Below, one piece after another: positions 1 to 64,000 of a stretch of 64,000 nt of DNA (its first letter is position 1; every line of letters begins with the position of its first letter). The DNA is from Adhaeribacter terrigena (GTDB taxonomy: Bacteria; Bacteroidota; Bacteroidia; Cytophagales; Hymenobacteraceae), in the NCBI RefSeq assembly GCF_016623615.1, contig NZ_JAEHFX010000001.1, positions 124,001 through 188,000 on the forward strand, read 5' to 3'. The translations under genes were made by a program, and so were the position numbers. The notes under the pieces are model-generated. The model did no database searches. It was not told the DNA's origin and saw nothing but the letters and a program-made list of their open reading frames with translations.

Positions 1-1556
1 ATGTCATCGATCGCGGTCAGGTAATCTTTGATCGGCTGGCCACCCCAATCCTGGCTGATGCTGTTGTTCCATTCGGTACCAAAGCCCGGTAAACCGCGAC
101 GATTTGGGGCTACAATGATGTAACCGTTAGCCGCCATTAACTGGAAATTCCAGCGATACGAGAAGCTTTGCGAAACCGGGCTTTGCGGACCACCCTGGCA
201 GTATAAAAGCGTCGGGTATTTTTTATTCGGGTCGAAATCCGGTGGGTAAATGATCCAGCTCAGCAGGTCTTTGTTGTCGGTGGTTTTGGAAGTGCGGGCT
301 ACTACTTTACCCATTTTAATTTTGCCCAGCATTTCGGTATTGATGCTGGTAAGCGGCGTTTCTTTGGCGTCTTTCATGCTCACCAAAACCAGTTCGGCCG
401 GCTGGCTCATGGTAGTTTTGTTAACAATGAAATTCTGGCCGGCAATCTCGAAACCGTTGTAGTTGAACTGACCGTTCGAGAATTGCTTTACGGTTTTGTC
501 TTTCACGTCGGCTACAAAAATTTGCTCCGTGCCTTTCAGCGTGCTGGTGAAATAGATCTTTTTGCCGTCGTTGCTCCATTTAATGCCGTGGGCGGTTTGC
601 TCGCTTCCGGCGGTAATTTCTTCCTTCTTGTTCGAAGCAAAATCGTACACAAAAATGCGGTTGCGGTCCGATTCAAAACCCGGGGTTTCCATACTTAGCC
701 AGGCCAGTTTTTTACCGTCAGGGCTGAAGCTTGGCTCGTTGTCGTAGCCCATCATACCATCGGTTAAGTTCTTGGTCTGGCCGGTCTTGATGTCGTACAG
801 ATAAACATCGGAGTTGGTAGAAACGGCGTAGGCCTTGCCCACCTGCTTTTTAGAGGTGTAAGCAATGGTGTTGCCATCCGGGCTGAAGGTAAGCTGTTCC
901 GCGCCACCGTGAGGCATTAACGGGGCATCGTAAGGTTCTCCGGCCATAATGTCTTTCGGCGTGCCGCTTAAAGAACCGTCTTTGTAAGGCGCAAAAAATA
1001 CGTGGCTTACTTTAAAGTCGTCCCACTGGTTCCAATGGCGGTACATCAGATCATCGATAATGCGCGCATCTGCCTTAGGCAGGTCCGGATAAATTTCTTT
1101 TACTTCCTTACCGTTTTTTACATCCTGGGTAAAGAGTATGTGGTTCTGGGCTTTGGCGTATTTGAAGTTGGCCAGGCCGTCTTTCAGGTCTGAAATTTTC
1201 TTTTTATCGGAGCCGTCCGGATTCATTTCGTATAGTTGAACCGAACCGCTTTCCGAAGAAAGAAAGGCGATCTTTTTACCGTCCGGGCGCCAGGTTACGT
1301 TAAATTCGCTGGTTTTGGTGTCGGTTAGTCTTTTGGCTTTGCCGCCTTCTACCGGAATGGTGTAAATATCGGCGTTGCCTTTGTTCTCTTTCAGATCGTA
1401 GTAGGTAACGGTGTAAACCACGGTCTTTTTATCGGGCGAAACTTCGGAAGAACCGAGGCGGCCGAATTGCCAGAGCAGTTCCGGCGTAAGGGTTTGCTGG
1501 GCGTTGGCAGTACTTAGGTGTAAGAAAACAGCCGCCGCTAAAACGAGTTTTTTCAT
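1..1556 (-). CDS. S9 family prolyl oligopeptidase (3' part cut by window edge)
   Basis: Secreted serine peptidase of family S9, of the acylaminoacyl-peptidase/DPP-IV-like type, expected to cleave peptides in the periplasm. About 518 codons are present. It starts with a signal peptide (MKKLVLAAAVFLHLSTANAQ) at 1556, followed by a beta-propeller with WD40-like TolB/Pds repeats (for example SPDGKK and FSPDGNTIAY). The beginning of the alpha/beta-hydrolase domain follows, with the family signature CQGGPQSP and APNRRGLPGFG near the end. The catalytic Ser/Asp/His lie beyond position 1, so activity cannot be judged. The family call is secure and the substrate is unknown. Confidence 0.93.
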   Translation of the reverse strand, partial: MKKLVLAAAVFLHLSTANAQQTLTPELLWQFGRLGSSEVSPDKKTVVYTVTYYDLKENKGNADIYTIPVEGGKAKRLTDTKTSEFNVTWRPDGKKIAFLSSESGSVQLYEMNPDGSDKKKISDLKDGLANFKYAKAQNHILFTQDVKNGKEVKEIYPDLPKADARIIDDLMYRHWNQWDDFKVSHVFFAPYKDGSLSGTPKDIMAGEPYDAPLMPHGGAEQLTFSPDGNTIAYTSKKQVGKAYAVSTNSDVYLYDIKTGQTKNLTDGMMGYDNEPSFSPDGKKLAWLSMETPGFESDRNRIFVYDFASNKKEEITAGSEQTAHGIKWSNDGKKIYFTSTLKGTEQIFVADVKDKTVKQFSNGQFNYNGFEIAGQNFIVNKTTMSQPAELVLVSMKDAKETPLTSINTEMLGKIKMGKVVARTSKTTDNKDLLSWIIYPPDFDPNKKYPTLLYCQGGPQSPVSQSFSYRWNFQLMAANGYIIVAPNRRGLPGFGTEWNNSISQDWGGQPIKDYLTAIDD

Positions 1557-1670
1557 CAATTTCAATAGCGTTTTGAGAAGCCTAAGTTACCAATTTTCGG
1601 GCAGAAACGGGAATGGAAAAACATGTACGTTAAAATTACCTGCTTCCGGACAATAAGAGCATTGCAAAGC

Positions 1671-1699
1671 AGTTTTTAAGAACAAAACCCTACCGTTTT
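1671..1699 (-). repeat. E29 dispersed element
   Basis: Full 29-nt match on the minus strand, beginning AAAACGGTAGGGTTTT and ending AAAAACT. It lies in the divergent gap between the S9 peptidase and the next plus-strand gene. Confidence 0.85.
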
Positions 1700-1790
1700 T
1701 TCAGGAATATTTTTTTTTGCAGGATACTTTTTTATAGATGGCTTTTTTTTAAGTTTGCCCTGAAGTCTGAATTTTTAAACTGATAGAACC

Positions 1791-2039
1791 ATGCGATTAG
1801 TAGCCAATATACCCCACGAAGATGTACGAATTTCGGTTTTTGCCTGGAACGAGAAATTCCTGGTGAAATTTGAGAAAGCCGGAATGGAACAAACTTACAA
1901 AATTGCCGAAATGGATATTCCCGGCGATGGCGACCTGGAAAAAATGATCGATGAGGAACTGGTGGATACCGTGCTGGAAATTTTCCATAAAATGGGTACC
2001 GCCTGGAAAGAAGCCCGGGAGCGGATGGATACATTGTAG
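1791..2039 (+). CDS. Small conserved hypothetical protein (82 aa)
   Basis: Acidic cytoplasmic protein without signal peptide or membrane segment. It starts MRLVANIPHEDVRISVF and carries a predicted beta-rich N-terminal half and a helical C-terminal half (DLEKMIDEELVDTVLEIFHKM). The shape resembles small uncharacterised proteins common in Cytophagales, but I do not recognise a named family. A possible -7 promoter box TAAGTTTG lies at 1750-1757. It is followed closely by the membrane glycosyltransferase gene on the same strand. The AT-rich leader before a clear ATG supports the start. Confidence 0.75.
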   Translation: MRLVANIPHEDVRISVFAWNEKFLVKFEKAGMEQTYKIAEMDIPGDGDLEKMIDEELVDTVLEIFHKMGTAWKEARERMDTL

Positions 2040-2081
2040 TACTTTATTTGCTTTTCCAATCAGTAATCTAATCCTTCTAGT

Positions 2082-3350
2082 TTGATATTATTACAGCGTC
2101 GCGCTCAGGTTTTGCCGGATAAGAAATATTTGAATTTGCTGCTTTGCCTGGGGCACCTGTTTTTTTTAATATTCGTTTTTGCCGGTTTAAGGCTCCTGCA
2201 AGCCAAAGTTGTTTTTCCAGCAGAAACTGAATTGCTGAATTGGGACGCAGAGCATTATCATGCCATTAGTAAGAAAGGTTATTTTGGCATAAATGTGGCT
2301 TTTTTTCCGTTGCTGCCTGCCATCTGGCGCTTAACCGGGTTTAGCGGTTACGGAATTGCCCTTTTAAACGCAGGGGTTTTCTATGCAGCTTTTTTATGCC
2401 TGGCAGGTATGCTTCAGCTCCGGAAAAGAGAGATTTTACTGATTCTTTCTGTTCCGGGATTTTTGTTCTTTTACGTGCCCTACACCGAGGCCTTGTTTTT
2501 TGCCGGAGCAGTATTGTTCCTTTATGCTTTAAAGAAAGAACATTTCTGGTTCCTTATCCTAAGCATTTTCCTGGTTTCATTCATCCGGCCGGTAATTTCT
2601 ATTTTATTGCCTGCTTTAGTGCTTACCGTATTCATCAGGCATAAACCGGGAGATGAGTTTTACGCTCTTAAAACAATAATCTGGGGTTTTATTTCAGTTT
2701 TGCCAGGTCTGATCGGGTTAGCCTATCTGCAAAAAACACAAACGGGAAGCTATTTCGGGTTTATAACCATTCAGGCCGAACATTGGCACCATTATTTGCA
2801 AATGCCTTCTTTTCCATTGTCAACCTGGGAAAACAGCACGCGCCTGGTTTTGTTGCTCGATGGGATCGGGCTATTCATTGCTTTGTTGTGCGGCGTGAAA
2901 GTGATGCAGCAGATGTGGTTTAAATATAAGAAGCCGGAAAACCTGTTGGAAGGTTACGTGCTTTTTTCGCACTTTTACCTGGCCGGATGCGGTGCCGCAA
3001 TTCTGCTCTTTCAGGGGGGCGGCCTTATTAATATGAACCGCTATTTATTTGCCACCGCTTTTTTCGTGGTTGTATTCAAGCATTTCGCTAACCACTATAA
3101 GTTTAAGCCGGCACACTTCTTTTATCTGTTTGGCAGCCTTGAGGTTTTCTGGCTGCTTTTTAAAAGCTACGACCGGCTGAATACTTTCCTGAGATTAAGC
3201 CTGGCTTCCGTTTATTATTCAGCGATTTTGGCAGTTTTTCATAGATCAGCTTTTGTAAGAAATACCGCATTTGCAATTTTTTATGTTACTAATGCCGTTG
3301 CTCAAATGTATTGCCTGGATGTGTTTATGAGCGGACAGTGGATATCGTGA
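2082..3350 (+). CDS. PIG-V-like membrane mannosyltransferase family protein
   Basis: Polytopic inner-membrane protein of 422 aa with about ten hydrophobic segments. The first loop contains LLNWDAEHYHAISKKGYFG followed by FFPLLPAIW, which matches the W-D-x-x-H/F-Y ... G-Y ... F-F-P-L pattern of bacterial and archaeal relatives of the GPI mannosyltransferase PIG-V (polyprenyl-phosphate-sugar-dependent GT-C fold). By family knowledge it would transfer a sugar from a lipid carrier on the periplasmic side; donor and acceptor are unknown. Translation appears to start at TTG 2082, since no ATG lies before the first membrane segment. It stands alone, 42 nt after the preceding small gene. Confidence 0.72.
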   Translation: MILLQRRAQVLPDKKYLNLLLCLGHLFFLIFVFAGLRLLQAKVVFPAETELLNWDAEHYHAISKKGYFGINVAFFPLLPAIWRLTGFSGYGIALLNAGVFYAAFLCLAGMLQLRKREILLILSVPGFLFFYVPYTEALFFAGAVLFLYALKKEHFWFLILSIFLVSFIRPVISILLPALVLTVFIRHKPGDEFYALKTIIWGFISVLPGLIGLAYLQKTQTGSYFGFITIQAEHWHHYLQMPSFPLSTWENSTRLVLLLDGIGLFIALLCGVKVMQQMWFKYKKPENLLEGYVLFSHFYLAGCGAAILLFQGGGLINMNRYLFATAFFVVVFKHFANHYKFKPAHFFYLFGSLEVFWLLFKSYDRLNTFLRLSLASVYYSAILAVFHRSAFVRNTAFAIFYVTNAVAQMYCLDVFMSGQWIS

Positions 3351-3555
3351 TGAACTACTGGGATGAAAATATCTGACGTAAAATTTAAAGATTGGAATCA
3401 GGCACCGGAGTAAATAAAAGCTTCATAATTCTAAAAAAGTTTTCAATAGAAGCAGCGTTTGCATAGTCTGGGTTGTCAAGTAAGTGCCACTAGGGAAATC
3501 TGAAGAGCATATAGTGGGCATATTTACCAGAAACGAAGCGTTGAATTTTAGATTT

Positions 3556-4266
3556 ATGAAGAAACTGATCTTTGCCTTTTTTACCATCCTTTCTTTCGAA
3601 ACTTACAGCCAAACACCAGAAATTAAGCCTTTAGGGAAGTTTGCAATTGGCATTACTTTCTCCCCCGATTATTGCTACAGAACTTTAAATGCTGATGCTA
3701 GCAGTAAACCGATTGCTGACATGCGCGATGAAGAAGAAATTGCAAAACTTGGATTTACTACTGGTGCTACCTTGTTTTACACATTAGGTAGCCGGGTAGC
3801 CTTAGAATCCGGATTGCTTTTTTCAGATAAAGGAGAGAAAACCAGGGAAAGGAAATATAATTTTACTGAACCGATAGTTAACGCGCCTGTTGCAGGAACC
3901 CACAATTACCATTATTTCTATATTGATGTTCCGACCAAAGTTAATTATTACCTAACAATTGGAAAGATGAAGGCATTTGTATCGGCGGGTACTTCAACAA
4001 ATATATTTCTAAAGGAGAAGAGGTCTTCTACCTATACCTATGCAGATGGCCGAACGGAGGACCGGACGGTAGTTTCTAAACCAGGCTTTTCCAGGGTAAA
4101 TCTTGTAGCGCTGGCTGGTTTTGGAGTAGATTATACCCTGACAGAAAATTTGCAGATCAGAGTTGAACCAATTTACCGAAGATCGATAACCTCTATAATA
4201 AATGCGCCCATAAAAGGCTATCTTTATTCGGCCGGAATAAATTTTGGCGTGTATATGAAATTGTAA
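3556..4266 (+). CDS. Outer-membrane beta-barrel protein, PorT-like
   Basis: Exported protein of 236 aa. The start is set at ATG 3556, where a signal peptide begins (MKKLIFAFFTILSFETYSQ); the reading frame stays open upstream but without signal features. The mature part alternates hydrophobic and polar residues with the pattern of eight-stranded Bacteroidota barrels: FAIGITFSPDY, then a GSRVALESGLLFSDKG strand, a central YYLTIGKMKAFVSAGTS strand and a final YLYSAGINFGVYMKL with a C-terminal aromatic or hydrophobic residue. This is the outer-membrane beta-barrel domain class (PF13568-like). The cargo or role is unknown. It converges on tsf across a two-way terminator. Confidence 0.75.
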   Translation: MKKLIFAFFTILSFETYSQTPEIKPLGKFAIGITFSPDYCYRTLNADASSKPIADMRDEEEIAKLGFTTGATLFYTLGSRVALESGLLFSDKGEKTRERKYNFTEPIVNAPVAGTHNYHYFYIDVPTKVNYYLTIGKMKAFVSAGTSTNIFLKEKRSSTYTYADGRTEDRTVVSKPGFSRVNLVALAGFGVDYTLTENLQIRVEPIYRRSITSIINAPIKGYLYSAGINFGVYMKL

Positions 4267-4314
4267 AAAGCTGCAATCGCCAGCCTTAACCTTAGGGTTA
4301 ATTAGTACAGAAAC

Positions 4315-4351
4315 AAAAAAGTCTGCCTCATTGCTGAAGCAGACTTTTTTT
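4315..4351. terminator. Two-way rho-independent terminator
   Basis: Stem GTCTGC (4321-4326) with GCAGAC (4339-4344), preceded by six A and followed by seven T, between the convergent barrel gene and tsf. Its right arm is shared with the E29 copy at 4343-4371. Confidence 0.9.
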
Positions 4352-4371
4352 GGTTAAAACGATACCGTTTT
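4343..4371 (-). repeat. E29 dispersed element overlapping a terminator
   Basis: Minus-strand E29 (AAAACGGTATCGTTTT ... AAAAAAAGT). Its AAAAAGT end is the same DNA as the terminator arm and T-run. Confidence 0.85.
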
Positions 4372-4378
4372 CGGATAA

Positions 4379-5212
4379 TTAACCGATCTGTACGCGTTTG
4401 AATTCAGAAACAGTTAAGCCTTTAGACTTGCTGTCCAGTAACTTCGCGATCGTCATAGACGGGTCTTTCACAAATTCCTGGTTCAATAAAGTAGAATCTT
4501 TGTAGAATTTGTTCAGTTTACCTTCGGCGATTTTTTCCAGCATAGCTTCTGGTTTGCCTTCTGCACGCGCCTGCTCTTTACCGATCTCGATCTCACGGGC
4601 AATAGTAGCAGCATCAACGCCGTCTTTGTCAAGGGCAATTGGCTTCATGGCAGCGATCTGCATGGCAACGTCTTTACCAACTTCCTGTACGTCGGTTCCG
4701 TTTACGTTTTTCAGGCCTACTAATACGCCTAATTTACCGTTAGAGTGGTTGTAAGCAACAACCTGGTCAGCAGTTACGGTTTCGTAAGCTACTACATCCA
4801 GTTTCTCGCCAATTTTACCCATCAGGTCGGTGATGTGGTCTTGTAACGAACGGCCATCAGCCTGCGGAGCGGCTAATAATTCTTCTTTAGAACCAGCGTT
4901 GGTTTTAACGGCAGTATCTAAAATAGTTTTCGCGAGGTTTTTGAAATCTTCAACTTTAGAAACCGGTTCTGTTTCGCAAGCTAAGGCAATTAATTTACCA
5001 GTTGTACCATCGGCGTTTACCTGGGTTAAAACTGCACCTTCAGAAGTTTCGTTGTCAGCACGTTTGCTGGCAATTTTCTGCCCCTGCTTGCGCAGAATGT
5101 CGATTGCAGCTTCCATGTCACCGTTTGCTTCGGTCAGGGCTTTTTTGCAGTCCATCATACCGGCGCCGGTAGTTTGTCTTAGTTTGTTAACGTCTTGTGC
5201 TGTAATAGCCAT
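4379..5212 (-). CDS. tsf: Translation elongation factor Ts
   Basis: Guanine-nucleotide exchange factor that releases GDP from EF-Tu during elongation. The 277-aa product has the N-terminal UBA-like segment LRQTTGAGMMDCKKAL (residues about 11-26), the conserved ETEPVSK stretch of the core and VGKDVAMQIAAMKP in the dimerisation region. Length and ends are normal for the Bacteroidota form. It is the last gene of rplM-rpsI-rpsB-tsf but lies 166 nt after rpsB, behind a hairpin and an E29 copy, so it may be partly uncoupled from the operon. The leader is very AT-rich, with repeated TTAATTCTTAATT-like units. Confidence 0.98.
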   Translation of the reverse strand: MAITAQDVNKLRQTTGAGMMDCKKALTEANGDMEAAIDILRKQGQKIASKRADNETSEGAVLTQVNADGTTGKLIALACETEPVSKVEDFKNLAKTILDTAVKTNAGSKEELLAAPQADGRSLQDHITDLMGKIGEKLDVVAYETVTADQVVAYNHSNGKLGVLVGLKNVNGTDVQEVGKDVAMQIAAMKPIALDKDGVDAATIAREIEIGKEQARAEGKPEAMLEKIAEGKLNKFYKDSTLLNQEFVKDPSMTIAKLLDSKSKGLTVSEFKRVQIG

Positions 5213-5255
5213 GTTTTCTTTTAATTAAGAATTAAGAATTAATAATTAATAATTT

Positions 5256-5284
5256 ACTTTTTGGGTCCGGAAACCTACCGTTTT
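5256..5284 (-). repeat. E29 dispersed element in the rpsB-tsf spacer
   Basis: Minus-strand E29 (AAAACGGTAGG ... CCCAAAAAGT), 44 nt upstream of the tsf start codon. Confidence 0.85.
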
Positions 5285-5307
5285 GGTGTTGCCTTCCGGA
5301 TAAATTC

Positions 5308-5350
5308 AAAAAAAGGGAACAGGGTTGCCGGGCAGCCGCTGTTCCCTTTT
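5308..5350 (-). terminator. Hairpin with T-run between rpsB and tsf
   Basis: Arms AAAAGGGAACAG (5311-5322) and CTGTTCCCTTTT (5339-5350), with an inner GCTGCC/GGCAGC-like pairing. Read on the minus strand it is followed by seven T, so it can end or attenuate transcription leaving rpsB before tsf. Confidence 0.8.
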
Positions 5351-5378
5351 GGGGATTTCATTCAGAGGTTACAAAGAA

Positions 5379-6140
5379 TTACTCAGCAGCAACTTTTTCA
5401 GCAATACCCGCTTCATCAGCTTGTTTGCGGTCTGCATCTTCTTTGTCAACTTTACGCTCAGAAAGGCCATCTTCGATAGCTTTACCAATTACACCTACGA
5501 TCAGGGCAATTGATTTGGAAGCATCGTCGTTCGCTGGAATAGGGAAGTCAACCAGTTCCGGGTTAGAGTTGGTATCGCAAACGGCGAATACCGGTAAACC
5601 AAGTTTCTGAGCTTCTTTGATAGCAATGTGCTCACGCTTCACGTCTACTACGAATAACGCAGCTGGCAGACGGGAAAGATCAGCAATACCACCTAAAACG
5701 CGGCCTAATTTCTCACGCTCGCGGGTAAGCATTAAACGCTCACGTTTCGCGATGTTAGAAACCATTAAAGGGTCTTTCATCATTTTATCGATGGTAGACA
5801 TTTTCTTTAACGACTTACGAACAGTTGCGAAGTTGGTAAGCATACCACCTAACCAACGGTCAGTAACGTAAGGCATTTTCAGTCTTTTCGCTTCGTCGCC
5901 CACAATTTCCTGCGCTTGCTTTTTAGTAGCAACGAACATGATCTTGCGGCCTGATTTTGCGATCTGACGGATTGCAGCAGCAGCTTCGTCTAAAGCCACA
6001 ACTGTTTTATTTAAATCGATAATATGGATGCCGTTTTTCTCCATGAAAATGTACGGTGCCATTTTCGGATCCCATTTGCGGGTAAGGTGGCCAAAGTGCA
6101 CACCGGCATCAAGCAATTGCTTATAATTTGTAGTTGCCAT
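5379..6140 (-). CDS. rpsB: 30S ribosomal protein S2
   Basis: Small-subunit protein S2, 253 aa. It shows the family landmarks [19 protein letters not shown] near the N-terminus, [24 protein letters not shown] and the region [27 protein letters not shown]. The C-terminal tail ([15 protein letters not shown]) is charged and variable, as is usual. It starts 21 nt after the rpsI stop and is clearly co-transcribed with rplM and rpsI. A strong hairpin follows it. Confidence 0.98.
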
Positions 6141-6161
6141 TTTTCTAAGTACTCTTTAAGA

Positions 6162-6548
6162 TTAACGCTTGCTGAACTGGAACGATCTTCTCGCTTTTCT
6201 TCTACCAAATTTCTTACGCTCAACCATACGTGGGTCACGCGTTAAGAAACCTTCTTTCTTCAGTGGAGGACGTGCTTCGCTGTTTTCTTCTACCAAAGCT
6301 TTAGAGATCGCTAAACGGATCGCTTCTGCCTGGCCGCTGATGCCGCCGCCTTTAACGTTAACTTTTACATCGTACTTGCCTTTTGCTTCTAACGTAGCGA
6401 ATGGCTGCTCCACGATGGTTTGTAGTACTTCGTTTGGAAAGTATACTTTTATATCTCTATCGTTAATAGTGATATTCCCTTGCCCAGGCGTCATGTAGAT
6501 GCGCGCCACCGAGGTTTTTCTTCTACCAGATGTGTTGAGAATTTCCAT
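6162..6548 (-). CDS. rpsI: 30S ribosomal protein S9
   Basis: Small-subunit protein S9 of 128 aa, whose C-terminal tail reaches the P-site tRNA. Visible landmarks are the start [15 protein letters not shown], the central [23 protein letters not shown] and the basic tail [12 protein letters not shown]. In many bacteria the tail is KKARRAPQFSKR; Ser-Phe in place of Ala-Pro is a mild local difference. It lies 10 nt behind rplM, the nearly universal partner of S9. Confidence 0.98.
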
Positions 6549-6558
6549 TAATGGTTAA

Positions 6559-7008
6559 TTATAAATTGATTTTTAAAGTTTTCGGTTGTTGTGCTTCGTG
6601 TGGATGCTCAGCGCCTGTGTAAACGAACAGGTTGCGGAACTGCTCGCGGCCCAGACGGGTGCGTGGCAACATGCCTCTCACGGCTCTTTCGATTACCAGG
6701 TTAGGCGATTTTGCCATTAACTCACGAACAGTAGTATGTTTCTGACCACCTGGATAACCCGAGTGCGTTACATATACTTTGTTGTTCAGTTTCTTGCCCG
6801 TAACACGCAGGTTCTGGGAGTTGATAACAATTACGTTATCGCCGCAGTCGGCATTCGGGGTGAAAGAAGCTTTGTGTTTGCCACGTAATACGTTGGCAAT
6901 CTGGCTCGCTACGCGGCCTAAAGTTGCGTCTCCGGCGTCTATCACTACCCAACCTTTATTAGCGGTCGCTTTATTAACTGATAGCGTCTTATAACTTAAA
7001 TGATCCAT
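6559..7008 (-). CDS. rplM: 50S ribosomal protein L13
   Basis: Large-subunit protein L13 of 149 aa, an early assembly protein. Conserved stretches are WVVIDAGDATLGRVASQIA, the PNADCGDNVIVINS block, YVTHSGYPGG and the C-terminal MLPRTRLGREQFRNLFVY. It is the first gene of the ribosomal operon and has a textbook Bacteroidota promoter at 7071-7101, about 63 nt upstream of its ATG. Confidence 0.98.
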   Translation of the reverse strand: MDHLSYKTLSVNKATANKGWVVIDAGDATLGRVASQIANVLRGKHKASFTPNADCGDNVIVINSQNLRVTGKKLNNKVYVTHSGYPGGQKHTTVRELMAKSPNLVIERAVRGMLPRTRLGREQFRNLFVYTGAEHPHEAQQPKTLKINL

Positions 7009-7070
7009 TAGTTATGGTTAAATGGTTATATATGAATAATTTCCACTTCAGGGATTCTAAAATGGAGGTG

Positions 7071-7101
7071 CAAAGTTAAGGGTATTTCCTGAATTTGCAA
7101 A
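7071..7101 (-). promoter_or_regulatory. Promoter of the rplM-rpsI-rpsB-tsf operon
   Basis: On the minus strand: TTTG (7101-7098), a 19-bp spacer, then TAACTTTG (7078-7071). This matches the primary sigma factor consensus of Bacteroidota (TTTG at -33 and TAnnTTTG at -7). Confidence 0.85.
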
Positions 7102-7119
7102 TTGCTGAGAATTAAAAAT

Positions 7120-7602
7120 TTAGTGGGAAGGTGAGGTCTTGAAAATCGAATCAGTACTTAAAGTTGAATTTGCTACTTTAAGTTTTTTCTTCTCAATGGC
7201 AGAAATAACCTTCTCTAATAGATAGGTTTGGCTATAATATTTTTCTGCCTGAATTATGAAATTAGTTTTCTCAACTAAAAGAATTTCTATCCATTTCACT
7301 TCAGGTGGAGGTTGGAAGGCATGTTCAACTAAAACGCAACTTAGATTCCAGCTATATTTTGATTTAAATTCATTTGGTTTGTCTAAAGTAACGTCTTTTG
7401 AATTTATTAGGATTATTTTCAATGTAGGTCCATCATTACCTTCATTGTCAATTGTAATTATTGCGTCATCGCATAATACGTCCTTTTTGAGTTTTTCTTC
7501 AATCTCCGCTACTTCAGGAATTCTTACAATCTTGTCGTATTTATCTTGGCAGCTTGCCAAAAAGCTGGAAAAAAGAAGAAGATAAAAGAAAGTATATTTC
7601 AT
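7120..7602 (-). CDS. Hypothetical lipoprotein (160 aa)
   Basis: Exported lipoprotein of unknown function. The start is placed at ATG 7602, where the signal peptide MKYTFFYLLLFSSFLASC ends in a lipobox LAS-C; the frame is open nine codons further up without support. The mature part has no motif that I recognise. It carries an acidic N-terminal region and a basic helical tail (KVISAIEKKKLKVAN). Its base composition is visibly more AT-rich than the flanking rplM and rluA-type genes, which hints at a different origin. It stands alone upstream of the ribosomal promoter. Confidence 0.7.
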   Translation of the reverse strand: MKYTFFYLLLFSSFLASCQDKYDKIVRIPEVAEIEEKLKKDVLCDDAIITIDNEGNDGPTLKIILINSKDVTLDKPNEFKSKYSWNLSCVLVEHAFQPPPEVKWIEILLVEKTNFIIQAEKYYSQTYLLEKVISAIEKKKLKVANSTLSTDSIFKTSPSH

Positions 7603-7643
7603 GTTGAATTTTGAAAAGCCTAAAGCCAAAAGATGGTTGTTTT

Positions 7644-7672
7644 ACTTTTTCACCTCAAAACCCTACCGTTTT
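7644..7672 (-). repeat. E29 dispersed element touching a stop codon
   Basis: Minus-strand E29 (AAAACGGTAGGGTTTT ... GAAAAAGT), sharing two bases with the stop codon of the pseudouridine synthase gene at 7671. Confidence 0.9.
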
Positions 7673-8384
7673 ACGAATTCTGCCGCAACGATTTCACCAA
7701 AACCTGAAAATCTTTCGGGTATGGCGCTTCTACCACCACTTTCTCGCCGTTCAATAAAGTAAAGCCCAGTTGGGTAGAATGCAGCGCGAACCGTTTGATG
7801 AGCGGTTGTTCTTCGGTTTGCTGCTTTAAGTTGAATTTGCGTTTCAGGCTGGAAAGGTACAGCACTTCGCCGCCGTAGAGTTCGTCGTTTACAATGGGCG
7901 CTTTCAGGTACATGAGGTGCAGGCGGATCTGGTGCATGCGGCCGGTTATGGGCTGGCAGGCAATTAAGGAATGGCGGTGATAGGTTTCCAGGGTGTTGAA
8001 AATGGTTTGCGCGGGTTTGCCTTTAAAGGCCAGTTTGGCTTTTCCTTTCAGGCCCGGCTGAATGGCGCGGTCCACTTCTACATTTTCGAATTTATGCACG
8101 CCCCAAACCACGGCATGGTACAATTTGTCTACCTCGCGGTTCTCGAACTGCATGCTTAAGTGGCGGTAAGCTTCCGGATTTTTGGCAATGGCCAATGCGC
8201 CGGAGGTTTCTTTATCCAACCTGTGACAGGCCTGCGCATCCGGGTGGTATTGTTTGGCGAGCTTCAGCAGGTTGGTGGCGTTTAAGGCGCGGTCTTCTAA
8301 AGTAGCCAGGAAAGGCGGTTTGTTTACTACTATAAAATCGTCGTTCTCGAATACGATGAGGTCGGTAAAAACGGGGTATTTCAT
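7671..8384 (-). CDS. RluA-family RNA pseudouridine synthase
   Basis: Converts specific uridines of rRNA or tRNA to pseudouridine in the cytoplasm. The 237-aa protein holds the catalytic motif HRLDKETSGALAIAK, with the nucleophilic Asp at about residue 57. It also has the QPITGRMHQIRLHL strand and a FALHSTQLGF segment near the C-terminus, as in RluA/RluD/TruC relatives. No N-terminal S4 domain is present, so it is a short TruC/RluA-like form. The exact target cannot be told from sequence. E29 copies abut both ends of the gene (7644-7672 and 8390-8418). Confidence 0.93.
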   Translation of the reverse strand: MKYPVFTDLIVFENDDFIVVNKPPFLATLEDRALNATNLLKLAKQYHPDAQACHRLDKETSGALAIAKNPEAYRHLSMQFENREVDKLYHAVVWGVHKFENVEVDRAIQPGLKGKAKLAFKGKPAQTIFNTLETYHRHSLIACQPITGRMHQIRLHLMYLKAPIVNDELYGGEVLYLSSLKRKFNLKQQTEEQPLIKRFALHSTQLGFTLLNGEKVVVEAPYPKDFQVLVKSLRQNS

Positions 8385-8389
8385 TTAAG

Positions 8390-8418
8390 ACTTTTTCAGT
8401 GATTTTGCCTACCGTTTT
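8390..8418 (-). repeat. E29 dispersed element upstream of the pseudouridine synthase
   Basis: Minus-strand E29 (AAAACGGTAGGC ... GAAAAAGT), ending 5 nt before the gene's start codon. The central TTTT is replaced by AAAA. Confidence 0.8.
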
Positions 8419-8486
8419 CCGGTGTTTTCAGGAAACGGCATTTTGCAAAGATACAGAATTTACCCCACCTAAATCCTCCCCTAAAT

Positions 8487-8550
8487 CAGCCACTTTGATC
8501 GGGAATGCGTGTTCAACCACCCCAACCGCTCTTTGAAAAAGGAGGGGAGC
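8487..8550 (-). repeat. CTCCCC hairpin repeat, copy 1
   Basis: On the minus strand the unit reads GCTCCCCTCC, a short loop, a diverged second arm, then GGTTGGGGTGGTTG. After the unit, AAAGTGGCTGATTTAG matches the flank of the copy at 12351-12420. It is a dispersed intergenic repeat. Confidence 0.75.
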
Positions 8551-8598
8551 TTCCGGAATCTGCAAATAGATTAAGTTTATTTGCACCGTTCTCTTGCA

Positions 8599-8627
8599 AA
8601 AACGGTAGGGTTTTGAGCAGAAAAAGT
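8599..8627 (+). repeat. E29 dispersed element
   Basis: Consensus-quality plus-strand copy (AAAACGGTAGGGTTTT then GAGCAG then AAAAAGT) in the gap between two minus-strand genes. Confidence 0.92.
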
Positions 8628-8678
8628 CACAATGAAGTATAAACGAGCCGCCCTGAAATAGAGGAGGGTGGGGCGGGA

Positions 8679-9716
8679 TTACTTAATAGCTTTCAGCAGC
8701 TTGAATTTGAAAGTCGTGCCGCGGCCAACTTCGCTGTTAACGGCCAGAATGGAGCGGTGTGCTTCTACGATGTGCTTGCAAATGGCCAGGCCCAGGCCGG
8801 TGCTGCTGCCGGTAACTTCGCGGCTGCGGCTTTTGTCGATGCGGTAAAAACGTTCGAAAATGCGGTTGTGGTGTTCTTTGGCCATGCCGGCGCCGTCGTC
8901 GCGCACGGTAATGGTCATTTTCTTTTTACCGTCTTTGAGCGTGAGCCAGATGTTGCCGTTTTCGCGGCCGTATTTTATGGCGTTATCGAGCAGGTTTATA
9001 ATTACCTGGCGAATGCGGTTTGGGTCGGCAAAAACGAGCAATTCTTCCTCTACGTCGTAATAGAAATGGAGCTTTACGTGGCGCAGGGCGGCTTTGTGTT
9101 CCAGTTGTTCCAGTACTTCGCCGGAAAGTTCGATGATATCGAAAACGCGTTTTTCCATTTTAATTACGCCTTTTTCGAGCTGCGAGATCGTGATCAGGTC
9201 CTGCACCAGGCTGTCGAGGCCGTCCAGGCTGCGGGCAGCTTTCTGAAGAAACCTGTCGCGCACATTTTCATCGTCGGCGGCGCCGTCTAATAGAGTATGG
9301 ATAAAGCCCTGGGCGGCAAAAATGGGCGTTTTCAGTTCGTGCGAAACATCGGCCAGGAACTCACGGCGCAATGATTGCAACCGTTTCAGTTCGTCTATTT
9401 CCTTTTGCTTTTGTTCGGCCATGTGGTAAATTTCTTCCTTGATCCTTTTCAGCGGTTCGGGGCGGAACAGGAATTTACTGCTCATGCGCCGGAATTCCTT
9501 GCGTTTGATATTTTCCAGGCCGGCGTAAATGTTGTTGATCTCGCGGAAAATAAGGGCTTCGTAAGAAAAATAAACCAGAATAAAGCAAGCGCCAAAAGCC
9601 AGGCCAAGCGTGAAGATACGGCTGCGAAAGGCCAGGTAGGGCGAAAAGAAAAGGAAACCTGTTACAATGGCGGCTACCGTTAAAGAGATAATAATGGCAA
9701 TCTTACGCGAACTCAT
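8679..9716 (-). CDS. Membrane sensor histidine kinase (PhoR-like)
   Basis: Inner-membrane kinase of 345 aa, partner of the response regulator gene just upstream. Two hydrophobic segments (about residues 7-29 and 34-54) are joined by only a few residues, so there is no sizeable periplasmic sensor domain. A linker helix leads to the HisKA motif FLADVSHELKTP with phospho-acceptor His126. The HATPase domain follows, with N-box NLLDNAIKYG, DDGAGMA, FERFYRID and a STGLGLAI G-box. The architecture fits PhoR-like kinases, but the signal cannot be inferred. Regulator and kinase genes are separated by 221 nt of AT-rich repeats. Confidence 0.93.
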   Translation of the reverse strand: MSSRKIAIIISLTVAAIVTGFLFFSPYLAFRSRIFTLGLAFGACFILVYFSYEALIFREINNIYAGLENIKRKEFRRMSSKFLFRPEPLKRIKEEIYHMAEQKQKEIDELKRLQSLRREFLADVSHELKTPIFAAQGFIHTLLDGAADDENVRDRFLQKAARSLDGLDSLVQDLITISQLEKGVIKMEKRVFDIIELSGEVLEQLEHKAALRHVKLHFYYDVEEELLVFADPNRIRQVIINLLDNAIKYGRENGNIWLTLKDGKKKMTITVRDDGAGMAKEHHNRIFERFYRIDKSRSREVTGSSTGLGLAICKHIVEAHRSILAVNSEVGRGTTFKFKLLKAIK

Positions 9717-9760
9717 AAATAGCTTGGGTGGCGGAACAGGAGCTTTCTATAAACCCCAAG

Positions 9761-9789
9761 AGTTTTTCAGTCTGTAAAGGTACCGTTTC
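9761..9789 (-). repeat. Degenerate E29 element
   Basis: Minus-strand copy with a diverged first base (GAAACGGTACC ... GAAAAACT) but correct 29-nt length. Confidence 0.6.
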
Positions 9790-9937
9790 TTTGAATGGTT
9801 TAATTCCTGATTGCTAATTGTTTTTGTATTCCCAATAAAAAATGCTGGTGTTTCCTCGTAGAAAAACCTGAGCAGGGGTTGGGTTTCATTTTTGCATTTA
9901 GTTGTTCAATCAACAATTAGCAATTAGCAATCAACAA

Positions 9938-10633
9938 TTAATCCGTGTTGAATTTATAGCCTACGCCTTTAATGGTTTTGATATTTTCTTCGCCTATTTT
10001 TTCGCGCACTTTCCGGATGTGTACGTCTACGGTGCGGGCAATTACAAAAACATCGTTGCCCCAAACGCTGTTCAGGAGTTCTTCGCGGCTGAAAACTTTG
10101 TTGGGCGTGGCGGCTAAAAAGGCGAGCAGTTCGAATTCTTTTTTGGGGAGCGAAATTTTCTGATCGCCTTTGTAAACCGCAAAGCTGGTACGGTCTATGC
10201 GTAAACCGCCAATCGAAATTTCGGGAGCCTGTTCGGGGTTTTGCTGGTTGTCGCGGCGCACGTAGGCGGCCAGGCGGCTGATGAGCGCGCGGGGTTTTAT
10301 GGGTTTGGTAATAAAATCGTCGGCACCGGCATCAAATGCAGCTACTTCCGAAAATTCTTCGGCGCGGGCAGTCAGGAATAAAATGTAGGTGTCTTTGAAA
10401 CGCTTGAGTTCGCGCAGATACCGGCAGGCAGCAATACCATCCATTACCGGCATCATTACGTCCATGAGAATAATATCGGGGCTGAAGGTGAGGGCCACGT
10501 CAATGGCTTTTTTACCGTTCTCGGCGCTGGCCACCTCGTACCCTTCCTTCGTTAAATTATACTGTAGCAACTCGATAATATCGGGATCGTCGTCTACCAG
10601 AAGAACTTTGTATTTAGTAGTGTGCTGGCTCAT
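9938..10633 (-). CDS. OmpR/PhoB-family response regulator
   Basis: DNA-binding regulator of 231 aa. The receiver domain carries the acidic pocket VDDD (residues 14-16), phospho-acceptor Asp58 in ILMDVMMP, the switch Thr in LFLTARAE and Lys in ITKPI. The C-terminal winged helix shows PKKEFELLAFLAATPNKVFSREELLNSVWG and RTVDVHIRKVREKIGEE. The start is placed at ATG 10633 (MSQHTTKYKVLLVDDD); seven extra upstream codons are possible. The downstream kinase gene completes the pair. The domain set is that of PhoB; target genes are unknown. Confidence 0.94.
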   Translation of the reverse strand: MSQHTTKYKVLLVDDDPDIIELLQYNLTKEGYEVASAENGKKAIDVALTFSPDIILMDVMMPVMDGIAACRYLRELKRFKDTYILFLTARAEEFSEVAAFDAGADDFITKPIKPRALISRLAAYVRRDNQQNPEQAPEISIGGLRIDRTSFAVYKGDQKISLPKKEFELLAFLAATPNKVFSREELLNSVWGNDVFVIARTVDVHIRKVREKIGEENIKTIKGVGYKFNTD

Positions 10634-10705
10634 AAGTGTTAGAATATCAGGCATTAATAAGTTTTCCTTAAGGAATTAACCCCTTTTTTCAGGTGCAAAG
10701 TTCAG

Positions 10706-10734
10706 ACTCCGTTGCGGTTAAACCTACCATTTTC
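10706..10734 (-). repeat. Degenerate E29 element
   Basis: Minus-strand copy starting AAAATGGTAGG. The A-rich 3' end is diverged. Confidence 0.5.
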
Positions 10735-10768
10735 CCAATATTAACAATTCCTTAATCTGCACCTGCTA

Positions 10769-11644
10769 TTACGAAACCGATATCTGGTAACTGCACTCAA
10801 ATTTATGGCCGGACGGTAAACGCATAATGCCTTCTTTGTCGGTAATTTCGGTGGGTTCACCGGTATTGCTCGCTACGCCGTGCCACGGTTCCAGGCAAAC
10901 CAGGTTGGCCTCCGGTTTTGGTGGCGACCAGATGCCTAAATAAGGGAAGCCCTGGAATTTTATTTCCACCTGCCGGTCGTCGGCGTCGGATTTTAACCGC
11001 ATGGTCTGGGCTTTATTTTCCTTCAGCACAATTGCATCCTGCTTAAAGAGTTCGCGGGTCAGGGCCAGTTTTTTGTCTCTTTTCAGTACCGTTTCCGTTT
11101 CGCCGATCAGCAGGCCATCATGCAGTAAATGCCGGTCCAGATCCTGGTCTTCGTCGAACTCGAGGTAATAATCTTCGAATTTATTTTCCGGTTTCAGCGG
11201 GCAGTTAAAACCCGGATGGGCACCGATGGAAAAAGGCATTTCTTTGTCGTCGAGGTTCATGACCCGGTAATCTACCTGCAGCGTGTTGTTGTCTAAAGCA
11301 TACGAAACCAGTAACCGGAAATGGAAAGGGTAATGCGCCAGCGTAATATCCGACCAGTGTAATTCCATGGTCAGGGTATCGTCGGTGGTTTCTACATGCG
11401 TAAAGATCATGTCGCGCGCGAAACCGTGCTGCGGCAAATGGTATGATTTTCCGTTTAAAAAGTATTTATGTTCCGGCAAACGGCCCACGATCGGGAAAAG
11501 CACCGGGGCATGGCGCGGCCAAACCTTCGCATCGCCCTGCCAGATGTATTCGGTATTATCGGAGAGCCGGCGGAAACTGCAAACTTCAGCGCCTTTGGCT
11601 TTTACTTTCACTTCAAACTCGGAATTACGCAGTGTATGGATCAT
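10769..11644 (-). CDS. Aldose 1-epimerase family protein (LacX-like)
   Basis: Cytoplasmic protein of 291 aa with the galactose-mutarotase fold. Features seen are YIWQGDAKVWPRHAPVLFPIVGRL, HGFARDM with the conserved His-Gly, SIGAHPGFNCP and a late CLEPWHGVAS with acidic active-site residues. This pattern belongs to the LacX-like branch, whose members interconvert sugar anomers or act on sugar phosphates; the true substrate is unknown. It has no operon partner. The gene has normal base composition. Confidence 0.88.
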   Translation of the reverse strand: MIHTLRNSEFEVKVKAKGAEVCSFRRLSDNTEYIWQGDAKVWPRHAPVLFPIVGRLPEHKYFLNGKSYHLPQHGFARDMIFTHVETTDDTLTMELHWSDITLAHYPFHFRLLVSYALDNNTLQVDYRVMNLDDKEMPFSIGAHPGFNCPLKPENKFEDYYLEFDEDQDLDRHLLHDGLLIGETETVLKRDKKLALTRELFKQDAIVLKENKAQTMRLKSDADDRQVEIKFQGFPYLGIWSPPKPEANLVCLEPWHGVASNTGEPTEITDKEGIMRLPSGHKFECSYQISVS

Positions 11645-11830
11645 GGTTTGGAAGGGTTTGGTTGCGGCTTTAAGATACGGTTTAAATCCTGAAAGTTATA
11701 ATGTTTTTGAGGGGAATTTGTTTTTAGATAAGGGTTGCTGTTTTTAAAGAAGGTGATTTTTCAGGTGGTTTCCTTATTAGGTTTTTTATTTGAGGTCTTT
11801 GGTGCTAATGAAGAGTATGTTGGTGATAGT

Positions 11831-11859
11831 AGTTTTACAGCTTAAAAGGATACCGTTTT
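11831..11859 (-). repeat. E29 dispersed element
   Basis: Minus-strand copy (AAAACGGTATCCTTTT ... AAAACT), directly followed by a TCATCCCGA solo repeat. Confidence 0.75.
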
Positions 11860-11865
11860 TTTTTG

Positions 11866-11895
11866 TCATCCCGACGATAGGAGGGATCTCATCAG
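11866..11895 (+). repeat. Solo TCATCCCGA repeat related to the GIY-YIG inverted repeats
   Basis: TCATCCCGA, then GAGGGATCTC; it shares the TCATCCCGA(n6-7)GAGGGA pattern with the repeats flanking the GIY-YIG gene at 41249-41733. Confidence 0.65.
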
Positions 11896-11940
11896 ATTCG
11901 TTGTTTCGCTTACTATTGACTTTTGAAGCTCAAAATGAAA

Positions 11941-12325
11941 CGGTTTTTCATAGTCTGTATTCTACCTTTTATCATTAGCTGGATTAGCTTTTAACTCACT
12001 TCTGTGTTCTTTTTGTCCCCGAAAGGGTTCGGGATGTTCCACTTGATACAAAAAGAACCAACGGAAATCAAGCGGCACGTCCCGAAGCACTTCGGGAGTA
12101 AAGCGGAAACTTCCCGCAAGCCTGCGGGACAGGCGCTGACCGCTCAAACAACGCTTTGACAAATAGCCACCGTGATACTTTCTCAGCTTCGTAATGAACT
12201 GAAAAGTGCCTATATAGAAAATATTTCTGCTCTTGCAGGCGGCATAATCTGCCGCCGTAAGCGCAAATTATGCTTGCTCCTTGTTGCTTTCTTTGATCGT
12301 ACTCCGCTCTCGCGTTCGAGTGAAA
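11941..12325 (+). repeat. About 385-bp dispersed repeat, copy 1
   Basis: Runs from CGGTTTTTCATAG to CGCGTTCGAGTGAA and aligns along its length with 18954-19339. It contains several hairpins: GTTCTTTTTGT paired with ACAAAAAGAAC, CCCGAAGCACTTCGGG, CCCGCAAGCCTGCGGG and GGCGGC...GCCGCC. The structured pattern suggests a non-coding repeat or an RNA rather than a gene. Confidence 0.85.
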
Positions 12326-12350
12326 TGGTTTTGAATTAGTAGAAAAGAAA

Positions 12351-12420
12351 AGCTCCCCTCCTTATCAAGGAGGGGTTGGGGGTGGTTGACCACGTGAGCT
12401 GATCAAAGTGGCTGGTTTAG
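12351..12420 (+). repeat. CTCCCC hairpin repeat, copy 2
   Basis: AGCTCCCCTCCTT pairs with AAGGAGGGG, followed by TTGGGGGTGGTTG. The flank AAAGTGGCTGGTTTAG matches copy 1 at 8487-8550. Confidence 0.8.
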
Positions 12421-12930
12421 CTATTTAGATGGTTGTATGACCTGCAAAGCCGCCCGAAAACGTTCTTCATCCGTTCCGGAAATAACTTCGAAAGGAAAAT
12501 TGAGGCGTTCCAGTTCAGCTTTGTAAAGGTCGAAAAAATACTGGCGGAGGTGCGGGTGTTCGCGTTGCGGATCGGGTTCCCAGGGCAGGTCTATGTTCAT
12601 TAACAGATACAGGTCGAAACGCTGGTTTTGCAGTTCGTCTAAAATCCAGGCGGGGCAGGTGCCGAACGCGTTTTCGCTCCAGATCTTCAGTACCAGTAAT
12701 TCCGTATCGGCGAAGAGTATTTTGTGAGCCTGAGCTTCTGCTTGTTGTTGCAAACGGAGCTGGCCGCGGGCAATGTTTTCGAGATCTGTAAGTGTGTAAG
12801 CCTGGTTTAAATTCGCTACGTATTCACGGGCAAATTCGGGAACCCAGAGCGCCTTAAAATAACCAGCCAATTGCTGCGCCAAGGTAGATTTTCCGGTGCT
12901 TTCCGGCCCGGTTATGGCAATGCGTTTCAT
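12421..12930 (-). CDS. NadR-like nicotinamide riboside kinase / AAA ATPase
   Basis: Cytoplasmic P-loop kinase of 169 aa with Walker A GPESTGKST at residues 8-16. It has the EFAREYV motif and LLMNIDLPWEPDPQREHP typical of the C-terminal ribosylnicotinamide kinase domain of NadR. The N-terminal NMN adenylyltransferase and repressor domains of full NadR are absent. Its ATG overlaps the pnuC stop by 4 nt (12927-12930), so the two are translationally coupled. PnuC imports nicotinamide riboside and this kinase would trap it as NMN. A thiamine-related role is less likely because no TPP riboswitch precedes the pair. Confidence 0.88.
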   Translation of the reverse strand: MKRIAITGPESTGKSTLAQQLAGYFKALWVPEFAREYVANLNQAYTLTDLENIARGQLRLQQQAEAQAHKILFADTELLVLKIWSENAFGTCPAWILDELQNQRFDLYLLMNIDLPWEPDPQREHPHLRQYFFDLYKAELERLNFPFEVISGTDEERFRAALQVIQPSK

Positions 12931-13502
12931 GTGGTTTCAAGGGCAAGTTCGCGCCGCCATTTCACGTAACCCTGAATGGCTAAACCCAGGAAAACAAAAT
13001 ACAAGCCGGCCGTTAAATACGCTTCTTTCTGAAAATAAAGCCATACGTAAACCACATCTACCGCAAACCAAAGGATCCAGTTCTCGATCTTTTTGCGCGT
13101 AAGCAGAAACTGGCCCATTAAACTGTAAGCCGCCAAGCCGGAATCCAGAACGGGGTAGTGCGCATCGGTGAAATTCTGGAAGTAAGCACCCAGGGCAACA
13201 GTTCCAATGGCGCCGCCTAAAACAACCAGAATTCTGGCTTTGGCAGAGAGTTTGGAAACCGGAAGTTCAGTGTGGTTTTTTCCGCCGCGCAGCCATTCGT
13301 ACCAGCCATACATTGCCGAACCGGCATAGAAAATTTGCAGCCCCATATCGGCGTACAGCTTGATCTGGTAAAAGAAAACGGTGTAGGCCAGCACGCTGAT
13401 CAGGCCCACAGGCCAGGTCCAGACGTTTTGCCGCACTGCCAGCCAAACGCCCAGCAACCCGGAAATTACTCCTGTAACTTCAAAATAATTCAGTTCCGGC
13501 AT
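12927..13502 (-). CDS. pnuC: PnuC-family vitamin transporter (nicotinamide riboside)
   Basis: Inner-membrane carrier of 191 aa with about seven membrane segments, using the PnuC fold for facilitated uptake. Family motifs are the N-terminal NYFEVTGVISGLLGVWLAVRQN, the WPVGLISVLAYTVFFYQIKLYADMGLQ block, YGWYEWLRG and the late NWILWFAVDVVYVWLYF. The start is placed at ATG 13502; the frame is open upstream through an E29 copy that begins two bases before this ATG. Substrate inference rests on the overlapping NadR-like kinase gene, which points to nicotinamide riboside. Bacteroidota PnuT proteins of this fold import thiamine, so the substrate is not proven. Confidence 0.9.
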   Translation of the reverse strand: MPELNYFEVTGVISGLLGVWLAVRQNVWTWPVGLISVLAYTVFFYQIKLYADMGLQIFYAGSAMYGWYEWLRGGKNHTELPVSKLSAKARILVVLGGAIGTVALGAYFQNFTDAHYPVLDSGLAAYSLMGQFLLTRKKIENWILWFAVDVVYVWLYFQKEAYLTAGLYFVFLGLAIQGYVKWRRELALETT

Positions 13503-13504
13503 AA

Positions 13505-13533
13505 AAAACGGTAGGCTTTTGAGTCTAAAAAGT
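13505..13533 (+). repeat. E29 dispersed element next to the pnuC start
   Basis: Plus-strand copy (AAAACGGTAGGCTTTTGAG ... AAAAAGT) beginning 2 nt upstream of the pnuC ATG and pointing away from it. Confidence 0.92.
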
Positions 13534-13637
13534 ACGGCAAAGTAACAGCTATTTTGGCAAAGCATTTTCAAAAATCCGGGAAAGCTTTTGGCCGTACTAC
13601 TAACAAAACGTTTTACCTTTACCAAAAAATTCAGAAA

Positions 13638-13961
13638 ATGCTCCGCGAAATAACGCCTGCCGAACTGCAGCAAAAAATAAAGAACGGCGAAAATATCCAG
13701 CTCATAGACGTGCGCCAGCCCGAAGAATTTGCCATTTGCAGCATTTCCGGCAGCCAGCTTATTCCTTTAGGCGAAATTCCGAAACGCTATGCCGAAGTGG
13801 GTAATAACTCTGAAGCGGTGATCATTTGCCACCACGGTTTCCGGAGCGCGCAGGCCATTCAGTATCTAAATCAGCGTTTCGGCTACGAAAATTTACTGAA
13901 CCTGAAAGGAGGGATCCACGCCTGGGCACTTCAGGTAGACCCGGAAATGGCGGTTTATTAA
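13638..13961 (+). CDS. Rhodanese-like sulfurtransferase
   Basis: Single-domain rhodanese of 107 aa. It has the start MLREITPAELQQKI, the IQLIDVRQPEEFAICSI strand and the active-site loop IICHHGFRSAQAI, where Cys would carry the persulfide. The C-terminal LKGGIHAWALQVDP is typical of small cytoplasmic rhodaneses related to GlpE and the ThiF/MoeB-associated domain. The start at ATG 13638 gives the family's normal N-terminus. It has no evident operon partner, and the sulfur acceptor is unknown. Confidence 0.92.
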   Translation: MLREITPAELQQKIKNGENIQLIDVRQPEEFAICSISGSQLIPLGEIPKRYAEVGNNSEAVIICHHGFRSAQAIQYLNQRFGYENLLNLKGGIHAWALQVDPEMAVY

Positions 13962-14055
13962 ATGGTTAAATTGCTAAATGGTTAAATTGCTGATTGATAG
14001 AATAAGTGAGAATGCGCAAACCGAGAAAATGAAGATTCGGAAGTTCACAATTGGC

Positions 14056-14084
14056 GTTTTTGAGGCTGAAAACCATACCATTTT
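14056..14084 (-). repeat. E29 dispersed element (tandem pair, first)
   Basis: Minus-strand copy AAAATGGTATGGTTTTCAG ... CAAAAAC, 11 nt from the next copy. Confidence 0.7.
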
Positions 14085-14095
14085 AGAGGCACTTT

Positions 14096-14124
14096 GGTTT
14101 TTGCCTTCAAAACCATAGCGTTTT
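14096..14124 (-). repeat. E29 dispersed element (tandem pair, second)
   Basis: Minus-strand copy AAAACGCTATGGTTTTGA ... AAAAACC. Confidence 0.82.
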
Positions 14125-14316
14125 GAAAGGCTGCTTTGCATAAAGAAGGCAGACTATTTTAAATTCCTGCTATTTGTTCATTTCCAATTCATCAACAATT
14201 TAACCATTCAACCATATAACAATTTAGCCATTCAACAATTCATTCATTTAAAATAGCGGTGCTAAATTATTATTGAGAAATTCTTGAAAAAATACACAAG
14301 GAATAGGAAAATCCCG

Positions 14317-14324
14317 TAACTTTG
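14317..14324 (+). promoter_or_regulatory. Putative -7 box for guaB
   Basis: TAACTTTG, 35 nt before the guaB ATG. A matching TTTG at -33 is not clear (TTG at 14284 is too far away). Confidence 0.5.
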
Positions 14325-14346
14325 CATGGCAAATAGAAACCCTTAA

Positions 14347-15825
<1,479 letters not shown>

Positions 15826-16012
15826 TTCCGGGTTGGCTTTAGTATATATTTTTTTATATATTTATTTCCTGTAAAGTGCTAGTTCTCAATAAATTTATTG
15901 TAGGTTAGCACTTTATTTGTTTTTAGAGGGTAGTTATTTTCTAACCTTTTTGATATATATCAGTATTCAGGTTAATTATTCAGTTGAAAACAGACGCAGT
16001 TTTATTGCACGA

Positions 16013-18076
16013 ATGCCCTACACTTCTCGGTTAAAACGAACTTATGCTGCCGTGGCTTTTGCCAGTTGGTTAATGTTGGTGGGCAATATTCTTTTGTGCA
16101 TCAATATTAATGTAAGCCTGGACACCAATTCGGTTTACAGCCATGTAAATAACCTGCTCACGGTTATTTTTATGTTTTCAGTTTTCCTGTCGCAGCAAAA
16201 TGAATCGGACCATATCAAAGGCACCGATTTTATGGCCTACCTCTGGAAGCTTTTTGTGCAGGCGGGCCTGGCGGCTTACGTATGCGTGGTAATGCACGTG
16301 GGGTATCTGGTGGTAGCCAGGCACTGGTTCCCGGATAGCAAGTATTTGCTAAACATTATCTACAGCATAAATTTCGCCTTGTTCATTTATTTCCTGGCCC
16401 GGGCTTTTTACACCTGGAAAAAACTGATCCTGTTTCAGAAGTCTAAATCGCTGCACACAGAATGGCGCTGGTTTGAATGGCTCATGTATGGGAGCTTGCT
16501 GCTTACACTCTTCAATATCAGTTATATAACCTATATTTTTGTGCCGCTGCTTTGCCTGCTGGTGCTTTATATTTTCTTTGTAAGCGTAAACCTGCGCTGG
16601 GTTGCCTATCTCACCCTTACTAAAAAATGGCGCTCTATTTTACTGCTGATCGTATTACTGGTCAGTGCGGTTTTGTTTGGCCGTTATTTCCAAGTGCTGG
16701 CGGGTAACCCTAATCTGGTAGCCGATCATTTTGAGCATCCGTTCGTGTTGCTGATGCTGTTCTTTGTTTTTATTTATGCCTTCATTTCGTTGCTGGTAGC
16801 AGTTTTTAGTTTGCCAACTTCTTCGGTTTTTGAACAGAAGCGCGACGATCTGATGAATATTCAGAAACTGAGCCAGTCTATCCAGCAGGGGCAAGACGAA
16901 AGCCAGGTGTTTGATATGCTATTCGACAGCACTACCAAAGCTACCGGCGCCGATGCGGCCTGGATCGAAATTTCGGATAACGAAGAGGATGTATCGCATA
17001 TGCTGAACCTGGATCTGGCCAAGATCTCGCGCATCCGGCAGATCCTGAAAAACCTGAACCTGGATCATGTAGATTATATAAACAACAACCTGGAGCTGAA
17101 TAATTATTTCCGCGAACTGGGTTTGCCTTATAAATCGCTGCTGGTAGTGGCCCTGAAATCAAGTAAACGCAGTTTCGGAATGCTCTACCTGCTCAAAGAT
17201 ATCGATCATGGTTTCGATCGCGAAAGCATCAATACCGTTCGCACGTATACCAACCAGACCATCCTGACCATTGAGAACCTGCGTCTGATAGAAGATTCTT
17301 TGCAGAACGAACGCTATAAAGAAGAACTGAAAATTGCGAGTGCGGTGCAGGATAGCCTCATTCCGAAATCGTTTCCGAGCGATAGCTGGTTCGAGGTGAG
17401 CACGTATGCGCAACCGGCCAAAGAAGTAGGCGGCGATTTTTACGATTTCCTGATGCTGAGCGAAAGCCGCATTGCCATTATTATCGGCGACGTGTCGGGG
17501 AAAGGGGTTTCGGCGGCGTTTCACATGGCGCAGATGAAAGGGATCTTTCACGCCCTGATGCAGGACGACCTGGACCCGGTGGTGTTTATGACGAAGGCAA
17601 ATTCGGCGCTGAGCCGCTGTTTGGAGAGAACCTCGTTCATTACCTCTTCGTTGTATATAATAGATTACAAAATGCAGGGCTTGATGTTTGCGCGTGCCGG
17701 CCATTGCCACACGCTCTACTACAACTCCATGACGGAAGAAACGTTCTATTTTGTAACCGAAGGGCTGGGGTTAGGTATTATTCGCGATGCTTCGTATGCC
17801 AAACGCATTCATAAGCTGTATTACGATTATAATCCCGGCGACGTGATGGTGATCTATACCGACGGCGTAACCGAAGCCCGGAGCCCGGCGCAGGAAGAAT
17901 ACGGTGAAGACCGGCTGAAAGATATGCTGCAACAAACGTATCACCTGGAAGCCGAAGATATAAAATATGCGATCGTAAACGATCTAAAAACTTTTATTGG
18001 AGATGCCCACCTGCACGACGATCAAACGTTAATGGTGGTTAAATTCAGAAATGTTCAACCTAAAATTCAGATGTGA
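16013..18076 (+). CDS. Membrane-bound PP2C-type (RsbU/SpoIIE-like) phosphatase with GAF domain
   Basis: Signal-responsive Ser/Thr phosphatase of 687 aa, start chosen at ATG 16013 (MPYTSRLKRTYAAVAF); a TTG at 15917 would add 32 residues. About eight hydrophobic segments fill the N-terminal 270 residues. A GAF-like sensor region (QGQDESQVFDMLFDSTTKA onward) and a coiled linker follow. The phosphatase domain carries the metal-binding Asp motifs GGDFYDF, GDVSGKGVSAA, YTDGVTEARSP and HDDQTLMVV. By family knowledge it dephosphorylates a STAS antagonist, and the next gene encodes one, 16 nt downstream. This is the input arm of a partner-switching system. Confidence 0.92.
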   Translation: MPYTSRLKRTYAAVAFASWLMLVGNILLCININVSLDTNSVYSHVNNLLTVIFMFSVFLSQQNESDHIKGTDFMAYLWKLFVQAGLAAYVCVVMHVGYLVVARHWFPDSKYLLNIIYSINFALFIYFLARAFYTWKKLILFQKSKSLHTEWRWFEWLMYGSLLLTLFNISYITYIFVPLLCLLVLYIFFVSVNLRWVAYLTLTKKWRSILLLIVLLVSAVLFGRYFQVLAGNPNLVADHFEHPFVLLMLFFVFIYAFISLLVAVFSLPTSSVFEQKRDDLMNIQKLSQSIQQGQDESQVFDMLFDSTTKATGADAAWIEISDNEEDVSHMLNLDLAKISRIRQILKNLNLDHVDYINNNLELNNYFRELGLPYKSLLVVALKSSKRSFGMLYLLKDIDHGFDRESINTVRTYTNQTILTIENLRLIEDSLQNERYKEELKIASAVQDSLIPKSFPSDSWFEVSTYAQPAKEVGGDFYDFLMLSESRIAIIIGDVSGKGVSAAFHMAQMKGIFHALMQDDLDPVVFMTKANSALSRCLERTSFITSSLYIIDYKMQGLMFARAGHCHTLYYNSMTEETFYFVTEGLGLGIIRDASYAKRIHKLYYDYNPGDVMVIYTDGVTEARSPAQEEYGEDRLKDMLQQTYHLEAEDIKYAIVNDLKTFIGDAHLHDDQTLMVVKFRNVQPKIQM

Positions 18077-18092
18077 CGTAAAGGAACTGCAA

Positions 18093-18431
18093 ATGAAAAT
18101 TACACACGAAATCAACGACAATACGATCACAATTAGCCTGGATGGCGAATTGGATGCCAGCTCTTCGGTGCTGCTGGATGAAGAGTTATCAAACCCTTCG
18201 ATCATGAAGTACAACAAAATTCTAGTAGACTGCGCCAAGCTGAATTATATTTCATCGGCCGGTTTGGGTGTATTCATTTCCCACCTGCAACGGTTTGAAG
18301 ATTCGCAGATCAAGCTTATTTTCTACAACATGCAGGAAAAAGTGAAGAACGTTTTCGAGATCCTGGGGCTCGATCTGCTCATGACGATCGTTTCCACGCA
18401 GGAAGAAGCCATGTCTGTTGCGAATGAATAA
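18093..18431 (+). CDS. STAS-domain anti-sigma factor antagonist (RsbV/SpoIIAA-like)
   Basis: Cytoplasmic STAS protein of 112 aa, start ATG 18093. The fold signature is the N-terminal ISLDGELDASSS strand and the loop LNYISSAGLGVFISHL. In SpoIIAA the phosphorylated Ser lies in DSSGLG; here Ser55 in ISSAGLG aligns with it, and Ser54 replaces the Asp. In the classic scheme the unphosphorylated form binds the HATPase protein encoded next and frees that protein's target. The gene sits between the phosphatase and the kinase genes and overlaps the latter by 8 nt. Confidence 0.93.
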   Translation: MKITHEINDNTITISLDGELDASSSVLLDEELSNPSIMKYNKILVDCAKLNYISSAGLGVFISHLQRFEDSQIKLIFYNMQEKVKNVFEILGLDLLMTIVSTQEEAMSVANE

Positions 18432-18834
18432 CAGCATCCAGGTTAGCTGCAGTAAGAAAAATCTAAAAACTATCAGAGATTTCGTAACGCAGTATCTGAG
18501 CCAGTACGACCTGTCGGAAATTGTTCTGAATCAGATCGTACTGGCCGTGGATGAGATCAGCGCCAACCTGATCATTCACGCCAACCAGGAGAATGCCGAT
18601 AAGTTCATGGAACTGGCAATTGAGCGGAAAAACGGACAACTGCTGTTCGAAATTTCAGATAATGGAATTTCTTTTCAGCGTTCAAATTACAAGGAGCCAG
18701 ATATTGAGGAGCATATTCGCATCGGCAAGAAAGGCGGGGTGGGTATTGCGATTGTGAATCGTATTATGGACAAAGTTGAGTTTACTTCCGAAGAAGGCCG
18801 GAATATTTGCCGGCTGTATAAAACCGTATTCTAA
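18424..18834 (+). CDS. RsbW/SpoIIAB-like ATP-binding regulatory kinase
   Basis: Small GHKL-type protein of 136 aa that would phosphorylate the STAS partner and sequester an unknown target. Motifs are the N-box VDEISANLIIHANQE, the G1 motif ISDNGISFQ and the G2-like GKKGGVGIAIVNRIMD. The start is ATG 18424, inside the end of the STAS gene. No sigma-B-like or other sigma factor gene lies near, so the output of the switch is open. A terminator with GGGTTTTTT follows immediately, closing a three-gene operon. Confidence 0.92.
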   Translation: MNNSIQVSCSKKNLKTIRDFVTQYLSQYDLSEIVLNQIVLAVDEISANLIIHANQENADKFMELAIERKNGQLLFEISDNGISFQRSNYKEPDIEEHIRIGKKGGVGIAIVNRIMDKVEFTSEEGRNICRLYKTVF

Positions 18835-18858
18835 AAACCCGCCCTTGGTGGGTTTTTT
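18833..18858 (+). terminator. Terminator of the partner-switching operon
   Basis: AAAAACCC, a short loop, then TGGGTTTTTT immediately after the stop codon. The T-run is shared with an E29 copy. Confidence 0.75.
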
Positions 18859-18879
18859 GCTTTAAAACCATAGCGTTTT
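18851..18879 (-). repeat. E29 dispersed element overlapping a terminator
   Basis: Minus-strand copy AAAACGCTATGGTTTT ... AAAAAACC. The last bases are the terminator arm. Confidence 0.82.
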
Positions 18880-18931
18880 TCGTGAATGATTGAATGAGAA
18901 AATAAGTGAATTGTTGAATTTTGGTATTGTG

Positions 18932-18960
18932 ACTTTTTAAGCCTGATAGCATACCGTTTT
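18932..18960 (-). repeat. E29 dispersed element at the edge of the 385-bp repeat
   Basis: Minus-strand copy AAAACGGTATGC ... AAAAAGT, whose first bases overlap the start of the large repeat. Confidence 0.82.
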
Positions 18961-19339
18961 TCATAGCCTGCTTTTCTACCTTTTATTAGTTTCTGAATTG
19001 CTTCTAACTTACTTTTCTGTTCTTTTTGTCAACGAAAGGGTTCGGGATGTTCCACTTAACGCAAAAAGAACCAACGAAAATCAAGTGGCACGTCCCGAAC
19101 CCATTCGGGAGCAAGCGCAAACTTCCCGCAAGCCTGCGGGACAGGCACTGACCGCTCAAACAGCGCGCTTGACAAAAGGCCAACGCGCTAACTTTTCTTC
19201 TTCGTAGTAAACTTTGCAGTGCCTAGATAGTAAGCTTCTATGATCTTGCAGGCGGCAGGATTCGCTGCCGTAAGCGCAAATTCTGCTGGTATTTCATTGT
19301 TTTAAATTGATCGTACACCGCTCTCGCGTTCGAGTGAAG
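18954..19339 (+). repeat. About 385-bp dispersed repeat, copy 2
   Basis: Same order of conserved blocks as 11941-12325: CCGTTTTTCATAG, GTTCTTTTTGTC, GGGTTCGGGATGTTCCACTT, CTTCCCGCAAGCCTGCGGGA, GCAGGCGGCA, GCCGTAAGCGCAAATT and CTCTCGCGTTCGAGTGAA. Several arms differ by compensating changes, which would support conserved RNA or DNA hairpins. Confidence 0.85.
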
Positions 19340-19407
19340 TACGCAGAAGTTTTGAGTCCCTTAATCCCCTAATCCTACAAATCCCAATCCAGACGAATTC
19401 ACGATCA

Positions 19408-19436
19408 AAAACGCTATCCTTTTCGCCTTAAAAACT
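19408..19436 (+). repeat. E29 dispersed element
   Basis: Plus-strand copy AAAACGCTATCCTTTT ... AAAAACT, upstream of the first parvulin gene. Confidence 0.88.
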
Positions 19437-19558
19437 GCCTTACAGCACAAGAGCGGAACGGGCATACACGTTCTCTCAAAAAAAATCGTTAAAATTGCGA
19501 CTGTCAAAGGAATACCTTCTATATTCGTAAATCTATTGCCTGTAGTTTAAAATAGCGT

Positions 19559-21838
19559 ATGCGTAATTATCTCTTAGCTGTTGGGGCGGCCGCCCTGATC
19601 TTGACAAGCTGTAAATCTTCGAAAGAAGTAGCCAAACAGGAACCTGTTCTGGAAACCATCGGTTCTAAGCCGGTTTATACTTCCGAATTTCAGTATGTTT
19701 ACAACAAAAACAATGCGAATGCCGAGAATGCTTATTCTAAAGGCAGCATCGAAGAGTATCTGAACCTCTACACCAATTTTAAGTTGAAAGTGATGGAAGC
19801 CGAAGCCCGCGGCCTCGACACGACCGATGCTTTCAGCCGCGAACTGGATGGTTACAAACAACAATTGGCCCAGCCGTACTTAACCGAAAAAAGCGTAACC
19901 GATAAACTGGTGCGCGAGGCTTATGACCGGATGCAGAAAGAAGTGAACGCTTCGCATATTCTTATAAACGTGGCTCCGGATGCCGATCCGAAAGATACCC
20001 TGGCTGCATACAACCGCATTTCCGAGATCCGGAAACAGATCGTGGGAGGTCAGAATTTCGAATCGGTGGCCAAAGAAGTTTCCCAGGATCCTTCGGCCCG
20101 CGAAAATGGGGGTAAATTAGGATATTTCACGGCGCTGCAAATGGTTTATCCGTTTGAGCACGCTGCTTATAATACCCCGGTGGGCCAGGTTTCGCAGCCG
20201 GTGCGCACGCGCTTTGGTTACCACATTATTAAAGTGAACGACATGCGTCAGGCGCAGGGCGAAATTAAAGTGGCCCACATCATGGTGCGCGCTACGCCAG
20301 GCATGCCCAAAGCCGACAGTGCCGAAGCAAAACGCAAAGTAGACGAAATTTATAGCCGCGTAAAGAAAAACGAGAACTGGGATAAACTTACTTCACAATT
20401 CTCCGAAGATGCCGGCTCGTCGGGCAACGGTGGTGAACTGCCCTGGTTTGGTACCGGTCGCATGATTCCTTCTTTCGAAGATGCTGCCTTCAATCTGAAA
20501 AACGTTGGCGATATTTCGCAGCCGGTATTAACGCCGTATGGCTGGCACATTATTAAATTGCTGGAAAAACGTACCCTGCCAACTTACGAAGAAACCGAAG
20601 CCAGCCTGCGGGCCAAAGTTGCGAAAGATTCCCGTTCGGAACTGAACAAAGCGGCTTTCCTGAAACGCATTCGTACCGAAAACAAATTCACCGAAATTAA
20701 AGCGGCCAAAGAACTGGCGCTGAGCAAAGCCGATTCTTCGGTGGTGAAAGGTACGTTTAAATACACGCCGGCCGGCAGCAAAGACAAAACGCTGGAAACG
20801 CCTTTATTCCTGATCCAGGATAAAAAGTACACTATCAAAGACTTCTTCGATTACGTGCAGTCTAACCAGCAGATCCGCAAAAATCACAATCCGCGCCACT
20901 ACATGGAAAGCCTCTACAACCAGTTTGTAGATGTCAGCCTGCTGAACTACGAGAAAGCAAACCTCGAAAACAAATATGTAGACTATAAAATGCTGGTGAA
21001 AGAGTACCGCGATGGCATTTTGCTGTTCCAGTTAATGGACGAAAAAGTTTGGAGCAAAGCCATTGAAGATACTACCGGCTTGAAAGCGTATTTCGAGCAG
21101 AACAAGGAAAAATATAAGTGGGACACCCGCGCGCAGGCAACCATCATTTCTGCGGCCAGCAAAGATATGCTGAACCGTGCCGATAAAGCACTGGCCGGCG
21201 GCCGTTTCGAAGACAAGAAACAGGAGCCAAAATCGCTTGCCTTCGATGCCGGTAAAGATGCGTTTACCAAGCAAACCCAGGCCAAACTTGATGAACTGAT
21301 CCAGCAGTTGAGCAGCGATTCGACCCTGAGCGTGGAAGTTCGCGGCAGCGCCGATAGCAAAGAAGTTGCCAAGAACAAAAAACTGGCCCAGACCCGCGCC
21401 CAGAAAGTAGCCTCTTATTTAACTTCCAAAGGCATTGCAGCCAACCGCGTAAAAACAGTAGCCAATCCGAAAGGTAAAACCCGCACTGTGGGCCTTACTT
21501 ATTACTCCACCGATCCGGCCGTATTGGAAAGCACTCTGAACGAAGGCAACCCATTGGCAGTACAGATCACGCAGAAGAAATTCCAGAAAGGCGAAAACAA
21601 AGCTTTGGATGGCGTAACCTGGCAGCCTGGCACCTACAATGTAGAGCGCGACGGCCGTTTTATGCTGATCAAGATCGACCAGATCCTGCCGCCTTCTTAC
21701 AAAACGCTGAACGAAGCCCGCGGTATAGCCACTTCCGATTACCAGGGTTACCTGGAAAAACAGTGGATCGAGGAGCTGCGCCAGAAATATCCGGTAAAAG
21801 TGAATCAGAGCGAAGTAGATAAGCTCGTTAAAAAATAG
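19559..21838 (+). CDS. Parvulin-type peptidyl-prolyl isomerase lipoprotein with OmpA-like segment
   Basis: Envelope folding factor of 759 aa. The signal peptide MRNYLLAVGAAALILTSC ends in a lipobox, so it is a lipoprotein. Two parvulin domains follow (about residues 122-225 and 230-336), each with the ASHILI/AHIMV start and the YGWHIIK or FGYHIIK end. Residues about 564-647 resemble an OmpA C-terminal domain: FDAGKDAFTKQTQAKLDEL, then LSVEVRGSADS, then TRAQKVASYLTSKGIAANRV. A parvulin joined to a possible peptidoglycan-binding module is unusual. The next gene encodes a second, SurA-like isomerase, which suggests joint work on outer-membrane proteins. A terminator follows. Confidence 0.9.
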   Translation: MRNYLLAVGAAALILTSCKSSKEVAKQEPVLETIGSKPVYTSEFQYVYNKNNANAENAYSKGSIEEYLNLYTNFKLKVMEAEARGLDTTDAFSRELDGYKQQLAQPYLTEKSVTDKLVREAYDRMQKEVNASHILINVAPDADPKDTLAAYNRISEIRKQIVGGQNFESVAKEVSQDPSARENGGKLGYFTALQMVYPFEHAAYNTPVGQVSQPVRTRFGYHIIKVNDMRQAQGEIKVAHIMVRATPGMPKADSAEAKRKVDEIYSRVKKNENWDKLTSQFSEDAGSSGNGGELPWFGTGRMIPSFEDAAFNLKNVGDISQPVLTPYGWHIIKLLEKRTLPTYEETEASLRAKVAKDSRSELNKAAFLKRIRTENKFTEIKAAKELALSKADSSVVKGTFKYTPAGSKDKTLETPLFLIQDKKYTIKDFFDYVQSNQQIRKNHNPRHYMESLYNQFVDVSLLNYEKANLENKYVDYKMLVKEYRDGILLFQLMDEKVWSKAIEDTTGLKAYFEQNKEKYKWDTRAQATIISAASKDMLNRADKALAGGRFEDKKQEPKSLAFDAGKDAFTKQTQAKLDELIQQLSSDSTLSVEVRGSADSKEVAKNKKLAQTRAQKVASYLTSKGIAANRVKTVANPKGKTRTVGLTYYSTDPAVLESTLNEGNPLAVQITQKKFQKGENKALDGVTWQPGTYNVERDGRFMLIKIDQILPPSYKTLNEARGIATSDYQGYLEKQWIEELRQKYPVKVNQSEVDKLVKK

Positions 21839-21853
21839 TATCGGAAATGCTTT

Positions 21854-21884
21854 AAAAAGCGCTGCTTTCCCGGCAGCGCTTTTT
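21854..21884 (+). terminator. Rho-independent terminator after the parvulin gene
   Basis: AAAAAGCGCTGC and GCAGCGCTTTTT around a 7-nt loop, followed by a T-rich run. Confidence 0.92.
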
Positions 21885-21934
21885 CTTTTTTAGCGGGTTC
21901 CAAAAATTCCGGCAACAAAATCAAATTAACACGC

Positions 21935-21942
21935 TATTTTTG
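21935..21942 (+). promoter_or_regulatory. Putative -7 box for the SurA-like gene
   Basis: TATTTTTG (TAnnTTTG type), 58 nt upstream of the ATG; no clear -33 box. Confidence 0.4.
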
Positions 21943-22000
21943 CGTTAAGGCTTGTAAGCGCAATTTGCTTCACGGCCGCTTATTTTACTTTACTTTATAA

Positions 22001-23374
22001 ATGATCGCTTTTAAAAACGGTATCCTTTCAGATAAAAAAACTTTTCTGTTGTGGCTTGCCTGTCTGGTAATGTTGCCGGCTTTTGCCCAACAGAAAAAAA
22101 ATACGGTGCTCGACGGCATTATTGTAAAGCTCGATAACCAGATCATTCTGCGTTCCGAGCTGGAAATAAATTACGCCCAGGCGATGGCTTCCGGCCAGGT
22201 AAACAATGCCCCCGACCTGAAATGCGAAATTCTGCGCAGCCTTGTAATGAACAAACTGATGCTGGCCCGCGCCGATGCCGACTCGGTGGTAGTGCCCGAC
22301 GACCAGGTGAAAGGCGAACTGGACCGCCGGATGGCGTACTTTGTAGCCCAGATCGGCAGCGAGCAGAAACTGGAAGAATATTACGGCAAAACCATTAAAC
22401 AACTGAAAGACGAACTCGCCAAACAGGTACGCGACCAGCTGGTAATGCAGAAAATGCAGGATAATATTACCGGCCGCATTTCAGTAACGCCAAGCGAAGT
22501 AGCCAAATACTACAATAAAATTCCCAAAGACAGCTTACCGTATTTTTCTACCGAAGTGGAAGTGGGCCAGATCGTGAAAATTGGCAAGCCCAGCCGCAAA
22601 AACCGCGACGAAGCCCGTGCCCGCCTCGAAGCCCTGAAAAAACGCATTGAAGCCGGTGAAGATTTTGCTACCCTGGCCCGCCAGTATTCCGAAGATCCGG
22701 GCTCGGCGGCTGAAGGCGGAACGCTGGGATTTTTCAAGAAAAAAGAACTGGTGCCCGAATACGAAGCGGCCGCTTTGAAACTCGAGCCCGGCAAGCTTTC
22801 GCACATTGTAGAATCGCAGTTCGGGTTTCACTTAATTCAGTTAATTGAGCGTCGGGGCGAAGAATTCAATACCCGCCACATCTTAATTAAACCGGCCGCC
22901 AGCGAAATTGACCTGGCCGAAACTGCAAGAGAACTTGCTAAACTCCGCGCCGCCATTGTAAAAGACAGTATTTCGTTTGCCAAAGCGGCCAAAGAAAACT
23001 CCGACGACCGCGAAACAAAGAACAACGGCGGTTTATTTGCCAACCCCAAAGACGGCAGCTCGTACATTCCGCTGGATAAAATTAACCCGGCTGTGTTCTT
23101 TATCATCGATACCATGACCGTGGGGCAGATCAGCCAGCCCATGCCTTACCGCACCGACGATGGCAAAGAAGCGCAACGCATTATTTATTTGAAATCGAAA
23201 ACCCCGCCGCACCAGGCCAACCTGAAAGACGATTACCAGAAAATATCGGCGGCCGCTTTAGCTGAAAAACGCAATAACGCCCTCGACGAATGGTTCGAGA
23301 AAAACCGTGGATCGGTGTTTATGGAAGTAAACCCTGATTTTGTGAACTGCAACCTGTTGCAAATGCAGAATTAA
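22001..23374 (+). CDS. SurA-like periplasmic peptidyl-prolyl isomerase
   Basis: Periplasmic chaperone/isomerase of 457 aa. A signal peptide ends at LPAFAQ. The SurA N-terminal helical domain (VLDGIIVKLDNQIILRSELE) follows, then a parvulin domain at about residues 186-285 (VEVGQIVKIGKP ... FGFHLIQLIERR) and a second at about 290-400 (FNTRHILIKP ... RIIYLKSKTP). By family knowledge it assists folding of beta-barrel proteins. An E29 copy (22014-22042) lies inside the coding sequence and supplies codons 5-14 of the signal peptide n-region. No better start lies downstream, so the repeat seems to be translated. Confidence 0.93.
   Translation: MIAFKNGILSDKKTFLLWLACLVMLPAFAQQKKNTVLDGIIVKLDNQIILRSELEINYAQAMASGQVNNAPDLKCEILRSLVMNKLMLARADADSVVVPDDQVKGELDRRMAYFVAQIGSEQKLEEYYGKTIKQLKDELAKQVRDQLVMQKMQDNITGRISVTPSEVAKYYNKIPKDSLPYFSTEVEVGQIVKIGKPSRKNRDEARARLEALKKRIEAGEDFATLARQYSEDPGSAAEGGTLGFFKKKELVPEYEAAALKLEPGKLSHIVESQFGFHLIQLIERRGEEFNTRHILIKPAASEIDLAETARELAKLRAAIVKDSISFAKAAKENSDDRETKNNGGLFANPKDGSSYIPLDKINPAVFFIIDTMTVGQISQPMPYRTDDGKEAQRIIYLKSKTPPHQANLKDDYQKISAAALAEKRNNALDEWFEKNRGSVFMEVNPDFVNCNLLQMQN
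22014..22042 (+). repeat. E29 element inside a coding sequence
   Basis: Plus-strand copy AAAACGGTATCC ... AAAAAAACT located within the first 14 codons of the SurA-like gene. Confidence 0.82.
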
Positions 23375-23383
23375 ACCAAAACT

Positions 23384-24349
23384 ATGAAGCAATTTTCATC
23401 GGATAAAGAAGCTGCCGACGCCTTATTTCAATCTGTAAAAAACCTGAATCAGGAAATCTCCAAAGTAATTGTGGGGCAGGATGAAGTGGTGCGTTTGGTT
23501 TTAACCGCGGTATTTTCGCAGGGCCATTGTTTGCTGGTGGGCGTGCCCGGCCTGGCTAAAACTTTGCTTATTCATACCATTGCCTCTTCCTTAGACCTGA
23601 GCTTTAATCGCATTCAGTTCACCCCCGACCTCATGCCTTCTGATATTGTGGGCTCGGAAACCATGGATCAGAACCGGAATTTCCAGTTCGTGAAAGGTCC
23701 GGTTTTCTCTAACATTATCCTGGCCGATGAAATTAACCGTACGCCGCCTAAAACCCAGGCCGCGCTGCTGGAAAGCATGCAGGAATATTCGGTAACCGTG
23801 GCCGGGCATAAATACGAATTACCCAAGCCGTTCTTCGTTTTAGCCACCCAAAACCCGATCGAGCAGGAGGGAACCTACCCGTTGCCGGAAGCGCAGCTGG
23901 ACCGTTTCATGTTCAACATCACGCTGGGTTATCCTTCTTTTGAAGCCGAAAAGCAGATCGTGAAAAATACGACCAGCGGCCAGAAAGCTACGGTAAACAA
24001 AGTGCTCCACTCCGACGAAATCATGGCCTTCCAGGCCTTGGTACGCCGCGTGCCGGTAGTAGATAACGTAGTAGATTATGCCGTGAAACTGGTGCACAAA
24101 ACCCGCCCGAATACCGAGATGGCTGCCAGCGTGGCGAACCAGTATTTAGAGTGGGGCGCCGGTCCGCGGGCTTCGCAGCATTTAATTGTGGGCGCCAAAT
24201 GCAATGCGCTTTTAAACGGGAAATACAGCCCGGATATTGAAGATGTGCAGGCCGTTGCCTTGCCTATTCTGCGCCACCGCATTGTGCGTAACTTTAAAGC
24301 CGAAGCCGAAGGCATTTCTACCGAAAAAATTATTCAGGACCTTTTATAA
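23384..24349 (+). CDS. MoxR-family AAA+ ATPase
   Basis: Cytoplasmic AAA+ chaperone-like ATPase of 321 aa. It shows Walker A GVPGLAKT (about residues 48-55), Walker B ILADEINR, sensor 1 LATQNPIEQEGTYPLPEAQLDRF and the C-terminal lid. MoxR proteins usually act with VWA-domain and BatA-E proteins in metal insertion or stress tolerance. Here the gene follows the SurA-like gene by 9 nt, and a BatD-like gene lies far away at 45 kb. A strong terminator shared with an E29 copy follows. Confidence 0.95.
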   Translation: MKQFSSDKEAADALFQSVKNLNQEISKVIVGQDEVVRLVLTAVFSQGHCLLVGVPGLAKTLLIHTIASSLDLSFNRIQFTPDLMPSDIVGSETMDQNRNFQFVKGPVFSNIILADEINRTPPKTQAALLESMQEYSVTVAGHKYELPKPFFVLATQNPIEQEGTYPLPEAQLDRFMFNITLGYPSFEAEKQIVKNTTSGQKATVNKVLHSDEIMAFQALVRRVPVVDNVVDYAVKLVHKTRPNTEMAASVANQYLEWGAGPRASQHLIVGAKCNALLNGKYSPDIEDVQAVALPILRHRIVRNFKAEAEGISTEKIIQDLL

Positions 24350-24352
24350 GCC

Positions 24353-24381
24353 AAAACGCTATGGTTTTTGTGCTCAAAAGT
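24353..24381 (+). repeat. E29 element joined to a terminator
   Basis: Plus-strand copy AAAACGCTATGGTTTT ... CAAAAGT beginning 3 nt after the moxR-type stop. Its AAAAGT forms the left foot of the terminator stem. Confidence 0.88.
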
Positions 24382-24411
24382 CTGTTACCATAAAAAGTAA
24401 CAGACTTTTTT
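24376..24411 (+). terminator. Rho-independent terminator after the MoxR gene
   Basis: AAAAGTCTGTTAC pairs with GTAACAGACTTTTTT around CATAAAAA. Confidence 0.93.
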
Positions 24412-24427
24412 GTTTCCAAAAATTCAG

Positions 24428-24456
24428 AAAACGCTATGCTTTGGACTATAAAAAGT
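24428..24456 (+). repeat. E29 dispersed element
   Basis: Plus-strand copy AAAACGCTATGCTTTGG ... AAAAAGT, upstream of the FAD-dependent gene. Confidence 0.88.
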
Positions 24457-24543
24457 CAGAACCTTCCGAAATAAACGCAACTTTCCGCCGCGAAATTTGT
24501 ACATTAAGCCTGAAAAAAACGCCCGGAAACTAAACGCAAACCA

Positions 24544-25989
24544 ATGGCCTCGGAAAAATGCATCACCATCATCGGCGGAGGTTTCAGCGGTACGCTTACG
24601 GCGGTGCAATTGCTGCGGCAAAGCCCGTTCCCGGTGTGCGTGAAACTGATTAACGCCGGTTATCCGCTTTCTAAAGGAGTGGCCTATTCGGCCGAAAGTA
24701 ACCTGCATTTGCTCAACGTGCGTTCCGGCCGCATGAGTGCTTTTCCGCATATTCCGCGGCACTTTGTAAACTGGCTCGAAACGCAGCCCGACGTAGAGCA
24801 ATTCTGCCAGCCCGGCGAAACCCTGGCCGATGCGTTTATGCCGCGGCGGGTTTACGGACAATACGTAGCGAATATTTTGAAAATGGCGCTGGAAAAACTG
24901 CCGGCCGGCTCTAAGCTCGAGATCATCGAAGACGAAGCCATTTCTATTGCCGAACTTTCTGAAAAACATTTTTTGGTGGAGCTGAAAAACGGCCCAAGTT
25001 TCCAGACCGAAAAAATAGTGCTGGCTTTGGGCAATTTTGCTCCCGAACCGCTAAGGCTGCCGGAAGAAATATTAACCGGCGAAAACTATTTTGGCAATCC
25101 CTGGAAACCGGAAATTCTCGAAGATCTTCGGCCGGAAGAACCCGTTTTACTTGTTGGCAGCGGCCTGACTATGGTAGATGTGGTGCTGAGTTTGCTTGAA
25201 CAAAAATTCACGGGTAAAATTATTGCCATTTCGCCCAAGGGTTATTTGCCGATGGTGCACCGCCACACTGCCCCTTATCCCGATTTCCGGAAAGAACTGC
25301 AAGGGCCGTTTTCGCTCAATACGATCTATGCCGCCCTTAAACAACACATCCGCAAAGCGGTAGCCCAAGGCAGCAGTTGCGAAGCCCTGATCGATTCGAT
25401 GCGGCCGCAAACCCAGCAGATCTGGCAGGGACTGAGCAAGGAAGATAAGCAGAAATTTTTGCGCCATTTGAGCTCCCTCTGGGGAATTTTCCGGCACCGC
25501 ATTTCGCCACAAGTGGCAGACCGCATTCAGGCCGCCCGCGATAGCGGCCAGCTGGAAGTAAAACCCGCACGCCTGCAAAACGCCACCGAAACCGACGGAA
25601 AACTAAGGGCCATGCTTAAATTAAGGGGGCAGAAAGATCCGGAAACCATACCGGTGCAGCGCATTATTAATTGTACCGGTCCGCAGGCAAACTACGCCCG
25701 ATTAACCATGCCGCTGGTCCAGAACCTGCTCGTGCAAAAACTGATTACGGCCGATGAACTGCAGCTGGGCTTAAAAGCCATGCCCGATGGCCGACTGATC
25801 CAGGAAAACGGAAAACCATCGTGTAAATTTTTTACCATCGGCCCTACCATGCGCGGTGCCCTCTGGGAATCTACGGCCGTGCCGGAGATAAGTGAGCAGG
25901 CGGCGCACCTGGCTCAGACCATTTTGCACGCCTTTCTGCCCGAAGCGGAAACAAAAGCGGAAAATACCTCGGCACAAACCAAAAGGTAA
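24544..25989 (+). CDS. FAD/NAD(P)-binding oxidoreductase of the NAD_binding_9 type
   Basis: Putative flavoprotein of 481 aa. The N-terminal Rossmann motif ITIIGGGFSGTLTA binds the FAD ADP part. GVAYSAESNLHLLNVRSGRMSAFP and a second dinucleotide motif VLLVGSGLTMVDVVLSL follow, then the late NCTGPQANYARL and FTIGPTMRGALWES. This combination matches the uncharacterised FAD-NAD(P)-binding family (PF13454-like), some of whose members sit near siderophore or lysine hydroxylases. The reaction is unknown. The gene has no clear operon partner; a small conserved gene follows after an E29 copy. Confidence 0.85.
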   Translation: MASEKCITIIGGGFSGTLTAVQLLRQSPFPVCVKLINAGYPLSKGVAYSAESNLHLLNVRSGRMSAFPHIPRHFVNWLETQPDVEQFCQPGETLADAFMPRRVYGQYVANILKMALEKLPAGSKLEIIEDEAISIAELSEKHFLVELKNGPSFQTEKIVLALGNFAPEPLRLPEEILTGENYFGNPWKPEILEDLRPEEPVLLVGSGLTMVDVVLSLLEQKFTGKIIAISPKGYLPMVHRHTAPYPDFRKELQGPFSLNTIYAALKQHIRKAVAQGSSCEALIDSMRPQTQQIWQGLSKEDKQKFLRHLSSLWGIFRHRISPQVADRIQAARDSGQLEVKPARLQNATETDGKLRAMLKLRGQKDPETIPVQRIINCTGPQANYARLTMPLVQNLLVQKLITADELQLGLKAMPDGRLIQENGKPSCKFFTIGPTMRGALWESTAVPEISEQAAHLAQTILHAFLPEAETKAENTSAQTKR

Positions 25990-26001
25990 AGGGTAATTCC
26001 G

Positions 26002-26030
26002 TATTTTTGTATCTGAAACCTTACCGTTTT
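26002..26030 (-). repeat. E29 dispersed element
   Basis: Minus-strand copy AAAACGGTAAGGTTTCAG ... CAAAAATA. The far end coincides with a possible -7 box TATTTTTG (26002-26009, plus strand) for the next gene. Confidence 0.72.
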
Positions 26031-26053
26031 TTGTAGAAACTGAATTTAGAGAT

Positions 26054-26506
26054 ATGGAAGCTGCTTCGCTTTACCAACGTTTTAAAGATAACCTCGAAAC
26101 CATTATCATACTGCTGGACAAAGGCACCGATATCCGGACCATGCCTTATTCCACCACCATGCCGCTGGAAGTTAAATTGTTCACCGAAGTTTTAACGCAG
26201 GTTGGCCTGGATCTGAACATAAAAACTGAAGGCATCAGTGCCGTAAACGAACTTTACAAAGCCTACAAGCAGCAGGAAAATGCCGTTTTGAAAGCCATGG
26301 AACGGATCCTGAATGATAAGCGCGCTTCCATGAAAACGCCGGAAGGAAAAATTCTGGTAAAGGAAATGCTGATCCGCCGCCTCGAATTTTTTAATGAAAC
26401 CGCCCGTTCCATGATGGTAATGAGCAACCAGACCACGCTCAAAAGCCCGATCCAGCACATTCACCCGCATCACCGCGAAATGCTGATCCACCCGCCTTTG
26501 AAGTAG
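26054..26506 (+). CDS. Conserved hypothetical helical protein (150 aa)
   Basis: Soluble protein without signal peptide. It is almost entirely helical by eye: MEAASLYQRFKDNLETIIILLD, then VKLFTEVLTQVGLDL, and a long helix AYKQQENAVLKAMERIL. It ends with a His-rich tail (IQHIHPHHREMLIHPP) that could bind metal, though this is speculation. I do not recognise the family. Its own terminator follows, so it is probably a single-gene unit. Confidence 0.7.
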   Translation: MEAASLYQRFKDNLETIIILLDKGTDIRTMPYSTTMPLEVKLFTEVLTQVGLDLNIKTEGISAVNELYKAYKQQENAVLKAMERILNDKRASMKTPEGKILVKEMLIRRLEFFNETARSMMVMSNQTTLKSPIQHIHPHHREMLIHPPLK

Positions 26507-26542
26507 TGATTAGCGGAATTTTGCTGATCGCCAGGATATTGT

Positions 26543-26575
26543 AAAAAGCTGCGTTTCGGAAGAAGGCAGCTTTTT
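26543..26575 (+). terminator. Rho-independent terminator
   Basis: AAAAAGCTGC and GCAGCTTTTT around a 13-nt loop. Confidence 0.88.
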
Positions 26576-26581
26576 CGTTGT

Positions 26582-26610
26582 AAAACGCTATGATTTTCGG
26601 TCCTGAAAGT
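26582..26610 (+). repeat. E29 dispersed element next to a terminator
   Basis: Plus-strand copy AAAACGCTATGATTTTCGG ... GAAAGT, 6 nt after the terminator. Confidence 0.85.
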
Positions 26611-26672
26611 AGTTTTCAGGCCGGAAAGCTTAGCGTTTCTGAAGCAGAATTTATTTCGTGTATCTTTACAGT

Positions 26673-27122
26673 ATGAATTTCGAATTTACTCAAACTGATC
26701 CTGCAAAAAATACCTTCGATGAAACCATGCCTACGGCGGCGCCCGGTTTTCTCCGTTTCATCAATTATATGCTCGATTGCATTTTTCTGGCCGTAGTAGC
26801 TTCTGTGATCCTCAATATTTTTGCGCCCGAAATGATGCCCAAAAGCATGGAAGATGTTTCTTCCGGCATGTTTATCAGTTTGCTATACCCTTTGCAGTTC
26901 GTGTATTACTTTGTGGCAGAATTTTTCTTCGGCAAAACGCTGGCAAAATTGCTGACCAAAACTTACGTAACCACCGAATTCAATGAGAAACCGGGCGTTA
27001 GCGCAATTTTTATCCGCACGCTTTGTCGCTACATTCCTTTCGAATACATTTCTTTTCTGGGCAACGGCATCGGCTGGCACGACCGCCTGAGCAAAACCTA
27101 CGTGGTGCGTAACCCGAAGTAG
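26673..27122 (+). CDS. RDD-family membrane protein
   Basis: Inner-membrane protein of 149 aa with start at ATG 26673 (MNFEFTQTDPAKN). It has the RDD layout: PGFLRFINYMLDCIFLAVV (the R..D..D signature in diverged form), a second membrane segment LLYPLQFVYYFVAEFFFGKTLAKLLTKTYV and a third short hydrophobic part near FIRTLCRYIPFEYISF. The family's role is unclear; some members act in ion transport. A TATCTTTA box lies just upstream. A perfect 20-bp terminator separates it from the convergent peroxidase gene. Confidence 0.85.
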   Translation: MNFEFTQTDPAKNTFDETMPTAAPGFLRFINYMLDCIFLAVVASVILNIFAPEMMPKSMEDVSSGMFISLLYPLQFVYYFVAEFFFGKTLAKLLTKTYVTTEFNEKPGVSAIFIRTLCRYIPFEYISFLGNGIGWHDRLSKTYVVRNPK

Positions 27123-27140
27123 AATTTTAAGAACCTAATG

Positions 27141-27191
27141 CCACTAAAAAAGCCTCGCGGGTTTCTATAATCCGCGAGGCTTTTTTAGTGG
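27141..27191. terminator. Two-way terminator with a perfect 20-bp stem
   Basis: CCACTAAAAAAGCCTCGCGG pairs exactly with 27172-27191 around an 11-nt loop, between convergent genes. Confidence 0.95.
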
Positions 27192-27202
27192 AAAGGCAAT
27201 GA

Positions 27203-27231
27203 AAAACGCTATGTTTTTGGCCTGAAAAACT
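27203..27231 (+). repeat. E29 dispersed element
   Basis: Plus-strand copy AAAACGCTATGTTTTTGG ... GAAAAACT, 12 nt before the peroxidase stop. Confidence 0.9.
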
Positions 27232-27242
27232 CAATAAGAGGC

Positions 27243-28370
27243 TTATTCCGGCTGGTAGCCATCGGTTAGCGTGTGCATAAACGCCACGATCGCTTTTACT
27301 TCCTGGTCGGTTAATTTTAAATCGCCCAATTCTTCGTGGTTCACGTTTTGCGGTATTTCCGGTTTGCCGAATTTGCCGCTGTCGCGCTGGTTGTAAAACT
27401 GAACCGATTCTTCCAGCGTTTTAATTACCCCGTTATGAAAGTAGGGTGCCGTTAAAGCTACATTGCGCAGCGTAGGCACTTTGAATTTTCCGTTTTCTTC
27501 CGCATTTTTCACTACTTTACCTAAACCCAGGTCGGGCTGATATTTGTCTTGCAGGCGTTTTTTAATTTCCAGATTTACCGGTGCGCCAATGTTGTCGTAG
27601 GTGAAATCGGTGAATAATACTTTGCCGGTGCGGGCGTCGGGTTCCGAAGGGTGGCAGGCGGCGCAGTTTCCTTTTTTCGGATCGTTAAAAAGCTTCAGGC
27701 CCAGTAATTCCTGTTCAGTAAACGTTGCCTTGTTTTGCCTGACATAATCGAATTTAGAGGTAAAAGGCTGAAATGCGGTAGTAGTTTCGAAAGCGGCAAT
27801 GGCCTTGCCTAAACTGTTGAGGGTTTTTTCGGGGTCGTCCAAAACCTGCGCGCCATAAACCTGCTCAAAAAGCGGCCGGTAATTGGCCTGCTGAATGCGC
27901 CGGGCTACCAGTTCGGCATTGGCGTTCATTTCAACGTGGTTCAGCAACGGCCCCATGGCCTGTTCGGCTAAAGAGCTGGCGCGGCCATCCCAGAAAAAAC
28001 CCCCTACGTAATGCGCTTCGGTAGTATCGAAATATAATGGCGGCGTGAAAGCAGCATAGGCTATTGCAGAAGCATTCCGGTTGCCAAGTACGCCCGGTGC
28101 GGCCCCGGCTGAAACGGCGCGGTGCTGCGGATCGGCAAAAGCTTTGGCGGGCGCATGGCAACTGGCGCAACTTTGCCCAACGGGGTTAGAAAGGTTTGCG
28201 TCGAAGAAAAGTTGTTTGCCCAGTTCCTGTTCCGGAGTGAGCCCAAGGGTTGTGCTAAACTGACCCGTAATGGTCCGGCCTTCGGGAGAAGCGGGTTGCT
28301 TATGGGTAAAGGCAAGCCAGCTGCAGCAGCAGATTAGTATTATTCCGGAAAGTAAAACTGAAAACCTCAT
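27243..28370 (-). CDS. Dihaem cytochrome c peroxidase (CcpA/MauG family)
   Basis: Periplasmic enzyme of 375 aa with an N-terminal hydrophobic export segment (LLSGIILICCCSWLAF). Two haem c sites are visible, SCASCHAPAKAF and NCAACHPSEPDA, both CxxCH. GGFFWDGRASSLAEQAMGPL and the late VPTLRNVALTAPYFHNGVIKTL are typical of bacterial dihaem peroxidases, which reduce H2O2 with electrons from cytochromes; MauG relatives oxidise other substrates. The proximity of Cys residues in the signal segment leaves lipoprotein processing open. It stands alone. Confidence 0.93.
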   Translation of the reverse strand: MRFSVLLSGIILICCCSWLAFTHKQPASPEGRTITGQFSTTLGLTPEQELGKQLFFDANLSNPVGQSCASCHAPAKAFADPQHRAVSAGAAPGVLGNRNASAIAYAAFTPPLYFDTTEAHYVGGFFWDGRASSLAEQAMGPLLNHVEMNANAELVARRIQQANYRPLFEQVYGAQVLDDPEKTLNSLGKAIAAFETTTAFQPFTSKFDYVRQNKATFTEQELLGLKLFNDPKKGNCAACHPSEPDARTGKVLFTDFTYDNIGAPVNLEIKKRLQDKYQPDLGLGKVVKNAEENGKFKVPTLRNVALTAPYFHNGVIKTLEESVQFYNQRDSGKFGKPEIPQNVNHEELGDLKLTDQEVKAIVAFMHTLTDGYQPE

Positions 28371-28486
28371 CTTTAACCGTGTTAAACCAAATGTGAGGGC
28401 GAAGGATATTGTATTTTATCGCCATAAATAAGGATTAATACGGTAATTTATCCGAAATGGGTTTCTTTAAATATTTATCGGGAGGA

Positions 28487-28515
28487 AAAACGCTAAACTT
28501 TGAGCCTGAAAAACT
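28487..28515 (+). repeat. E29 dispersed element
   Basis: Plus-strand copy AAAACGCTAAACTTTGAG ... GAAAAACT between two minus-strand genes. Confidence 0.88.
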
Positions 28516-28530
28516 GCAATGCGCTTCAGG

Positions 28531-29781
28531 CTAGGGGTTCGGGTTCTGAAGTCTGGGTTTGCCGAGAAAAAAATCGGTATCGAAATGCACGTAAAAACCG
28601 GTAGAGAATTCAAACGTGCCTTTGTTGAGATCGAAGAACGGCTCGAAGCGGTTGGTAAGCGAAACGCCTTCGGTTAAATGAAAGGTGCTCATGTGCCGGA
28701 TGATCAGTAATTCGCGCTTCTTTTCTATATAACCCGGGTTTTTAACCGTAGTGCTTGCCGATTGGTAAAGCCTGCCGCCAAATTCCGAAATGTAGCCATT
28801 CCCGCGCCAGTAGCTTACCATCAATTCCCCGAACTTACGAATATCCGTTCCTACGTTCAGGTAAATACCGCTTCCGCCTTGAAAAGGCAACTGGTGCTCA
28901 AAGGAATAATCGTCGTAGCCTACAAAGTAGTTTTTGGTGTAGATGCTTTTCAGGAATTGGTCCTTTTTAGAAACTAACCCGCCATACGCGGTGTAAATTT
29001 CCCGCGGCTTTGTGGTAAAAGTATATTCTAAGCCAACGGTTCCATTAAAAAGGGTAGTCAGTGGGCGGTCGTTCGTATCGATCTGGCCGCCCTGATGGAA
29101 ACCCGTAAACTGAATAGGGAGGTTAAGATTGTGTTTTTGGTAAACTAGGATCTGGGCAGGCTGATGCGGACTTTGATTATATGCCACTTCCCTTAATTTA
29201 CGGTACAAGGCAATATTGCTGGTAAAACCACCGCCCACTTCTTCCTGCTGCGTATCGAAACGGTATTGCATTACCTGCCAGTCTATAAAAGCCTGAAGAT
29301 CGAATTTCGGTTTCTGGTAAACATACTGCACGCCGTTTTGCAAAGGCACCAGCAGCTGGCGTTCAAAATCCCAGAGCGGCTCAATGTAATTGAAATTGGC
29401 ATTTCCGTTCAGCGTTCCGAATAAAAGTGTGTGCGCGCCGGAAGTATACGTTACCGTAAAAGTTGGCTGCAAACGCGTAATTTTAAAACTTCCGAAATCT
29501 TTCCAGAGCAAAGCGCCGGCTTCTACTTTTACTTTTTCCGAAGGGTAATAACTCAAGCTCGGCATGAAATGATAACCAAAAAGCGTGTAGCCATCGGCGA
29601 TCTTATTAAAATATTCGTTATTTTTAAAAAAGCCCAACGTTCTGATACCCAGGCGTAATTCTTTTGCGTATGCGGGATTTACCTGCGGCGCTTTCTGAAA
29701 CGCCTGGTTTGGCAATTGTGCAAAACAAACCTGTGCTAAAAATATTAGCAATACGCCGGAAAATAATCTAAAAAAAGGCAT
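28531..29781 (-). CDS. Putative outer-membrane beta-barrel protein (416 aa)
   Basis: Exported protein with signal peptide MPFFRLFSGVLLIFLAQVCFA. The mature part is full of alternating aromatic strands (FGYHFMPSLSYYPSEKVKVEAGALLW, LQPTFTVTYTSGAHTLLFGTLNG, LMVSYWRGNGYISEFGGRLYQS) and ends FEFSTGFYVHFDTDFFLG, as in large barrels of about 14-16 strands. I do not recognise a named family. The gene is alone; an E29 copy begins two bases before its ATG, as at pnuC. Confidence 0.72.
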   Translation of the reverse strand: MPFFRLFSGVLLIFLAQVCFAQLPNQAFQKAPQVNPAYAKELRLGIRTLGFFKNNEYFNKIADGYTLFGYHFMPSLSYYPSEKVKVEAGALLWKDFGSFKITRLQPTFTVTYTSGAHTLLFGTLNGNANFNYIEPLWDFERQLLVPLQNGVQYVYQKPKFDLQAFIDWQVMQYRFDTQQEEVGGGFTSNIALYRKLREVAYNQSPHQPAQILVYQKHNLNLPIQFTGFHQGGQIDTNDRPLTTLFNGTVGLEYTFTTKPREIYTAYGGLVSKKDQFLKSIYTKNYFVGYDDYSFEHQLPFQGGSGIYLNVGTDIRKFGELMVSYWRGNGYISEFGGRLYQSASTTVKNPGYIEKKRELLIIRHMSTFHLTEGVSLTNRFEPFFDLNKGTFEFSTGFYVHFDTDFFLGKPRLQNPNP

Positions 29782-29783
29782 AA

Positions 29784-29812
29784 AAAACGCTAGGGTTTTG
29801 GCACTAAAAAGT
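29784..29812 (+). repeat. E29 element next to a start codon
   Basis: Plus-strand copy AAAACGCTAGGGTTTTGG ... AAAAAGT, beginning 2 nt upstream of the ATG of the minus-strand barrel gene. Confidence 0.92.
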
Positions 29813-29965
29813 ACCTTGGTCTGTTACAAATCAGCAAACGGAAGCAGTAGCGCTAGTATAAAAAGAGAATACTAAAAATACTTGCAAAGCATTGCTAAAA
29901 ATAGTAATTTAGGCCTGAAATTACGGAATATATAACATATACAAGCTATAAAAGAAAAAGACAAC

Positions 29966-31018
29966 ATGAGTGCAACCGACAACATGAAAGCAAGCAGCGA
30001 TAAGTTAAAAGCCCTGCAGCTAACCATCGACAAGCTTGACAAAGCCTACGGTAAAGGTTCCGTAATGAAACTGAGCGATACCAAAGTAGACGATGTGCCT
30101 GCTATTTCTACCGGTTCGCTGGGGCTGGATATTGCCTTGGGTATTGGCGGTTTGCCAAGAGGCCGCGTGGTAGAAATTTACGGCCCGGAATCTTCGGGTA
30201 AAACTACGCTTACCATGCATTGCATTGCCGAAGCCCAGAAAGCGGGCGGACTTGCCGCCTTCATCGATGCAGAACACGCCTTCGACCCGACCTATGCCAA
30301 AAAACTGGGGATCGACGTTGAGAATTTATTAATTGCCCAGCCGGATAACGGTGAGCAGGCTTTAGAAATTGCCGATAACCTGATCCGTTCGGGTGCCATC
30401 GATATTATTGTGATTGACTCCGTAGCTGCCCTGGTTCCGAAAGCGGAATTGGAAGGCGATATGGGCGACAGCAAAATGGGTTTACAGGCGCGTTTAATGT
30501 CGCAGGCATTGCGTAAGTTAACCGGTACTATCAATAAAACCGGATGCTGCTGTATCTTCATCAACCAGTTACGTGAGAAGATTGGGGTGATGTTCGGTAA
30601 CCCGGAAACAACTACCGGTGGTAACGCCCTTAAATTCTACGCTTCGGTTCGTTTAGATATCCGTCGTATTGGCCAGATCAAAGAGAACGCCGATAATATT
30701 ACCGGTAACCGCACCAAGGTGAAAGTGGTTAAAAACAAAGTAGCGCCTCCGTTCAAAGTGGTGGAATTCGATATCATGTATGGCGAAGGTATTTCCAAAG
30801 TAGGCGAGATCTTAGACTTAGGCGTAGAGCTGAATATCATTCAGAAATCCGGTTCGTGGTTTGCTTACAACGGCGATAAACTGGGCCAGGGACGCGATTC
30901 GGTTAAGAACCTGCTGTTAGACAACGAAGGCTTAATGGAAGAGATCGAAGGCAAGATCCGCGCGATGGTGAAAGGCGAACCAGAAAAGGTTGCCGCCGCG
31001 CTGGAAGACGTAGAGTAA
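29966..31018 (+). CDS. recA: DNA recombinase RecA
   Basis: ATP-dependent strand-exchange protein and coprotease of the SOS-type response. The 350-aa protein has the start [20 protein letters not shown], Walker [10 protein letters not shown], the IDAEHAFDP segment, Walker [13 protein letters not shown], loop 1 [22 protein letters not shown] and loop 2 [20 protein letters not shown]. The C-terminal acidic tail is short. No LexA-type palindrome was recognised upstream. It is a single-gene unit with repeats and a terminator downstream. Confidence 0.98.
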
Positions 31019-31071
31019 TTTCGTAAGTTCGACACCTGTAGGTTCGATTTTCTTAAAGTATAGTTCGTTTA

Positions 31072-31100
31072 GAAACGCTATGCTTTTGAAGGCTAAAAGT
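31072..31100 (+). repeat. E29 dispersed element
   Basis: Plus-strand copy GAAACGCTATGCTTTTGA ... TAAAAGT, downstream of recA. Confidence 0.82.
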
Positions 31101-31192
31101 CGCTTCGGGATTTCAGTTACCTGATGCCTGAATTTGAATCGAACGTACGAATCCCGAACCTGCGAACCTCGAAAATTCGAACCTATGAAACG

Positions 31193-31225
31193 AAAAAAGG
31201 TGCGGTGTTAAATCGCACCTTTTTT
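31193..31225 (+). terminator. Rho-independent terminator
   Basis: AAAAAAGGTGCG pairs with CGCACCTTTTTT around a 9-nt loop. It probably ends recA transcription, 175 nt after its stop. Confidence 0.92.
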
Positions 31226-31331
31226 GTTTATTTATGGTTTACAAACTGAAACAATACTTTTTCCGTTTTCACCCGTATTCAATTTGGTACGGGTTTTGAA
31301 ATTGAAGCAAAAGATCAGTATTTATCCCACT

Positions 31332-32141
31332 ATGAAACGTTATTTCTTTCCCCTGCTCCTGGTTTTGTTAGTTGCTTTTGGGTTTGCCTTTTCCGGTTTC
31401 GGAAGCCGCGACACCATGCGCAACATCGACAACGACAGCTTTAGATCCGGCGAAAAGCTGGATTACATTGTGCATTACGGCTTGATCAACGCCGCCCAGG
31501 CCACCATCGATATCGACAACGATATTCAGATGATCAATAACCGGCCGTGCTACAAAGTAAACGTGTTTGGCAAAACCACCGGCTCTTTCGATTTCTTCCT
31601 GAAAGTGCGCGATACCTGGCGTTCATACATCGATACCACTTCCATTGTACCGCAACGTTTTCACCGGAACATCGAGGAAGGCAAGTACCGGAAAAAGGAG
31701 AATATCATGTTCGACCATTATAAGAACCTGGCCACGGTAGAAGATAAAAAGGAAACCAACACCTTTAAGGTGCCCGATAATGTGCAGGATATTGTGAGTG
31801 GCGTTTATTACCTGCGTACCCTCGATTACGACAAACGCAAAATGAACGAACCGATCAAGATCCAGGGCTTCTTCGACGATGAAGTGTTCGATTTTACGGT
31901 AACCTATAAAGGCAAAGAAACGGTAGAAACCAAGGCCGGTAAAATAAAAGCCATTAAACTGGTGCCGAAAATGCCGAAAAACAAATTATTCGATGGCGAA
32001 GATGCGATCACCGTTTATTTGTCTGACGATAAGAACAAGATCCCGGTACTGATCCAGGCCGAAATGTTTGTTGGCTCGGTTAAAATTAACCTGAGCAAAT
32101 ACAAAGGTTTAAAAAGCCCGCTGGCAATAGCCAAAAATTAA
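31332..32141 (+). CDS. DUF3108 domain exported protein
   Basis: Exported protein of 269 aa, start at ATG 31332 (MKRYFFPLLLVLLVAFGFAF). The mature part has the DUF3108 pattern: SGEKLDYIVHYGLINAAQATIDID, then GSFDFFLKVRDTWRSYIDTTSIVPQRF, YDKRKMNEPIKIQGFFDDEVF and a late VYLSDDKNKIPVLIQAEMFVGSVKINL. The family forms a beta-sandwich in the periplasm; its biochemical role is not established. The frame is open upstream, but without signal features and across a terminator. It is a single-gene unit with its own terminator. Confidence 0.88.
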   Translation: MKRYFFPLLLVLLVAFGFAFSGFGSRDTMRNIDNDSFRSGEKLDYIVHYGLINAAQATIDIDNDIQMINNRPCYKVNVFGKTTGSFDFFLKVRDTWRSYIDTTSIVPQRFHRNIEEGKYRKKENIMFDHYKNLATVEDKKETNTFKVPDNVQDIVSGVYYLRTLDYDKRKMNEPIKIQGFFDDEVFDFTVTYKGKETVETKAGKIKAIKLVPKMPKNKLFDGEDAITVYLSDDKNKIPVLIQAEMFVGSVKINLSKYKGLKSPLAIAKN

Positions 32142-32160
32142 AAAGCTATAATTTGAATTC

Positions 32161-32193
32161 AAAAAAAGCGCAGCCCTAAACTGCGCTTTTTTT
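32161..32193 (+). terminator. Rho-independent terminator
   Basis: AAAAAAAGCGCAG pairs with CTGCGCTTTTTTT around CCCTAAA. Confidence 0.94.
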
Positions 32194-32199
32194 GTTTCG

Positions 32200-32228
32200 A
32201 CTTTTTGAGGCTAAAACCCTAGCGTTTT
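32200..32228 (-). repeat. E29 element next to a terminator
   Basis: Minus-strand copy AAAACGCTAGGGTTTTAG ... CAAAAAGT, 6 nt after the terminator T-run. Confidence 0.92.
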
Positions 32229-32397
32229 AAATGCTGATCTTTAGTTTTGGTGTTATGTATTGTTGCATGCAAAAACATTGTGCGTGCAATAAGCGCAGCA
32301 TGCTCCGCGTAGCCAGGATTTTATGGTAAACCCGTAGTTGTTACAATATTTACCGGTGCCCGGAAGTTATGTTTTCTGATATTCTTAACAACCAACT

Positions 32398-35300
32398 ATG
32401 AAAAAGTTTTGGCCGCTTTTTATTTTATCCCTGGTTTTAGCTGGCCGGCTACCGGCCCAGCAAAAGCAAGGGGCCTGGTGGTATTTTGGCGATAAGGCAG
32501 GTTTGAATTTTAATATGAATCCGCCTATACCTGATTTTTCAAGTCAATCAGGAAGTACTTTCGGTTGCGCTTCAATTAGTGATGCAAATGGGAATCTCCT
32601 TTTTTATTCAGATGGTAAGAATGTTTATAATAGGTTTCACAACATTATGCCTAATGGGCAAATTAGGAACCCTTTTACTGGTCTAGAGCCAAATTGTATG
32701 ATAGTTCAAAAGCCGGGGAGCTCAAGTATCTATTACCTTTTTGTAGCTCAGAATTACGCAATTTTTCCTAGTTTAAACCAGGTTGCTTTTCTGGTTTCAG
32801 AAATAGATATGAGGGCCGATGGTAGAAAAGGTGCAGTCATTCAAAATCGGAAAAATATAGTTTTAGCTTGGGGAACTGCTGCTAAGATTACAGCTAATAT
32901 GCATAGTAATAATCGTGACATTTGGGTGGTGACTCATTCACTCTTTGGGAATAATTTTTATTCTTTTTTATGTACTCCAGCAGGTATCGATTCTGCAATA
33001 GTTTCATCTGTAGGTAGTTCTTATAGGAACGGATCTAATGTCGCAGATTATATAGGTACCCTGAAAGGATCACCAAATAGTCAGTTAATCGCAGATGCAG
33101 TACAGGGTCAACAAATAGTTCAGTTATTTGATTTTGACCGTACTACCGGAGTATTAACCAATCCGAGGATCTTTAACTTAAATTACTTTACTTTTGGAGT
33201 AGCGTTTTCGCCCGACAATTCCAAAATCTATTTGAATGATTTTACAAATGTTTTTCAGTATAATTTAACAAAAAATAATTTTCAACTAACCTTATCATCA
33301 AAGGTTCAGGTCAGCAATTCCAGCTTTTTAGGTGCCCTGGATATGCAGTTAGGAATGAATGGGAAAATTTACATACTTCCTGATAGAACTAGGTATCCGT
33401 TTTATACTTATACAAATCCTCATTTAAGTGTAATAAATTGCCCGAACGAACTAGGGCAAGCTTGTGGTTTTCAGGATACCACAATTTATCTGCAAAATAA
33501 TGGCGGAGCAAGATTACCCGCTCTGAACCAAACGCTCTTCCGTAACGCCAACCAATTGCAGGTAATCGCAGAACGGCCCTACATTTGCCAGGGCGAGTCG
33601 GTAAAGCTATCGGCTTTCGGGGCCGGGGCTAGCCAGTTTACCTGGCTTCCGGCGCAAGGCTTAGGTACCATTAATGGTGCAGAAGCTATTGTACAGCCAA
33701 CCGTTACCACCACCTATACTGTAATTGGCTCCGGTTCTTGCCACTCCGATACTGCCCGGATCACCGTGGTGGTGGCCCCGCCTGCTTACGTAAATGCAGG
33801 GCCCGATCAAAGCATTTGCTCAGGCGCTACCGTGCAACTGGGCACTTCGCCGCAGCCGGGCTATAACTATACCTGGCACACATCAACCAACCTCTCCGAT
33901 AGCACCATCGCCAATCCTACTTTTTCCGTGGTGAATACGGGCTCCACCAACCGGGCGTACCAGTTTATTGTAACCATGGATGGCCCCGGCGCTACCTGCG
34001 GCAAAGACAAAGATACCGTACAGATAACGGTAAAGCCCCAAATTGCAGTTAATGCCGGCTCTGCCAGGACTTTTTGCTCGGGAATTCCTACCGTTTTGCA
34101 GCCACAGCAATACAACAGCGCTTATGCTTACAGCTGGTCGCCGACTACGGGGTTAAGCAATGCTAATACGTTTGCACCAACGCTTACCTTAACCAATACT
34201 TCGGCCAAACCCGATACGCTTACCTATACCTTAACCGCTACTTTTAACGGTTGCTCCCGCAGCAGTCCGGTGCAGGTGATCGTACTGCCGGAGCCAAGGC
34301 CTGTAATCTATGGCCCGGCATCGGTTTGCCCCGGTTCGCCGCAAATTACCTATCAGGTTCAAAACCCGATTCCGGGCAATAGCTATATCTGGGGCGTGCG
34401 GGGCGGCAGCCTCAGCCAGACTTTCGGCGATAGCATTTGGGTAAACTGGGGCGCCGCTTCGGCCACGGCAACCGTGTGGGCGTTGGGCAGCAACCGTTTT
34501 AACTGCCCCGGCGATACCGTTTTCTTCCCGGTACTGATAAACCCGCTGCTGCAAACCGAAAAACCCAAAGGCAACGATACGCTTTGCGAAAACGATAAAC
34601 AAAACCAATTGTATCAGTTGGCACGGGCGCAGGGTTCGGTCTATACATGGGGCATTAGAGGTGGCAGTATTGTTAGTGGGCAAAGCAGCCATGCGGTGCG
34701 GGTAAACTGGCCGGGACCGGGTCAATACAAGCTCTGGGTGCAGGAATCGGCCCAAACTTCGTTGGCGCAGTGCTACGGCGTTTCCGATACGCTTCGCATT
34801 ACCGTGCTTCCTTCCCCGGATACTACGTTGGCAGTACAAGGTCCAGCTTCGGTTTGTGAACAGTCGCAGCAAAGCTACAGCCTGGCTGGTAATCCAGGTT
34901 CGATTTATCATTGGCAGGTGATCGGTGGCGCAATTATAGGCGGGCAAGGCTCCGGATCGGTCCAGGTAAACTGGCAAACGGTAGGGCAGGGTGAAGTAAA
35001 AGTGCAGGAAACATTGCCGAATGGCTGTGTTGGTAATTGGCTCACCCTATTTGTTCAGGTAAACCCGATCCCGGTAACCACTTCCCCGGTCTTCAACACT
35101 TTCTGCCCCGAAGCCCTTACCCGAACGCACCAGGTGCAGGGAATGCCGGGTTCTGCTTTTCAATGGCAGGTTTCTGGCGGAACGCTGCTGAGCGGGCAGG
35201 GCACCAGCCAGACTACTATCCGCTGGGACAGTCTTAGCGTGAATCCCAGTTACAGCGTGATCGAAACTTCGGCGTCCGGCTGCAGTTCGGCGCCGCATAC

Positions 35301-36108
35301 TGTAGCCGTAGAATTCGACCGCTCCGCTCTGAAACTGCTCTCAGTAGGCTTAGACGAAGCGGAAGAGAATCTTATTATTCAATACAAGCTGCAGCATCCG
35401 CCGCTCACGCCGCCAGTCTACCTTAATATTTTTGCGCAAAACAGCCAGACCGGTCAGTGGGAATCCATCGGGCAAAGCTCCCTGGCCAATACCGTTTTCC
35501 GGGCACCCGCGGCTGCTTTTGAAATGCGCCATTACCGCCTGCAGGGCCGCAACTATTGCAGCAATGAACTGTATTCTAAGGCTCACCGTCCGGTAAAACT
35601 CACAGCTGCTGGTCAGGAAAATTCCGGAGAAGTGAAATTAAGCTGGAACGCTTATAAAGGCTGGCCGGGAACAGTGCAATATGAAGTCTGGCGGCAGCTG
35701 GAAGGGCAAACGGCTTTTGAAAAGCTGGCCGTTACCACCGATTCCAGCCTGAGCTTAAAGACTGGCCGCGATGGTTTCCGGCAGCGCTACCGCATAAAAG
35801 CCGTTTCGGCAAGCGGCCGGGAAAGCTGGAGCCAAAGCGTGGGCGTTGAGTTTCAGAACGAACTTGGCTTTCCCAATATCATCACCCCGAATAACGACCG
35901 CCTGAACGATACTTTTACCGCCAGCAACCTGCATCTGTACCCGAATAGCAGCCTGAAGATCTTTAACCGCTGGGGCCAGGAAGTTTTCAGCAGCCAGCAT
36001 TACCGGGGCGAATGGCAGGCAGAAGGATTAAGCAGCGGCACGTATTATTACCTGTTGCAGACCCCGAACGGCAAAAAGTTTAAAGGCTGGGTGGAAGTAG
36101 TGAAGTAA
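32398..36108 (+). CDS. Secreted PKD-rich protein with T9SS type B sorting domain
   Basis: Large secreted or surface protein of 1236 aa. Signal peptide MKKFWPLFILSLVLAGRLPAQ is followed by a WD40-like N-terminal domain (about residues 22-375, GAWWYFGDKAGLNFN). Repeated Ig/PKD-like modules with paired Cys follow (each opening like CSGATVQLG or CSGIPTVLQ). The C-terminal module FPNIITPNNDRLNDTF ... LKIFNRWGQEVF ... GTYYYLLQTPNGKKFKGWVEVVK is the gliding-motility-associated sorting domain. Export by the type IX system and surface attachment are expected. Base composition changes sharply near 33535: AT-rich before, GC-rich after, which suggests domain exchange. The ligand is unknown. Confidence 0.9.
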   Translation: MKKFWPLFILSLVLAGRLPAQQKQGAWWYFGDKAGLNFNMNPPIPDFSSQSGSTFGCASISDANGNLLFYSDGKNVYNRFHNIMPNGQIRNPFTGLEPNCMIVQKPGSSSIYYLFVAQNYAIFPSLNQVAFLVSEIDMRADGRKGAVIQNRKNIVLAWGTAAKITANMHSNNRDIWVVTHSLFGNNFYSFLCTPAGIDSAIVSSVGSSYRNGSNVADYIGTLKGSPNSQLIADAVQGQQIVQLFDFDRTTGVLTNPRIFNLNYFTFGVAFSPDNSKIYLNDFTNVFQYNLTKNNFQLTLSSKVQVSNSSFLGALDMQLGMNGKIYILPDRTRYPFYTYTNPHLSVINCPNELGQACGFQDTTIYLQNNGGARLPALNQTLFRNANQLQVIAERPYICQGESVKLSAFGAGASQFTWLPAQGLGTINGAEAIVQPTVTTTYTVIGSGSCHSDTARITVVVAPPAYVNAGPDQSICSGATVQLGTSPQPGYNYTWHTSTNLSDSTIANPTFSVVNTGSTNRAYQFIVTMDGPGATCGKDKDTVQITVKPQIAVNAGSARTFCSGIPTVLQPQQYNSAYAYSWSPTTGLSNANTFAPTLTLTNTSAKPDTLTYTLTATFNGCSRSSPVQVIVLPEPRPVIYGPASVCPGSPQITYQVQNPIPGNSYIWGVRGGSLSQTFGDSIWVNWGAASATATVWALGSNRFNCPGDTVFFPVLINPLLQTEKPKGNDTLCENDKQNQLYQLARAQGSVYTWGIRGGSIVSGQSSHAVRVNWPGPGQYKLWVQESAQTSLAQCYGVSDTLRITVLPSPDTTLAVQGPASVCEQSQQSYSLAGNPGSIYHWQVIGGAIIGGQGSGSVQVNWQTVGQGEVKVQETLPNGCVGNWLTLFVQVNPIPVTTSPVFNTFCPEALTRTHQVQGMPGSAFQWQVSGGTLLSGQGTSQTTIRWDSLSVNPSYSVIETSASGCSSAPHTVAVEFDRSALKLLSVGLDEAEENLIIQYKLQHPPLTPPVYLNIFAQNSQTGQWESIGQSSLANTVFRAPAAAFEMRHYRLQGRNYCSNELYSKAHRPVKLTAAGQENSGEVKLSWNAYKGWPGTVQYEVWRQLEGQTAFEKLAVTTDSSLSLKTGRDGFRQRYRIKAVSASGRESWSQSVGVEFQNELGFPNIITPNNDRLNDTFTASNLHLYPNSSLKIFNRWGQEVFSSQHYRGEWQAEGLSSGTYYYLLQTPNGKKFKGWVEVVK

Positions 36109-36129
36109 CCTTTCTGAAATAAAACTACC

Positions 36130-36161
36130 ATAGCGCCGCTTCGAAGCAGCGCTATTTTTTT
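36130..36161 (+). terminator. Rho-independent terminator
   Basis: ATAGCGC pairs with GCGCTAT, with inner GCTtcgaAGC, then seven T. It lies 21 nt after the sorting-domain gene. Confidence 0.92.
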
Positions 36162-36167
36162 GCCTTT

Positions 36168-36196
36168 ACTTTTCCCGCCCCAAACCCTGCCATTTT
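36168..36196 (-). repeat. Degenerate E29 element
   Basis: Minus-strand copy AAAATGGCAGGGTTTGG ... GAAAAGT, 6 nt after the terminator. Confidence 0.6.
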
Positions 36197-36204
36197 TAAA
36201 TGCA

Positions 36205-36232
36205 AAAAGCCCCGGAACGATCCAGGGCTTTT
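36205..36232 (-). terminator. Hairpin after the small membrane protein gene
   Basis: AAAAGCCCcGG and CCaGGGCTTTT around a 6-nt loop; T-rich on both sides. It lies just past the stop of the minus-strand gene. Confidence 0.75.
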
Positions 36233-36238
36233 ATATTT

Positions 36239-36469
36239 TCAGGTAAGTTGGGGTTTCGGTTTTTTCGGGCGGTTGTAATCCGGTTCGAAATCATTTATTG
36301 GCAGCGAGATTCCGGGGGGCAGATCCAGGTCTGGCAGGTCGTCCTGGAGCGGTTCGCCGCCGTCATCGTCGTTGTCGCCGGAAGAAGGGCGTTGAAAACG
36401 GTTCCGGGGAATAACCGCAAAATAAGCCAGCATGGCCAACACCACAAGCGAGTAAAATAGGCTGATCAT
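36239..36469 (-). CDS. Small single-pass membrane protein (76 aa)
   Basis: Start chosen at ATG 36469, giving MISLFYSLVVLAMLAYFAVIPRN. One membrane segment is followed by an acidic, proline-rich cytoplasmic or periplasmic tail (GDNDDDGGEPLQDDLPDLDLPPG). A longer version with 22 more codons is possible. It has no recognised family. Support comes from the hairpin right behind the stop and from sound codon use; small acidic-tail proteins of this kind are common in Cytophagales. Confidence 0.62.
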   Translation of the reverse strand: MISLFYSLVVLAMLAYFAVIPRNRFQRPSSGDNDDDGGEPLQDDLPDLDLPPGISLPINDFEPDYNRPKKPKPQLT

Positions 36470-36614
36470 ATTCACGGCAGAGCTTAAATTTAAAACATAA
36501 AGATGCAGGCGCTCAGAAAGGAAACCTGTTCTCATAAAACGAAAAATTCCGGCCTGTGGTTTTGCCCGTAATCCAGAATTTGAGTAACGATATATATTAT
36601 GGTGGCGGACTTTA

Positions 36615-36643
36615 AAAACGGTATTGTTTTGATTTGAAAAAGT
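36615..36643 (+). repeat. E29 element overlapping a promoter
   Basis: Plus-strand copy AAAACGGTATTGTTTTGA ... GAAAAAGT. Its TTTTG supplies the -33 box of the riboswitch promoter. Confidence 0.9.
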
Positions 36644-36657
36644 AAGCTGTACCTTTG
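36628..36657 (+). promoter_or_regulatory. Promoter of the TPP-controlled TonB receptor gene
   Basis: TTTG (36628-36631), an 18-bp spacer, then TACCTTTG (36650-36657), just before the riboswitch. Confidence 0.75.
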
Positions 36658-36666
36658 CAGCAGTTT

Positions 36667-36737
36667 AGGGGTGCCTTAATATAACGGGCTGAGATTATAC
36701 CCATTGAACCTGCTCCGGGTAATGCCGGCGAAGGGAA
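36667..36737 (+). promoter_or_regulatory. TPP riboswitch (thi box)
   Basis: Conserved pieces in order: GGGGTGCC, CGGGCTGAGA, ACCC, then GAACCTGCTCCGGGTAATGC and CGGCGAAGGGAA. This is the full thiamine pyrophosphate aptamer. A following CAGGC...GCCTG hairpin (about 36763-36790) before a T-rich stretch could be the expression platform. High TPP is expected to switch the TonB receptor gene off. Confidence 0.95.
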
Positions 36738-36817
36738 AACATGGTAAAACTTATAAAGAAAAGCAGGCTGCAAGCCCCTCGTGGCCTGTATGTTTTATCA
36801 ATCTCATTTTACAATTT

Positions 36818-39253
36818 ATGTTTACCTTTTTGCGGGCGCTTTTAGTGCTCATGCTGCTGCCTGCCTTCGCGTTCGCACAGTTCACGCTTTCCGGCACCGT
36901 TTCCGATGCCGCCACCAATCAACCTTTGCCCGGCGCTTCGGTGCAGCTTTCCGCTAAAAATGGCCAGATGTCCGATGCCGCTGGGAACTTTACTTTCACC
37001 AACCTGGAAGCCGGCAATTACACCGTTCGGGTTTCGTACCTGGGTTTTGAGCCGGTAAGCCAGACCGTAGAACTAACCGCCGACAAAACGCTGGCGTTTC
37101 CGCTGCAAAAAAGCAATATCCGCACCGGCGAAGTGGTAATTACCGCTACCCGCGCCAACGATAAAACCGGCACTACTTTCACCAACGTGAGCAAGGAAGA
37201 ACTGGAAGAGCGCAATTTTGGTCAGGACATTCCGTATCTGCTGGAGCAAACGCCATCGGTAGTGGTAAATTCTGATGCCGGCGCGGGCGTAGGTTATACC
37301 GGCATCCGCATCCGCGGTTCGGATATTACCCGCATTAACGTAACCATCAACGGGGTGCCGGTAAACGATGCCGAAAGCCACGGTGCCTTCTTTGTGAACA
37401 TGCCCGACCTGGCTTCTTCCATTCAGGATATCCAGATCCAGCGCGGCGTAGGAACTTCTACCAATGGAGCGGCGGCGTTTGGCGCGAGCATGAACATTCG
37501 TACCCTGGGTTTAAACCGCGAAGCCTACCTGGAAGCCACCAACGGTTACGGCAGTTTTAATACCTGGCGGCATAGCGTTTCGTTCGGCACCGGTCTGATC
37601 AACGATAAATTCACCCTGGATGCGCGGCTTTCTAAAATCTCTTCGGATGGCTACGTAGACCGCGCTTTCTCGGACCTGAAAAGTTATTACGTAGCGGCTG
37701 GTTACCACGGCAAAACCGGCAGCCTGAAATTCGTGACTTTCTCTGGCGTAGAGAAAACCTACCAGGCCTGGAACGGCATTCCGCAGGATTCTTTGAAAAC
37801 CAACCGCACGTACAACAGCCTGACATACGAAAACGAAACCGATAATTACCAGCAGGATCATTACCAGCTGCATTATTCCAAAAACTTCGGCAGCAGATTT
37901 GACTTCGGCGGCGCATTCCACTTCACCCGCGGCCGCGGTTATTACGAGCAATACAAAGACGACCGGAAACTAAGCAACTATGGCATTGAACCGCTGGTTT
38001 TAGGCGATACTACCATTAAACGCACCGACTTGATTCAGCAGAAATGGCTCGATAATTATTTCTATGGTGCTACGTTTGCCGCCAATTATTACGCCCCGAA
38101 CGAACGCTTGACCGCTACAATCGGCGGCGGCTGGAACACCTACGACGGCGACCATTTCGGGGAAGTGATTTGGGCCCAATATGCTTCCAACAGCAATATT
38201 CGTCACCGCTGGTACGAAAACAAAGCGCTTAAAACCGACTTTAATATTTTTGCCCGCGTGAATTACCAGGCCACCGAAAAACTTGGTTTGTTCGGCGATC
38301 TGCAGCACCGCATCATTAACTACGAGATCAACGGTTTCGACGATAAGTTTGTAGACGCCTCCTTACCAAAAACCACCTTCAATTTCTGGAATCCAAAAGC
38401 CGGCGCAACCTATGCGGTAACTAATAACCAGGCGTTCTACGCATCGTTTGCCGTAGGAAACCGCGAACCGGTTCGTTCCGATTTCACTGACCAGCCGCTA
38501 GCCGACCGCGAAGCCGGCAAAAAACCAATGCCCGAAACCATGTATAACTGGGAAGCCGGTTACCGCTTGCGCGGTCAAAACGCTACGCTTTTCGGCACCA
38601 AAACCCGTTACTCTTTCGATGCCAATTATTACTTCATGGATTACAAAAACCAGCTGGTATTAACCGGTCAGTTGAACGATGTAGGCTCGCCGTTACGCAC
38701 GAACATCAAAGACAGCTACCGCCAGGGAATCGAACTTTCGGGCGTTTTAAATCTGAACGAATTGGTGGAACTGAGCAGCAATTTAACGGTGAGCCGCAAT
38801 AAAATTCAGAACTATACCGAAACGGTTTATGTGTACAACGAAGATTACGTGCCGGAAACCATCGTAGAAAATAAGTATTCCGAAACTGATATTTCGTTCT
38901 CGCCGGAAGTAATTTCCGCGCATAAAATTGAAGTGCAGCCGCTGACCGGGTTAAAAATTGCCGCCCTTTACAAAACCGTCAGCAAGCAATTTTTAGACAA
39001 CACCAGTTCCGAAAACCGCATGCTGAATAGCTACGGCATAATGGACCTGCGTCTGCGCTACACCATTAAACCCGCTTTTATGCGCGAACTGGAATTTGCC
39101 TTGCTGGTAAACAACGTGCTGAATGAAAAATACGAAGCCAACGGCTACACCTTCTCCGAAATGTATTCCGGCGATGCGACCCGTTATGATTACAATTATT
39201 ATTACCCGCAAGCCACGCGTAATTTTATGGTAAGCGTAGGGATGAAGTTTTAA
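36818..39253 (+). CDS. TonB-dependent outer-membrane receptor, thiamine-regulated
   Basis: Outer-membrane active transporter of 811 aa; the start is ATG 36818 (MFTFLRALLVLMLLPAFAFA signal peptide). A CarboxypepD_reg-like beta-sandwich (FTLSGTVSDAATNQPLPGASVQL) precedes the plug (IPYLLEQTPSVVVNSDAGAGVGYTGIRIRG), then a 22-stranded barrel ending NYYYPQATRNFMVSVGMKF. No SusD partner gene lies nearby. The TPP riboswitch directly upstream strongly suggests import of thiamine or a precursor, as known for OMR1-type receptors of Bacteroidota. The inner-membrane partner is not adjacent; the PnuC at 12.9 kb is linked to a kinase instead. Confidence 0.94.
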   Translation: MFTFLRALLVLMLLPAFAFAQFTLSGTVSDAATNQPLPGASVQLSAKNGQMSDAAGNFTFTNLEAGNYTVRVSYLGFEPVSQTVELTADKTLAFPLQKSNIRTGEVVITATRANDKTGTTFTNVSKEELEERNFGQDIPYLLEQTPSVVVNSDAGAGVGYTGIRIRGSDITRINVTINGVPVNDAESHGAFFVNMPDLASSIQDIQIQRGVGTSTNGAAAFGASMNIRTLGLNREAYLEATNGYGSFNTWRHSVSFGTGLINDKFTLDARLSKISSDGYVDRAFSDLKSYYVAAGYHGKTGSLKFVTFSGVEKTYQAWNGIPQDSLKTNRTYNSLTYENETDNYQQDHYQLHYSKNFGSRFDFGGAFHFTRGRGYYEQYKDDRKLSNYGIEPLVLGDTTIKRTDLIQQKWLDNYFYGATFAANYYAPNERLTATIGGGWNTYDGDHFGEVIWAQYASNSNIRHRWYENKALKTDFNIFARVNYQATEKLGLFGDLQHRIINYEINGFDDKFVDASLPKTTFNFWNPKAGATYAVTNNQAFYASFAVGNREPVRSDFTDQPLADREAGKKPMPETMYNWEAGYRLRGQNATLFGTKTRYSFDANYYFMDYKNQLVLTGQLNDVGSPLRTNIKDSYRQGIELSGVLNLNELVELSSNLTVSRNKIQNYTETVYVYNEDYVPETIVENKYSETDISFSPEVISAHKIEVQPLTGLKIAALYKTVSKQFLDNTSSENRMLNSYGIMDLRLRYTIKPAFMRELEFALLVNNVLNEKYEANGYTFSEMYSGDATRYDYNYYYPQATRNFMVSVGMKF

Positions 39254-39256
39254 TTT

Positions 39257-39388
39257 GTCTGAATTTGGATTCGTCAGATTTTAGGATTTAAGGATTTTTG
39301 GTAAAGAAAGGAAAAAATGATCTAGGGTGTTTTTACCATTCAAATTAGAATCCACTGATCCATTAATCTGACGGATCCAAATTCAGAC
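39257..39388. repeat. Long inverted repeat, 24-bp arms
   Basis: 39257-39280 (starts GTCTGAATTTGGAT) pairs with 39365-39388 with one mismatch around 84 nt. The loop holds AGGATTTAAGGATTTTTGG, resembling AATCC tracts at 19.4 and 62.65 kb. Confidence 0.82.
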
Positions 39389-39391
39389 AGT

Positions 39392-39427
39392 AAGCCTGCT
39401 CCAAGAGATTGGAGCAGGCTTTTTTTT
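39392..39427 (+). terminator. Rho-independent terminator
   Basis: AAGCCTGCTCCAA pairs with TTGGAGCAGGCTT around GAGA, then T-run. It ends the TonB receptor unit. Confidence 0.93.
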
Positions 39428-39482
39428 GAACACGATTTTTAAAATTAAAAGATGCGCAGGATTTCAATTAAGCAAGATTTCA

Positions 39483-39690
39483 CGCCTATCGCCAGCGCAG
39501 CGTCACCTGAAGATCACGTTATCCGGGATACTAAACTAAAAGAAAGCGAGCTACGAAGGGAAGCTGACACCAGTTTCTGTGAGAGCGGCCTCCAAGCTTT
39601 CCGGTGCCGACGCAGGAGGCAGCCCGGTAGGGCAGGAAGGGTTGCAGCCGCGAACGCAGAAACGAAGCCACCCGGCTTGAGGGAAAAAGC
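39483..39690 (+). repeat. About 208-bp dispersed repeat, copy 1
   Basis: Inverted relative to 62396-62602. Shared blocks include CTATCGCCAGCGCAGCG, TGACACCAGTTTCTGTGAGA, GGTGCCGACGCAGGAGGCAG, GGAAGGGTTGCAGCCGCGAA and CCACCCGGCTTGAGGGA. The central 120 bp differ at only a few positions. Confidence 0.88.
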
Positions 39691-39790
39691 TAGCTATAAA
39701 AAAAAGACAGCAATTCATTAAATGAAAGATATCAGCTATGATAAACGGTACACTTTCAAGGCATAAAAGTCAATAGCATATTTTCCGCCA

Positions 39791-39822
39791 CCCTGATGAG
39801 ATCTCTCCTCATGTCGAGATGA
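39791..39822 (-). repeat. Solo TCATC repeat related to the GIY-YIG inverted repeats
   Basis: Minus strand: TCATCTCGA, then GAGGAGAGATCTCATCAGGG; aligns with 11866-11895. Confidence 0.6.
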
Positions 39823-39846
39823 CCGAATAAAGTGGAGATTCCCAGA

Positions 39847-39875
39847 AAAACGCTATCCTTTTTGCCCTAAAATCT
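39847..39875 (+). repeat. E29 dispersed element
   Basis: Plus-strand copy AAAACGCTATCCTTTTTG ... TAAAATCT, upstream of the acyl-CoA dehydrogenase. Confidence 0.85.
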
Positions 39876-39937
39876 GCTACCTTAAAAACTACCAAACGAA
39901 AAACTAACCACAAATTTTTTCCTACAAGCCAAACCTT

Positions 39938-39945
39938 TACCTTTG
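39938..39945 (+). promoter_or_regulatory. Putative -7 box for the acyl-CoA dehydrogenase gene
   Basis: TACCTTTG, 24 nt before the ATG; the -33 region is T-rich but lacks a clean TTTG. Confidence 0.55.
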
Positions 39946-39968
39946 CGCAGCAATTACTCTGAACAATT

Positions 39969-41147
39969 ATGGCTTATAACCCTACCGAATTTTTAGATTA
40001 TTACAACATCGACGACCTGCTGACCGATGAGCACAAGCTGATCCGCAAGTCGATCCGCGATTTCGTTAAAAAAGAAATTTCCCCGAACATCGAAAAATGG
40101 GCGCAGGATGCACATTTCCCTTCCGAGATCGTGAAGAAATTTGGCGACGTAGGCGCGTTTGGTCCGACCATCCCGGAACAATACGGCGGCGGCGGTCTGG
40201 ATTACATTTCCTACGGCTTAATTATGCAGGAAATTGAGCGCGGTGATTCCGGTATGCGTTCTACGGCTTCGGTACAAGGTTCTTTGGTAATGTACCCGAT
40301 TTACGCGTACGGTTCGGAAGAACAACGCAATAAATATCTGCCAAAATTAGCCAGCGGCGAATGGTTGGGTTGCTTCGGTTTAACCGAGCCGGATCATGGT
40401 TCGAACCCGGGCGGCATGCTGACCAACATCAAAGACATGGGCGACCATTATTTGTTGAACGGCGCTAAAATGTGGATCTCCAATTCTCCGGAATGCCAGA
40501 TCGCGGTAGTTTGGGCGAAAAACGAACAGGGCCGCATTAAAGGTCTGATCGTGGAGCGCGGCATGGAAGGTTTCACCACCCCGGAAATTCACAACAAATG
40601 GAGCTTACGCGCCAGCTGCACCGGCGAACTGGTGTTTAACAACGTGAAAGTGCCGAAAGAAAATTTATTGCCTAACATCGACGGTCTGAAAGGTCCTTTA
40701 GGTTGTCTGGACTCAGCCCGTTTCGGAATTGCCTGGGGTGCTATTGGTGCCGCCATCGATTGCTACGAATCAGCTTTGAAGTATTCTTTAGAGCGTATCC
40801 AGTTCGATAAACCGATTGCCGCTTTCCAGTTAACGCAGAAAAAACTGGCCGAAATGGTTACCGAAATCACCAAAGCCCAGATCATGGTTTGGCGTTTAGG
40901 TATGCTGAAAAACGAAGGCAAAGCTACTACGCAACAGATCTCCATGGCGAAACGCAACAGCGTAGACATGGCCCTGCACATTGCCCGCGAAGCCCGCCAG
41001 ATCCACGGTGGCATGGGTATTACCGGTGAGTATCCGATCATGCGCCACATGATGAACCTGGAATCGGTGATCACCTACGAAGGAACTCACGACATTCACT
41101 TATTGATCACGGGTGCCGATGTAACCGGCATTCAGGCGTTCAAGTAA
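39969..41147 (+). CDS. Acyl-CoA dehydrogenase, glutaryl-CoA dehydrogenase-like
   Basis: FAD enzyme of 392 aa that would oxidise an acyl-CoA, probably glutaryl-CoA in lysine or tryptophan breakdown. Seen are the N-terminal helices, CFGLTEPDHGSNPGGM (FAD contact), KMWISNSPECQIAVVWAK, RFGIAWGAIGAAIDCYESALKYSLERIQF and QIHGGMGITGEYPIMRHMMNLE. The late YEGTHDIHLLITGADVTG carries the catalytic Glu position of the glutaryl-CoA group. The substrate is inferred from these group features only. The gene is transcribed alone. Confidence 0.92.
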   Translation: MAYNPTEFLDYYNIDDLLTDEHKLIRKSIRDFVKKEISPNIEKWAQDAHFPSEIVKKFGDVGAFGPTIPEQYGGGGLDYISYGLIMQEIERGDSGMRSTASVQGSLVMYPIYAYGSEEQRNKYLPKLASGEWLGCFGLTEPDHGSNPGGMLTNIKDMGDHYLLNGAKMWISNSPECQIAVVWAKNEQGRIKGLIVERGMEGFTTPEIHNKWSLRASCTGELVFNNVKVPKENLLPNIDGLKGPLGCLDSARFGIAWGAIGAAIDCYESALKYSLERIQFDKPIAAFQLTQKKLAEMVTEITKAQIMVWRLGMLKNEGKATTQQISMAKRNSVDMALHIAREARQIHGGMGITGEYPIMRHMMNLESVITYEGTHDIHLLITGADVTGIQAFK

Positions 41148-41171
41148 GAATATTCGATTATTCGAAATTCG

Positions 41172-41200
41172 ACTTTTTAGGCTGAGAGGCCTAGCGTTTT
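41172..41200 (-). repeat. E29 dispersed element
   Basis: Minus-strand copy AAAACGCTAGGCC ... TAAAAAGT, between the dehydrogenase stop and its terminator. Confidence 0.82.
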
Positions 41201-41203
41201 TTG

Positions 41204-41232
41204 AAAAGCAGCTCAGAGATGGGCTGCTTTTT
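41204..41232 (+). terminator. Rho-independent terminator
   Basis: AAAAGCAGC pairs with GCTGCTTTTT around a 10-nt loop. Confidence 0.88.
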
Positions 41233-41248
41233 GTTTTGCGTTATTACA

Positions 41249-41300
41249 TTATTGCGTCATCCCGAGCGCGGTTGAGGGAACTATCGCATACCGAACCTGT
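41249..41300 (+). repeat. Left inverted repeat of the GIY-YIG unit
   Basis: Begins TTATTGCGTCATCCCGAGCG and continues with GAGGGAACTATCGC. It aligns with the reverse complement of 41682-41733 with about six mismatches in 52 positions. Confidence 0.88.
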
Positions 41301-41349
41301 TGAACTTATAATTCCAGACAGAAGTTGAATTGTCCAAATTAATCGTTAT

Positions 41350-41733
41350 ATGTCTGGAAATATCTACTTCGTTTATATCACTACCAATCCTAAACGGACT
41401 ACCTATTACATTGGCATCACAAACGATCTAGCAGTAAGGCTCCAACAACATCTTGAGAATTGTGGTGACAAAAAGACTTTTGCTGGCCGCTATTATTGCT
41501 ATAAGTTAGTTTACTTTGAAAGGTTCACAAATCCAACGCATGCAATTGAAAGAGAAAAGCAGGTAAAAGGTTGGCGTAGGGATAAGAAAGAAGCGTTAAT
41601 TAAAAGTCTAAACCCGGATTTTAAATTTCTAAATTATATTGTTGAAGAAGTGGACGTTTATCTTTCAATCAAAAATGATCAGCGGGTTCGGTACGCGATA
41701 GTTCCCTCGGCTGCGCTCGGGATGACGCAATAA
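41350..41733 (+). CDS. GIY-YIG nuclease family protein inside an inverted-repeat unit
   Basis: Small single-domain endonuclease-type protein of 127 aa. The GIY-YIG core is seen as YFVYITTNPKRTTYYIGITNDLAVRLQQH, with the catalytic Tyr and Arg, and AIEREKQVKGWRRDKKEALI, with the metal-binding Glu. Relatives are the short UPF0213-like proteins abundant in Bacteroidota. The last 16 codons, RVRYAIVPSAALGMTQ and stop, are encoded by the right inverted repeat, so gene and repeat are one unit. DNA cutting is expected from the family, but target and role are unknown. The gene is more AT-rich than its neighbours. Confidence 0.88.
   Translation: MSGNIYFVYITTNPKRTTYYIGITNDLAVRLQQHLENCGDKKTFAGRYYCYKLVYFERFTNPTHAIEREKQVKGWRRDKKEALIKSLNPDFKFLNYIVEEVDVYLSIKNDQRVRYAIVPSAALGMTQ
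41682..41733 (-). repeat. Right inverted repeat of the GIY-YIG unit
   Basis: On the minus strand it begins TTATTGCGTCATCCCGAGCG and runs through GAGGGAACTATCGC, mirroring 41249-41300. It overlaps the 3' end of the GIY-YIG gene, including the stop codon. Confidence 0.88.
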
Positions 41734-41945
41734 ATTTAAAATTCAACGCCTTTTAAACCCTTGAGTACGGCAGCTTAGAAACCACCACAAATTTCTAAAT
41801 CTCCCTTTGCTAACTACGTTAGATAAACCACTTTTAATAGCAATAATTTTAGTAAAAAAGCGTAAATTTGTATAGCCTCCGGGACTTATTCCGGGCGCAA
41901 AAACGTTACTGAAAAGCCATTTCTTCCTGCTGCAAAGTGAAGGAT

Positions 41946-41974
41946 AAAACGCTATCAGAATTGGGTAAAAAAGT
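41946..41974 (+). repeat. E29 element abutting the ruvB start codon
   Basis: Plus-strand copy AAAACGCTATCAG ... TAAAAAAGT. The ruvB ATG follows with no gap. Confidence 0.85.
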
Positions 41975-43003
41975 ATGAGAGAAGAATATTTAACCGGCTC
42001 GGATGAACACATGTCGCCGGCCGAAAAAGAAATAGACAAGGCACTACGCCCGCTCGATTTCAGCGATTTCACCGGCCAGGAAAAGGTGGTGGAAAACCTG
42101 AAAATCTTCGTGGAAGCGGCGCGCCGGAGGGGAGAGGCCTTGGACCACGTTTTATTACACGGACCTCCGGGTTTGGGTAAAACCACGCTGTCGCACATCA
42201 TTGCTAACTCGCTGAATTCGAATATTAAAATTACGTCGGGTCCGGTTCTGGATAAGCCCAGCGACCTGGCCGGTTTGCTAACGAATCTGGAGCAGAACGA
42301 CGTGCTTTTCATCGATGAAATTCACCGCCTTAATCCGATCGTGGAAGAATACCTGTATTCGGCGATGGAAGATTACAAGATCGACATCATGCTGGATTCC
42401 GGCCCGAATGCGCGTTCGGTGCAGATTAGCCTGAATCCGTTCACGCTGATTGGCGCCACTACGCGTTCCGGTTTGCTGACCGCGCCTTTAAGAGCCCGTT
42501 TTGGGATCAATTCCCGCCTGGAATATTACGATTCGGCCTTATTAACGACCATTGTAAAACGTTCCTGCGAAATTCTGCAAACCTTCATTCACGACGATGC
42601 CGCGTTTGAAATTGCCCGCCGGAGCCGTGGTACGCCGCGTATTGCCAACAACCTGCTGCGCCGTACCCGCGACTTTGCCCAGGTAAAAGGCGACGGAACC
42701 ATTACCGTAGATATTGCCCGCTTTGCCCTGAATGCTTTGGATGTAGATCAGAACGGATTAGACGAAATGGATATCCGGATCTTAACTACGATCATCGAGA
42801 AATTCAAAGGTGGTCCGGTTGGTTTGAGCACTATTGCCACGGCCTGCGGCGACGAAGCCGAAACCATTGAGGAAGTGTACGAGCCTTTCCTGATCCAGGA
42901 AGGCTACATCATGCGGACTTCCCGGGGCCGCGAAGCAACCGAAGCAGCTTATCGCCACTTGGGTAAAATTCCGCCGCAGCGTGTGGGTACTTTGTTTGAA
43001 TAA
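41975..43003 (+). CDS. ruvB: Holliday junction branch-migration ATPase RuvB
   Basis: Hexameric AAA+ motor that, with RuvA, drives branch migration of Holliday junctions. The 342-aa protein has [21 protein letters not shown], Walker [10 protein letters not shown], Walker [11 protein letters not shown], the sensor region [19 protein letters not shown] and the winged-helix C-terminus ending [20 protein letters not shown]. RuvA and RuvC genes are not adjacent. The ATG sits directly behind an E29 copy, which therefore forms the immediate leader. Confidence 0.98.
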
Positions 43004-43008
43004 GCCGG

Positions 43009-43037
43009 AGTTTTTAAGGCTGAAACCATAGCGTTTT
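43009..43037 (-). repeat. E29 dispersed element after ruvB
   Basis: Minus-strand copy AAAACGCTATGGTTTCAG ... TAAAAACT, 5 nt after the ruvB stop. Confidence 0.88.
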
Positions 43038-43067
43038 AGCTTGAAAAATCAGATTAGAATAAAATTG

Positions 43068-43098
43068 AAAGAGCTGGCCCAAAGGTCAGCTCTTTTCG
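43068..43098. terminator. Rho-independent terminator after ruvB
   Basis: GAAAGAGCTG pairs with CAGCTCTTTTC around a short loop, then T-rich DNA. Confidence 0.85.
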
Positions 43099-43156
43099 TT
43101 TTTTAGCTTAATCGAATTTTGCATTCGCTGCAATCCGAAGCTTTAAATATTAAACT

Positions 43157-43600
43157 TTACTCCGTCTTTTTAATTTCTGCGATCAGTTCCACTTCCAGCA
43201 CCGATTCGTTATCTAAAAGCCTCGTAATTTCTACCCAGGTTGCGGCTGGCGTGTGGGTACCGTAATATTTCCTCCGGATGTCTTTATGTTTCTTAACCGC
43301 TTCAATATCTTTCGCGAACAGGTTTTCTTTCACCACGTGCGTAAAATCGAGGTTGTATTTCTTCAGGGTAACTTCCAGCGTTTTGTAAACCCGTTCCATG
43401 GCCTTATCCATGTCGTCGTTGCCTACCGTGCCCGAAATGTAAAGCAGGTTGCCGCTCCGGTAAGCTTGCGCATAATTCCAGTCTTTTTCCGAAGGGTGCA
43501 GGTGAAAAACCTTGCCGTTTTGTTCCAGTATTCCCTGGGCATTGGCTTTCCCGTTCAGCATTAAAACGAGTATTAGCATTAAGGCAGGTAGTTTTTTCAT
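43157..43600 (-). CDS. Exported RidA-like (YjgF/YER057c) protein lacking the key arginine
   Basis: RidA-fold protein of 147 aa with a signal peptide (MKKLPALMLILVLMLNGKANAQ), so it is placed in the periplasm, unlike cytoplasmic RidA enamine deaminases. Fold landmarks are YRSGNLLYISGTVGNDDMDKAMERVYKTLEVTLKKY and the C-terminal PAATWVEITRLLDNESVLEVELIAEIK. Active RidA enzymes have PARxxV, where Arg binds the substrate carboxylate; here the position reads PAATWV, so that Arg is absent. Deaminase activity is therefore unlikely and another role must be assumed. It stands alone. Confidence 0.88.
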   Translation of the reverse strand: MKKLPALMLILVLMLNGKANAQGILEQNGKVFHLHPSEKDWNYAQAYRSGNLLYISGTVGNDDMDKAMERVYKTLEVTLKKYNLDFTHVVKENLFAKDIEAVKKHKDIRRKYYGTHTPAATWVEITRLLDNESVLEVELIAEIKKTE

Positions 43601-43695
43601 AGTGTAAAAATTGAAGTGGTTGATGATTCAGATTTAAGACAGCTATAATATAGAAAACCCTTAGCCTGCTGCTGTGTTTCGAAACATCCTCCGGA

Positions 43696-43724
43696 AAAAC
43701 GCTATAGTTTTGAGGGTAAAAACT
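43696..43724 (+). repeat. E29 dispersed element
   Basis: Plus-strand copy AAAACGCTATAGTTTTGAG ... TAAAAACT in the divergent gap before queG. Confidence 0.92.
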
Positions 43725-43800
43725 GATTTATGTAACAAATAAAGGAAGTGAAATTTTTTCGCCGGATATTTGTTCTTTCTATGATCCGTATATTCCCATT

Positions 43801-44739
43801 TTGAACAAAACCCAATACACCCATTTTATTAAGCAGAAAGCTGCCGAGCTCGGCTTTTTCTACTGCGGCATTTCCAAAGCAGAATTTCTGGAAGAGGAAG
43901 CGCCGCGCCTGGAAAACTGGCTGAAAAAAAGCATGCACGGCGAAATGGGCTACATGGAAAACCATTTCGATAAACGCCTTGATCCCAGAATTCTGGTGCC
44001 CGGCGCCAAATCAGTAGTTTCCTTACTGCTGAATTATTATCCGGAAGAACAACAATCCGAAGACTGTTTAAGGATCTCGAAATACGCGTATGGCACCGAT
44101 TATCATTTTGTGATAAAAGACAAGCTGAAAACGCTGCTGCAGGCAATAAATGAAGCAATTGGAGAAGTAGGAGGAAGGTGTTTTGTAGATTCGGCGCCGG
44201 TGCTGGATAAGGCCTGGGCAAAGAAAAGCGGCCTGGGCTGGGTAGGCAAAAATTCAAACCTAATAAACCCGAAATCGGGCAGCTTTTTCTTTATTGCCGA
44301 ACTCATTATTGATCTGGAACTGGAATACGACGGGCCGATAAAAGATTACTGTGGTACCTGCACGCGCTGCATAGATGCCTGCCCGACCGATGCCATTACG
44401 CAGGCTTACGTGGTAGACGGCAGCAAATGCATTTCTTATTTCACCATCGAACTGAAAGGGCAGATCCCGGAGGAAGTGAACGGCAAGTTCGGCAACTGGG
44501 TTTTTGGCTGCGACATTTGCCAGGATGTTTGTCCCTGGAACCGTTTCAGCAAACCGCATCATGAACCGGCGTTTCTTCCCCACGAAAAACTCCCGCAGCT
44601 AAACGCTGCCGACTGGCAGGAAATAACGCAGGAAGTTTTTCAGGAAATATTTAGAAAATCGGCGGTGAAACGAACTGGTTTTGCCGGGTTGCAGCGAAAT
44701 ATCCAGTTTGTCACGAAAATAAACGAGCCGTTAGATTAA
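43801..44739 (+). CDS. queG: Epoxyqueuosine reductase
   Basis: Cobalamin and Fe-S enzyme that reduces epoxyqueuosine to queuosine in tRNA. The 312-aa protein has the start [32 protein letters not shown], the active-site [26 protein letters not shown] and two 4Fe-4S motifs, [16 protein letters not shown] and [10 protein letters not shown]. It lacks the C-terminal HEAT repeats of longer QueG proteins. The start appears to be TTG 43801. Its stop codon overlaps that of the next, opposite gene within TTAA. Confidence 0.96.
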
Positions 44740-44927
44740 GCTTCTACTTTGGCAAATACCTGGTTTAAAACCGGCGCGTGCAAAGTGGCAAACTGAATGT
44801 AACACCAGTTTCTTAGCTCATTGAGTTCTTCCTGAACCAATAACGTAAATGATTTGCGTAGTTCTTTTTCAAACAGAAACTGATCGAAGCTTACTTTAAC
44901 CAGAATAGTTTTAATATACTCTAACAT
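44736..44927 (-). CDS. Small conserved hypothetical protein (63 aa)
   Basis: Short helical protein [20 protein letters not shown]... with [25 protein letters not shown]. No signal peptide or membrane segment is visible. The pattern (helix, [16 protein letters not shown]) is of a type I have met as a lone small protein in Cytophagales, but no function is known. It converges on queG with a 4-nt overlap of the two stop codons. It is too short for certainty, though sense codon use and position support it. Confidence 0.65.
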
Positions 44928-45034
44928 GATTGTTTATTGTTCTTTGTGTTGCACGTTAAGGCTAACGGCAGTAAATATACGGTAATACCTCACGCATGGG
45001 TTCTCCTTTTCTGAAAGTTTACCGTGGTTTTTGG

Positions 45035-45063
45035 TAAACGGCCAGATTCCGAAGGTGAAAAGT
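45035..45063 (+). repeat. Degenerate E29 element
   Basis: Plus-strand candidate TAAACGG ... GAAAAGT of correct length upstream of the BatD-like gene; the centre is diverged. Confidence 0.4.
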
Positions 45064-45163
45064 CTAAAAAAGTAGACCATGTTGCCTTTGTAGTTAATTT
45101 TAAAACGGTATTCCCGGAAGCCAGAAAAGTGTAAATTTGAATTCCGGAAGGTTTAAGCCATTC

Positions 45164-46603
45164 ATGAAAAAACGCCTCATACTTTTTTGCCTCCTTTTGC
45201 TACCGTTTTTGCCGGCCTTTGCGCAGGAAATTGTGGTAAAGCTGGGCAAAAGTCCGGTGCCCATAGACGAGTATTTTACCATTTCGGTAACGCTTAAAAA
45301 CGAGCAGTTAAAAACCATCGGTAAATTTCCCGAGATCGAAGGCTTTGAAAAAAGCAACCGTTTTTCTTCTACCCAGACCAATACCGTAAACGGCCAGGTT
45401 TCGTCTGTAGAGCAAACCATTACCCAGAATTATGCGGCCCTGAAAGAAGGGGAATTTCCGGTAAAACCTTTCAGCATAGAAGTAAACGGCCGCAAAGTAG
45501 AATCAAAAGGCGGAACCGTGAAAGTTGGTCCGCCGGCTACCAAAGCGGCACCGCCGCTCCAGGGTTTTGGCCTGCTCGACGAACTTTTCGGCAAACAAAA
45601 ACCCCAGGAATACATCGACAAAAAAGAAGACGCTTTTCTGGCTTTCAGCACCGGTAAAGATGAAATTTTTGCCGGCGAAGGCCTGCCCGTAAATTTATCG
45701 TTCTACGTAGCCCGCGGCGACGAACGCCTGCTCGATTTCTACGAGTTCAACCGGCAGTATTCCGAAATGCTGAAAAAGCTGAAACCCGCCAATGCCTGGG
45801 AAGAAAGCTTTGCGCAAACCAGCGTAGAACCCGAGATCGTAACCATCGACAAAAAGGAATACCTGCGCTACAAACTCTACGAAGCCGTGTATTTTCCCAT
45901 CAATACCGAGCCGCTGCTGTTTCCTTCGGTGGGCCTGAACATGATCAAATACCGCATCGCCAAAGAACCCGATATTTTTGGTGAGAGCCGGCTACCGTCG
46001 TATAAAACCTATTACACCGCGCCCAAAATTGTGCCTGTAAAACCGCCGCCGCCGCACCCTTTGCAAAGCGGTGTGCCCGTAGGCGATTACCGCTTAAATG
46101 AGCAGTTAAGTACCCGCCAGTTCACCGTGGGCAAAAGTTTTACCTACACCTTCGAAATTGCCGGGGAAGGGAATTTAGCCGTTTTAAATGCACCGGTTCC
46201 GGAGCCGGTTCCCGGGCTGGAATTTACCGCGCCCGATGTGCAGCAGCATATAATCCGGCAAAACGGTAGGGTTTCGGGCCGGAAAAGTTATGCCTATTTC
46301 GTTACGCCCAAAAAACCTGGTACTTTCGATCTCAAGCCCGTATTCAGCTTTATTTTTTTTAATCCGAACACCGCCCAATACGATACCCTGCAATCGGAGC
46401 TGCAGATTCACGTAACCGGCGAAGCGGATAACGATGCCGCCATTCAGGCCAAAGATATGGGCCAGTTCTACGAACGCATTGAAACCGAAAGCAACGAACT
46501 CGTAAGCCTGAACCAGTTTACCCAAGTTAAAATGTACACCAACCTGGTGGTTATTTTTCTGGCGGGCATTTCGCTTTTCCTGTTTTATAAAAACCGCGCA
46601 TGA
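45164..46603 (+). CDS. BatD-like protein
   Basis: Envelope protein of 479 aa; start ATG 45164 with signal peptide [21 protein letters not shown]. Beta-rich domains follow ([61 protein letters not shown]), with a single C-terminal membrane anchor ([17 protein letters not shown]). This is the BatD/oxygen-tolerance family layout. Bat proteins usually work with MoxR and VWA proteins; no batA, batB, batC or batE is adjacent here and the MoxR gene is at 23.4 kb. An E29 copy lies inside the gene (46260-46288) and is translated in frame. The stop overlaps the aroC start by 4 nt. Confidence 0.88.
46260..46288 (+). repeat. E29 element inside the BatD-like coding sequence
   Basis: Plus-strand copy AAAACGGTAGGGTTTCGGG ... 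GAAAAGT, read in frame as (R)[10 protein letters not shown]. It closely matches the intergenic copy at 51762-51790. Confidence 0.88.
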
Positions 46604-47679
46604 GCAATTCTTACGGCAAACTTTTCCGCATTACCACCTTCGGCGAATCGCACGGCAAAGGCGTGGGCGTAGTAATTGATGGCTGCCCGGCGGGGCTGGA
46701 AATTTCCCGGGAGGAAATTCAGCAGGCCTTGGACCGCAGAAGACCGGGCCAAAGCAATTTAACCACGCCGCGCCAGGAAGCCGATCAGGTAGAGATCCTG
46801 TCGGGGATTTTTGAAGGCAAAACGCTCGGTACGCCCATTGCGCTGCTGGTGTATAACCAGGATGCCGAAAGCAAAGATTACAGCCACCTGCAAAACGCCT
46901 TCCGCCCCTCGCACGCCGATTTTACCTACACCGCCAAATATGGCCACCGCGACCACCGGGGCGGCGGCCGCAGTTCCGCCCGCGAAACCCTGGCGCGGGT
47001 AGCCGCCGGGGCCATTGCCGCTAAATTGCTCGAAAGCCAAAAAGTAAAAATTGCCACTTACGTGTCGCAGGTGGGGAAAATAAAAGTGCGCAAGCCTTAC
47101 CAGCAACTCGATTTGGGTAAAATTGAAACTAATGCCGTGCGCTGCCCCGACGGAAAAACGGCCAGCCGGATGATTTCTCTAATTGAAGAAACCCGCGATA
47201 AGAACGATTCGATCGGTGGGGTGGTAAGCTGCGTGATCCAGGGGGTGCCGGCTGGCTGGGGCGAACCTGTTTTCGATAAACTGCACGCCGAACTCGGTAA
47301 AGCCATGCTGAGCATAAACGCGGTAAAAGGCTTAGATTTCGGTTCGGGTTTTGAAGGATTAGGCATGACCGGTTCGGAGCACAACGATATTTTCTTTCAG
47401 GATTCCGGCGGCAACATTCAGACCAAAACCAATTATTCCGGTGGTATTCAGGGCGGCATTTCCAACGGGCAGGATATTTACCTGCGGGTAGCTTTTAAAC
47501 CGGTAGCCACCATTCTGCAAACCCAAACCAGCATCGATGCCGAAGGAAACAAAATTCAGCTGGAAGGCAAAGGCCGCCACGACCCCTGCGTATTGCCGCG
47601 CGCCGTTCCCATTGTAGAAGCCATGGCCGCGCTGGTATTAGCCGATTTTATGCTGCGCGCTAAAGTTTCGAAGCTTTAA
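46600..47679 (+). CDS. aroC: Chorismate synthase
   Basis: Last enzyme of the shikimate pathway; it turns 5-enolpyruvylshikimate 3-phosphate into chorismate with reduced FMN. The 359-aa protein shows the start [63 protein letters not shown], and the late [18 protein letters not shown]. Length is typical. It is translationally coupled to the BatD-like gene through ATGA, an unusual pairing. An E29 copy begins one base after its stop. Confidence 0.98.
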
Positions 47680-47708
47680 AAAACGCTAGGATTTTGAGCC
47701 GAAAAAGT
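47680..47708 (+). repeat. E29 element directly after aroC
   Basis: Consensus plus-strand copy AAAACGCTAGGATTTTGAG ... GAAAAAGT starting at the base after the stop codon. Confidence 0.93.
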
Positions 47709-47836
47709 GAAAGGATAAAGCTTGTTTTCGAAGGCTTTTGTATTTGACCTAACGGTCAAGTTTATGCGCCGAAAGGGTTTTCGGAGCAGTTTCCTGTCCT
47801 CCCACACAAAAGCTTAAGAGGGGTACAACGCTTGAA

Positions 47837-47876
47837 TTCCAACCGAACCCCTTACAGCATATATGCTTTGTTGGAA
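47837..47876 (-). repeat. attC-like site D at the distal end of the cassette array
   Basis: Minus strand: TTCCAAC (47876-47870) directly after the gene and GTTGGAA (47843-47837). An alternative outer partner, GTTAGGT, lies at 47753-47747 and would make a 130-bp site. The inner part pairs AAGGGGT with ACCCCT. Confidence 0.55.
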
Positions 47877-47881
47877 TTTCG

Positions 47882-48499
47882 TTATTTTTTCAATTTAAAA
47901 TCTATTCCAACCATTAAATACCCTAATATAAATCCTTTATTACCCAAATGAATATTTATTGGTCTAACCTCATAAGCAAATCGACTTTGTTTTGGGTCAA
48001 TTCTTAATCCGACCGAGGCATTCCCTCCATAATACAAAGCGTAAAAATATTCAGAATTATTATTTTGGGCGTCTCGCCAACCCCCAGTCCCTAATAAGCC
48101 TCTTGAATAATTAATAAAACCGCCACCTGTTGCAACTATAGATACAGCCTTATATTTAATTAGGTCGTAATGTATATTTATTCCTAGAGAGGTTATTCGA
48201 TAAAATTGGTCCCGGGTATCGGTAATTGCGATTGGTAAAAATCCACCAATTGTCATATTTGGGTTTATTCTGAGTTTATTTTTTTCGCCAACACTTTTTT
48301 GCCAACCAATCGAGTAAATTAATCCCATTCCAATTTCTCTGCTACCTTCATTTATGCCAATGCCTATAGCTGTTCTGATGGAGCTCTTTTTATACTCTGT
48401 TTCTTGAGAATAAACCTCACTGCCTGTAAATAAACTGACCAATAAAAGTGGAATCAATTTACTAAAATTTGTTAATGCCTTAGGAATTTCTGTTTTCAT
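47882..48499 (-). CDS. Cassette gene 3: exported beta-barrel-like protein
   Basis: Exported protein of 205 aa with a signal segment (FSKLIPLLLVSLFTGSEVYS) and amphipathic strands in the mature part (IRTAIGIGINEG, GMGLIYSIGWQKS, FAYEVRPINIHLGNKGFILGYLMVGIDFKLKK), so probably a small outer-membrane barrel. Family unknown. It is very AT-rich compared with aroC next to it. Its unit begins with GTTGGCA at 48537-48531 (minus strand) and ends with TTCCAAC just after the stop. These match with one mismatch, as expected for a gene cassette. Confidence 0.72.
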   Translation of the reverse strand: MKTEIPKALTNFSKLIPLLLVSLFTGSEVYSQETEYKKSSIRTAIGIGINEGSREIGMGLIYSIGWQKSVGEKNKLRINPNMTIGGFLPIAITDTRDQFYRITSLGINIHYDLIKYKAVSIVATGGGFINYSRGLLGTGGWRDAQNNNSEYFYALYYGGNASVGLRIDPKQSRFAYEVRPINIHLGNKGFILGYLMVGIDFKLKK

Positions 48500-48530
48500 A
48501 TCAGACCTGTATATTTTTTCTTATAATGAA

Positions 48531-48584
48531 TGCCAACGGCCGTGGCTATGCGGCGGCGAAGCTGCCGTATAGGTGTGGTTAGCA
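48531..48584 (-). repeat. attC-like site C
   Basis: Minus strand: TGCTAAC (48584-48578), then an imperfect stem in which CTATaCGGC pairs with GCCGcATAG around AGCTTCGCC, then GTTGGCA (48537-48531). Length is 54 bp. TGCTAAC belongs to the unit before it, and TTGGCA to the unit after it. Confidence 0.7.
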
Positions 48585-48592
48585 TAAGTTTT

Positions 48593-49426
48593 TTATCTGT
48601 ATTCGTATGTTACTTTGAAAATAGGAGTCTTGTAATCAGGACGAGTAGTCACTTTCTCAATCACCTTTTGGTCTAAGTTATATTTATAGTCTGTTCTAAA
48701 GAAATAAGCGTGATGCACTGTTTCAGTTGTCGGCAAATAGCCTTGTATATGGGTAATTGTTGTGTCGAGTTCAGATATGAGTAACGTATCCTTGTAATTA
48801 TATTTAGAAATAGTCAACACGTCCTCACCAAGATGGTATCTTTTCTTAAGAATTAGCCTATTGTTATCTCCATAGAACATTGAATCAACAATGGTTAGCC
48901 ATTTATTTACATTGGTATTATATTCTCTTTTGGTTGTAGTTGCTCTCCGAGATAAACTGTCGTATGTGTAACTTTCAGTTGTAGCGCTAGAATCATTACC
49001 AATAACTTTCTTGATTAGCAAGTTCTTATTATTGTAATAGTATCGTGCAGAAACCCTTTTATCATTTTTCGAAAAAACTACCATTGTCTTGACAAGTCTG
49101 TTTAAATTATCGTAATAATAAATTTCTTTTCCAGGCTTTTCACAGGTTCTTGTGCAATATTCCTCAGCGATAAGTTTTCCAGAAGTGTCGTATTTATAAA
49201 AGTGTTTATTATTTATTCCTAATTTCTGACCGTTCTCATTGTAGGTTTCGAAAATAGAGTCAATTCCTTTTAAGGAATAGTCACCGGAATCAAATTCATA
49301 ATACTTTGTTACTTTAACAATTCTTCTCTTTTCTTGGTCAATATATTTTTGACGCCAATCACTTGTGCCATTGTCTGTACAGGCAGTAATTGTCAGAAGG
49401 GTTAATATGGAAATTAATATTCTCAA
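48593..49426 (-). CDS. Cassette gene 2: lipoprotein with YD-like repeats
   Basis: Putative lipoprotein of 277 aa; the start is TTG 49426, only 5 nt inside the unit, giving the signal MRILISILTLLTITAC with a lipobox. The mature part has repeated tyrosine-rich units (HFYKYDTSGKLIAEEYC, YYYDNLNRLVKTMVV, YYYNNKNLLIKKVIG, ESYTYDSLSRRATTTK) like degenerate YD/RHS or MORN-type repeats. The role is unknown. It is strongly AT-rich. The unit starts GTTAGCA and its own downstream site starts TGCTAAC, an exact match. Confidence 0.72.
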   Translation of the reverse strand: MRILISILTLLTITACTDNGTSDWRQKYIDQEKRRIVKVTKYYEFDSGDYSLKGIDSIFETYNENGQKLGINNKHFYKYDTSGKLIAEEYCTRTCEKPGKEIYYYDNLNRLVKTMVVFSKNDKRVSARYYYNNKNLLIKKVIGNDSSATTESYTYDSLSRRATTTKREYNTNVNKWLTIVDSMFYGDNNRLILKKRYHLGEDVLTISKYNYKDTLLISELDTTITHIQGYLPTTETVHHAYFFRTDYKYNLDQKVIEKVTTRPDYKTPIFKVTYEYR

Positions 49427-49431
49427 ATTTG

Positions 49432-49497
49432 TGCTAACGGTATAGTATTTGCAAAGCCTGAAGCAAAGCAAAGGTTTTGTAAATACCTTGTTAGGAA
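49432..49497 (-). repeat. attC-like site B
   Basis: Minus strand: TTCCTAAC (49497-49490, containing the stop codon of cassette gene 1), then GGTATTTaCAAAaCC pairing with GGcTTTGcAAATAC and TACC around a 13-nt loop, then GTTAGCA (49438-49432). Length is 66 bp. It has unpaired extra bases on one arm, as in known attC sites. Confidence 0.75.
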
Positions 49498-50015
49498 TTT
49501 TTATTTTTCCTTGGCAGTACCGTATCAATTGGAATTCCATTTTTAAAGTTTATGTAATATTTTTCATTACCATTTTCATCCCAATATTGCCAAGAATGTT
49601 CTTTTTTATAATTTTCCCACCTACCTTGAAATTTTTTATTACCATTATTGTAGTACTTCATTCCAACAACTAGCTTATCCTTTGGCTTCAACTTTTTTAC
49701 GTTTTTAACTACCAAAATTTCATCATTAGAAATAAATAAGGACATTAATTTTCCTGTCTTATTCTCGGTCAGACTTAACTCATTATTAACTTTTTTAAAG
49801 GTTCCAGAAGATAATTCATATTCTATAAAATTATCAAAGTCCATTGCCTTTGTTTCTTTAAGCTTATAAATATTTGGTGGCAATAAATCAATCGAAATAT
49901 CTGATTTTGGAGCATAATACCAACCATAAAAGTTCTGGTTCTTTTTTGATTGGCTACCACAATTGAGCACCGTAGCAAATAATAAAAGGAACAATAGGTT
50001 TGTATTCTTAATCAT
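49491..50015 (-). CDS. Cassette gene 1: lipoprotein with MORN-like segment
   Basis: Putative lipoprotein of 174 aa: signal MIKNTNLLFLLLFATVLNC with a Cys for lipid attachment. The mature part carries a short MORN-like stretch (KYYNNGNKKFQGRWENYKK, then WQYWDENGNEKYYINFKNG) near the C-terminus. Function unknown. AT-rich. Its stop codon lies inside the core site TTCCTAAC. Its unit starts at GTTAGGAA (50052-50045, minus strand), the exact complement of that core. Confidence 0.72.
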   Translation of the reverse strand: MIKNTNLLFLLLFATVLNCGSQSKKNQNFYGWYYAPKSDISIDLLPPNIYKLKETKAMDFDNFIEYELSSGTFKKVNNELSLTENKTGKLMSLFISNDEILVVKNVKKLKPKDKLVVGMKYYNNGNKKFQGRWENYKKEHSWQYWDENGNEKYYINFKNGIPIDTVLPRKNKNS

Positions 50016-50044
50016 TATTGGGAAGGATTTATAACTTTTAATTA

Positions 50045-50160
50045 TTCCTAACTACTGTATATCCGTAATAACTCCGTTTATCCCTCCACCGTCAGGCGGA
50101 TAAACGTAACTGGATTAACGAATATACTATATTCTAACAGGATAATATAAGAAGTTAGAA
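50045..50160 (-). repeat. attC-like site A at the proximal end of the cassette array
   Basis: Minus strand: TTCTAAC (50160-50154), a 9-bp stem CGTTTATCC / GGATAAACG around GCCTGACGGTGGAG, flanking ATCC/GGAT and GTATAT/ATATAC pairings, then GTTAGGAA (50052-50045). Length is about 116 bp. Confidence 0.6.
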
Positions 50161-50191
50161 AACTGCTCCGCTTTCTCCGGTTTGCTGCTGA

Positions 50192-51154
50192 CTAGCTTTT
50201 TTCTGCTTCCGCTTTCTTGGCCAGCACTGCTTTTACCGAAGTCCAGTTAATTTCCGGGTAGCGATTATTATCCAGGTGGTCTAATTTAGGCAGGCCGCTG
50301 AGCATGTTGTGCAAATATTGCATGCCCTGCCAGGCCGGAAAAACTTCTCCGGGCGCCGGCGAAAAAGTTTTGGCCAGCTTTATCATCAGGCCGAACATGC
50401 CCAGGGTACCTGCCCACAACAACCCGAATTGCTCACCGGTAACTTCCGAAGCAGCATCCCGCAGATCGCGCATGGAAGCTACCTGGCCGGCAATTTTCAG
50501 GAAGCGGGGCGTGGTAGGGTCCAGCGCGGCGGTGGCGGTAAATGCGGCGGTATTGGCGCGGGTGGTAAAATCCATCAACTGATCGGCATTTCCCCAGTAA
50601 AGCACGCGTTTGAGGTTAAACAGAATGACCGGAGCCTCGCCCGTAAGCAGATCTGTAAACATGCCGTTCAGCACAGAAGTAGCTTTTATGGGGGCTTTAT
50701 CCAGGATCTTTTGAAATTCTCTTCGCAGGTCCAGGTTGCGGTTGCTGCCTTCCGGAAGTCTGGTAAAATCGATGCAATAATCGGAGGGAATAAACCGGGG
50801 AACGCCCGCTGCTACTGCTGCCTGCAGCAATTTCGTTTGCGCCTCCACGATCACGTCGCGCAGCCCGGACAGGGCAGAAACCACGCAAGCGCCGCCTTTA
50901 CAGGCTTCTGTCAATGCTTCCGCGTCGTTGTAATCAAGTCTTACGATCTCTGCGCCAAGTTGCTGTAAGGTTGCGATGGCTGCCGGGGCACTGTTTTCGC
51001 GGACCAACGCTTTTACGTGCGCCTTTCGTTGCCGCAGGTAGCCGGCAATTTCCAAACCCAAACCGCCGGTAGCGCCCGCCAGTACAATGGTTTTATTTCC
51101 GGATTGGGAAGGAAAAGAAAGTTCCGGGTTTGCTGTTTTCAGATTTGTAGCCAT
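50192..51154 (-). CDS. NmrA-like NAD(P)-binding reductase
   Basis: Atypical short-chain dehydrogenase of 320 aa, start ATG 51154. The Rossmann motif is TIVLAGATGGLGLEIAGYL, followed by VKALVRENSA, VSALSGLRDVIVEAQTKLLQAAVAAGVPRFIPSDYC and a C-terminal substrate region. This is the NmrA/isoflavone-reductase-like (aromatic alcohol reductase) group, which includes both enzymes and redox sensors. The substrate is unknown. Its GC-rich composition differs from the cassette genes behind it, so it is probably host DNA beside the array. Confidence 0.85.
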   Translation of the reverse strand: MATNLKTANPELSFPSQSGNKTIVLAGATGGLGLEIAGYLRQRKAHVKALVRENSAPAAIATLQQLGAEIVRLDYNDAEALTEACKGGACVVSALSGLRDVIVEAQTKLLQAAVAAGVPRFIPSDYCIDFTRLPEGSNRNLDLRREFQKILDKAPIKATSVLNGMFTDLLTGEAPVILFNLKRVLYWGNADQLMDFTTRANTAAFTATAALDPTTPRFLKIAGQVASMRDLRDAASEVTGEQFGLLWAGTLGMFGLMIKLAKTFSPAPGEVFPAWQGMQYLHNMLSGLPKLDHLDNNRYPEINWTSVKAVLAKKAEAEKS

Positions 51155-51326
51155 AACCTGCCTTAGAGATTTGTATTTTTCGGGCCGGCGTACAGAAACG
51201 AACAGCCAGGTGATTAATACATTGGTGCCCGGAAAAGGTTTTAATTCCGGCAGGCAGCCACAATTTTCGCCTGTTATTTTGCCGGGCAAAGGCTGCAAAA
51301 AATGCAGGCTGAAAAAACTGGCCGCT

Positions 51327-51701
51327 TTATTTCTTTCGGGCCGGCTTATCCAGGTTTTCCTTTACCCGGAAGGCCACAATGCGGGAAATCAGCTCCAGCG
51401 GCACGGGTTGATCGAAGGGAAATTGCACTGAACCTTTACCTTCTTTATAACCGGAAAGTTCTTTTGCAAACGCGGCGTGGCCGGTAGGCGTGGCATAAAA
51501 CCCAAGGTGATTTTTAAAAGCTGCAAAATGGACCAATGCGCCGTTCTGCGTAAAGGTAGGAATGCCATAGCTAATGGTTTCGGTGGCTTCGGGTGCAACC
51601 TTTTTTATCGTTTCCCTTACATCTTCCAGCACGCGCTGTACTTCCGCCGGAAAGGCCGCTATGTATTCGTTTATGGTAGTGGGTTTGGCGTTCGGATTCA
51701 T
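51327..51701 (-). CDS. DUF1801 / YdhG-like protein
   Basis: Small cytoplasmic protein of 124 aa. It has the DUF1801 pattern: TINEYIAAFPAEVQRVLEDVRETIKKVAPEATETISYGIPTF, then HFAAFKNHLGFYATPTGHAAF, and SVQFPFDQPVPLELISRIVAFRVKE. One family member, Bacillus YdhG/Fra, is an iron chaperone; others are uncharacterised, so the iron link is only a possibility. It is a single gene of normal composition. Confidence 0.88.
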   Translation of the reverse strand: MNPNAKPTTINEYIAAFPAEVQRVLEDVRETIKKVAPEATETISYGIPTFTQNGALVHFAAFKNHLGFYATPTGHAAFAKELSGYKEGKGSVQFPFDQPVPLELISRIVAFRVKENLDKPARKK

Positions 51702-51761
51702 AAAAAAGAAGTTTCTTTTTAGCGATCTGCTACACGGGTTTAACGAATGAAATGCTGAAAG

Positions 51762-51790
51762 AAAACGGTAGGGTTCGGGCCGGAAAAAGT
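51762..51790 (+). repeat. E29 dispersed element
   Basis: Plus-strand copy AAAACGGTAGGGTTCGGG ... GAAAAAGT, nearly the same as the copy inside the BatD-like gene. It ends next to a terminator stem. Confidence 0.88.
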
Positions 51791-51828
51791 AAAGGCTGCA
51801 GAATCCGTTTTCCGCAGCCTATTATTTT
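51791..51828. terminator. Hairpin after the minus-strand membrane gene
   Basis: AAAGGCTGCaGA pairs with TCcGCAGCCT around a short loop; T-rich on both sides (TTTTTACTTT and ATTATTTTTT). Confidence 0.8.
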
Positions 51829-51869
51829 TTGCCGTTTTTCCTGTTTGCAAACTTCAGGCTGACCCGGGG

Positions 51870-52298
51870 TTAATTCAAAGCTGCTTTGTTTTTGCCCGAA
51901 GCCAGTTTGCCGGCCAGGTAAGCCATAGGAATATAAGCCACTACCAGGTCTAAAACCGTAAACCAGGTAGGCGAAGGCAGCATGAACACGCTGGCAATGC
52001 CGCCGGCCAGGAAAAAGAACCCAACCACCAAAGCCAGCCGGATCTTATTGTAAACCGCCAGCAAAGCGGTAACCAAAGCGCCCGCAAACGTGCCCAGCGC
52101 GTGCGCCAGGAAAGGGAAAAGAAAGTGCTTCGGTTCAAATAAATGCATGGTGGCTTTCAGGCCTTCGGTGGTGGTTACGTCGGCGCCGGAAGGTGGCGGA
52201 ATAATGGCGCCGCTGAGCGAAATAATGCCCATGTTCACCACGCTGCCCACAATAAAACCTGCCACTACGGCTAAAAAATTTCTAAGTACCGGACTCAT
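51870..52298 (-). CDS. Hypothetical four-helix membrane protein
   Basis: Inner-membrane protein of 142 aa with four hydrophobic segments: NFLAVVAGFIVGSVVNMGIISL, FPFLAHALGTFAGALVTALLAVY, LALVVGFFFLAGGIASVFML and a final one ending VVAYIPMAYLAGKLA. The AGFIVGSVVNMGII start is common in uncharacterised Bacteroidota proteins. No function is known. It has its own hairpin terminator. Confidence 0.75.
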   Translation of the reverse strand: MSPVLRNFLAVVAGFIVGSVVNMGIISLSGAIIPPPSGADVTTTEGLKATMHLFEPKHFLFPFLAHALGTFAGALVTALLAVYNKIRLALVVGFFFLAGGIASVFMLPSPTWFTVLDLVVAYIPMAYLAGKLASGKNKAALN

Positions 52299-52362
52299 GT
52301 TATCGTCTTTCAGATTCGTTTGATTATTGCTCTTTTCAGAATATTGCGAACCCCAAACCTAG

Positions 52363-52391
52363 GGTTTTTCCGGCAATTTCCCTAGCGTTTT
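52363..52391 (-). repeat. E29 element abutting the antiporter stop codon
   Basis: Minus-strand copy AAAACGCTAGGG ... GAAAAACC, ending on the base before the stop codon of the antiporter gene. Confidence 0.8.
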
Positions 52392-53759
52392 TTACTGCGT
52401 TAAGATCACAAAAAACCACACCAGCACCAGCACCGGCAGCAGAAACGGAATGGAGTACGCAAAAATGTATTTAAAGAAAGTCGGCATTTTAACGCCGGCT
52501 TCTTCAGCAATGGCTTTTACCATAAAATTAGGACCGTTGCCAATGTAAGAAAACGCCCCGAAAAGCACTGATCCAATCGAAATGGCTTCGAGCAAATGAT
52601 AAGTAACTTCGTTGGGAATGCCGTTGGCGAAATTTTGCACATCGGTAAAGCTGCTGTAGTTCATTCCGAATTTAGCCATGCCCAGCGAAAGGAAGTTGGC
52701 GTAGGTAGGCGCGTTATCCAGGAAGCCCGAGAGCAAGCCCGCGGCCCAATAGGTGTTGCCAGGCGTAATTAAATGCGCAAATTCGGGCTGCGAAGCCATT
52801 TGCGCGGTGTATTGCAGCGCCGGCATCATGGTAAAGAAAATACCGAAGAACAGGAAAACTACTTCCAGAATGGGCCCGAAGGTAAAATGATTGCCCTGCA
52901 GCGCCGTTTTGCTCGCATTTTTGTAGCAAAGAAAAGCGGCCGTAAGCTGAATGATCTCCCGCACAAACGATATCTTCAGGCCTTCGAACGGAATATAGGG
53001 CACGCCGTCAATTACTTTCGGATCGATGAAAATGGCTACCAGAATTACGCCTAACCAGAATAAATTACGTTTACCTTTCACGTAAAATTCGGTTTTGGCT
53101 TCGTTTCTGGCCACCACTTCGGGCTTAGGCTGAAATGCAACTTCTTTGTTGCGGCGGTCCAGGAAATAAAAGATAAGGCAAAGCGAACCCACGGCCAATA
53201 TCCACGGGAAGATCAGGTGTTGCAGGGTCCAGAAAAACGGTACGCCTTTCAGAAAGCCGATGAACAGCGGCGGATCGCCGAGCGGGGTAAGCAAACCGCC
53301 CGCGTTGCTCACAATAAAAATGAACAGCACGATCTGGTAAGTTTTTATGCGGTGATTATTGATCCGGATAAACGGCCGGATAAGCAACACCGACGCCCCC
53401 GTGGTTCCGATAATGTTGGCCAGGCAAGCGCCCAGGAACAGGATCACGGTATTGGCCAGCGGTTTGGCATTCATGTTCACGTTTATGTAAATGCCGCCGG
53501 CTGCCACGTACAAAGCCGCCAGCTGAATGGCAAAAGATCCGTAATCTGCCAGCGTTTCTACGGTCATGTGGTAATCGTGGCGCACAAACAGGTATACGCT
53601 GAGCATGATCAAGCCCAGCACCACGGCAATGTGGCGGTAATATTTATGCCAGAAATGCGGGAAAAGCACCGGCCCGGTAGCAATAAGTCCAATTAAAAGC
53701 AGAAAAGGAATAAGCAGGTAAAACGGCACTCCGGCCGAAATGGCAGATAATAAGAGCAT
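52392..53759 (-). CDS. Putative Na+/H+ antiporter of the CitMHS/NhaD superfamily (UIT type)
   Basis: Polytopic membrane carrier of 455 aa with about twelve segments. The conserved core is LANIIGTTGASVLLIRP and VSNAGGLLTPLGDPPLFIGFLKGVPFFW, the pattern of ion-transporter-superfamily antiporters related to NhaD and of the UIT group annotated as sodium:proton antiporters. The late SGFLDNAPTYANFLS and SIGSVLFGAFSYIGNGPNFMVKAIAEEAGV form the second half of the pseudo-repeat. Ion specificity is inferred. E29 copies touch or nearly touch both ends of the gene. Confidence 0.88.
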   Translation of the reverse strand: MLLLSAISAGVPFYLLIPFLLLIGLIATGPVLFPHFWHKYYRHIAVVLGLIMLSVYLFVRHDYHMTVETLADYGSFAIQLAALYVAAGGIYINVNMNAKPLANTVILFLGACLANIIGTTGASVLLIRPFIRINNHRIKTYQIVLFIFIVSNAGGLLTPLGDPPLFIGFLKGVPFFWTLQHLIFPWILAVGSLCLIFYFLDRRNKEVAFQPKPEVVARNEAKTEFYVKGKRNLFWLGVILVAIFIDPKVIDGVPYIPFEGLKISFVREIIQLTAAFLCYKNASKTALQGNHFTFGPILEVVFLFFGIFFTMMPALQYTAQMASQPEFAHLITPGNTYWAAGLLSGFLDNAPTYANFLSLGMAKFGMNYSSFTDVQNFANGIPNEVTYHLLEAISIGSVLFGAFSYIGNGPNFMVKAIAEEAGVKMPTFFKYIFAYSIPFLLPVLVLVWFFVILTQ

Positions 53760-53763
53760 AATA

Positions 53764-53792
53764 AAAACGGTATCTTTTTTGAGCGAAAAACT
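53764..53792 (+). repeat. E29 element near the antiporter start codon
   Basis: Plus-strand copy AAAACGGTATCTTTTTTGAG ... GAAAAACT, 4 nt from the ATG of the minus-strand gene. Confidence 0.9.
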
Positions 53793-53870
53793 GCAGGCCC
53801 GTAAAGGAAAAAGGGTTTTCCCGGCCGTTTTCGCACTTGGATAATGGCTAAATTACGGAAAAAACCGGAA

Positions 53871-53903
53871 TTGCCCGGAAAACCTGAAAATTGCGTACCT
53901 TTG
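53871..53903 (+). promoter_or_regulatory. Putative promoter of the Nfu gene
   Basis: TTG (53871-53873), a 22-bp spacer, then TACCTTTG (53896-53903), 46 nt before the ATG. Confidence 0.55.
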
Positions 53904-53949
53904 AAACTTTAATGTATATACACCGGTTTTATTTAAACACGGAAAGATC

Positions 53950-54561
53950 ATGACAGAAAATACAGCAAAAAATATCTCGGTTTACGCTGAAGCCAGCCCG
54001 AACCCGGAATCGATGAAACTGGTTTTAAACCAGACTGTGCTGCCCGAGGGCGTGAGCGTAGATTACCCGAACGTGGAAGCTGCCGCCAACTCGCCGTTTG
54101 CGCAGGAACTCTTTAATTTCGAATATGTGTCGCGCATTTTCATGGCGAGCAATTTCGTAACCATCACCAAAAATTCAACCGATACGTGGGCGCAACTCAT
54201 CCCGGAACTGCGCACGTTCATTAAATCGTACATGGAAGCTGGCGGACCGGTTTTCCTGGAAACGCCGAAAGCGGAAAGCAAAGCTGACCAGCCAAGAGAC
54301 GAAAACCAGACCGAAGAAGACGCCGCGATTTCCCAGAAAGTGATCGACCTGCTGGAAAATTACGTGCGCCCGGCGGTTGAGCAGGATGGTGGTAATATTT
54401 CCTTCAAATCGTATAAAGACGGCATTGTAACCGTAAACCTGCAAGGCTCCTGCTCCGGTTGTCCTTCGGCTACCATCACCCTGAAATCGGGCATCGAAAA
54501 CCTGCTGAAACGCATGGTGCCGGAAGTAACTGAAGTGAAAGCAGAAGGTATAACTATTTAA
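53950..54561 (+). CDS. NifU/Nfu-type Fe-S cluster scaffold or carrier
   Basis: Cytoplasmic protein of 203 aa with two domains. The N-terminal Nfu_N-like part is seen in YAEASPNPESMKLVLNQTVLPEGVSVDY and LFNFEYVSRIFMASNFVTITK. The C-terminal NifU domain (from VIDLLENYVRPAVEQDGGNISF) has the cluster-binding CSGC in GSCSGCPSATITLKSGIENLLKRMVPEV. It would carry 4Fe-4S clusters to apoproteins. The gene is followed by a terminator built on an E29 copy. Confidence 0.95.
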   Translation: MTENTAKNISVYAEASPNPESMKLVLNQTVLPEGVSVDYPNVEAAANSPFAQELFNFEYVSRIFMASNFVTITKNSTDTWAQLIPELRTFIKSYMEAGGPVFLETPKAESKADQPRDENQTEEDAAISQKVIDLLENYVRPAVEQDGGNISFKSYKDGIVTVNLQGSCSGCPSATITLKSGIENLLKRMVPEVTEVKAEGITI

Positions 54562-54582
54562 GTTTCGGATTTTCGATTTAGA

Positions 54583-54611
54583 AAAACGGTATCGTTTTAA
54601 CGTAAAAAAGT
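54583..54611 (+). repeat. E29 element joined to a terminator
   Basis: Plus-strand copy AAAACGGTATCGTTTTAACG ... AAAAAAGT, whose AAAAAAGT is the left foot of the terminator. Confidence 0.93.
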
Positions 54612-54635
54612 CAGGTCGTAAGGCCTGACTTTTTT
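54604..54635 (+). terminator. Rho-independent terminator after Nfu
   Basis: AAAAAAGTCAGG pairs with CCTGACTTTTTT. The E29-plus-terminator unit recurs almost unchanged at 57487-57539. Confidence 0.94.
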
Positions 54636-54674
54636 GTTTTCAGTTTACTAGTTGTGGCAAGGTAGAGGTATTCT

Positions 54675-54707
54675 TTTGTTTATAGTCTGTTAAAAATAGT
54701 AACTTTG
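54675..54707 (+). promoter_or_regulatory. Promoter of the second sorting-domain gene
   Basis: TTTG (54675-54678), a 21-bp spacer, then TAACTTTG (54700-54707), 24 nt before the ATG. Confidence 0.8.
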
Positions 54708-54731
54708 CATCAGTTATTTTTTTAAGATTCT

Positions 54732-57482
54732 ATGATAAACCACTATTGTTTGAAATATAAAAATTGGTTGTTTTGCAGCTCTTTCGTTTTCCTCCTTTTA
54801 AATCCATTTAATCTTAAATCCCAAAATCTACCCGTTAAGCATTGGGACAAAAGCTTCGGGGGTAGTGATTCTGATGTTATGTTTGATATCCACAAAACAC
54901 TGGATGGTGGCTATGTACTAGGTGGCTATTCTGACTCTGGAATTAGTGGTGATAAAAGCCAGCCATCTAAAGGATTGCGGGATTATTGGGTGGTAAAACT
55001 CGATTCCGCAGGAAATAAAAGTTGGGATAAAACTTTTGGGGGTAGCTCTAGCGATCACCTTTTTTCTCTACAGCAAACTTCAGATGCTGGCTATATTCTG
55101 GGTGGTACATCTATTTCAGGAATCGGTGGTGATAAAAGCCAGGCAAGTCAGGGAGGAATTGATTTCTGGGTTGTGAAAATAGATTCAATTGGAAACAAAA
55201 TATGGGATAAAACCTTTGGCGGTAGTAATAGTGATATATTTCAGTCTCTTCAACAAACATTGGATGGTGGATATATTCTGGGAGGAGAATCATATTCAGG
55301 GATTAGCGGGGATAAAAGCCAATCTTCAAGAGGTTTCAATGATTATTGGGTAATAAAAATAGATGCAAATGGCATTAAGCAATGGGATAAAACCTTCGGA
55401 GGCAATTCTTGGGATGAATTTCAGTCACTAAAACAAACCTCCGATGGTGGTTACATTCTTGGCGGGAATTCTGGGTCTGGAATTTCAGGAGATAAATCAG
55501 TACCATTAAAAGGCTTAAATGATTACTGGATATTAAAGCTGGATGCTAGCGGGAATAAAATCTGGGAAAAATCTTTTGGCGGGCCTGTGAGTAATGGTTT
55601 GACTGACCTCAAACTGACCTCAGACGGTGGCTATATATTGGGAGGTACATCTAATTCTGGAATTGGTGGAGACAAAAGCCAGGCAAGTCAGGGGGGGAAT
55701 GATTTCTGGGTTGTTAAAATAGATTCAATTGGAAACAAAATATGGGATAAAACTTTTGGAGGTAGTTCCGCCGATTTCTTATATAAATTGCAGCAGACAT
55801 TGGATGGTGGCTATATTCTGGGTGGTGATTCCGAATCAGGTATGAGCGGCGATAAGAGCCAGCCATCGCAAGGAATCCAGGATTGCTGGATTATTAAGAT
55901 CGATGCAAGTGGTAATAAACTTTGGGATAGAACTTATGGAGGAAGTAGTGTCGAGTTTTTGTATTCCCTAAAAGAAACTAAATATGGAGAATATATCCTT
56001 GGTGCAAGTTCTTACTCTGGAATTAGCGGTGATAAGAGTCAGATAAGTAAAGGAAATCACGATTATTGGGTTATTAAGTTAGGCGATCCTTGTGTTGCAG
56101 AGCCAGTAGTATCTCCCGTGAGTAATTGCGGATCTGGTTCTGTTACTTTGTCAGCAACTGGTGCGCCAGTGGGAGCAAGCTATGCCTGGTACAATGTAGC
56201 TTCTGGTGGAACTCCACTTTATACGAATTCCTCTGGAATATTTATAACTCCTAATTTAACTACAACAACTACCTATTATGTGGCAGTCATCAGCAGTAAT
56301 GGGTGTGAAGGAATGCGTGTGCCAGTAACAGCAACTATTCATATTTTGCCAACCATAAATACAGGGCCGACTGTTACAGTTTGTGTTTCTGCTGCTCCTT
56401 TACAACTTTCTGGTTTTAGCCAAAATGGTGGAATCTGGAGCGGGCCTGGCGTTAGTGCTACTGGTGTGTTTACACCCGATACGAGCTTACTTGGCACGCA
56501 AACCCTAACGTATACAATAATTCAAAATGGATGTGTGGTAACTGCTACCAAACTAGTAACTGTTATACCTTCACCTGTAGTGAATGCCGGTAACAGCCAA
56601 TCTATTTGTGCAACAGCTCCTTCATTTCAACTCTCCGGATTTAACCCTGTGGGAGGAATCTGGTCTGGCCCCGGTATTAATGTAGGAGGAATATTTACTC
56701 CAGACAATAGTTTAATAGGTACCCAAACACTAACATATTCAATTATTCAGAATGGCTGTACTGTGTCTTCTACGAAAGAAATCACTGTAACTGCATCACC
56801 AATTGTTTTAGCAGGTTCTAATGAAATAATTTGTGCTAACGCATCTCCTGTGCAACTAACCGGTTTTAATCCTGCAGGTGGCACTTGGAGCGGACCGGGA
56901 GTGAGCGCTTCTGGCATTTTTACCCCACATACGAATTTAGTTGGCTCTAAAACCCTTACTTATAGCGTTACGCAGAATGGCTGCACAGTTTCTGTAACCA
57001 AACAGGTTACAGTAAAACCAGTTTATGAGGATTTTCTGGGGTCAGATACCATTGTTTGTGAAGGGCAGGAAATTACCCTTCGCGTAACGTTTCCTGCCAG
57101 TAGCTACCGGTGGAATGATGGGAGCCAGTCTTCTTTTCTAAAGGTAAAACAATCCGGTGATTATTGGGTTCAATGTGCCTTGGATGGTTGCGTGTTTACC
57201 GATACCATTCAGGTAACTTTTGAAAAATGCCCGGAACTATCAATTCCCAACATCATAACCCCAAACACCGATACTAAAAACGATTTCTTCAGCCCTCAAA
57301 ACCTGCCGGCAGGAAAATGGCAATTACAGGTTTACAACCGTTGGGGCGTGAAATTATTCGAAGCTGAAAATTACCAGAATAACTGGCCAGATAAGAAAGT
57401 TTCAAACGGAACATATTACTACCATTTAAGAAACCCTGAGACAGGGCAGCAATTCAAAGGCTGGGTTGAAGTTCTTCAGTAA
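54732..57482 (+). CDS. Secreted tandem-repeat protein with T9SS type B sorting domain
   Basis: Secreted or surface protein of 916 aa with a signal segment (WLFCSSFVFLLLNPFNLKSQ). Residues about 37-455 are seven repeats of about 62 aa with the pattern WDKTFGG, DGGYILGG, SGISGDKSQ, DYWVVKID, probably a propeller. Several repeats are nearly identical at DNA level (for example about 55090-55225 and 55630-55765). Ig-like modules follow with NGGIWSGPGVSATGVFTPD-type repeats, then the sorting domain SIPNIITPNTDTKNDFF ... GTYYYHLRNPETGQQFKGWVEVLQ. The body is AT-rich while the last about 450 nt are host-like, as in the 32.4 kb gene. The ligand is unknown. Confidence 0.9.
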   Translation: MINHYCLKYKNWLFCSSFVFLLLNPFNLKSQNLPVKHWDKSFGGSDSDVMFDIHKTLDGGYVLGGYSDSGISGDKSQPSKGLRDYWVVKLDSAGNKSWDKTFGGSSSDHLFSLQQTSDAGYILGGTSISGIGGDKSQASQGGIDFWVVKIDSIGNKIWDKTFGGSNSDIFQSLQQTLDGGYILGGESYSGISGDKSQSSRGFNDYWVIKIDANGIKQWDKTFGGNSWDEFQSLKQTSDGGYILGGNSGSGISGDKSVPLKGLNDYWILKLDASGNKIWEKSFGGPVSNGLTDLKLTSDGGYILGGTSNSGIGGDKSQASQGGNDFWVVKIDSIGNKIWDKTFGGSSADFLYKLQQTLDGGYILGGDSESGMSGDKSQPSQGIQDCWIIKIDASGNKLWDRTYGGSSVEFLYSLKETKYGEYILGASSYSGISGDKSQISKGNHDYWVIKLGDPCVAEPVVSPVSNCGSGSVTLSATGAPVGASYAWYNVASGGTPLYTNSSGIFITPNLTTTTTYYVAVISSNGCEGMRVPVTATIHILPTINTGPTVTVCVSAAPLQLSGFSQNGGIWSGPGVSATGVFTPDTSLLGTQTLTYTIIQNGCVVTATKLVTVIPSPVVNAGNSQSICATAPSFQLSGFNPVGGIWSGPGINVGGIFTPDNSLIGTQTLTYSIIQNGCTVSSTKEITVTASPIVLAGSNEIICANASPVQLTGFNPAGGTWSGPGVSASGIFTPHTNLVGSKTLTYSVTQNGCTVSVTKQVTVKPVYEDFLGSDTIVCEGQEITLRVTFPASSYRWNDGSQSSFLKVKQSGDYWVQCALDGCVFTDTIQVTFEKCPELSIPNIITPNTDTKNDFFSPQNLPAGKWQLQVYNRWGVKLFEAENYQNNWPDKKVSNGTYYYHLRNPETGQQFKGWVEVLQ

Positions 57483-57486
57483 TCAC

Positions 57487-57515
57487 AAAACGCTATCGTT
57501 TTAACGTGAAAAAGT
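57487..57515 (+). repeat. E29 element joined to a terminator
   Basis: Plus-strand copy AAAACGCTATCGTTTTAACG ... GAAAAAGT, 4 nt after the stop. It matches 54583-54611 except at two positions. Confidence 0.93.
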
Positions 57516-57539
57516 CAGGTCGTAAGGCCTGACTTTTTT
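57509..57539 (+). terminator. Rho-independent terminator
   Basis: AAAAAGTCAGG pairs with CCTGACTTTTTT; the same sequence as the terminator after Nfu. Confidence 0.94.
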
Positions 57540-57602
57540 GTTTACAATCCATACCATTTCCTAAATCGAAAATTCGAACCATCGAACAATCGAAAATTCA
57601 AA

Positions 57603-58469
57603 TTAGTGAAGTGCCCGTCTTTTTACCATGCCGCCGGTAGTGTCGTTAATGCTTTGCTGGATAATGAAAGCTTTTGGATCGATCTGTTCTATTTCCAGGC
57701 GCAGGGCCGGGATCTCGAGGCGGGTAACCACGGTAAAAACAATATCCATTTCCAGGTTGCGGTCGCCGCGAGCCCCGAAGCCACGTTTGCCTTTGTAAAT
57801 GGTTACGCCGCGGCCCAGGTTTTCGGTTATGGCCTGCCTTATCAATTCGCTTTGCTCCGAAATAATGGTAATGCCGGTGTATTCCTCAATACCCTGCACC
57901 ACAAAATCGATCATTTTAGAAGCCGCAAAATAGGTTAAAATGGAGTAAAGCGCCACATCCAGACCCAGGAAAAAGGCCGCCGAGGTAAAGATCACGACGT
58001 TCAGGATCAGGATCACGTCGCTTACTTTCAGCAAGGGCGATTTTTTGCTTATCAGTAAGGCCGCTATTTCAGTACCGTCTAACACGGCGCCACCCCGCAT
58101 GGCCAAACCAATTCCCAAACCAATAAAGAAACCCCCGAATACGGCCGTTAATAACTTGTCGTGGGTCATTTCCGGGAAATGGACCGTGGCCAGCGCTATA
58201 GATAAACCCAAAATAGCGAACGTGCTTTTTACCGCAAACCCTTTACCCAGGTGCCGGTAACCCAGTAGAATAAAAGGCAGGTTCAGCACTGCAATGAGAA
58301 TAGGTAAGCCGTAGCCGGAAATAGAAGCCAGCAACATGGAAATACCGGTAACGCCGCCATCAATAAAGTGGCTGGAAAGCAGGAAACCTTCCAGACCAAA
58401 AGTGGCGGAAATGATACCGGCAACAATTAACAGGAAGTCTTTAATGTGCGTTTGCGTTTTTAAGAGCAT
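57603..58469 (-). CDS. YitT-family membrane protein
   Basis: Inner-membrane protein of 288 aa with the YitT layout. Five or six membrane segments form the first 200 residues (DFLLIVAGIISATFGLEGFLLSSHFIDGGVTGISMLLA; GGFFIGLGIGLAMRGGAVLDGTEIAALLI). A cytoplasmic DUF2179 domain follows (TGITIISEQSELIRQAITENLGRGVTIYKGKRGFG), ending near DPKAFIIQQ. The family is widespread and its function unsettled. It is a single gene. Confidence 0.93.
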   Translation of the reverse strand: MLLKTQTHIKDFLLIVAGIISATFGLEGFLLSSHFIDGGVTGISMLLASISGYGLPILIAVLNLPFILLGYRHLGKGFAVKSTFAILGLSIALATVHFPEMTHDKLLTAVFGGFFIGLGIGLAMRGGAVLDGTEIAALLISKKSPLLKVSDVILILNVVIFTSAAFFLGLDVALYSILTYFAASKMIDFVVQGIEEYTGITIISEQSELIRQAITENLGRGVTIYKGKRGFGARGDRNLEMDIVFTVVTRLEIPALRLEIEQIDPKAFIIQQSINDTTGGMVKRRALH

Positions 58470-58502
58470 AAATATTTGTTTTCAGGTAGTATTAGAAAAG
58501 TT

Positions 58503-58545
58503 TGAAAAAAAAAGGAACCCGCAAACATTGGTTTACAGGTTCCTT
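58503..58545 (-). terminator. Terminator of secDF
   Basis: On the minus strand AAGGAACC pairs with GGTTCCTT around an 18-nt loop, followed by a nine-T run; 51 nt after the secDF stop. Confidence 0.85.
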
Positions 58546-58596
58546 CCGGGAAAAGCAAAGCAGGTTAGCCGCTTTGCGGAGATAGCTTAATATTAA

Positions 58597-61500
58597 TTAG
58601 CGCACTTTTTGTTGGGCTGGAACCGGTGTTGGTACAATGGCAGCGTTCCGTTTATCGCGGCGCTTATCCGGGTCGGTTTCCAGCGTAATTGGCGTGGCAA
58701 TGAACAGGGACGAATACGAACCGAACAATACACCCACGATCATCGCGTAAGAGAAACCACGCAGGGTTTCGCCACCGAAGATGAACAGGATAATTACCAC
58801 GAAGAATACCGTTAACGACGTGATAATGGTACGGCTGAACGTATCGTTCAAAGCCGGGTTCACGATGTCGCGGAATTTCAGCTTCGGATTATCGGTCAGG
58901 TACTCCCGGATACGGTCATAAATTACTACAGTATCGTTAATAGAGAAACCGATGATCGTTAAGATAGAAGCCACAAAAACCTGGTCCATTTCTAAGTTCA
59001 GACCAAACAAACGCGCGATCGGGAAGAAAGCAATTACCATTAAGGAGTCGTGGATCAAAGCAACAATACCACCCAGCGCGTAAGACCAGTCCTGGAAACG
59101 AATAGCAACGTAAACGAAAATACCAATAAAGGCCAGGATCACCGCCAATAAAGCAGTTTTCTGAATGTCATCGGCCATGGTAGCACCCACTTTAGAAGAA
59201 CTCAGAATAGTTGGGTTCAGGTTGCTGTATTTGTTTAAGCCATGCTTCAATGCGGTTTCTACGGTCTGGTCTGCCTGCGAAGATTCATCATCGGCCAGGT
59301 AGCTGGTAATGATCTTGTAGCGGTTAGAAGCGCCAAACGTTTTAACCTCAGTACCGGCTTCTTTAAAGTCTTCAGTAAGTGCTTCTTTCACATCATCAGC
59401 CGGAATGTCCTGATCCAGGTTCACAATGTAAGAACGGCCGCCGGTAAAGTCAACCCCTAAATTCGGGCCACCCTGGAAGACCATTAAACCAAAACCAAAC
59501 AAGATCACAACAGTAGAGAACACGTAAGCTTTCTTACGGTGGCTGATCACATCGAAGTTAAAGTTCTTGAACAGGTTTTTAGACAATGGAGTTGAGAAAC
59601 TCATCTTCGAGCCATCTTTCGCCATCCACTCAACAATTAAGCGGGAAACGAAAACAGCCGTAAAGAATGAAGTAGCCAGACCCAACATTAAGGTTGTTGC
59701 AAAGCCTTTTACCGGACCTGAACCAAAGTAGAATAAGATAATACCAGCAAGTAACGTGGTAACGTTGGCATCAAAAATAGAGCTGAAAGCCTTGTCATAA
59801 CCTTTGTGAATAGCATCTTTCATGCTCAGGCCGTTGGCAAGTTCCTCCCGGATACGCTCAAAGATCAGTACGTTCGCATCTACGGCCATACCAATGGTTA
59901 AGATGATACCGGCAATACCCGGTAAGGTTAACGAAGCATTCAGCTGAGCCAGTACGCCCACAATAAAGAACACGTTAATGATCAGGGCCAGGTTCGCAAT
60001 TAAACCACCTTTCGCATAATACATTACCATAAAGAGCATTACAACTACAATAGCAGCAACCGAAGAGATCAGACCCTGGTTAATGGCTTCCTGACCTAAA
60101 GATGGACCAACAATGGCTTCTTCCACAATACGGGTAGGCGCTGGCATTTTACCGGCTTTCAGAATGTTGGCTAAATCCTGCGCTTCTTCAATGGTGAAGT
60201 TACCGGAAATAGAAGAGCTGGCGCCGGCAATTTCCGACTGCACAACCGGAGCAGAATAAACATAATCATCAAGCACGATAGCCACCTGACGACCAATATT
60301 TTCGCCGGTTAAGCGCTGCCATCTTTTACCACCGGCGGCGTTCATTTGCATGTTCACTTCCGGGCGGCCTTGCTGATCGAAATCCTGGCGGGCATCAGAA
60401 ATGAATTCGCCGGAAACCGGAGCTTTGGCATCGCGGCCTTTTTTAATAGCATAAAGTTCCAGGAATTCCTGGCCATCCTGCGCTACGATCGGTTTCACAC
60501 CCCATAAAAACTGCATGTTAGATGGGAAAATAGAACGGATCTCCGCTTTGCGGAACAGGGCGTTTACACGGGCCGTATCGCGCACGTTAGAGCCAATACC
60601 GCCCGGTAACTGGGTGAAAAGCTTCGCTAAAAGGCTGCTTTGCTGATCGTTAAGGGAATCGGTTTTAGGTTTTTCTTCGGTTTTAGCAAGGGCGTTGGTA
60701 TCTTTTGCAGCAGATTGCGCCAGGGCATCTTTGGTGGTATCCTGGGCGGCAGCTTCTGCTAAAGCGTCGGTGGTAGTATCGGTAGCAGCTGCACCGGCTA
60801 AGGCATCTTCTTTTGCAGGAGCAGTAAGGTCTTTCAGGTTACCGGCTTTTTCCTGTTTTGCCAGGTAATCGCCCATCTGGCCGAAGAAAGGAGAGAATTC
60901 TTCCGGTTTCCAAACTTCCCAGAACTCCAGTTTCGCCTGGCCCTGTAATAATTTACGCACGCGGTTCGGGTTATCTACGCCCGGTAATTCGATCTGAATA
61001 CGGCCGGTACCTTTTAAGCGCTGAATTTTTGGTTCGTTCACGCCGAATTTATCGATACGCGTACGCAGTACGTTAAAAGAACGGTCTATCGCGTTTTCAA
61101 CTTCGGTGTTGATCACAGCCAGCACCTGATCGTTGGTAGACTGGTAAGAGATTTTGCCTTTGTTGGCGGTGTTAGAGAAAATACGGCTTAACTGGCCTTG
61201 CGGTTCAATATCGCGGTAAGCTTTGCCGAATAAAGAAACGAAGCTTTCCTGGCTGTTTTTCTGCAATTCTTTGGCTTGCTCAATGGCTTTCAGGAAGTTT
61301 GGGTCTTTGCTGTTGCCCGACATTACCTTGATAATTTCGATCGGCGAAACTTCCATGGTAACGTGCATACCGCCTTTTAAGTCCAGGCCCAGGCCAAGTT
61401 CTGATTTGCGCACATCCTGGTAGGTGTATTCGGCACCTAAGAAATTGAACACCGGCATCTTCCAGACAGAATCCAGATACGTCTGCTTTTTGTTCATGTT

Positions 61501-61638
61501 CACATTGCCTTTGGAATCGGTGGCATAGGCTTCAGCTTTTTGCTGCACCCCGCGCGATACCAGCGTGAAAGACAGGTAATAGGCACACAAAATGGCCACA
61601 ATTACCGTCAGCGTGATGATAAAGGGTTTATTACGCAT
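58597..61638 (-). CDS. secDF: Fused protein translocase subunit SecDF
   Basis: Proton-driven accessory of the Sec translocon, 1013 aa, with SecD and SecF in one chain as in other Bacteroidota. The SecD half has ELGLGLDLKGGMHVTMEVSP, IDKFGVNEPKIQRLKGTGRIQIELPGV and GMAVDANVLIFERIREEL. The SecF half has GVDFTGGRSYIVNL and TIIGFSINDTVVIYDRIRE. The P1 domain (about residues 280-335) carries a low-complexity insert of DALAxAAAxDTT units that is absent from typical SecD. It appears to be transcribed alone, with its own terminator. Confidence 0.97.
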   Translation of the reverse strand: MRNKPFIITLTVIVAILCAYYLSFTLVSRGVQQKAEAYATDSKGNVNMNKKQTYLDSVWKMPVFNFLGAEYTYQDVRKSELGLGLDLKGGMHVTMEVSPIEIIKVMSGNSKDPNFLKAIEQAKELQKNSQESFVSLFGKAYRDIEPQGQLSRIFSNTANKGKISYQSTNDQVLAVINTEVENAIDRSFNVLRTRIDKFGVNEPKIQRLKGTGRIQIELPGVDNPNRVRKLLQGQAKLEFWEVWKPEEFSPFFGQMGDYLAKQEKAGNLKDLTAPAKEDALAGAAATDTTTDALAEAAAQDTTKDALAQSAAKDTNALAKTEEKPKTDSLNDQQSSLLAKLFTQLPGGIGSNVRDTARVNALFRKAEIRSIFPSNMQFLWGVKPIVAQDGQEFLELYAIKKGRDAKAPVSGEFISDARQDFDQQGRPEVNMQMNAAGGKRWQRLTGENIGRQVAIVLDDYVYSAPVVQSEIAGASSSISGNFTIEEAQDLANILKAGKMPAPTRIVEEAIVGPSLGQEAINQGLISSVAAIVVVMLFMVMYYAKGGLIANLALIINVFFIVGVLAQLNASLTLPGIAGIILTIGMAVDANVLIFERIREELANGLSMKDAIHKGYDKAFSSIFDANVTTLLAGIILFYFGSGPVKGFATTLMLGLATSFFTAVFVSRLIVEWMAKDGSKMSFSTPLSKNLFKNFNFDVISHRKKAYVFSTVVILFGFGLMVFQGGPNLGVDFTGGRSYIVNLDQDIPADDVKEALTEDFKEAGTEVKTFGASNRYKIITSYLADDESSQADQTVETALKHGLNKYSNLNPTILSSSKVGATMADDIQKTALLAVILAFIGIFVYVAIRFQDWSYALGGIVALIHDSLMVIAFFPIARLFGLNLEMDQVFVASILTIIGFSINDTVVIYDRIREYLTDNPKLKFRDIVNPALNDTFSRTIITSLTVFFVVIILFIFGGETLRGFSYAMIVGVLFGSYSSLFIATPITLETDPDKRRDKRNAAIVPTPVPAQQKVR

Positions 61639-61780
61639 TAGAGTTTATAAATTGAAATTAAAATTGAAATACTGTTTTGGGTATCAGCAGGCAGGCACCA
61701 GAAATATCTTCCTGATTTTATAACTCACCGGGCTGTTCTGAAATTCCAGCAAAGCTGAAAAAAAAATACCATTGCGTGCA

Positions 61781-61809
61781 AAAACGCTATTGAAAAGGAA
61801 GGGAAAACT
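61781..61809 (+). repeat. E29 element touching a stop codon
   Basis: Plus-strand copy AAAACGCTATTGAAAAGG ... GAAAACT. Its last base is the last base of the stop codon of the minus-strand gene at 61809. Confidence 0.75.
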
Positions 61810-62156
61810 CAGGGGGCATTGGGCGAAATGCTGGTAGCCAGCAACCGCTGAAATAATGGGGTGATAACCGGAACGGCAAAAGAAACGAATTGCTTTGCAG
61901 CAACCGCCGGCGTAAAATCGAAGGAAATAAGATCCGGGAAAATGGCCTCCGGCAGTACAATAAAAGAGGTTACGGCCTCGAAAGAGACCTTTTCTTTTAC
62001 CACGCATTGCTCCGGTGCTGCTTTAAAACGCTGCTCCGTAACCGGCTCATGCAGGTAAATAGCCACTTCGCGCTTGTCTAAAGACAGCACAGAAAGCAAC
62101 GTAAGCCCCAGCAAAAGGAAGCGAAGTTGCAGCGATATGTTTTTTAAGCGTGGCAT
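61809..62156 (-). CDS. Hypothetical protein with N-terminal membrane or signal segment (115 aa)
   Basis: Start chosen at ATG 62156 (MPRLKNISLQLRFLLLGLTLLSVLSL), giving one hydrophobic N-terminal segment that may be a signal anchor. The rest shows no known motif (YLHEPVTEQRF, FIVLPEAIFPDLISFDFTP). A second reading frame overlaps out of phase, but this one has the better composition and a sensible start. The gene lies alone upstream of secDF. Moderate confidence that it is real. Confidence 0.55.
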   Translation of the reverse strand: MPRLKNISLQLRFLLLGLTLLSVLSLDKREVAIYLHEPVTEQRFKAAPEQCVVKEKVSFEAVTSFIVLPEAIFPDLISFDFTPAVAAKQFVSFAVPVITPLFQRLLATSISPNAP

Positions 62157-62235
62157 TATTCCAGACAAATTTAATTGTTTTTTCCGGAACACAAGAATTT
62201 GGAGGGTTTTGTCTTGAAAAAAATCCGTACAACTT

Positions 62236-62264
62236 AGGTTTAAAGCTGAAAACTATCGCGTTAT
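62236..62264 (-). repeat. Degenerate E29 element
   Basis: Minus-strand candidate ATAACGCGATAGTTTTCAG ... TTTAAACCT, directly followed by a TCATCC solo repeat, the same order as at 11831-11895. Confidence 0.5.
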
Positions 62265-62266
62265 CG

Positions 62267-62290
62267 TCATCCTGACGATAGGAGGGAGCT
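62267..62290 (+). repeat. Solo TCATCC repeat related to the GIY-YIG inverted repeats
   Basis: TCATCCTGACGATAGGAGGG, then AGCT; one mismatch to 11866-11885 over the first 20 nt. Confidence 0.6.
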
Positions 62291-62319
62291 ATTTAAGGTA
62301 ATGAGAAAGGTTGCTATTG

Positions 62320-62348
62320 AGTTTTTATGCCTAAAAGGATACCGTTTT
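62320..62348 (-). repeat. E29 dispersed element
   Basis: Minus-strand copy AAAACGGTATCCTTTTAGG ... AAAAACT. It is followed by CATAG as at the borders of the 385-bp repeats. Confidence 0.88.
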
Positions 62349-62395
62349 CATAGCTGGTTTCTGTTTTCAACCTCTAACTTTTAACTTTTGAAAGA

Positions 62396-62602
62396 GCTTT
62401 CTCCCTCAAGCCGGGTGGCTTCGTTTCTGCGTTCGCGGCTGCAACCCTTCCTGCCCTGCCGGGCTGCCTCCTGCGTCGGCACCGGAAGTCTTGGAGGCCG
62501 CTCTCACAGAAACTGGTGTCAGTTTAACTCCGTAGCCAACGTCTTTTTAGTTTAGTTATCTGGATAGCGTGATTTTCAGGGTACGCTGCGCTGGCGATAT
62601 AG
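62396..62602 (-). repeat. About 208-bp dispersed repeat, copy 2
   Basis: Reverse complement of 39483-39690, with a few substitutions in the central 120 bp and small differences in the outer parts. Confidence 0.88.
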
Positions 62603-62805
62603 TGAATGGAACTTAGGAGTGTATTTCTGAAAATCCTGCAAATTCTGATTCAGAAAAGAATCCTTAAATCCCTGAATCTGATAAATCCCAATTGGTTTCG
62701 CCGAACTACGTTTCAGACAAATAATCCTGTCCATCCCATAAATCCCTAGAATCGTGTTCAGACTTCATAGTCGCCTGCTGCAGCTAACGGTACTATAGAA
62801 AAAAA

Positions 62806-62842
62806 AGCTCCCCTCTTTGATAAGGAGGGGTTGGGGGTGGTT
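62806..62842 (+). repeat. CTCCCC hairpin repeat, copy 3
   Basis: AGCTCCCCTC, a short loop, then AAGGAGGGGTTGGGGGTGGTT; matches 12351-12388. Confidence 0.78.
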
Positions 62843-62867
62843 GCATCTGGTTCGCCGATAAAAATAA

Positions 62868-62894
62868 AAAGCCCTCCCTTGAATCAGGGGAGGG
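62868..62894 (-). terminator. Terminator of udk
   Basis: On the minus strand CCCTCCCC pairs with GGGAGGG around an 8-nt loop, followed by CTTTTTATTTTT; 33 nt after the udk stop. Confidence 0.85.
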
Positions 62895-62926
62895 TTAGGT
62901 CAAGTTAGCAGCTCAGCAACTAAAAG

Positions 62927-63547
62927 CTATTGCCCGATTTTCGTATTCAGGAAAGAAACCAGCACTTCCAGGCCGCGCTCGAACTGGTTGTTGTTCGGGA
63001 TAATGATGTCGGCGTCGTTTTTGAAAGGCTTTATGTATTTTTCGTAGGTGGGCGCCACGTGGTGGGTGTAGCGATAAAGCACGTCGTCCAGGTCGTAGCC
63101 GCGCTCTACTTTGTCGCGCAGGATACGGCGGTGCAGTTTAATATATTCCTTAGCGTCTATATATACTTTCAGGTCGAGCAGTTTGGCCACTTCTTCGAAG
63201 TAGAAAACAAAAATACCTTCTACTACCACGATCGGGGCCGGCTTGAAAATGAGGTCTTTGGCTACTACGTTGGGGTTGTTGAAGGTGTACTCTTTGCGGG
63301 AAAACGTTTCGCCGCGGCTTATTTTTAATACGTCCTGCGCATATTCGTGGGCGTTTATGCAGCTGGGCAGGTCGAAATTGATGATGCCGTTCTGATCGGT
63401 GATCTGCTGGTCACGCTCGTGGTAATAATTATCCTGCGAAATGAGGCAAATATCTTCGGGGGCAAAGGAAGCTAAAAGTTTATTCAGAAAAGTGGTTTTC
63501 CCGGATGCGCTTCCGCCTGTAATTCCGACGATAAATGGTTTCTGCAT
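62927..63547 (-). CDS. udk: Uridine kinase
   Basis: Phosphorylates uridine and cytidine in pyrimidine salvage. The 206-aa protein has the P-loop GITGGSASGKTTF, DNYYHERDQQ, the lid region INFDLPSCINAHEYAQDVL, IVVVEGIFVFYFEEVAKLLDLKVYIDA, and RRILRDKVERGYDLDDVLYRYTHHVAPTYEKYI. Length is typical of the single-domain bacterial enzyme. A TAACTTTG -7 box lies 24 nt upstream. It has its own terminator. Confidence 0.96.
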   Translation of the reverse strand: MQKPFIVGITGGSASGKTTFLNKLLASFAPEDICLISQDNYYHERDQQITDQNGIINFDLPSCINAHEYAQDVLKISRGETFSRKEYTFNNPNVVAKDLIFKPAPIVVVEGIFVFYFEEVAKLLDLKVYIDAKEYIKLHRRILRDKVERGYDLDDVLYRYTHHVAPTYEKYIKPFKNDADIIIPNNNQFERGLEVLVSFLNTKIGQ

Positions 63548-63570
63548 GGTTTTGTAAATTAATCAGCCTG

Positions 63571-63578
63571 CAAAGTTA
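63571..63578 (-). promoter_or_regulatory. Putative -7 box for udk
   Basis: TAACTTTG on the minus strand, 24 nt upstream of the ATG; no clear -33 box. Confidence 0.5.
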
Positions 63579-63712
63579 ACTGAAAATGTTTAGAAGATTA
63601 CTGCATGCAGATCAGGTTTTCGGCTGAAAAAGGTCATTGTTAAAATGCCTTGCGCTTCCAGACTGAGTTTTCCGGATTCTTGGTAGCTTCTGAACAGAGG
63701 TTCACCAAAAAG

Positions 63713-63751
63713 AAAACGGTATGGTTTTCAGGCTGAAAACCATACCGTTTT
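63713..63751. terminator. Perfect palindrome made of two opposed E29 copies
   Basis: Arms of 19 bp (AAAACGGTATGGTTTTCAG and its complement) around one G. A plus-strand E29 (63713-63741) and a minus-strand E29 (63723-63751) overlap head to head. On the minus strand it is followed by CTTTTT and lies 21 nt after the rdgB stop, so it can act as that gene's terminator. Confidence 0.85.
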
Positions 63752-63771
63752 TATGCGGATTGTTCTTAACG

Positions 63772-64000
63772 TTAATAAACGGTACCAAATTTTTCGCTCA
63801 GGTAAGCTACCAGTTTGGCAATTGCCTGCCCGCGGTGACTGATCTTGTTCTTTTCTTCGGGGCTTATTTCGGCAAAGGTCTGGGTGTAGCCGTTCGGCAC
63901 AAAAACCGCATCGTAACCAAAGCCGTTGGTGCCGCGCTGTTCTGTTATTATTTCGCCTTCCACAATGCCTTCAAAATCAAAATATTCGCCGTCTAAAACC
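63772..64000 (-). CDS. RdgB/HAM1-family non-canonical purine NTP pyrophosphatase (5' part outside window)
   Basis: House-cleaning enzyme that removes dITP, XTP and similar nucleotides. Only the C-terminal 75 codons are in view. They show the diagnostic GTNGFGYDAVFVPNGYTQTFAEISPEEKNKISHRGQAIAKL, which carries the conserved F-G-Y-D and S-H-R-G residues. The stop is at 63772. A palindromic terminator made from two E29 copies follows. The N-terminus and start lie beyond position 64000. Confidence 0.95.
   Translation of the reverse strand, partial: VLDGEYFDFEGIVEGEIITEQRGTNGFGYDAVFVPNGYTQTFAEISPEEKNKISHRGQAIAKLVAYLSEKFGTVY

Follow-up and report, generated by a model that had tools for sequence, protein, structure and literature searches.

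A GIY-YIG nuclease gene between CGTC-tagged inverted repeats: a candidate REPtron-like unit and possible partner of CGTC REPs

Why does a small GIY-YIG nuclease gene of Adhaeribacter terrigena sit between inverted repeats, one of which runs into the gene itself? The locus lies in the window, by which we mean the whole 64-kb stretch of DNA analyzed here, in a genome of 4.43 Mb and 24 contigs. Our best reading, drawn from comparisons of sequences, is that of a REPtron-like unit in which a GIY-YIG nuclease takes the place of a RAYT, a candidate partner of the CGTC REPs. The features that the argument needs are as follows.

39969–41147, plus strand: flanking gene (acd), which we take from its protein sequence to be acyl-CoA dehydrogenase-like; anchor for the orthologous-site comparison
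41204–41231, no strand assigned: 12-nt inverted repeat, then T-rich sequence; terminator-like
41249–41303, plus strand: left terminal repeat, a CGTC-tagged, REP-like arm; tag CGTCAT at 41255–41260, outer TTATTG; has further genomic matches
41308–41363, no strand assigned: 13-nt inverted repeat (41308–41320 and 41351–41363), 92% complementary, spanning the nuclease start codon
41350–41733, plus strand: GIY-YIG nuclease gene, 127 aa; catalytic domain at residues 6–80, tail 98–127 predicted disordered
41679–41733, minus strand: right terminal repeat, inverted; tag CGTCAT on the minus strand at 41727–41722
41975–43003, plus strand: flanking gene, presumably ruvB from its protein sequence; one match per genome in 39 of 39 genomes searched

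The unit and its nuclease

The outer end of the left repeat, TTATTGCGTCAT, begins exactly at 41249, and its inverse, ATGACGCAATAA, closes the unit exactly at 41733, which is the stop codon of the nuclease gene. The sequence-only reading had inverted repeats flanking a complete GIY-YIG gene, and this holds to the base. It also had the surrounding DNA as intergenic, and the unit does lie in the interval between 41147, where the acyl-CoA dehydrogenase-like gene ends, and 41975, where ruvB begins. An inverted-repeat search placed the arms at 41236–41303 and 41679–41746 (68 nt, 82% complementary), and the two were aligned pairwise. As an inverted repeat, the real flanks scored 48 at best. Among 2000 Markov-resampled flank pairs the top score was 25, and it was 25 again at 2000 positions of the same geometry in the window, so that 0 of 2000 matched the real flanks in either control. 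This rules out a chance inverted repeat.

The right terminal repeat overlaps the stop and about 17 final codons of the gene, not 16 codons as had been proposed. The repeat-encoded C-terminus is real in the window's unit but is not a general feature, since 50 of 66 enclosed homologs have an intact frame and a stop before the repeat. For that reason, the repeat-encoded tail looks incidental. A C-terminus that requires the repeat is ruled out by those earlier stops together with a tail pLDDT below 50. At the other end of the gene, the start codon is spanned by the 13-nt inverted repeat, which could be a translation-control hairpin.

The 127-residue product matches the Pfam GIY-YIG family at residues 6–80 (E = 5e-16), the sole family passing the cut-off. 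Profile searches found no second domain and no match to a UPF0213 family model. The conserved catalytic Tyr, Tyr/Gly, Arg and Glu of the GIY-YIG superfamily are present. Y9, Y20, G22, R30 and E69 are invariant in alignments of 20 and of 24 proteins, as is H34 in the 20-protein alignment. In the AlphaFold model, the domain is predicted with confidence as far as about residue 97, and residues 98–127 fall below pLDDT 50. Fold matches were modest overall: the top PDB match in Foldseek was the UPF0213 protein 1zg2 (E = 1.9e-4, rmsd 7.4), the only one with E < 0.001, followed by Slx1 (E = 0.007) and then UvrC, and I-TevI was a weak match (E = 1.3). Slx1 is a nuclease on branched DNA, to go by PDB entry titles. 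The window nuclease is also similar to 1zg2 in phmmer (E = 0.0014). Small GIY-YIG proteins of the UPF0213/COG2827 type thus resemble it in sequence and fold. Unlike it, they have no repeat association in the accessible text of PMC1839093, which gives Caulobacter three small COG2827 genes whose role is open, or among the literature matches listed.

The nuclease gene is, by sequence comparison, under purifying selection. Among 309 pairs with at least 60% identity, 103 had a computable dS; dN/dS was below 0.5 in all 103, with a median of 0.12. Decay occurs too, as a stop inside the aligned stretch in 13 of the 71 nuclease matches of a 59-genome search, or in 4 of 70 nuclease loci when the same decay is measured by the shorter domain match.

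Repeats around the gene and across the nuclease family

The sequence-only reading had suggested collecting genomic copies of the repeat and related GIY-YIG genes, and the window's genome holds both. A search with the left arm gives 50 matches at E up to 10, among them the arm itself and its partner. A second GIY-YIG gene, whose protein is 75% identical to the window nuclease, is enclosed by inverted copies of an entire 141-bp dimer. With a fuzzy tag, head-to-head pairs 60–260 bp apart were found in 35 of the 40 loci L004–L043, and 29 of these 35 pairs measure 112–149 bp. Once one duplicate and the two dimers flanking the second GIY-YIG gene are set aside, about 32 gene-less dimers are left, which are too short to hold the nuclease gene. 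The dispersed copies are tagged CGTC or GGTC. In their arrangement, the gene-less dimers show REPIN anatomy. They are typically unlike-armed: one arm is of the nuclease-unit type, and the other belongs to a second type. In several, both outer ends resemble ATTATT. The nuclease units of this genome have like arms or whole dimers.

CGTC REPs are found in five phyla and apparently have no dedicated transposase (Di Nocera et al. 2013, PMC3733652). As far as the accessible text of that paper goes, CGTC-tagged families include Neisseria dRS3 and Rickettsia RPE-4 and RPE-6, and the published repeat has CGTC (or TGTC/CCTC) at its outer end, a stem of 8–9 bp starting from AT, a loop of 4–5 and a tail that is often CCA. 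The window family shares with them the CGTC outer end, a palindromic core, head-to-head dimers and dispersed copies. The window arms carry CGTCAT at both ends of the unit but lack the published 8–9 bp stem, and single-arm folding of four sequences gave folds no better than those of shuffles. We therefore call these arms CGTC-tagged and REP-like, and not members of the published families.

Does the association extend to other copies of the gene? The nuclease was found in 37 of 59 genomes, its own included, at E = 1e-8, with one to five matches each in differing places. We assembled 115 GIY loci: 70 from the 59-genome set, 29 from named genomes (KSB1, Calditrichota, Acidobacteria, Brocadiia, Chloroflexi, Omnitrophota and others) and 16 from plasmid records, for which 16 of the 33 matching records were taken. 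Locus L114 is the same as L077; it is counted in the 115-locus tally and omitted from the co-divergence, spacing and published-stem counts. A strict tag was defined, after relatives had been inspected, as GTCAY plus a 4-nt stem; for these loci, inward-facing tags were counted within 300 bp of the gene.

Strict inward tags stood on both sides of 65 of the 115 loci, on one side of 25 and on neither side of 25. The corresponding counts were 40, 18 and 12 of 70 in the 59-genome set; 13, 6 and 9 of 28 in the named genomes (duplicate L114 removed); and 11, 1 and 4 of 16 in the plasmid records. Per locus, the 150 bp adjoining the gene held 0.66 inward strict tags on the left and 0.61 on the right (115 loci), falling to 0.02–0.07 per 150 bp past 450 bp from the gene. 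Outward-facing tags were also raised beside the gene, at 0.24 and 0.32 per 150 bp, as expected because dimers flank some nuclease genes. The strict definition overlooks short-loop repeats such as GTCATTCAGGAGGAA, which do form matched pairs, and by this test the copies on Novosphingobium pNL2 and in the Rhizobium tumorigenes, Photobacterium GJ3 and Sinorhizobium C101 records appear unflanked.

A phylum-wide search, gathered after the tag had been defined, found the nuclease gene in 148 of 296 genomes at E = 1e-18, with up to 10 copies. Its 30 best-scoring loci, which are not a random sample, had strict tags on both sides in 24 cases and on one side in 6. With the same scanner, ruvB loci drawn from other genomes had tags on both sides in 0 of 28 cases and on either side in 4 of 28. 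Under a 450-bp rule, Y1_Tnp loci had tags on both sides in 0 of 30 cases and on one side in 6 of 30, and the GIY set had them on both sides at 69 of 115 loci. Spacing was also regular: the left tag lay 38–60 bp from the extrapolated residue 1 in 29 of 66 matched pairs. The pairing of the flanks at 29 loci was compared with 348 mismatched-flank controls (maximum score 33), and 7 of the 29 scored above all of them, and 14 of the 29 were reached by at most four controls. An earlier mismatched-flank control, with a maximum of 724, was left unused because loci sharing sequence had been mixed in it.

All of this bears on the plainest explanation, that an ordinary small nuclease gene happens to lie in repeat-rich intergenic DNA. 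The 25 loci of 115 with no strict tags speak for it. The orientation, symmetry and spacing of the tags, the co-divergence described below and the ruvB and Y1_Tnp controls all speak against it, and we consider it very improbable.

Some copies of the nuclease are enclosed by repeats of the published type. A scan for the stem described in PMC3733652 (8–9 bp from AT, loop 4–5) showed that CGTC REPs enclose 12 of 144 nuclease loci and flank 17 on one side or both; the ruvB figure was 0 of 28. The window's locus is not among the 17. The 12 loci are those of Azospirillum lipoferum (L172), N. gonorrhoeae (L174) and Aeromonas (L177), four rhizobial records and five Bacteroidota. A. lipoferum is a CGTC-positive species in PMC3733652, at least in its accessible text. 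By these scans, true CGTC REPs are linked to the nuclease family taken as a whole, and the window's unit is only CGTC-tagged and REP-like. A separate observation concerns Planktothrix agardhii plasmid p1 (L169), where the nuclease gene lies in a defense locus, between a gene for an MmeI-like restriction enzyme and DISARM drmA.

Sites with and without the unit

The earlier reading proposed a search for empty sites in relatives, and the unit is indeed absent at orthologous positions in three settings. In A. lipoferum 4B, a dimer-gene-dimer unit separates sufB and sufC; among the 12 plasmid records that span at least 80% of this query, the middle is absent by coverage in the other 11, and three aligned Azospirillum records without the unit have no repeat at the site. 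A unit of genome G024 with identical 95-bp arms is absent in G019 and G059, where its flanks are 28 and 114 bp apart and no tag was seen in the inspected junction sequence. G019 and G034 carry units 84–86% identical to it at other places. At the window's own locus, genome G018 has 163 bp between its acd and ruvB matches, with no tag.

Nor are the gene and its repeats fixed between acd and ruvB in relatives; fixity at one place in distant relatives, with no other copies or empty sites, was what the earlier reading took as its refutation. In thirteen other family genomes the acd and ruvB matches are about 1.2 kb apart or less, and by coordinates no GIY match at E = 1e-8 falls between them. The sister genome G001 has a different GIY unit there, with 55% amino acid identity, another repeat class and the opposite orientation. 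Different as they are, both units lie shortly past the terminator-like hairpin at 41204–41231.

A fourth setting is less simple. In Sphingobium, the unit lies between fnrL and a regulator gene, and TYG72 has neither unit nor repeat there. TYG74 (L187) and TYG64 (L189) have one solo palindromic CGTC...GACG repeat where relatives hold the unit, which could be a deletion scar or a target. The inspected junctions (Sphingobium, Azospirillum, G001, G018, G019, G059), in intergenic DNA that is too diverged, yielded neither a unit-free site exact to the base nor a target duplication. Base-exact empty sites were not found in two Sphingobium 50-kb stretches or in the relatives of G019 either.

A 20-kb stretch of G019 has five repeat sites, and repeats also stand at these sites in G024 (5 of 5), G059 (5 of 5) and G034 (3 of 5), often of another class, as classes were read by eye. 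This suggests in-place turnover or a hotspot. The stretch is locus L342 (G019:C3:40001–60000), with orthologous dimers of different classes at sites 509, 7945, 13660, 15165 and 18845; site 13660 has ATGTC in G019 and G024 and ATGCT in G059.

Such occupancy raises the possibility of REP-directed homing. The repeats would then be pre-existing targets, the nuclease would cut unoccupied or non-cognate repeats, and the unit or a dimer would replace them by gene conversion; the gene would spread among repeat sites and not to new ones. The different GIY unit past the same hairpin in G001, the shared G019 sites and the solo repeats of TYG74 and TYG64 are what such homing would leave. But there is no such repeat at the unit-free sites of G018, G019, G059 and the three aligned Azospirillum records, so the whole unit was gained or cleanly lost. 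The unlike arms of the gene-less dimers in the window's genome, against the like arms or whole dimers of its nuclease units, also count against homing, as do the single detected domain of the nuclease and its weak fold match to I-TevI. We regard REP-directed homing, with the gene confined to repeat sites, as unlikely. A homing-like variant of the mechanism favored below does have real support, in the shared G019 sites and in the two acd-ruvB units. Sites without any repeat argue that insertion at new places happens as well as replacement.

Co-divergence, dispersed copies and a possible mechanism

Repeats differ strongly from locus to locus, and protein identity predicts their similarity. For 66 loci, the Mantel r was 0.57, reached in 0 of 2000 shuffles; different-genus pairs alone gave r = 0.45 (0 of 2000 shuffles). 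Shuffling confined within genomes gave a mean r of 0.42, and 0 of 2000 attained 0.57. The 66 loci, out of 114, are those whose inverted tag pair scored at least 15, a cut-off chosen after the repeat pairs had been inspected. One genome can hold several types, as in G004 with two ATGTC units, one ATCCT unit and two ATTGC units. Co-inheritance as a unit, with repeats hitch-hiking with the gene, is enough to produce co-divergence, so recognition of the repeats by the nuclease is not proven by it.

Dispersed repeats tend to follow the nuclease, in counts that include the repeats flanking the units themselves and for which reversed-pattern controls gave 0 or 1 per genome. ATGTC repeats number 58, 153, 67 and 80 in the 4 of 59 genomes with an ATGTC-flanked nuclease; they are nonzero in 7 of the 55 others, at most 34 (G010 and G014, 34 each). 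ATTCA repeats number 222, 37, 9 and 52 in the four genomes with an ATTCA-flanked nuclease and are present in 2 of 55 without a detected cognate unit (G008 and G028). ATTGC repeats are nonzero in 7 of 7 genomes with a cognate unit versus 6 of 52 others (Fisher 5e-6), where the seven are the genomes passing the score and G035 and G054, which were assigned by eye, are not among them. G025 has 131 ATTGC repeats and no detected ATTGC-flanked nuclease.

Taken together, these comparisons show the nuclease gene and its repeats as one unit, with related units at different chromosomal places, orthologous sites that lack the unit, and a nuclease and repeat that diverge together. The sister unit, gene-less copies, unit-free sites and co-divergence fit, at the level of sequence, the initial idea of a compact mobile unit with terminal repeats and a GIY-YIG nuclease instead of a transposase.

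The nuclease might still be a passenger or helper captured in a repeat unit, with the repeats moved by a RAYT/Y1 enzyme, another transposase or replication errors. Repeats without a detected cognate unit (G025, G010, G014, G008, G028) fit this, as do Y1_Tnp matches in 29 of 39 genomes. But the window's genome, G013 and G024 have repeats and no Y1_Tnp (PF01797) match, and the Y1_Tnp loci surveyed, the only transposase type covered, are never tagged on both sides. A resident Y1/RAYT enzyme as the mover is rejected on these two counts. The passenger explanation is further weakened by the purifying selection on the gene and by the enclosure of the same gene family by different repeats in several phyla, for which repeated capture would be needed. 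It seems to us quite improbable, more so than homing.

The reading we favor, and think fairly probable, is that the unit is a nuclease-encoding member of a CGTC-tagged, REP-like family whose nuclease triggers copying of the repeats. We infer that the nuclease drives movement of the unit. The GIY-YIG protein would be a structure-specific nuclease that recognizes its own repeat as a hairpin, a cruciform or a branched replication intermediate. It would cut or nick near the CGTC tag, so that the segment bounded by the repeats is copied elsewhere. GIY-YIG enzymes hydrolyze DNA, and no end-joining activity is known for them; for this reason copying would probably be finished by host repair. The copied segment may land at new intergenic sites or in existing REPs. 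The gene-less dimers would depend on the nuclease acting in trans, much as REPINs are thought to depend on RAYTs.

In its general form, the proposal is of a class of mobile element with a single-domain GIY-YIG nuclease as its only enzyme, which cuts its own CGTC REP while host repair copies the segment; we give this wider claim an even chance. Such an element would be the missing partner of the CGTC REPs (dRS3, RPE-4/6 and others), evolved independently of the RAYT-REPIN system. The literature matches listed, which excluded preprints and covered few subscription papers, included no paper tying GIY-YIG genes to CGTC REPs, REPINs, dRS3 or RPE-4, and the term "GIY" is absent from the main text of PMC3733652.

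Several known elements share features with the unit. RAYT REPtrons and REPINs also combine a lone small enzyme gene, bounded by inverted REPs or REP dimers, with many gene-less dimers, according to the accessible text of PMC3733652, where RAYT genes are also described within inverted repeats other than GTAG REPs. The window's enzyme differs in being a GIY-YIG nuclease and not a Y1 HUH protein, its tag is CGTC and not GTAG, and its genome is without a Y1_Tnp match. GIY-YIG homing endonucleases of the I-TevI type share the type of catalytic domain; unlike them, the window's unit is intergenic, has terminal repeats, yielded no second domain and matches their fold weakly. MITEs and insertion sequences share terminal inverted repeats and gene-less relatives, but the sole gene here is a GIY-YIG nuclease, and the inspected junctions showed no target duplication.

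A gene family enclosed in many lineages by matched repeat types makes the search for an enzyme partner of the CGTC REPs a matter for a cleavage assay. If the favored reading is true, an enzyme class would be added to those of DNA mobility, and this would be a new kind of mobility if the nuclease proves to move REPs. Proteins annotated only as "GIY-YIG nuclease family protein" would gain a role, and a second, independent REP-enzyme partnership would be available for comparison with RAYT-REPIN.

The dispersed dimers themselves have some further features. Those of G019 have about 50 nt of arm in common with the G019 nuclease unit and mostly AGAAC outside it. On inspection, both arms of the G019 dimers L292–L305 often carry the same loop variant, e.g., GCGAAGTC, as if homogenized, and L296 appears to have a repeat nested within a repeat. 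The G025 dimers (L306–L311) are uniform, at about 155–165 bp, and highly amplified, with an internal second palindrome. In G018, G023 and G003 (L272–L291), 55-bp ATTCA dimers lie within a longer palindrome, with outer sequence conserved on both sides.

Follow-up and report, generated by a model that had tools for sequence, protein, structure and literature searches.

Three AT-rich single-gene units, arranged in tandem beside the aroC gene of Adhaeribacter terrigena and separated by imperfect palindromes, resemble an array of integron cassettes. They lie in a DNA stretch of 64 kb (the whole of which was analyzed and is referred to as the window) that encodes no integrase. This raises the question of what kind of system assembled the array and which recombinase it depends on.

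Organization of the cassette array

The genetic organization of the locus is presented in Table 1. The GC content of the units (0.33, 0.33 and 0.28) is lower than that of the flanking genes (0.53–0.54). The units begin and end with GTTAGGAA..TTCCTAAC (unit 1), GTTAGCA..TGCTAAC (unit 2) and GTTGGCA..TTCCAAC (unit 3). On the minus strand, the predicted crossover points correspond to GTT triplets at positions 50052-50050 (attI/unit 1), 49438-49436 (unit 1/unit 2), 48537-48535 (unit 2/unit 3) and 47753-47751 (end of unit 3), and the TAA stop codon of gene 1 is placed within the core of site C. An earlier note, made from the sequence of the window, had described the unit ends and core motifs in exactly this form, and its account of three AT-rich, same-strand, single-gene units, of a stop codon inside a core site and of hybrid junctions between cassettes bounded by attC-like sites was likewise borne out.

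Table 1. Features of the array and its flanks (positions in the window).
Feature	Position	Strand	Basis or remark
aroC (chorismate synthase), conserved flank	46600..47679	+	cassette genes converge on aroC
Site A, long and divergent attC at the end of unit 3	47747..47876	- (hairpin on + strand)	weak
Unit 3 cassette, core GTT to core GTT	47753..48536	-	sequence
Unit 3 gene, 205 aa, signal-peptide-like N-terminus	47882..48499	-	
Site B, attC	48531..48584	- (hairpin on + strand)	R3 E 1.5e-11
Unit 2 cassette	48537..49437	-	sequence
Unit 2 gene, ~277 aa, inferred TTG start just within cassette, lipoprotein-like	48593..49426	-	
Site C, attC	49432..49496	- (hairpin on + strand)	R3 E 2.4e-7
Unit 1 cassette	49438..50051	-	88% identical copy in sister species (L255:9262-9891)
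Unit 1 gene, 174 aa, lipoprotein-like	49491..50015	-	G001 protein 87% identical
Longer attI module, 123 bp	50027..50149	-	89% identical to C19:115.5 kb; 84% (96 bp) to C22:21.5 kb
Site D, attI-like core GGATAAACGG..TTACGGATATACAGTA-GTTAG	50047..50083	-	nhmmer E 1.8e-9 (D among 15 seeds)
NAD(P)-binding (NmrA-like) flank gene, no cassette	50192..51151	-	named from its sequence only

Scanning of the three cassette proteins against Pfam and NCBIfam gave nothing above threshold; the unit 2 protein produced RHS/YD-repeat matches, all of them sub-threshold. An Rfam scan of the window detected a single family, a TPP riboswitch (positions 36657-36753, plus strand), which scored above the Rfam gathering score.

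Structure of the attC-like sites

Three covariance models were used to score the sites. R1 was derived from an alignment (A1) of 25 sites of the source genome, including sites B and C of the window. Since B and C were seeds of R1, a further model (R3) was built without the window loci; its 26 sites all come from loci outside the window array, and as they were gathered with R1 a small leak remains. The seeds of the third model, R2, include sites from several loci later scored with it.

Sites B and C are the top R3 matches in the window. Site A ranks third, with an R3 E-value of 1.5 (R2 E 0.0047 in a search of 2.7 kb), and these three are the only R3 matches at E<=10. The predicted folds of sites B and C are more stable on the strand opposite the genes (-29.2 and -23.7 kcal/mol, respectively) than on the gene strand (-18.3 and -13.0 kcal/mol), as expected if the recombining attC strand is the bottom strand. 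The outcome of scoring and folding, with the models built here, thus agreed with the cassette reading of the earlier note.

The two-helix structure of A1 was drawn from the alignment by eye and counted afterwards. Standard pairs occupy 85.6% of the cells, compared to 69.1% after shuffling, and 14 of the 18 pairs are changed on both sides. The covariation score was 0.478, as against 0.200 for shuffled columns and at most 0.116 when the partner was slid. Although the sequence of the inner stem varies, its pairing is kept, as would be expected if a folded strand is what is recognized. As is typical of attC, the R boxes are complementary and the single strand can fold, and it may be in this single-stranded form that the sites are used in the cell. 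The L stem of A1 is a contiguous run of 11 pairs and the inner loop is asymmetric (6 nt versus 3 nt). No conserved bulge or extrahelical base was found in the L stem in A1, whereas attC-like sites at canonical IntI loci do show bulges.

In the source genome, R1 detected 54 attC sites at E<=1 (53 at E<=0.01) at scattered loci, so that more of them are indeed present outside the window, as the earlier note had thought worth checking. Searches with loose IUPAC core-site patterns were abandoned, as they gave hundreds of chance matches; one of them did lead to the array on contig C2.

Dispersed attI-like sites

The earlier note had named four sites, A to D. B and C proved to be attC sites and A a weak, divergent one, but site D is different in kind: it is attI-like. 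The 18-mer ACGGATATACAGTAGTTA occurs in exactly two copies in the genome, one in site D and the other at C21:1043-1060, beside an integrase gene, and the two sites have 20 nt exactly in common.

A profile was prepared from 15 attI-like seeds of the source genome and its relatives (site D included). In the source genome, 13 attI-like sites are located at array starts, six of which are seeds: C21 1.0, C19 7.8, site D of the window, C19 115.5, C2 7.6, C17 208.7, C19 31.6, C21 108.4, C22 21.5, C2 125.4, C17 8.9, C19 120.2 and C3 15.6 kb. The last two matches are weak (E 0.009 and 0.014, respectively). One more match to the attI pattern (C20:161578) was set aside because it lies inside an ORF. The cluster of attC sites that had been described as lacking an integrase does consist of cassettes, but it starts with an attI-like site of its own and is one of at least 13 attI-bearing arrays.

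The common element has the form GATAA.CG-spacer-CG.TTATC, followed after a few bases by GTTRRR, and its core is conserved at most satellite sites. In most relatives, as well as in Flavobacteriaceae loci (L119, L122 and L124 among them), it is found 3′ of the integrase stop codon; judged on sequence, an attI is thus placed beside the integrase gene, as it is in integrons. Upstream of 6 of the 13 attI sites there are TAnnTTTG boxes of the Bacteroidota type, a motif match that does not in itself prove transcription.

The integrase

The statement that the array has no visible integrase holds for the window, but a likely integrase, not of the IntI type, is encoded elsewhere in the genome. The source genome contains one full-length integrase of the array-linked family, at C21:1.2-2.6 kb (L010:1173-2636, minus strand), with an attI and cassettes as its neighbours. 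The open frame, whose start is uncertain, specifies a tyrosine recombinase of 487 aa, and the catalytic residues R, K, H, R, H and Y are invariant in the integrase alignment A2. Its best structural and NCBIfam matches are recombinases of the XerA/XerC type; the score with NF040815 was 215.5 (cut-off 220) and that with TIGR02249 was 204 bits, compared to a cut-off of 265.

The solved integron integrase 2a3v aligns to this protein in two pieces, leaving ~40 residues unmatched. The C21 integrase is devoid of the ~42-residue insertion (I2) of IntI, i.e. of the additional domain near patch III. The distance from K-D-R to H-x-x-R-H is 65–70 residues in 41 Bacteroidia sequences, as against 107 in IntI (six measurable). 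The lack of I2 in the integrase corresponds to the lack of L-stem extrahelical bases in the attC sites, and on these two tested features the system does not belong to the IntI integron family. The I2 helix of IntI has been described as necessary for cassette capture and as occurring in no other protein (PMC7790495).

In a quick tree, a branch supported at 100% sets the IntI proteins apart, with no Bacteroidia integrase among them; 30 Bacteroidia integrases group together at only 83% support, and the tree does not resolve the other members. An AlphaFold model of the C21 integrase (pLDDT 82) shows two similar N-terminal modules of ~100 residues each (L010:2013-2621, minus strand) ahead of a core like that of XerA and IntI. 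A Foldseek search with this N-terminal extension returned no significant match; the SMARCAL1 HARP domain was retrieved with a probability of 0.69 and E 0.16, and HARP appeared sub-threshold in two of six Pfam scans. This weak resemblance gives no more than a hint that the modules might be HARP-like and might bind hairpin or forked DNA.

Linkage between integrase and arrays

Within the family, 8–59 attC sites were counted in each genome whose integrase match is substantial (in G003 and G007 this match is split or partial), and G008, with an integrase remnant only, contains 22. No attC sites were detected in nine same-family genomes without a full integrase, one of which (G004) has fragments. 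Co-presence follows genus lines, so the family sample does not amount to 25 independent tests.

The position of the sites was more informative. In the loci of named genomes, 44 of 46 R2 matches are placed 3′ of the integrase gene and on the opposite strand; these loci range from Rufibacter to Winogradskyella, Seonamhaeicola, Algibacter and Bacteroidales, and several of them provided seed sites of R2. The two exceptions (L144:84-216 and 1558-1691) are found 5′ of the integrase gene, share its strand and perhaps form a separate array. Among 395 Bacteroidia genomes, all 25 of the attC matches listed within 25 kb of a listed integrase (16 loci) are on the 3′ side in the expected orientation.

The genome-level association across the class (odds ratio 3.1, p 2e-5, a value that is optimistic because the genomes are related) is weaker than this positional test, since the integrase family is wider than its array-linked part and only 8 attC candidates per genome were scored. 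An integrase match at E<=1e-45 is absent from 24 of the 82 Bacteroidia genomes with attC matches, and 138 genomes of the class have an integrase-family match and no attC among the 8 candidates scored per genome; either the family is broader than its array-linked subset or the attC scan misses sites. No R1 attC was found in G025, G027 and G034, which carry another branch of the recombinases.

These data bear on two other origins of the array. It might be the remnant of a conventional IntI integron that has lost its integrase, and its layout agrees with the definition of a cassette cluster; moreover, other classes of the phylum often encode canonical IntI, which exceeds the cut-off in 105 of the 396 genomes searched. 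However, no IntI over the cut-off is present in the source genome, and G075 is the only genome of the same class over the cut-off among the matches listed. The best R2 score in 30 canonical IntI loci was E 0.52, though some of these hold attC-like hairpins, and the position and orientation of the arrays track the non-IntI integrase. We therefore consider such a remnant improbable.

Still less probable, as far as sequence alone can tell, is movement of the cassettes by the housekeeping recombinases XerC/XerD acting in trans, in the manner of Xer-flanked resistance modules. The source genome does encode XerC/D-like recombinases, and Xer-flanked modules are known (PMC7399989). Nevertheless, no attC was found in XerC/D-type loci of relatives or in same-family genomes that have Xer and lack the linked integrase, and the sites are hairpins with covarying stems rather than a conserved Xer site.

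Two observations made in these searches may be added. G075, a Bacteroidia genome with a canonical IntI over the cut-off, has it at E 1.9e-126. In a Spirochaetota MAG, one weak R1 match (L149:9641-9740, E 0.0012) lies 3′ of a related recombinase; spread of the system beyond Bacteroidota is possible.

Turnover of cassettes

Orthologues of aroC were found in 23 of the 24 genomes searched, and the order aroC – Na+/H+ antiporter gene, with no cassettes in between, is the one seen in other relatives and appears ancestral. The NmrA-like gene has no homologue in the aroC loci of the relatives examined. In G001, of the same genus, an attI-like site (L251 ~9410-9443) is located between aroC and the orthologue of the gene at 51870. 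It is accompanied by two cassettes, both unlike those of the window, with one R2 attC (9958-10009) and a second, degenerate one, recognized by eye, before aroC.

The integrase-borne array of G001 carries a copy of unit 1 (88% identity over 631 bp). The core GTT is the precise point at which the homology sets in, and it stops just past the next core. Cassette content thus differs at the same aroC spot of sister genomes and unit homology breaks at the core GTT, in keeping with what the earlier note had expected of cassettes. Within the source genome, one cassette is common to the C21 and C22 arrays (90.5% identity).

An explanation of the palindromes as a repetitive element or as transcription terminators, with the genes being ordinary islands, is in our view scarcely credible. 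Hairpins placed 3′ of AT-rich genes would suit this explanation; against it stand the conserved AACG/GTT cores and the covarying stems, the start of unit 1 homology at a core GTT, the other cassettes behind attI at the same spot of the sister species, and the fixed geometry relative to the integrase.

Proposed mechanism

Taken together, the window most probably contains three captured cassettes behind a stand-alone attI (site D), belonging to a Bacteroidia integron system with a non-IntI integrase that lacks I2 and is extended at its N-terminus. The function of the system is very likely cassette capture, as far as sequence can indicate it. The features observed (the structure of the sites and the covariation of their stems, the copies of attI, the linkage to an integrase, the turnover of cassettes and the exact breakpoints) suggest the following scheme: (i) the strand opposite the cassette genes would fold into the attC hairpin; (ii) the C21-encoded integrase would cut at the core AAC/GTT and excise or capture a circular single-gene cassette; (iii) the cassette would be joined at an attI in double-stranded form, with the enzyme perhaps bound to the inverted repeat GATAA.CG/CG.TTATC beside the GTT crossover. 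Since the attI copies are scattered and several have a Bacteroidota-type promoter motif upstream, one integrase would serve many chromosomal platforms in trans, each presumably expressing its first cassettes.

The dispersed arrays could instead be dead relics of attI and cassette duplication, with only the integrase-borne array active, a possibility compatible with the proposed system but not with service in trans today. Cassette copies diverge by ~10% between loci, site A is eroded and, in another genome, the attI beside the integrase (L053) deviates. On the other hand, different cassettes occupy one satellite site in two sister species and, as described above, attI cores have mostly been maintained; we regard general inactivity of the satellites as rather unlikely.

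Relationship to known systems

Like sedentary chromosomal integrons, the arrays consist of single-gene cassettes in one orientation, have attC-like hairpins with YYYAAC/GTTRRR cores and an attI next to the gene of a tyrosine recombinase, and show cassette turnover. They differ in that the recombinase lacks I2 and falls outside the IntI clade, the L stem has no extrahelical base, and attI copies are dispersed over the chromosome. In integrons of the Treponema denticola type, the integrase gene is oriented like the cassettes and its 3′ end faces attI, as it does here, but the enzyme is a canonical IntI. Simple tyrosine recombinases of the XerA/XerC type (NF040815; PDB 5hxy, 4a8e) have the same catalytic fold without I2; unlike them, the C21 integrase has the N-terminal extension with two similar modules and is linked to cassette arrays.

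Cassettes outside the main platform are also found at attG sites. In the present case, however, the sites away from the main platform are themselves complete attI-like copies whose inverted repeats are conserved. Cassette insertion sites called attG are mentioned in PMC12901181. In the terms of IntegronFinder (PMC9024848), the window array is a CALIN, having at least two close attC sites (B and C, 0.85 kb apart, as judged with the models built here) and no IntI nearby; what sets it apart is its attI-like start, together with the non-IntI system to which it is linked and which is encoded at another place in the genome.

The system appears to function as integrons do, and the most fitting name for it is that of an I2-less, multi-platform variant; the arrays look like an unrecognized, widespread type of integron. 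In Bacteroidetes, where formerly only In0 elements had been reported, IntegronFinder 2.0 detected one complete integron, in Salinibacter ruber (PMC9024848); Bacteroidota are also listed elsewhere, with no detail given (PMC8618304, PMC9668308). No description of an I2-less Bacteroidia system was found in the freely accessible journal literature, to which the search was confined.

If the proposed reading is true, a widespread cassette system with no I2, whose hairpins lack the bases that I2 reads, would detach the term integron from IntI, and the way in which single-strand recombination arose could be put to the test. It would, in addition, partly account for Salinibacter ruber being the only member of the Bacteroidetes in which IntegronFinder 2.0 reports a complete integron, and would bring to light a large pool of cassettes in a class that is common in the environment. 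As to origin, the Bacteroidia system may have arisen independently of IntI or have split off before I2 was gained, with I2-less capture, N-terminal modules that read the hairpin and one integrase for many attI; we see the case for this as evenly balanced.

Cassette content

In the source genome, 54 cassettes could be delimited in a total of 18 complete or fragmentary arrays. Of these cassettes, 49 carry a sense ORF of 60 aa or more, and in 52 no antisense ORF is longer than the sense one; the median cassette measures 562 bp and the median ORF 177 aa. The cassettes are single-gene, same-strand and, as the copies shared between arrays and species show, exchangeable, as those of integrons are. 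An enrichment in exported proteins was considered and rejected (30/49 versus 18/34 background ORFs, p 0.50).

Several contigs break within arrays (C2 at its end, position 150019; C20 at its end; C21 and C19 at their starts), and C9 (3.2 kb) contains cassettes only. Therefore, the C2 and C21 arrays could be parts of one large integrase-borne array, and the cassette counts are minima.

Three cassettes of locus L022 (5815-6101, 12108-12488 and 12622-12911) lack any ORF of 60 aa. Between two of them the identity is 88% over 253 bp, the third being more distantly related; they are possibly non-coding or promoter cassettes. A stretch like them seems, by eye, to follow the attI of G001 (L054). Long attC sites of ~130 nt are found beside these cassettes (L022:5682-5814, 11977-12107 and 12488-12621), and this type recurs in the sister species (L054:3360-3492).
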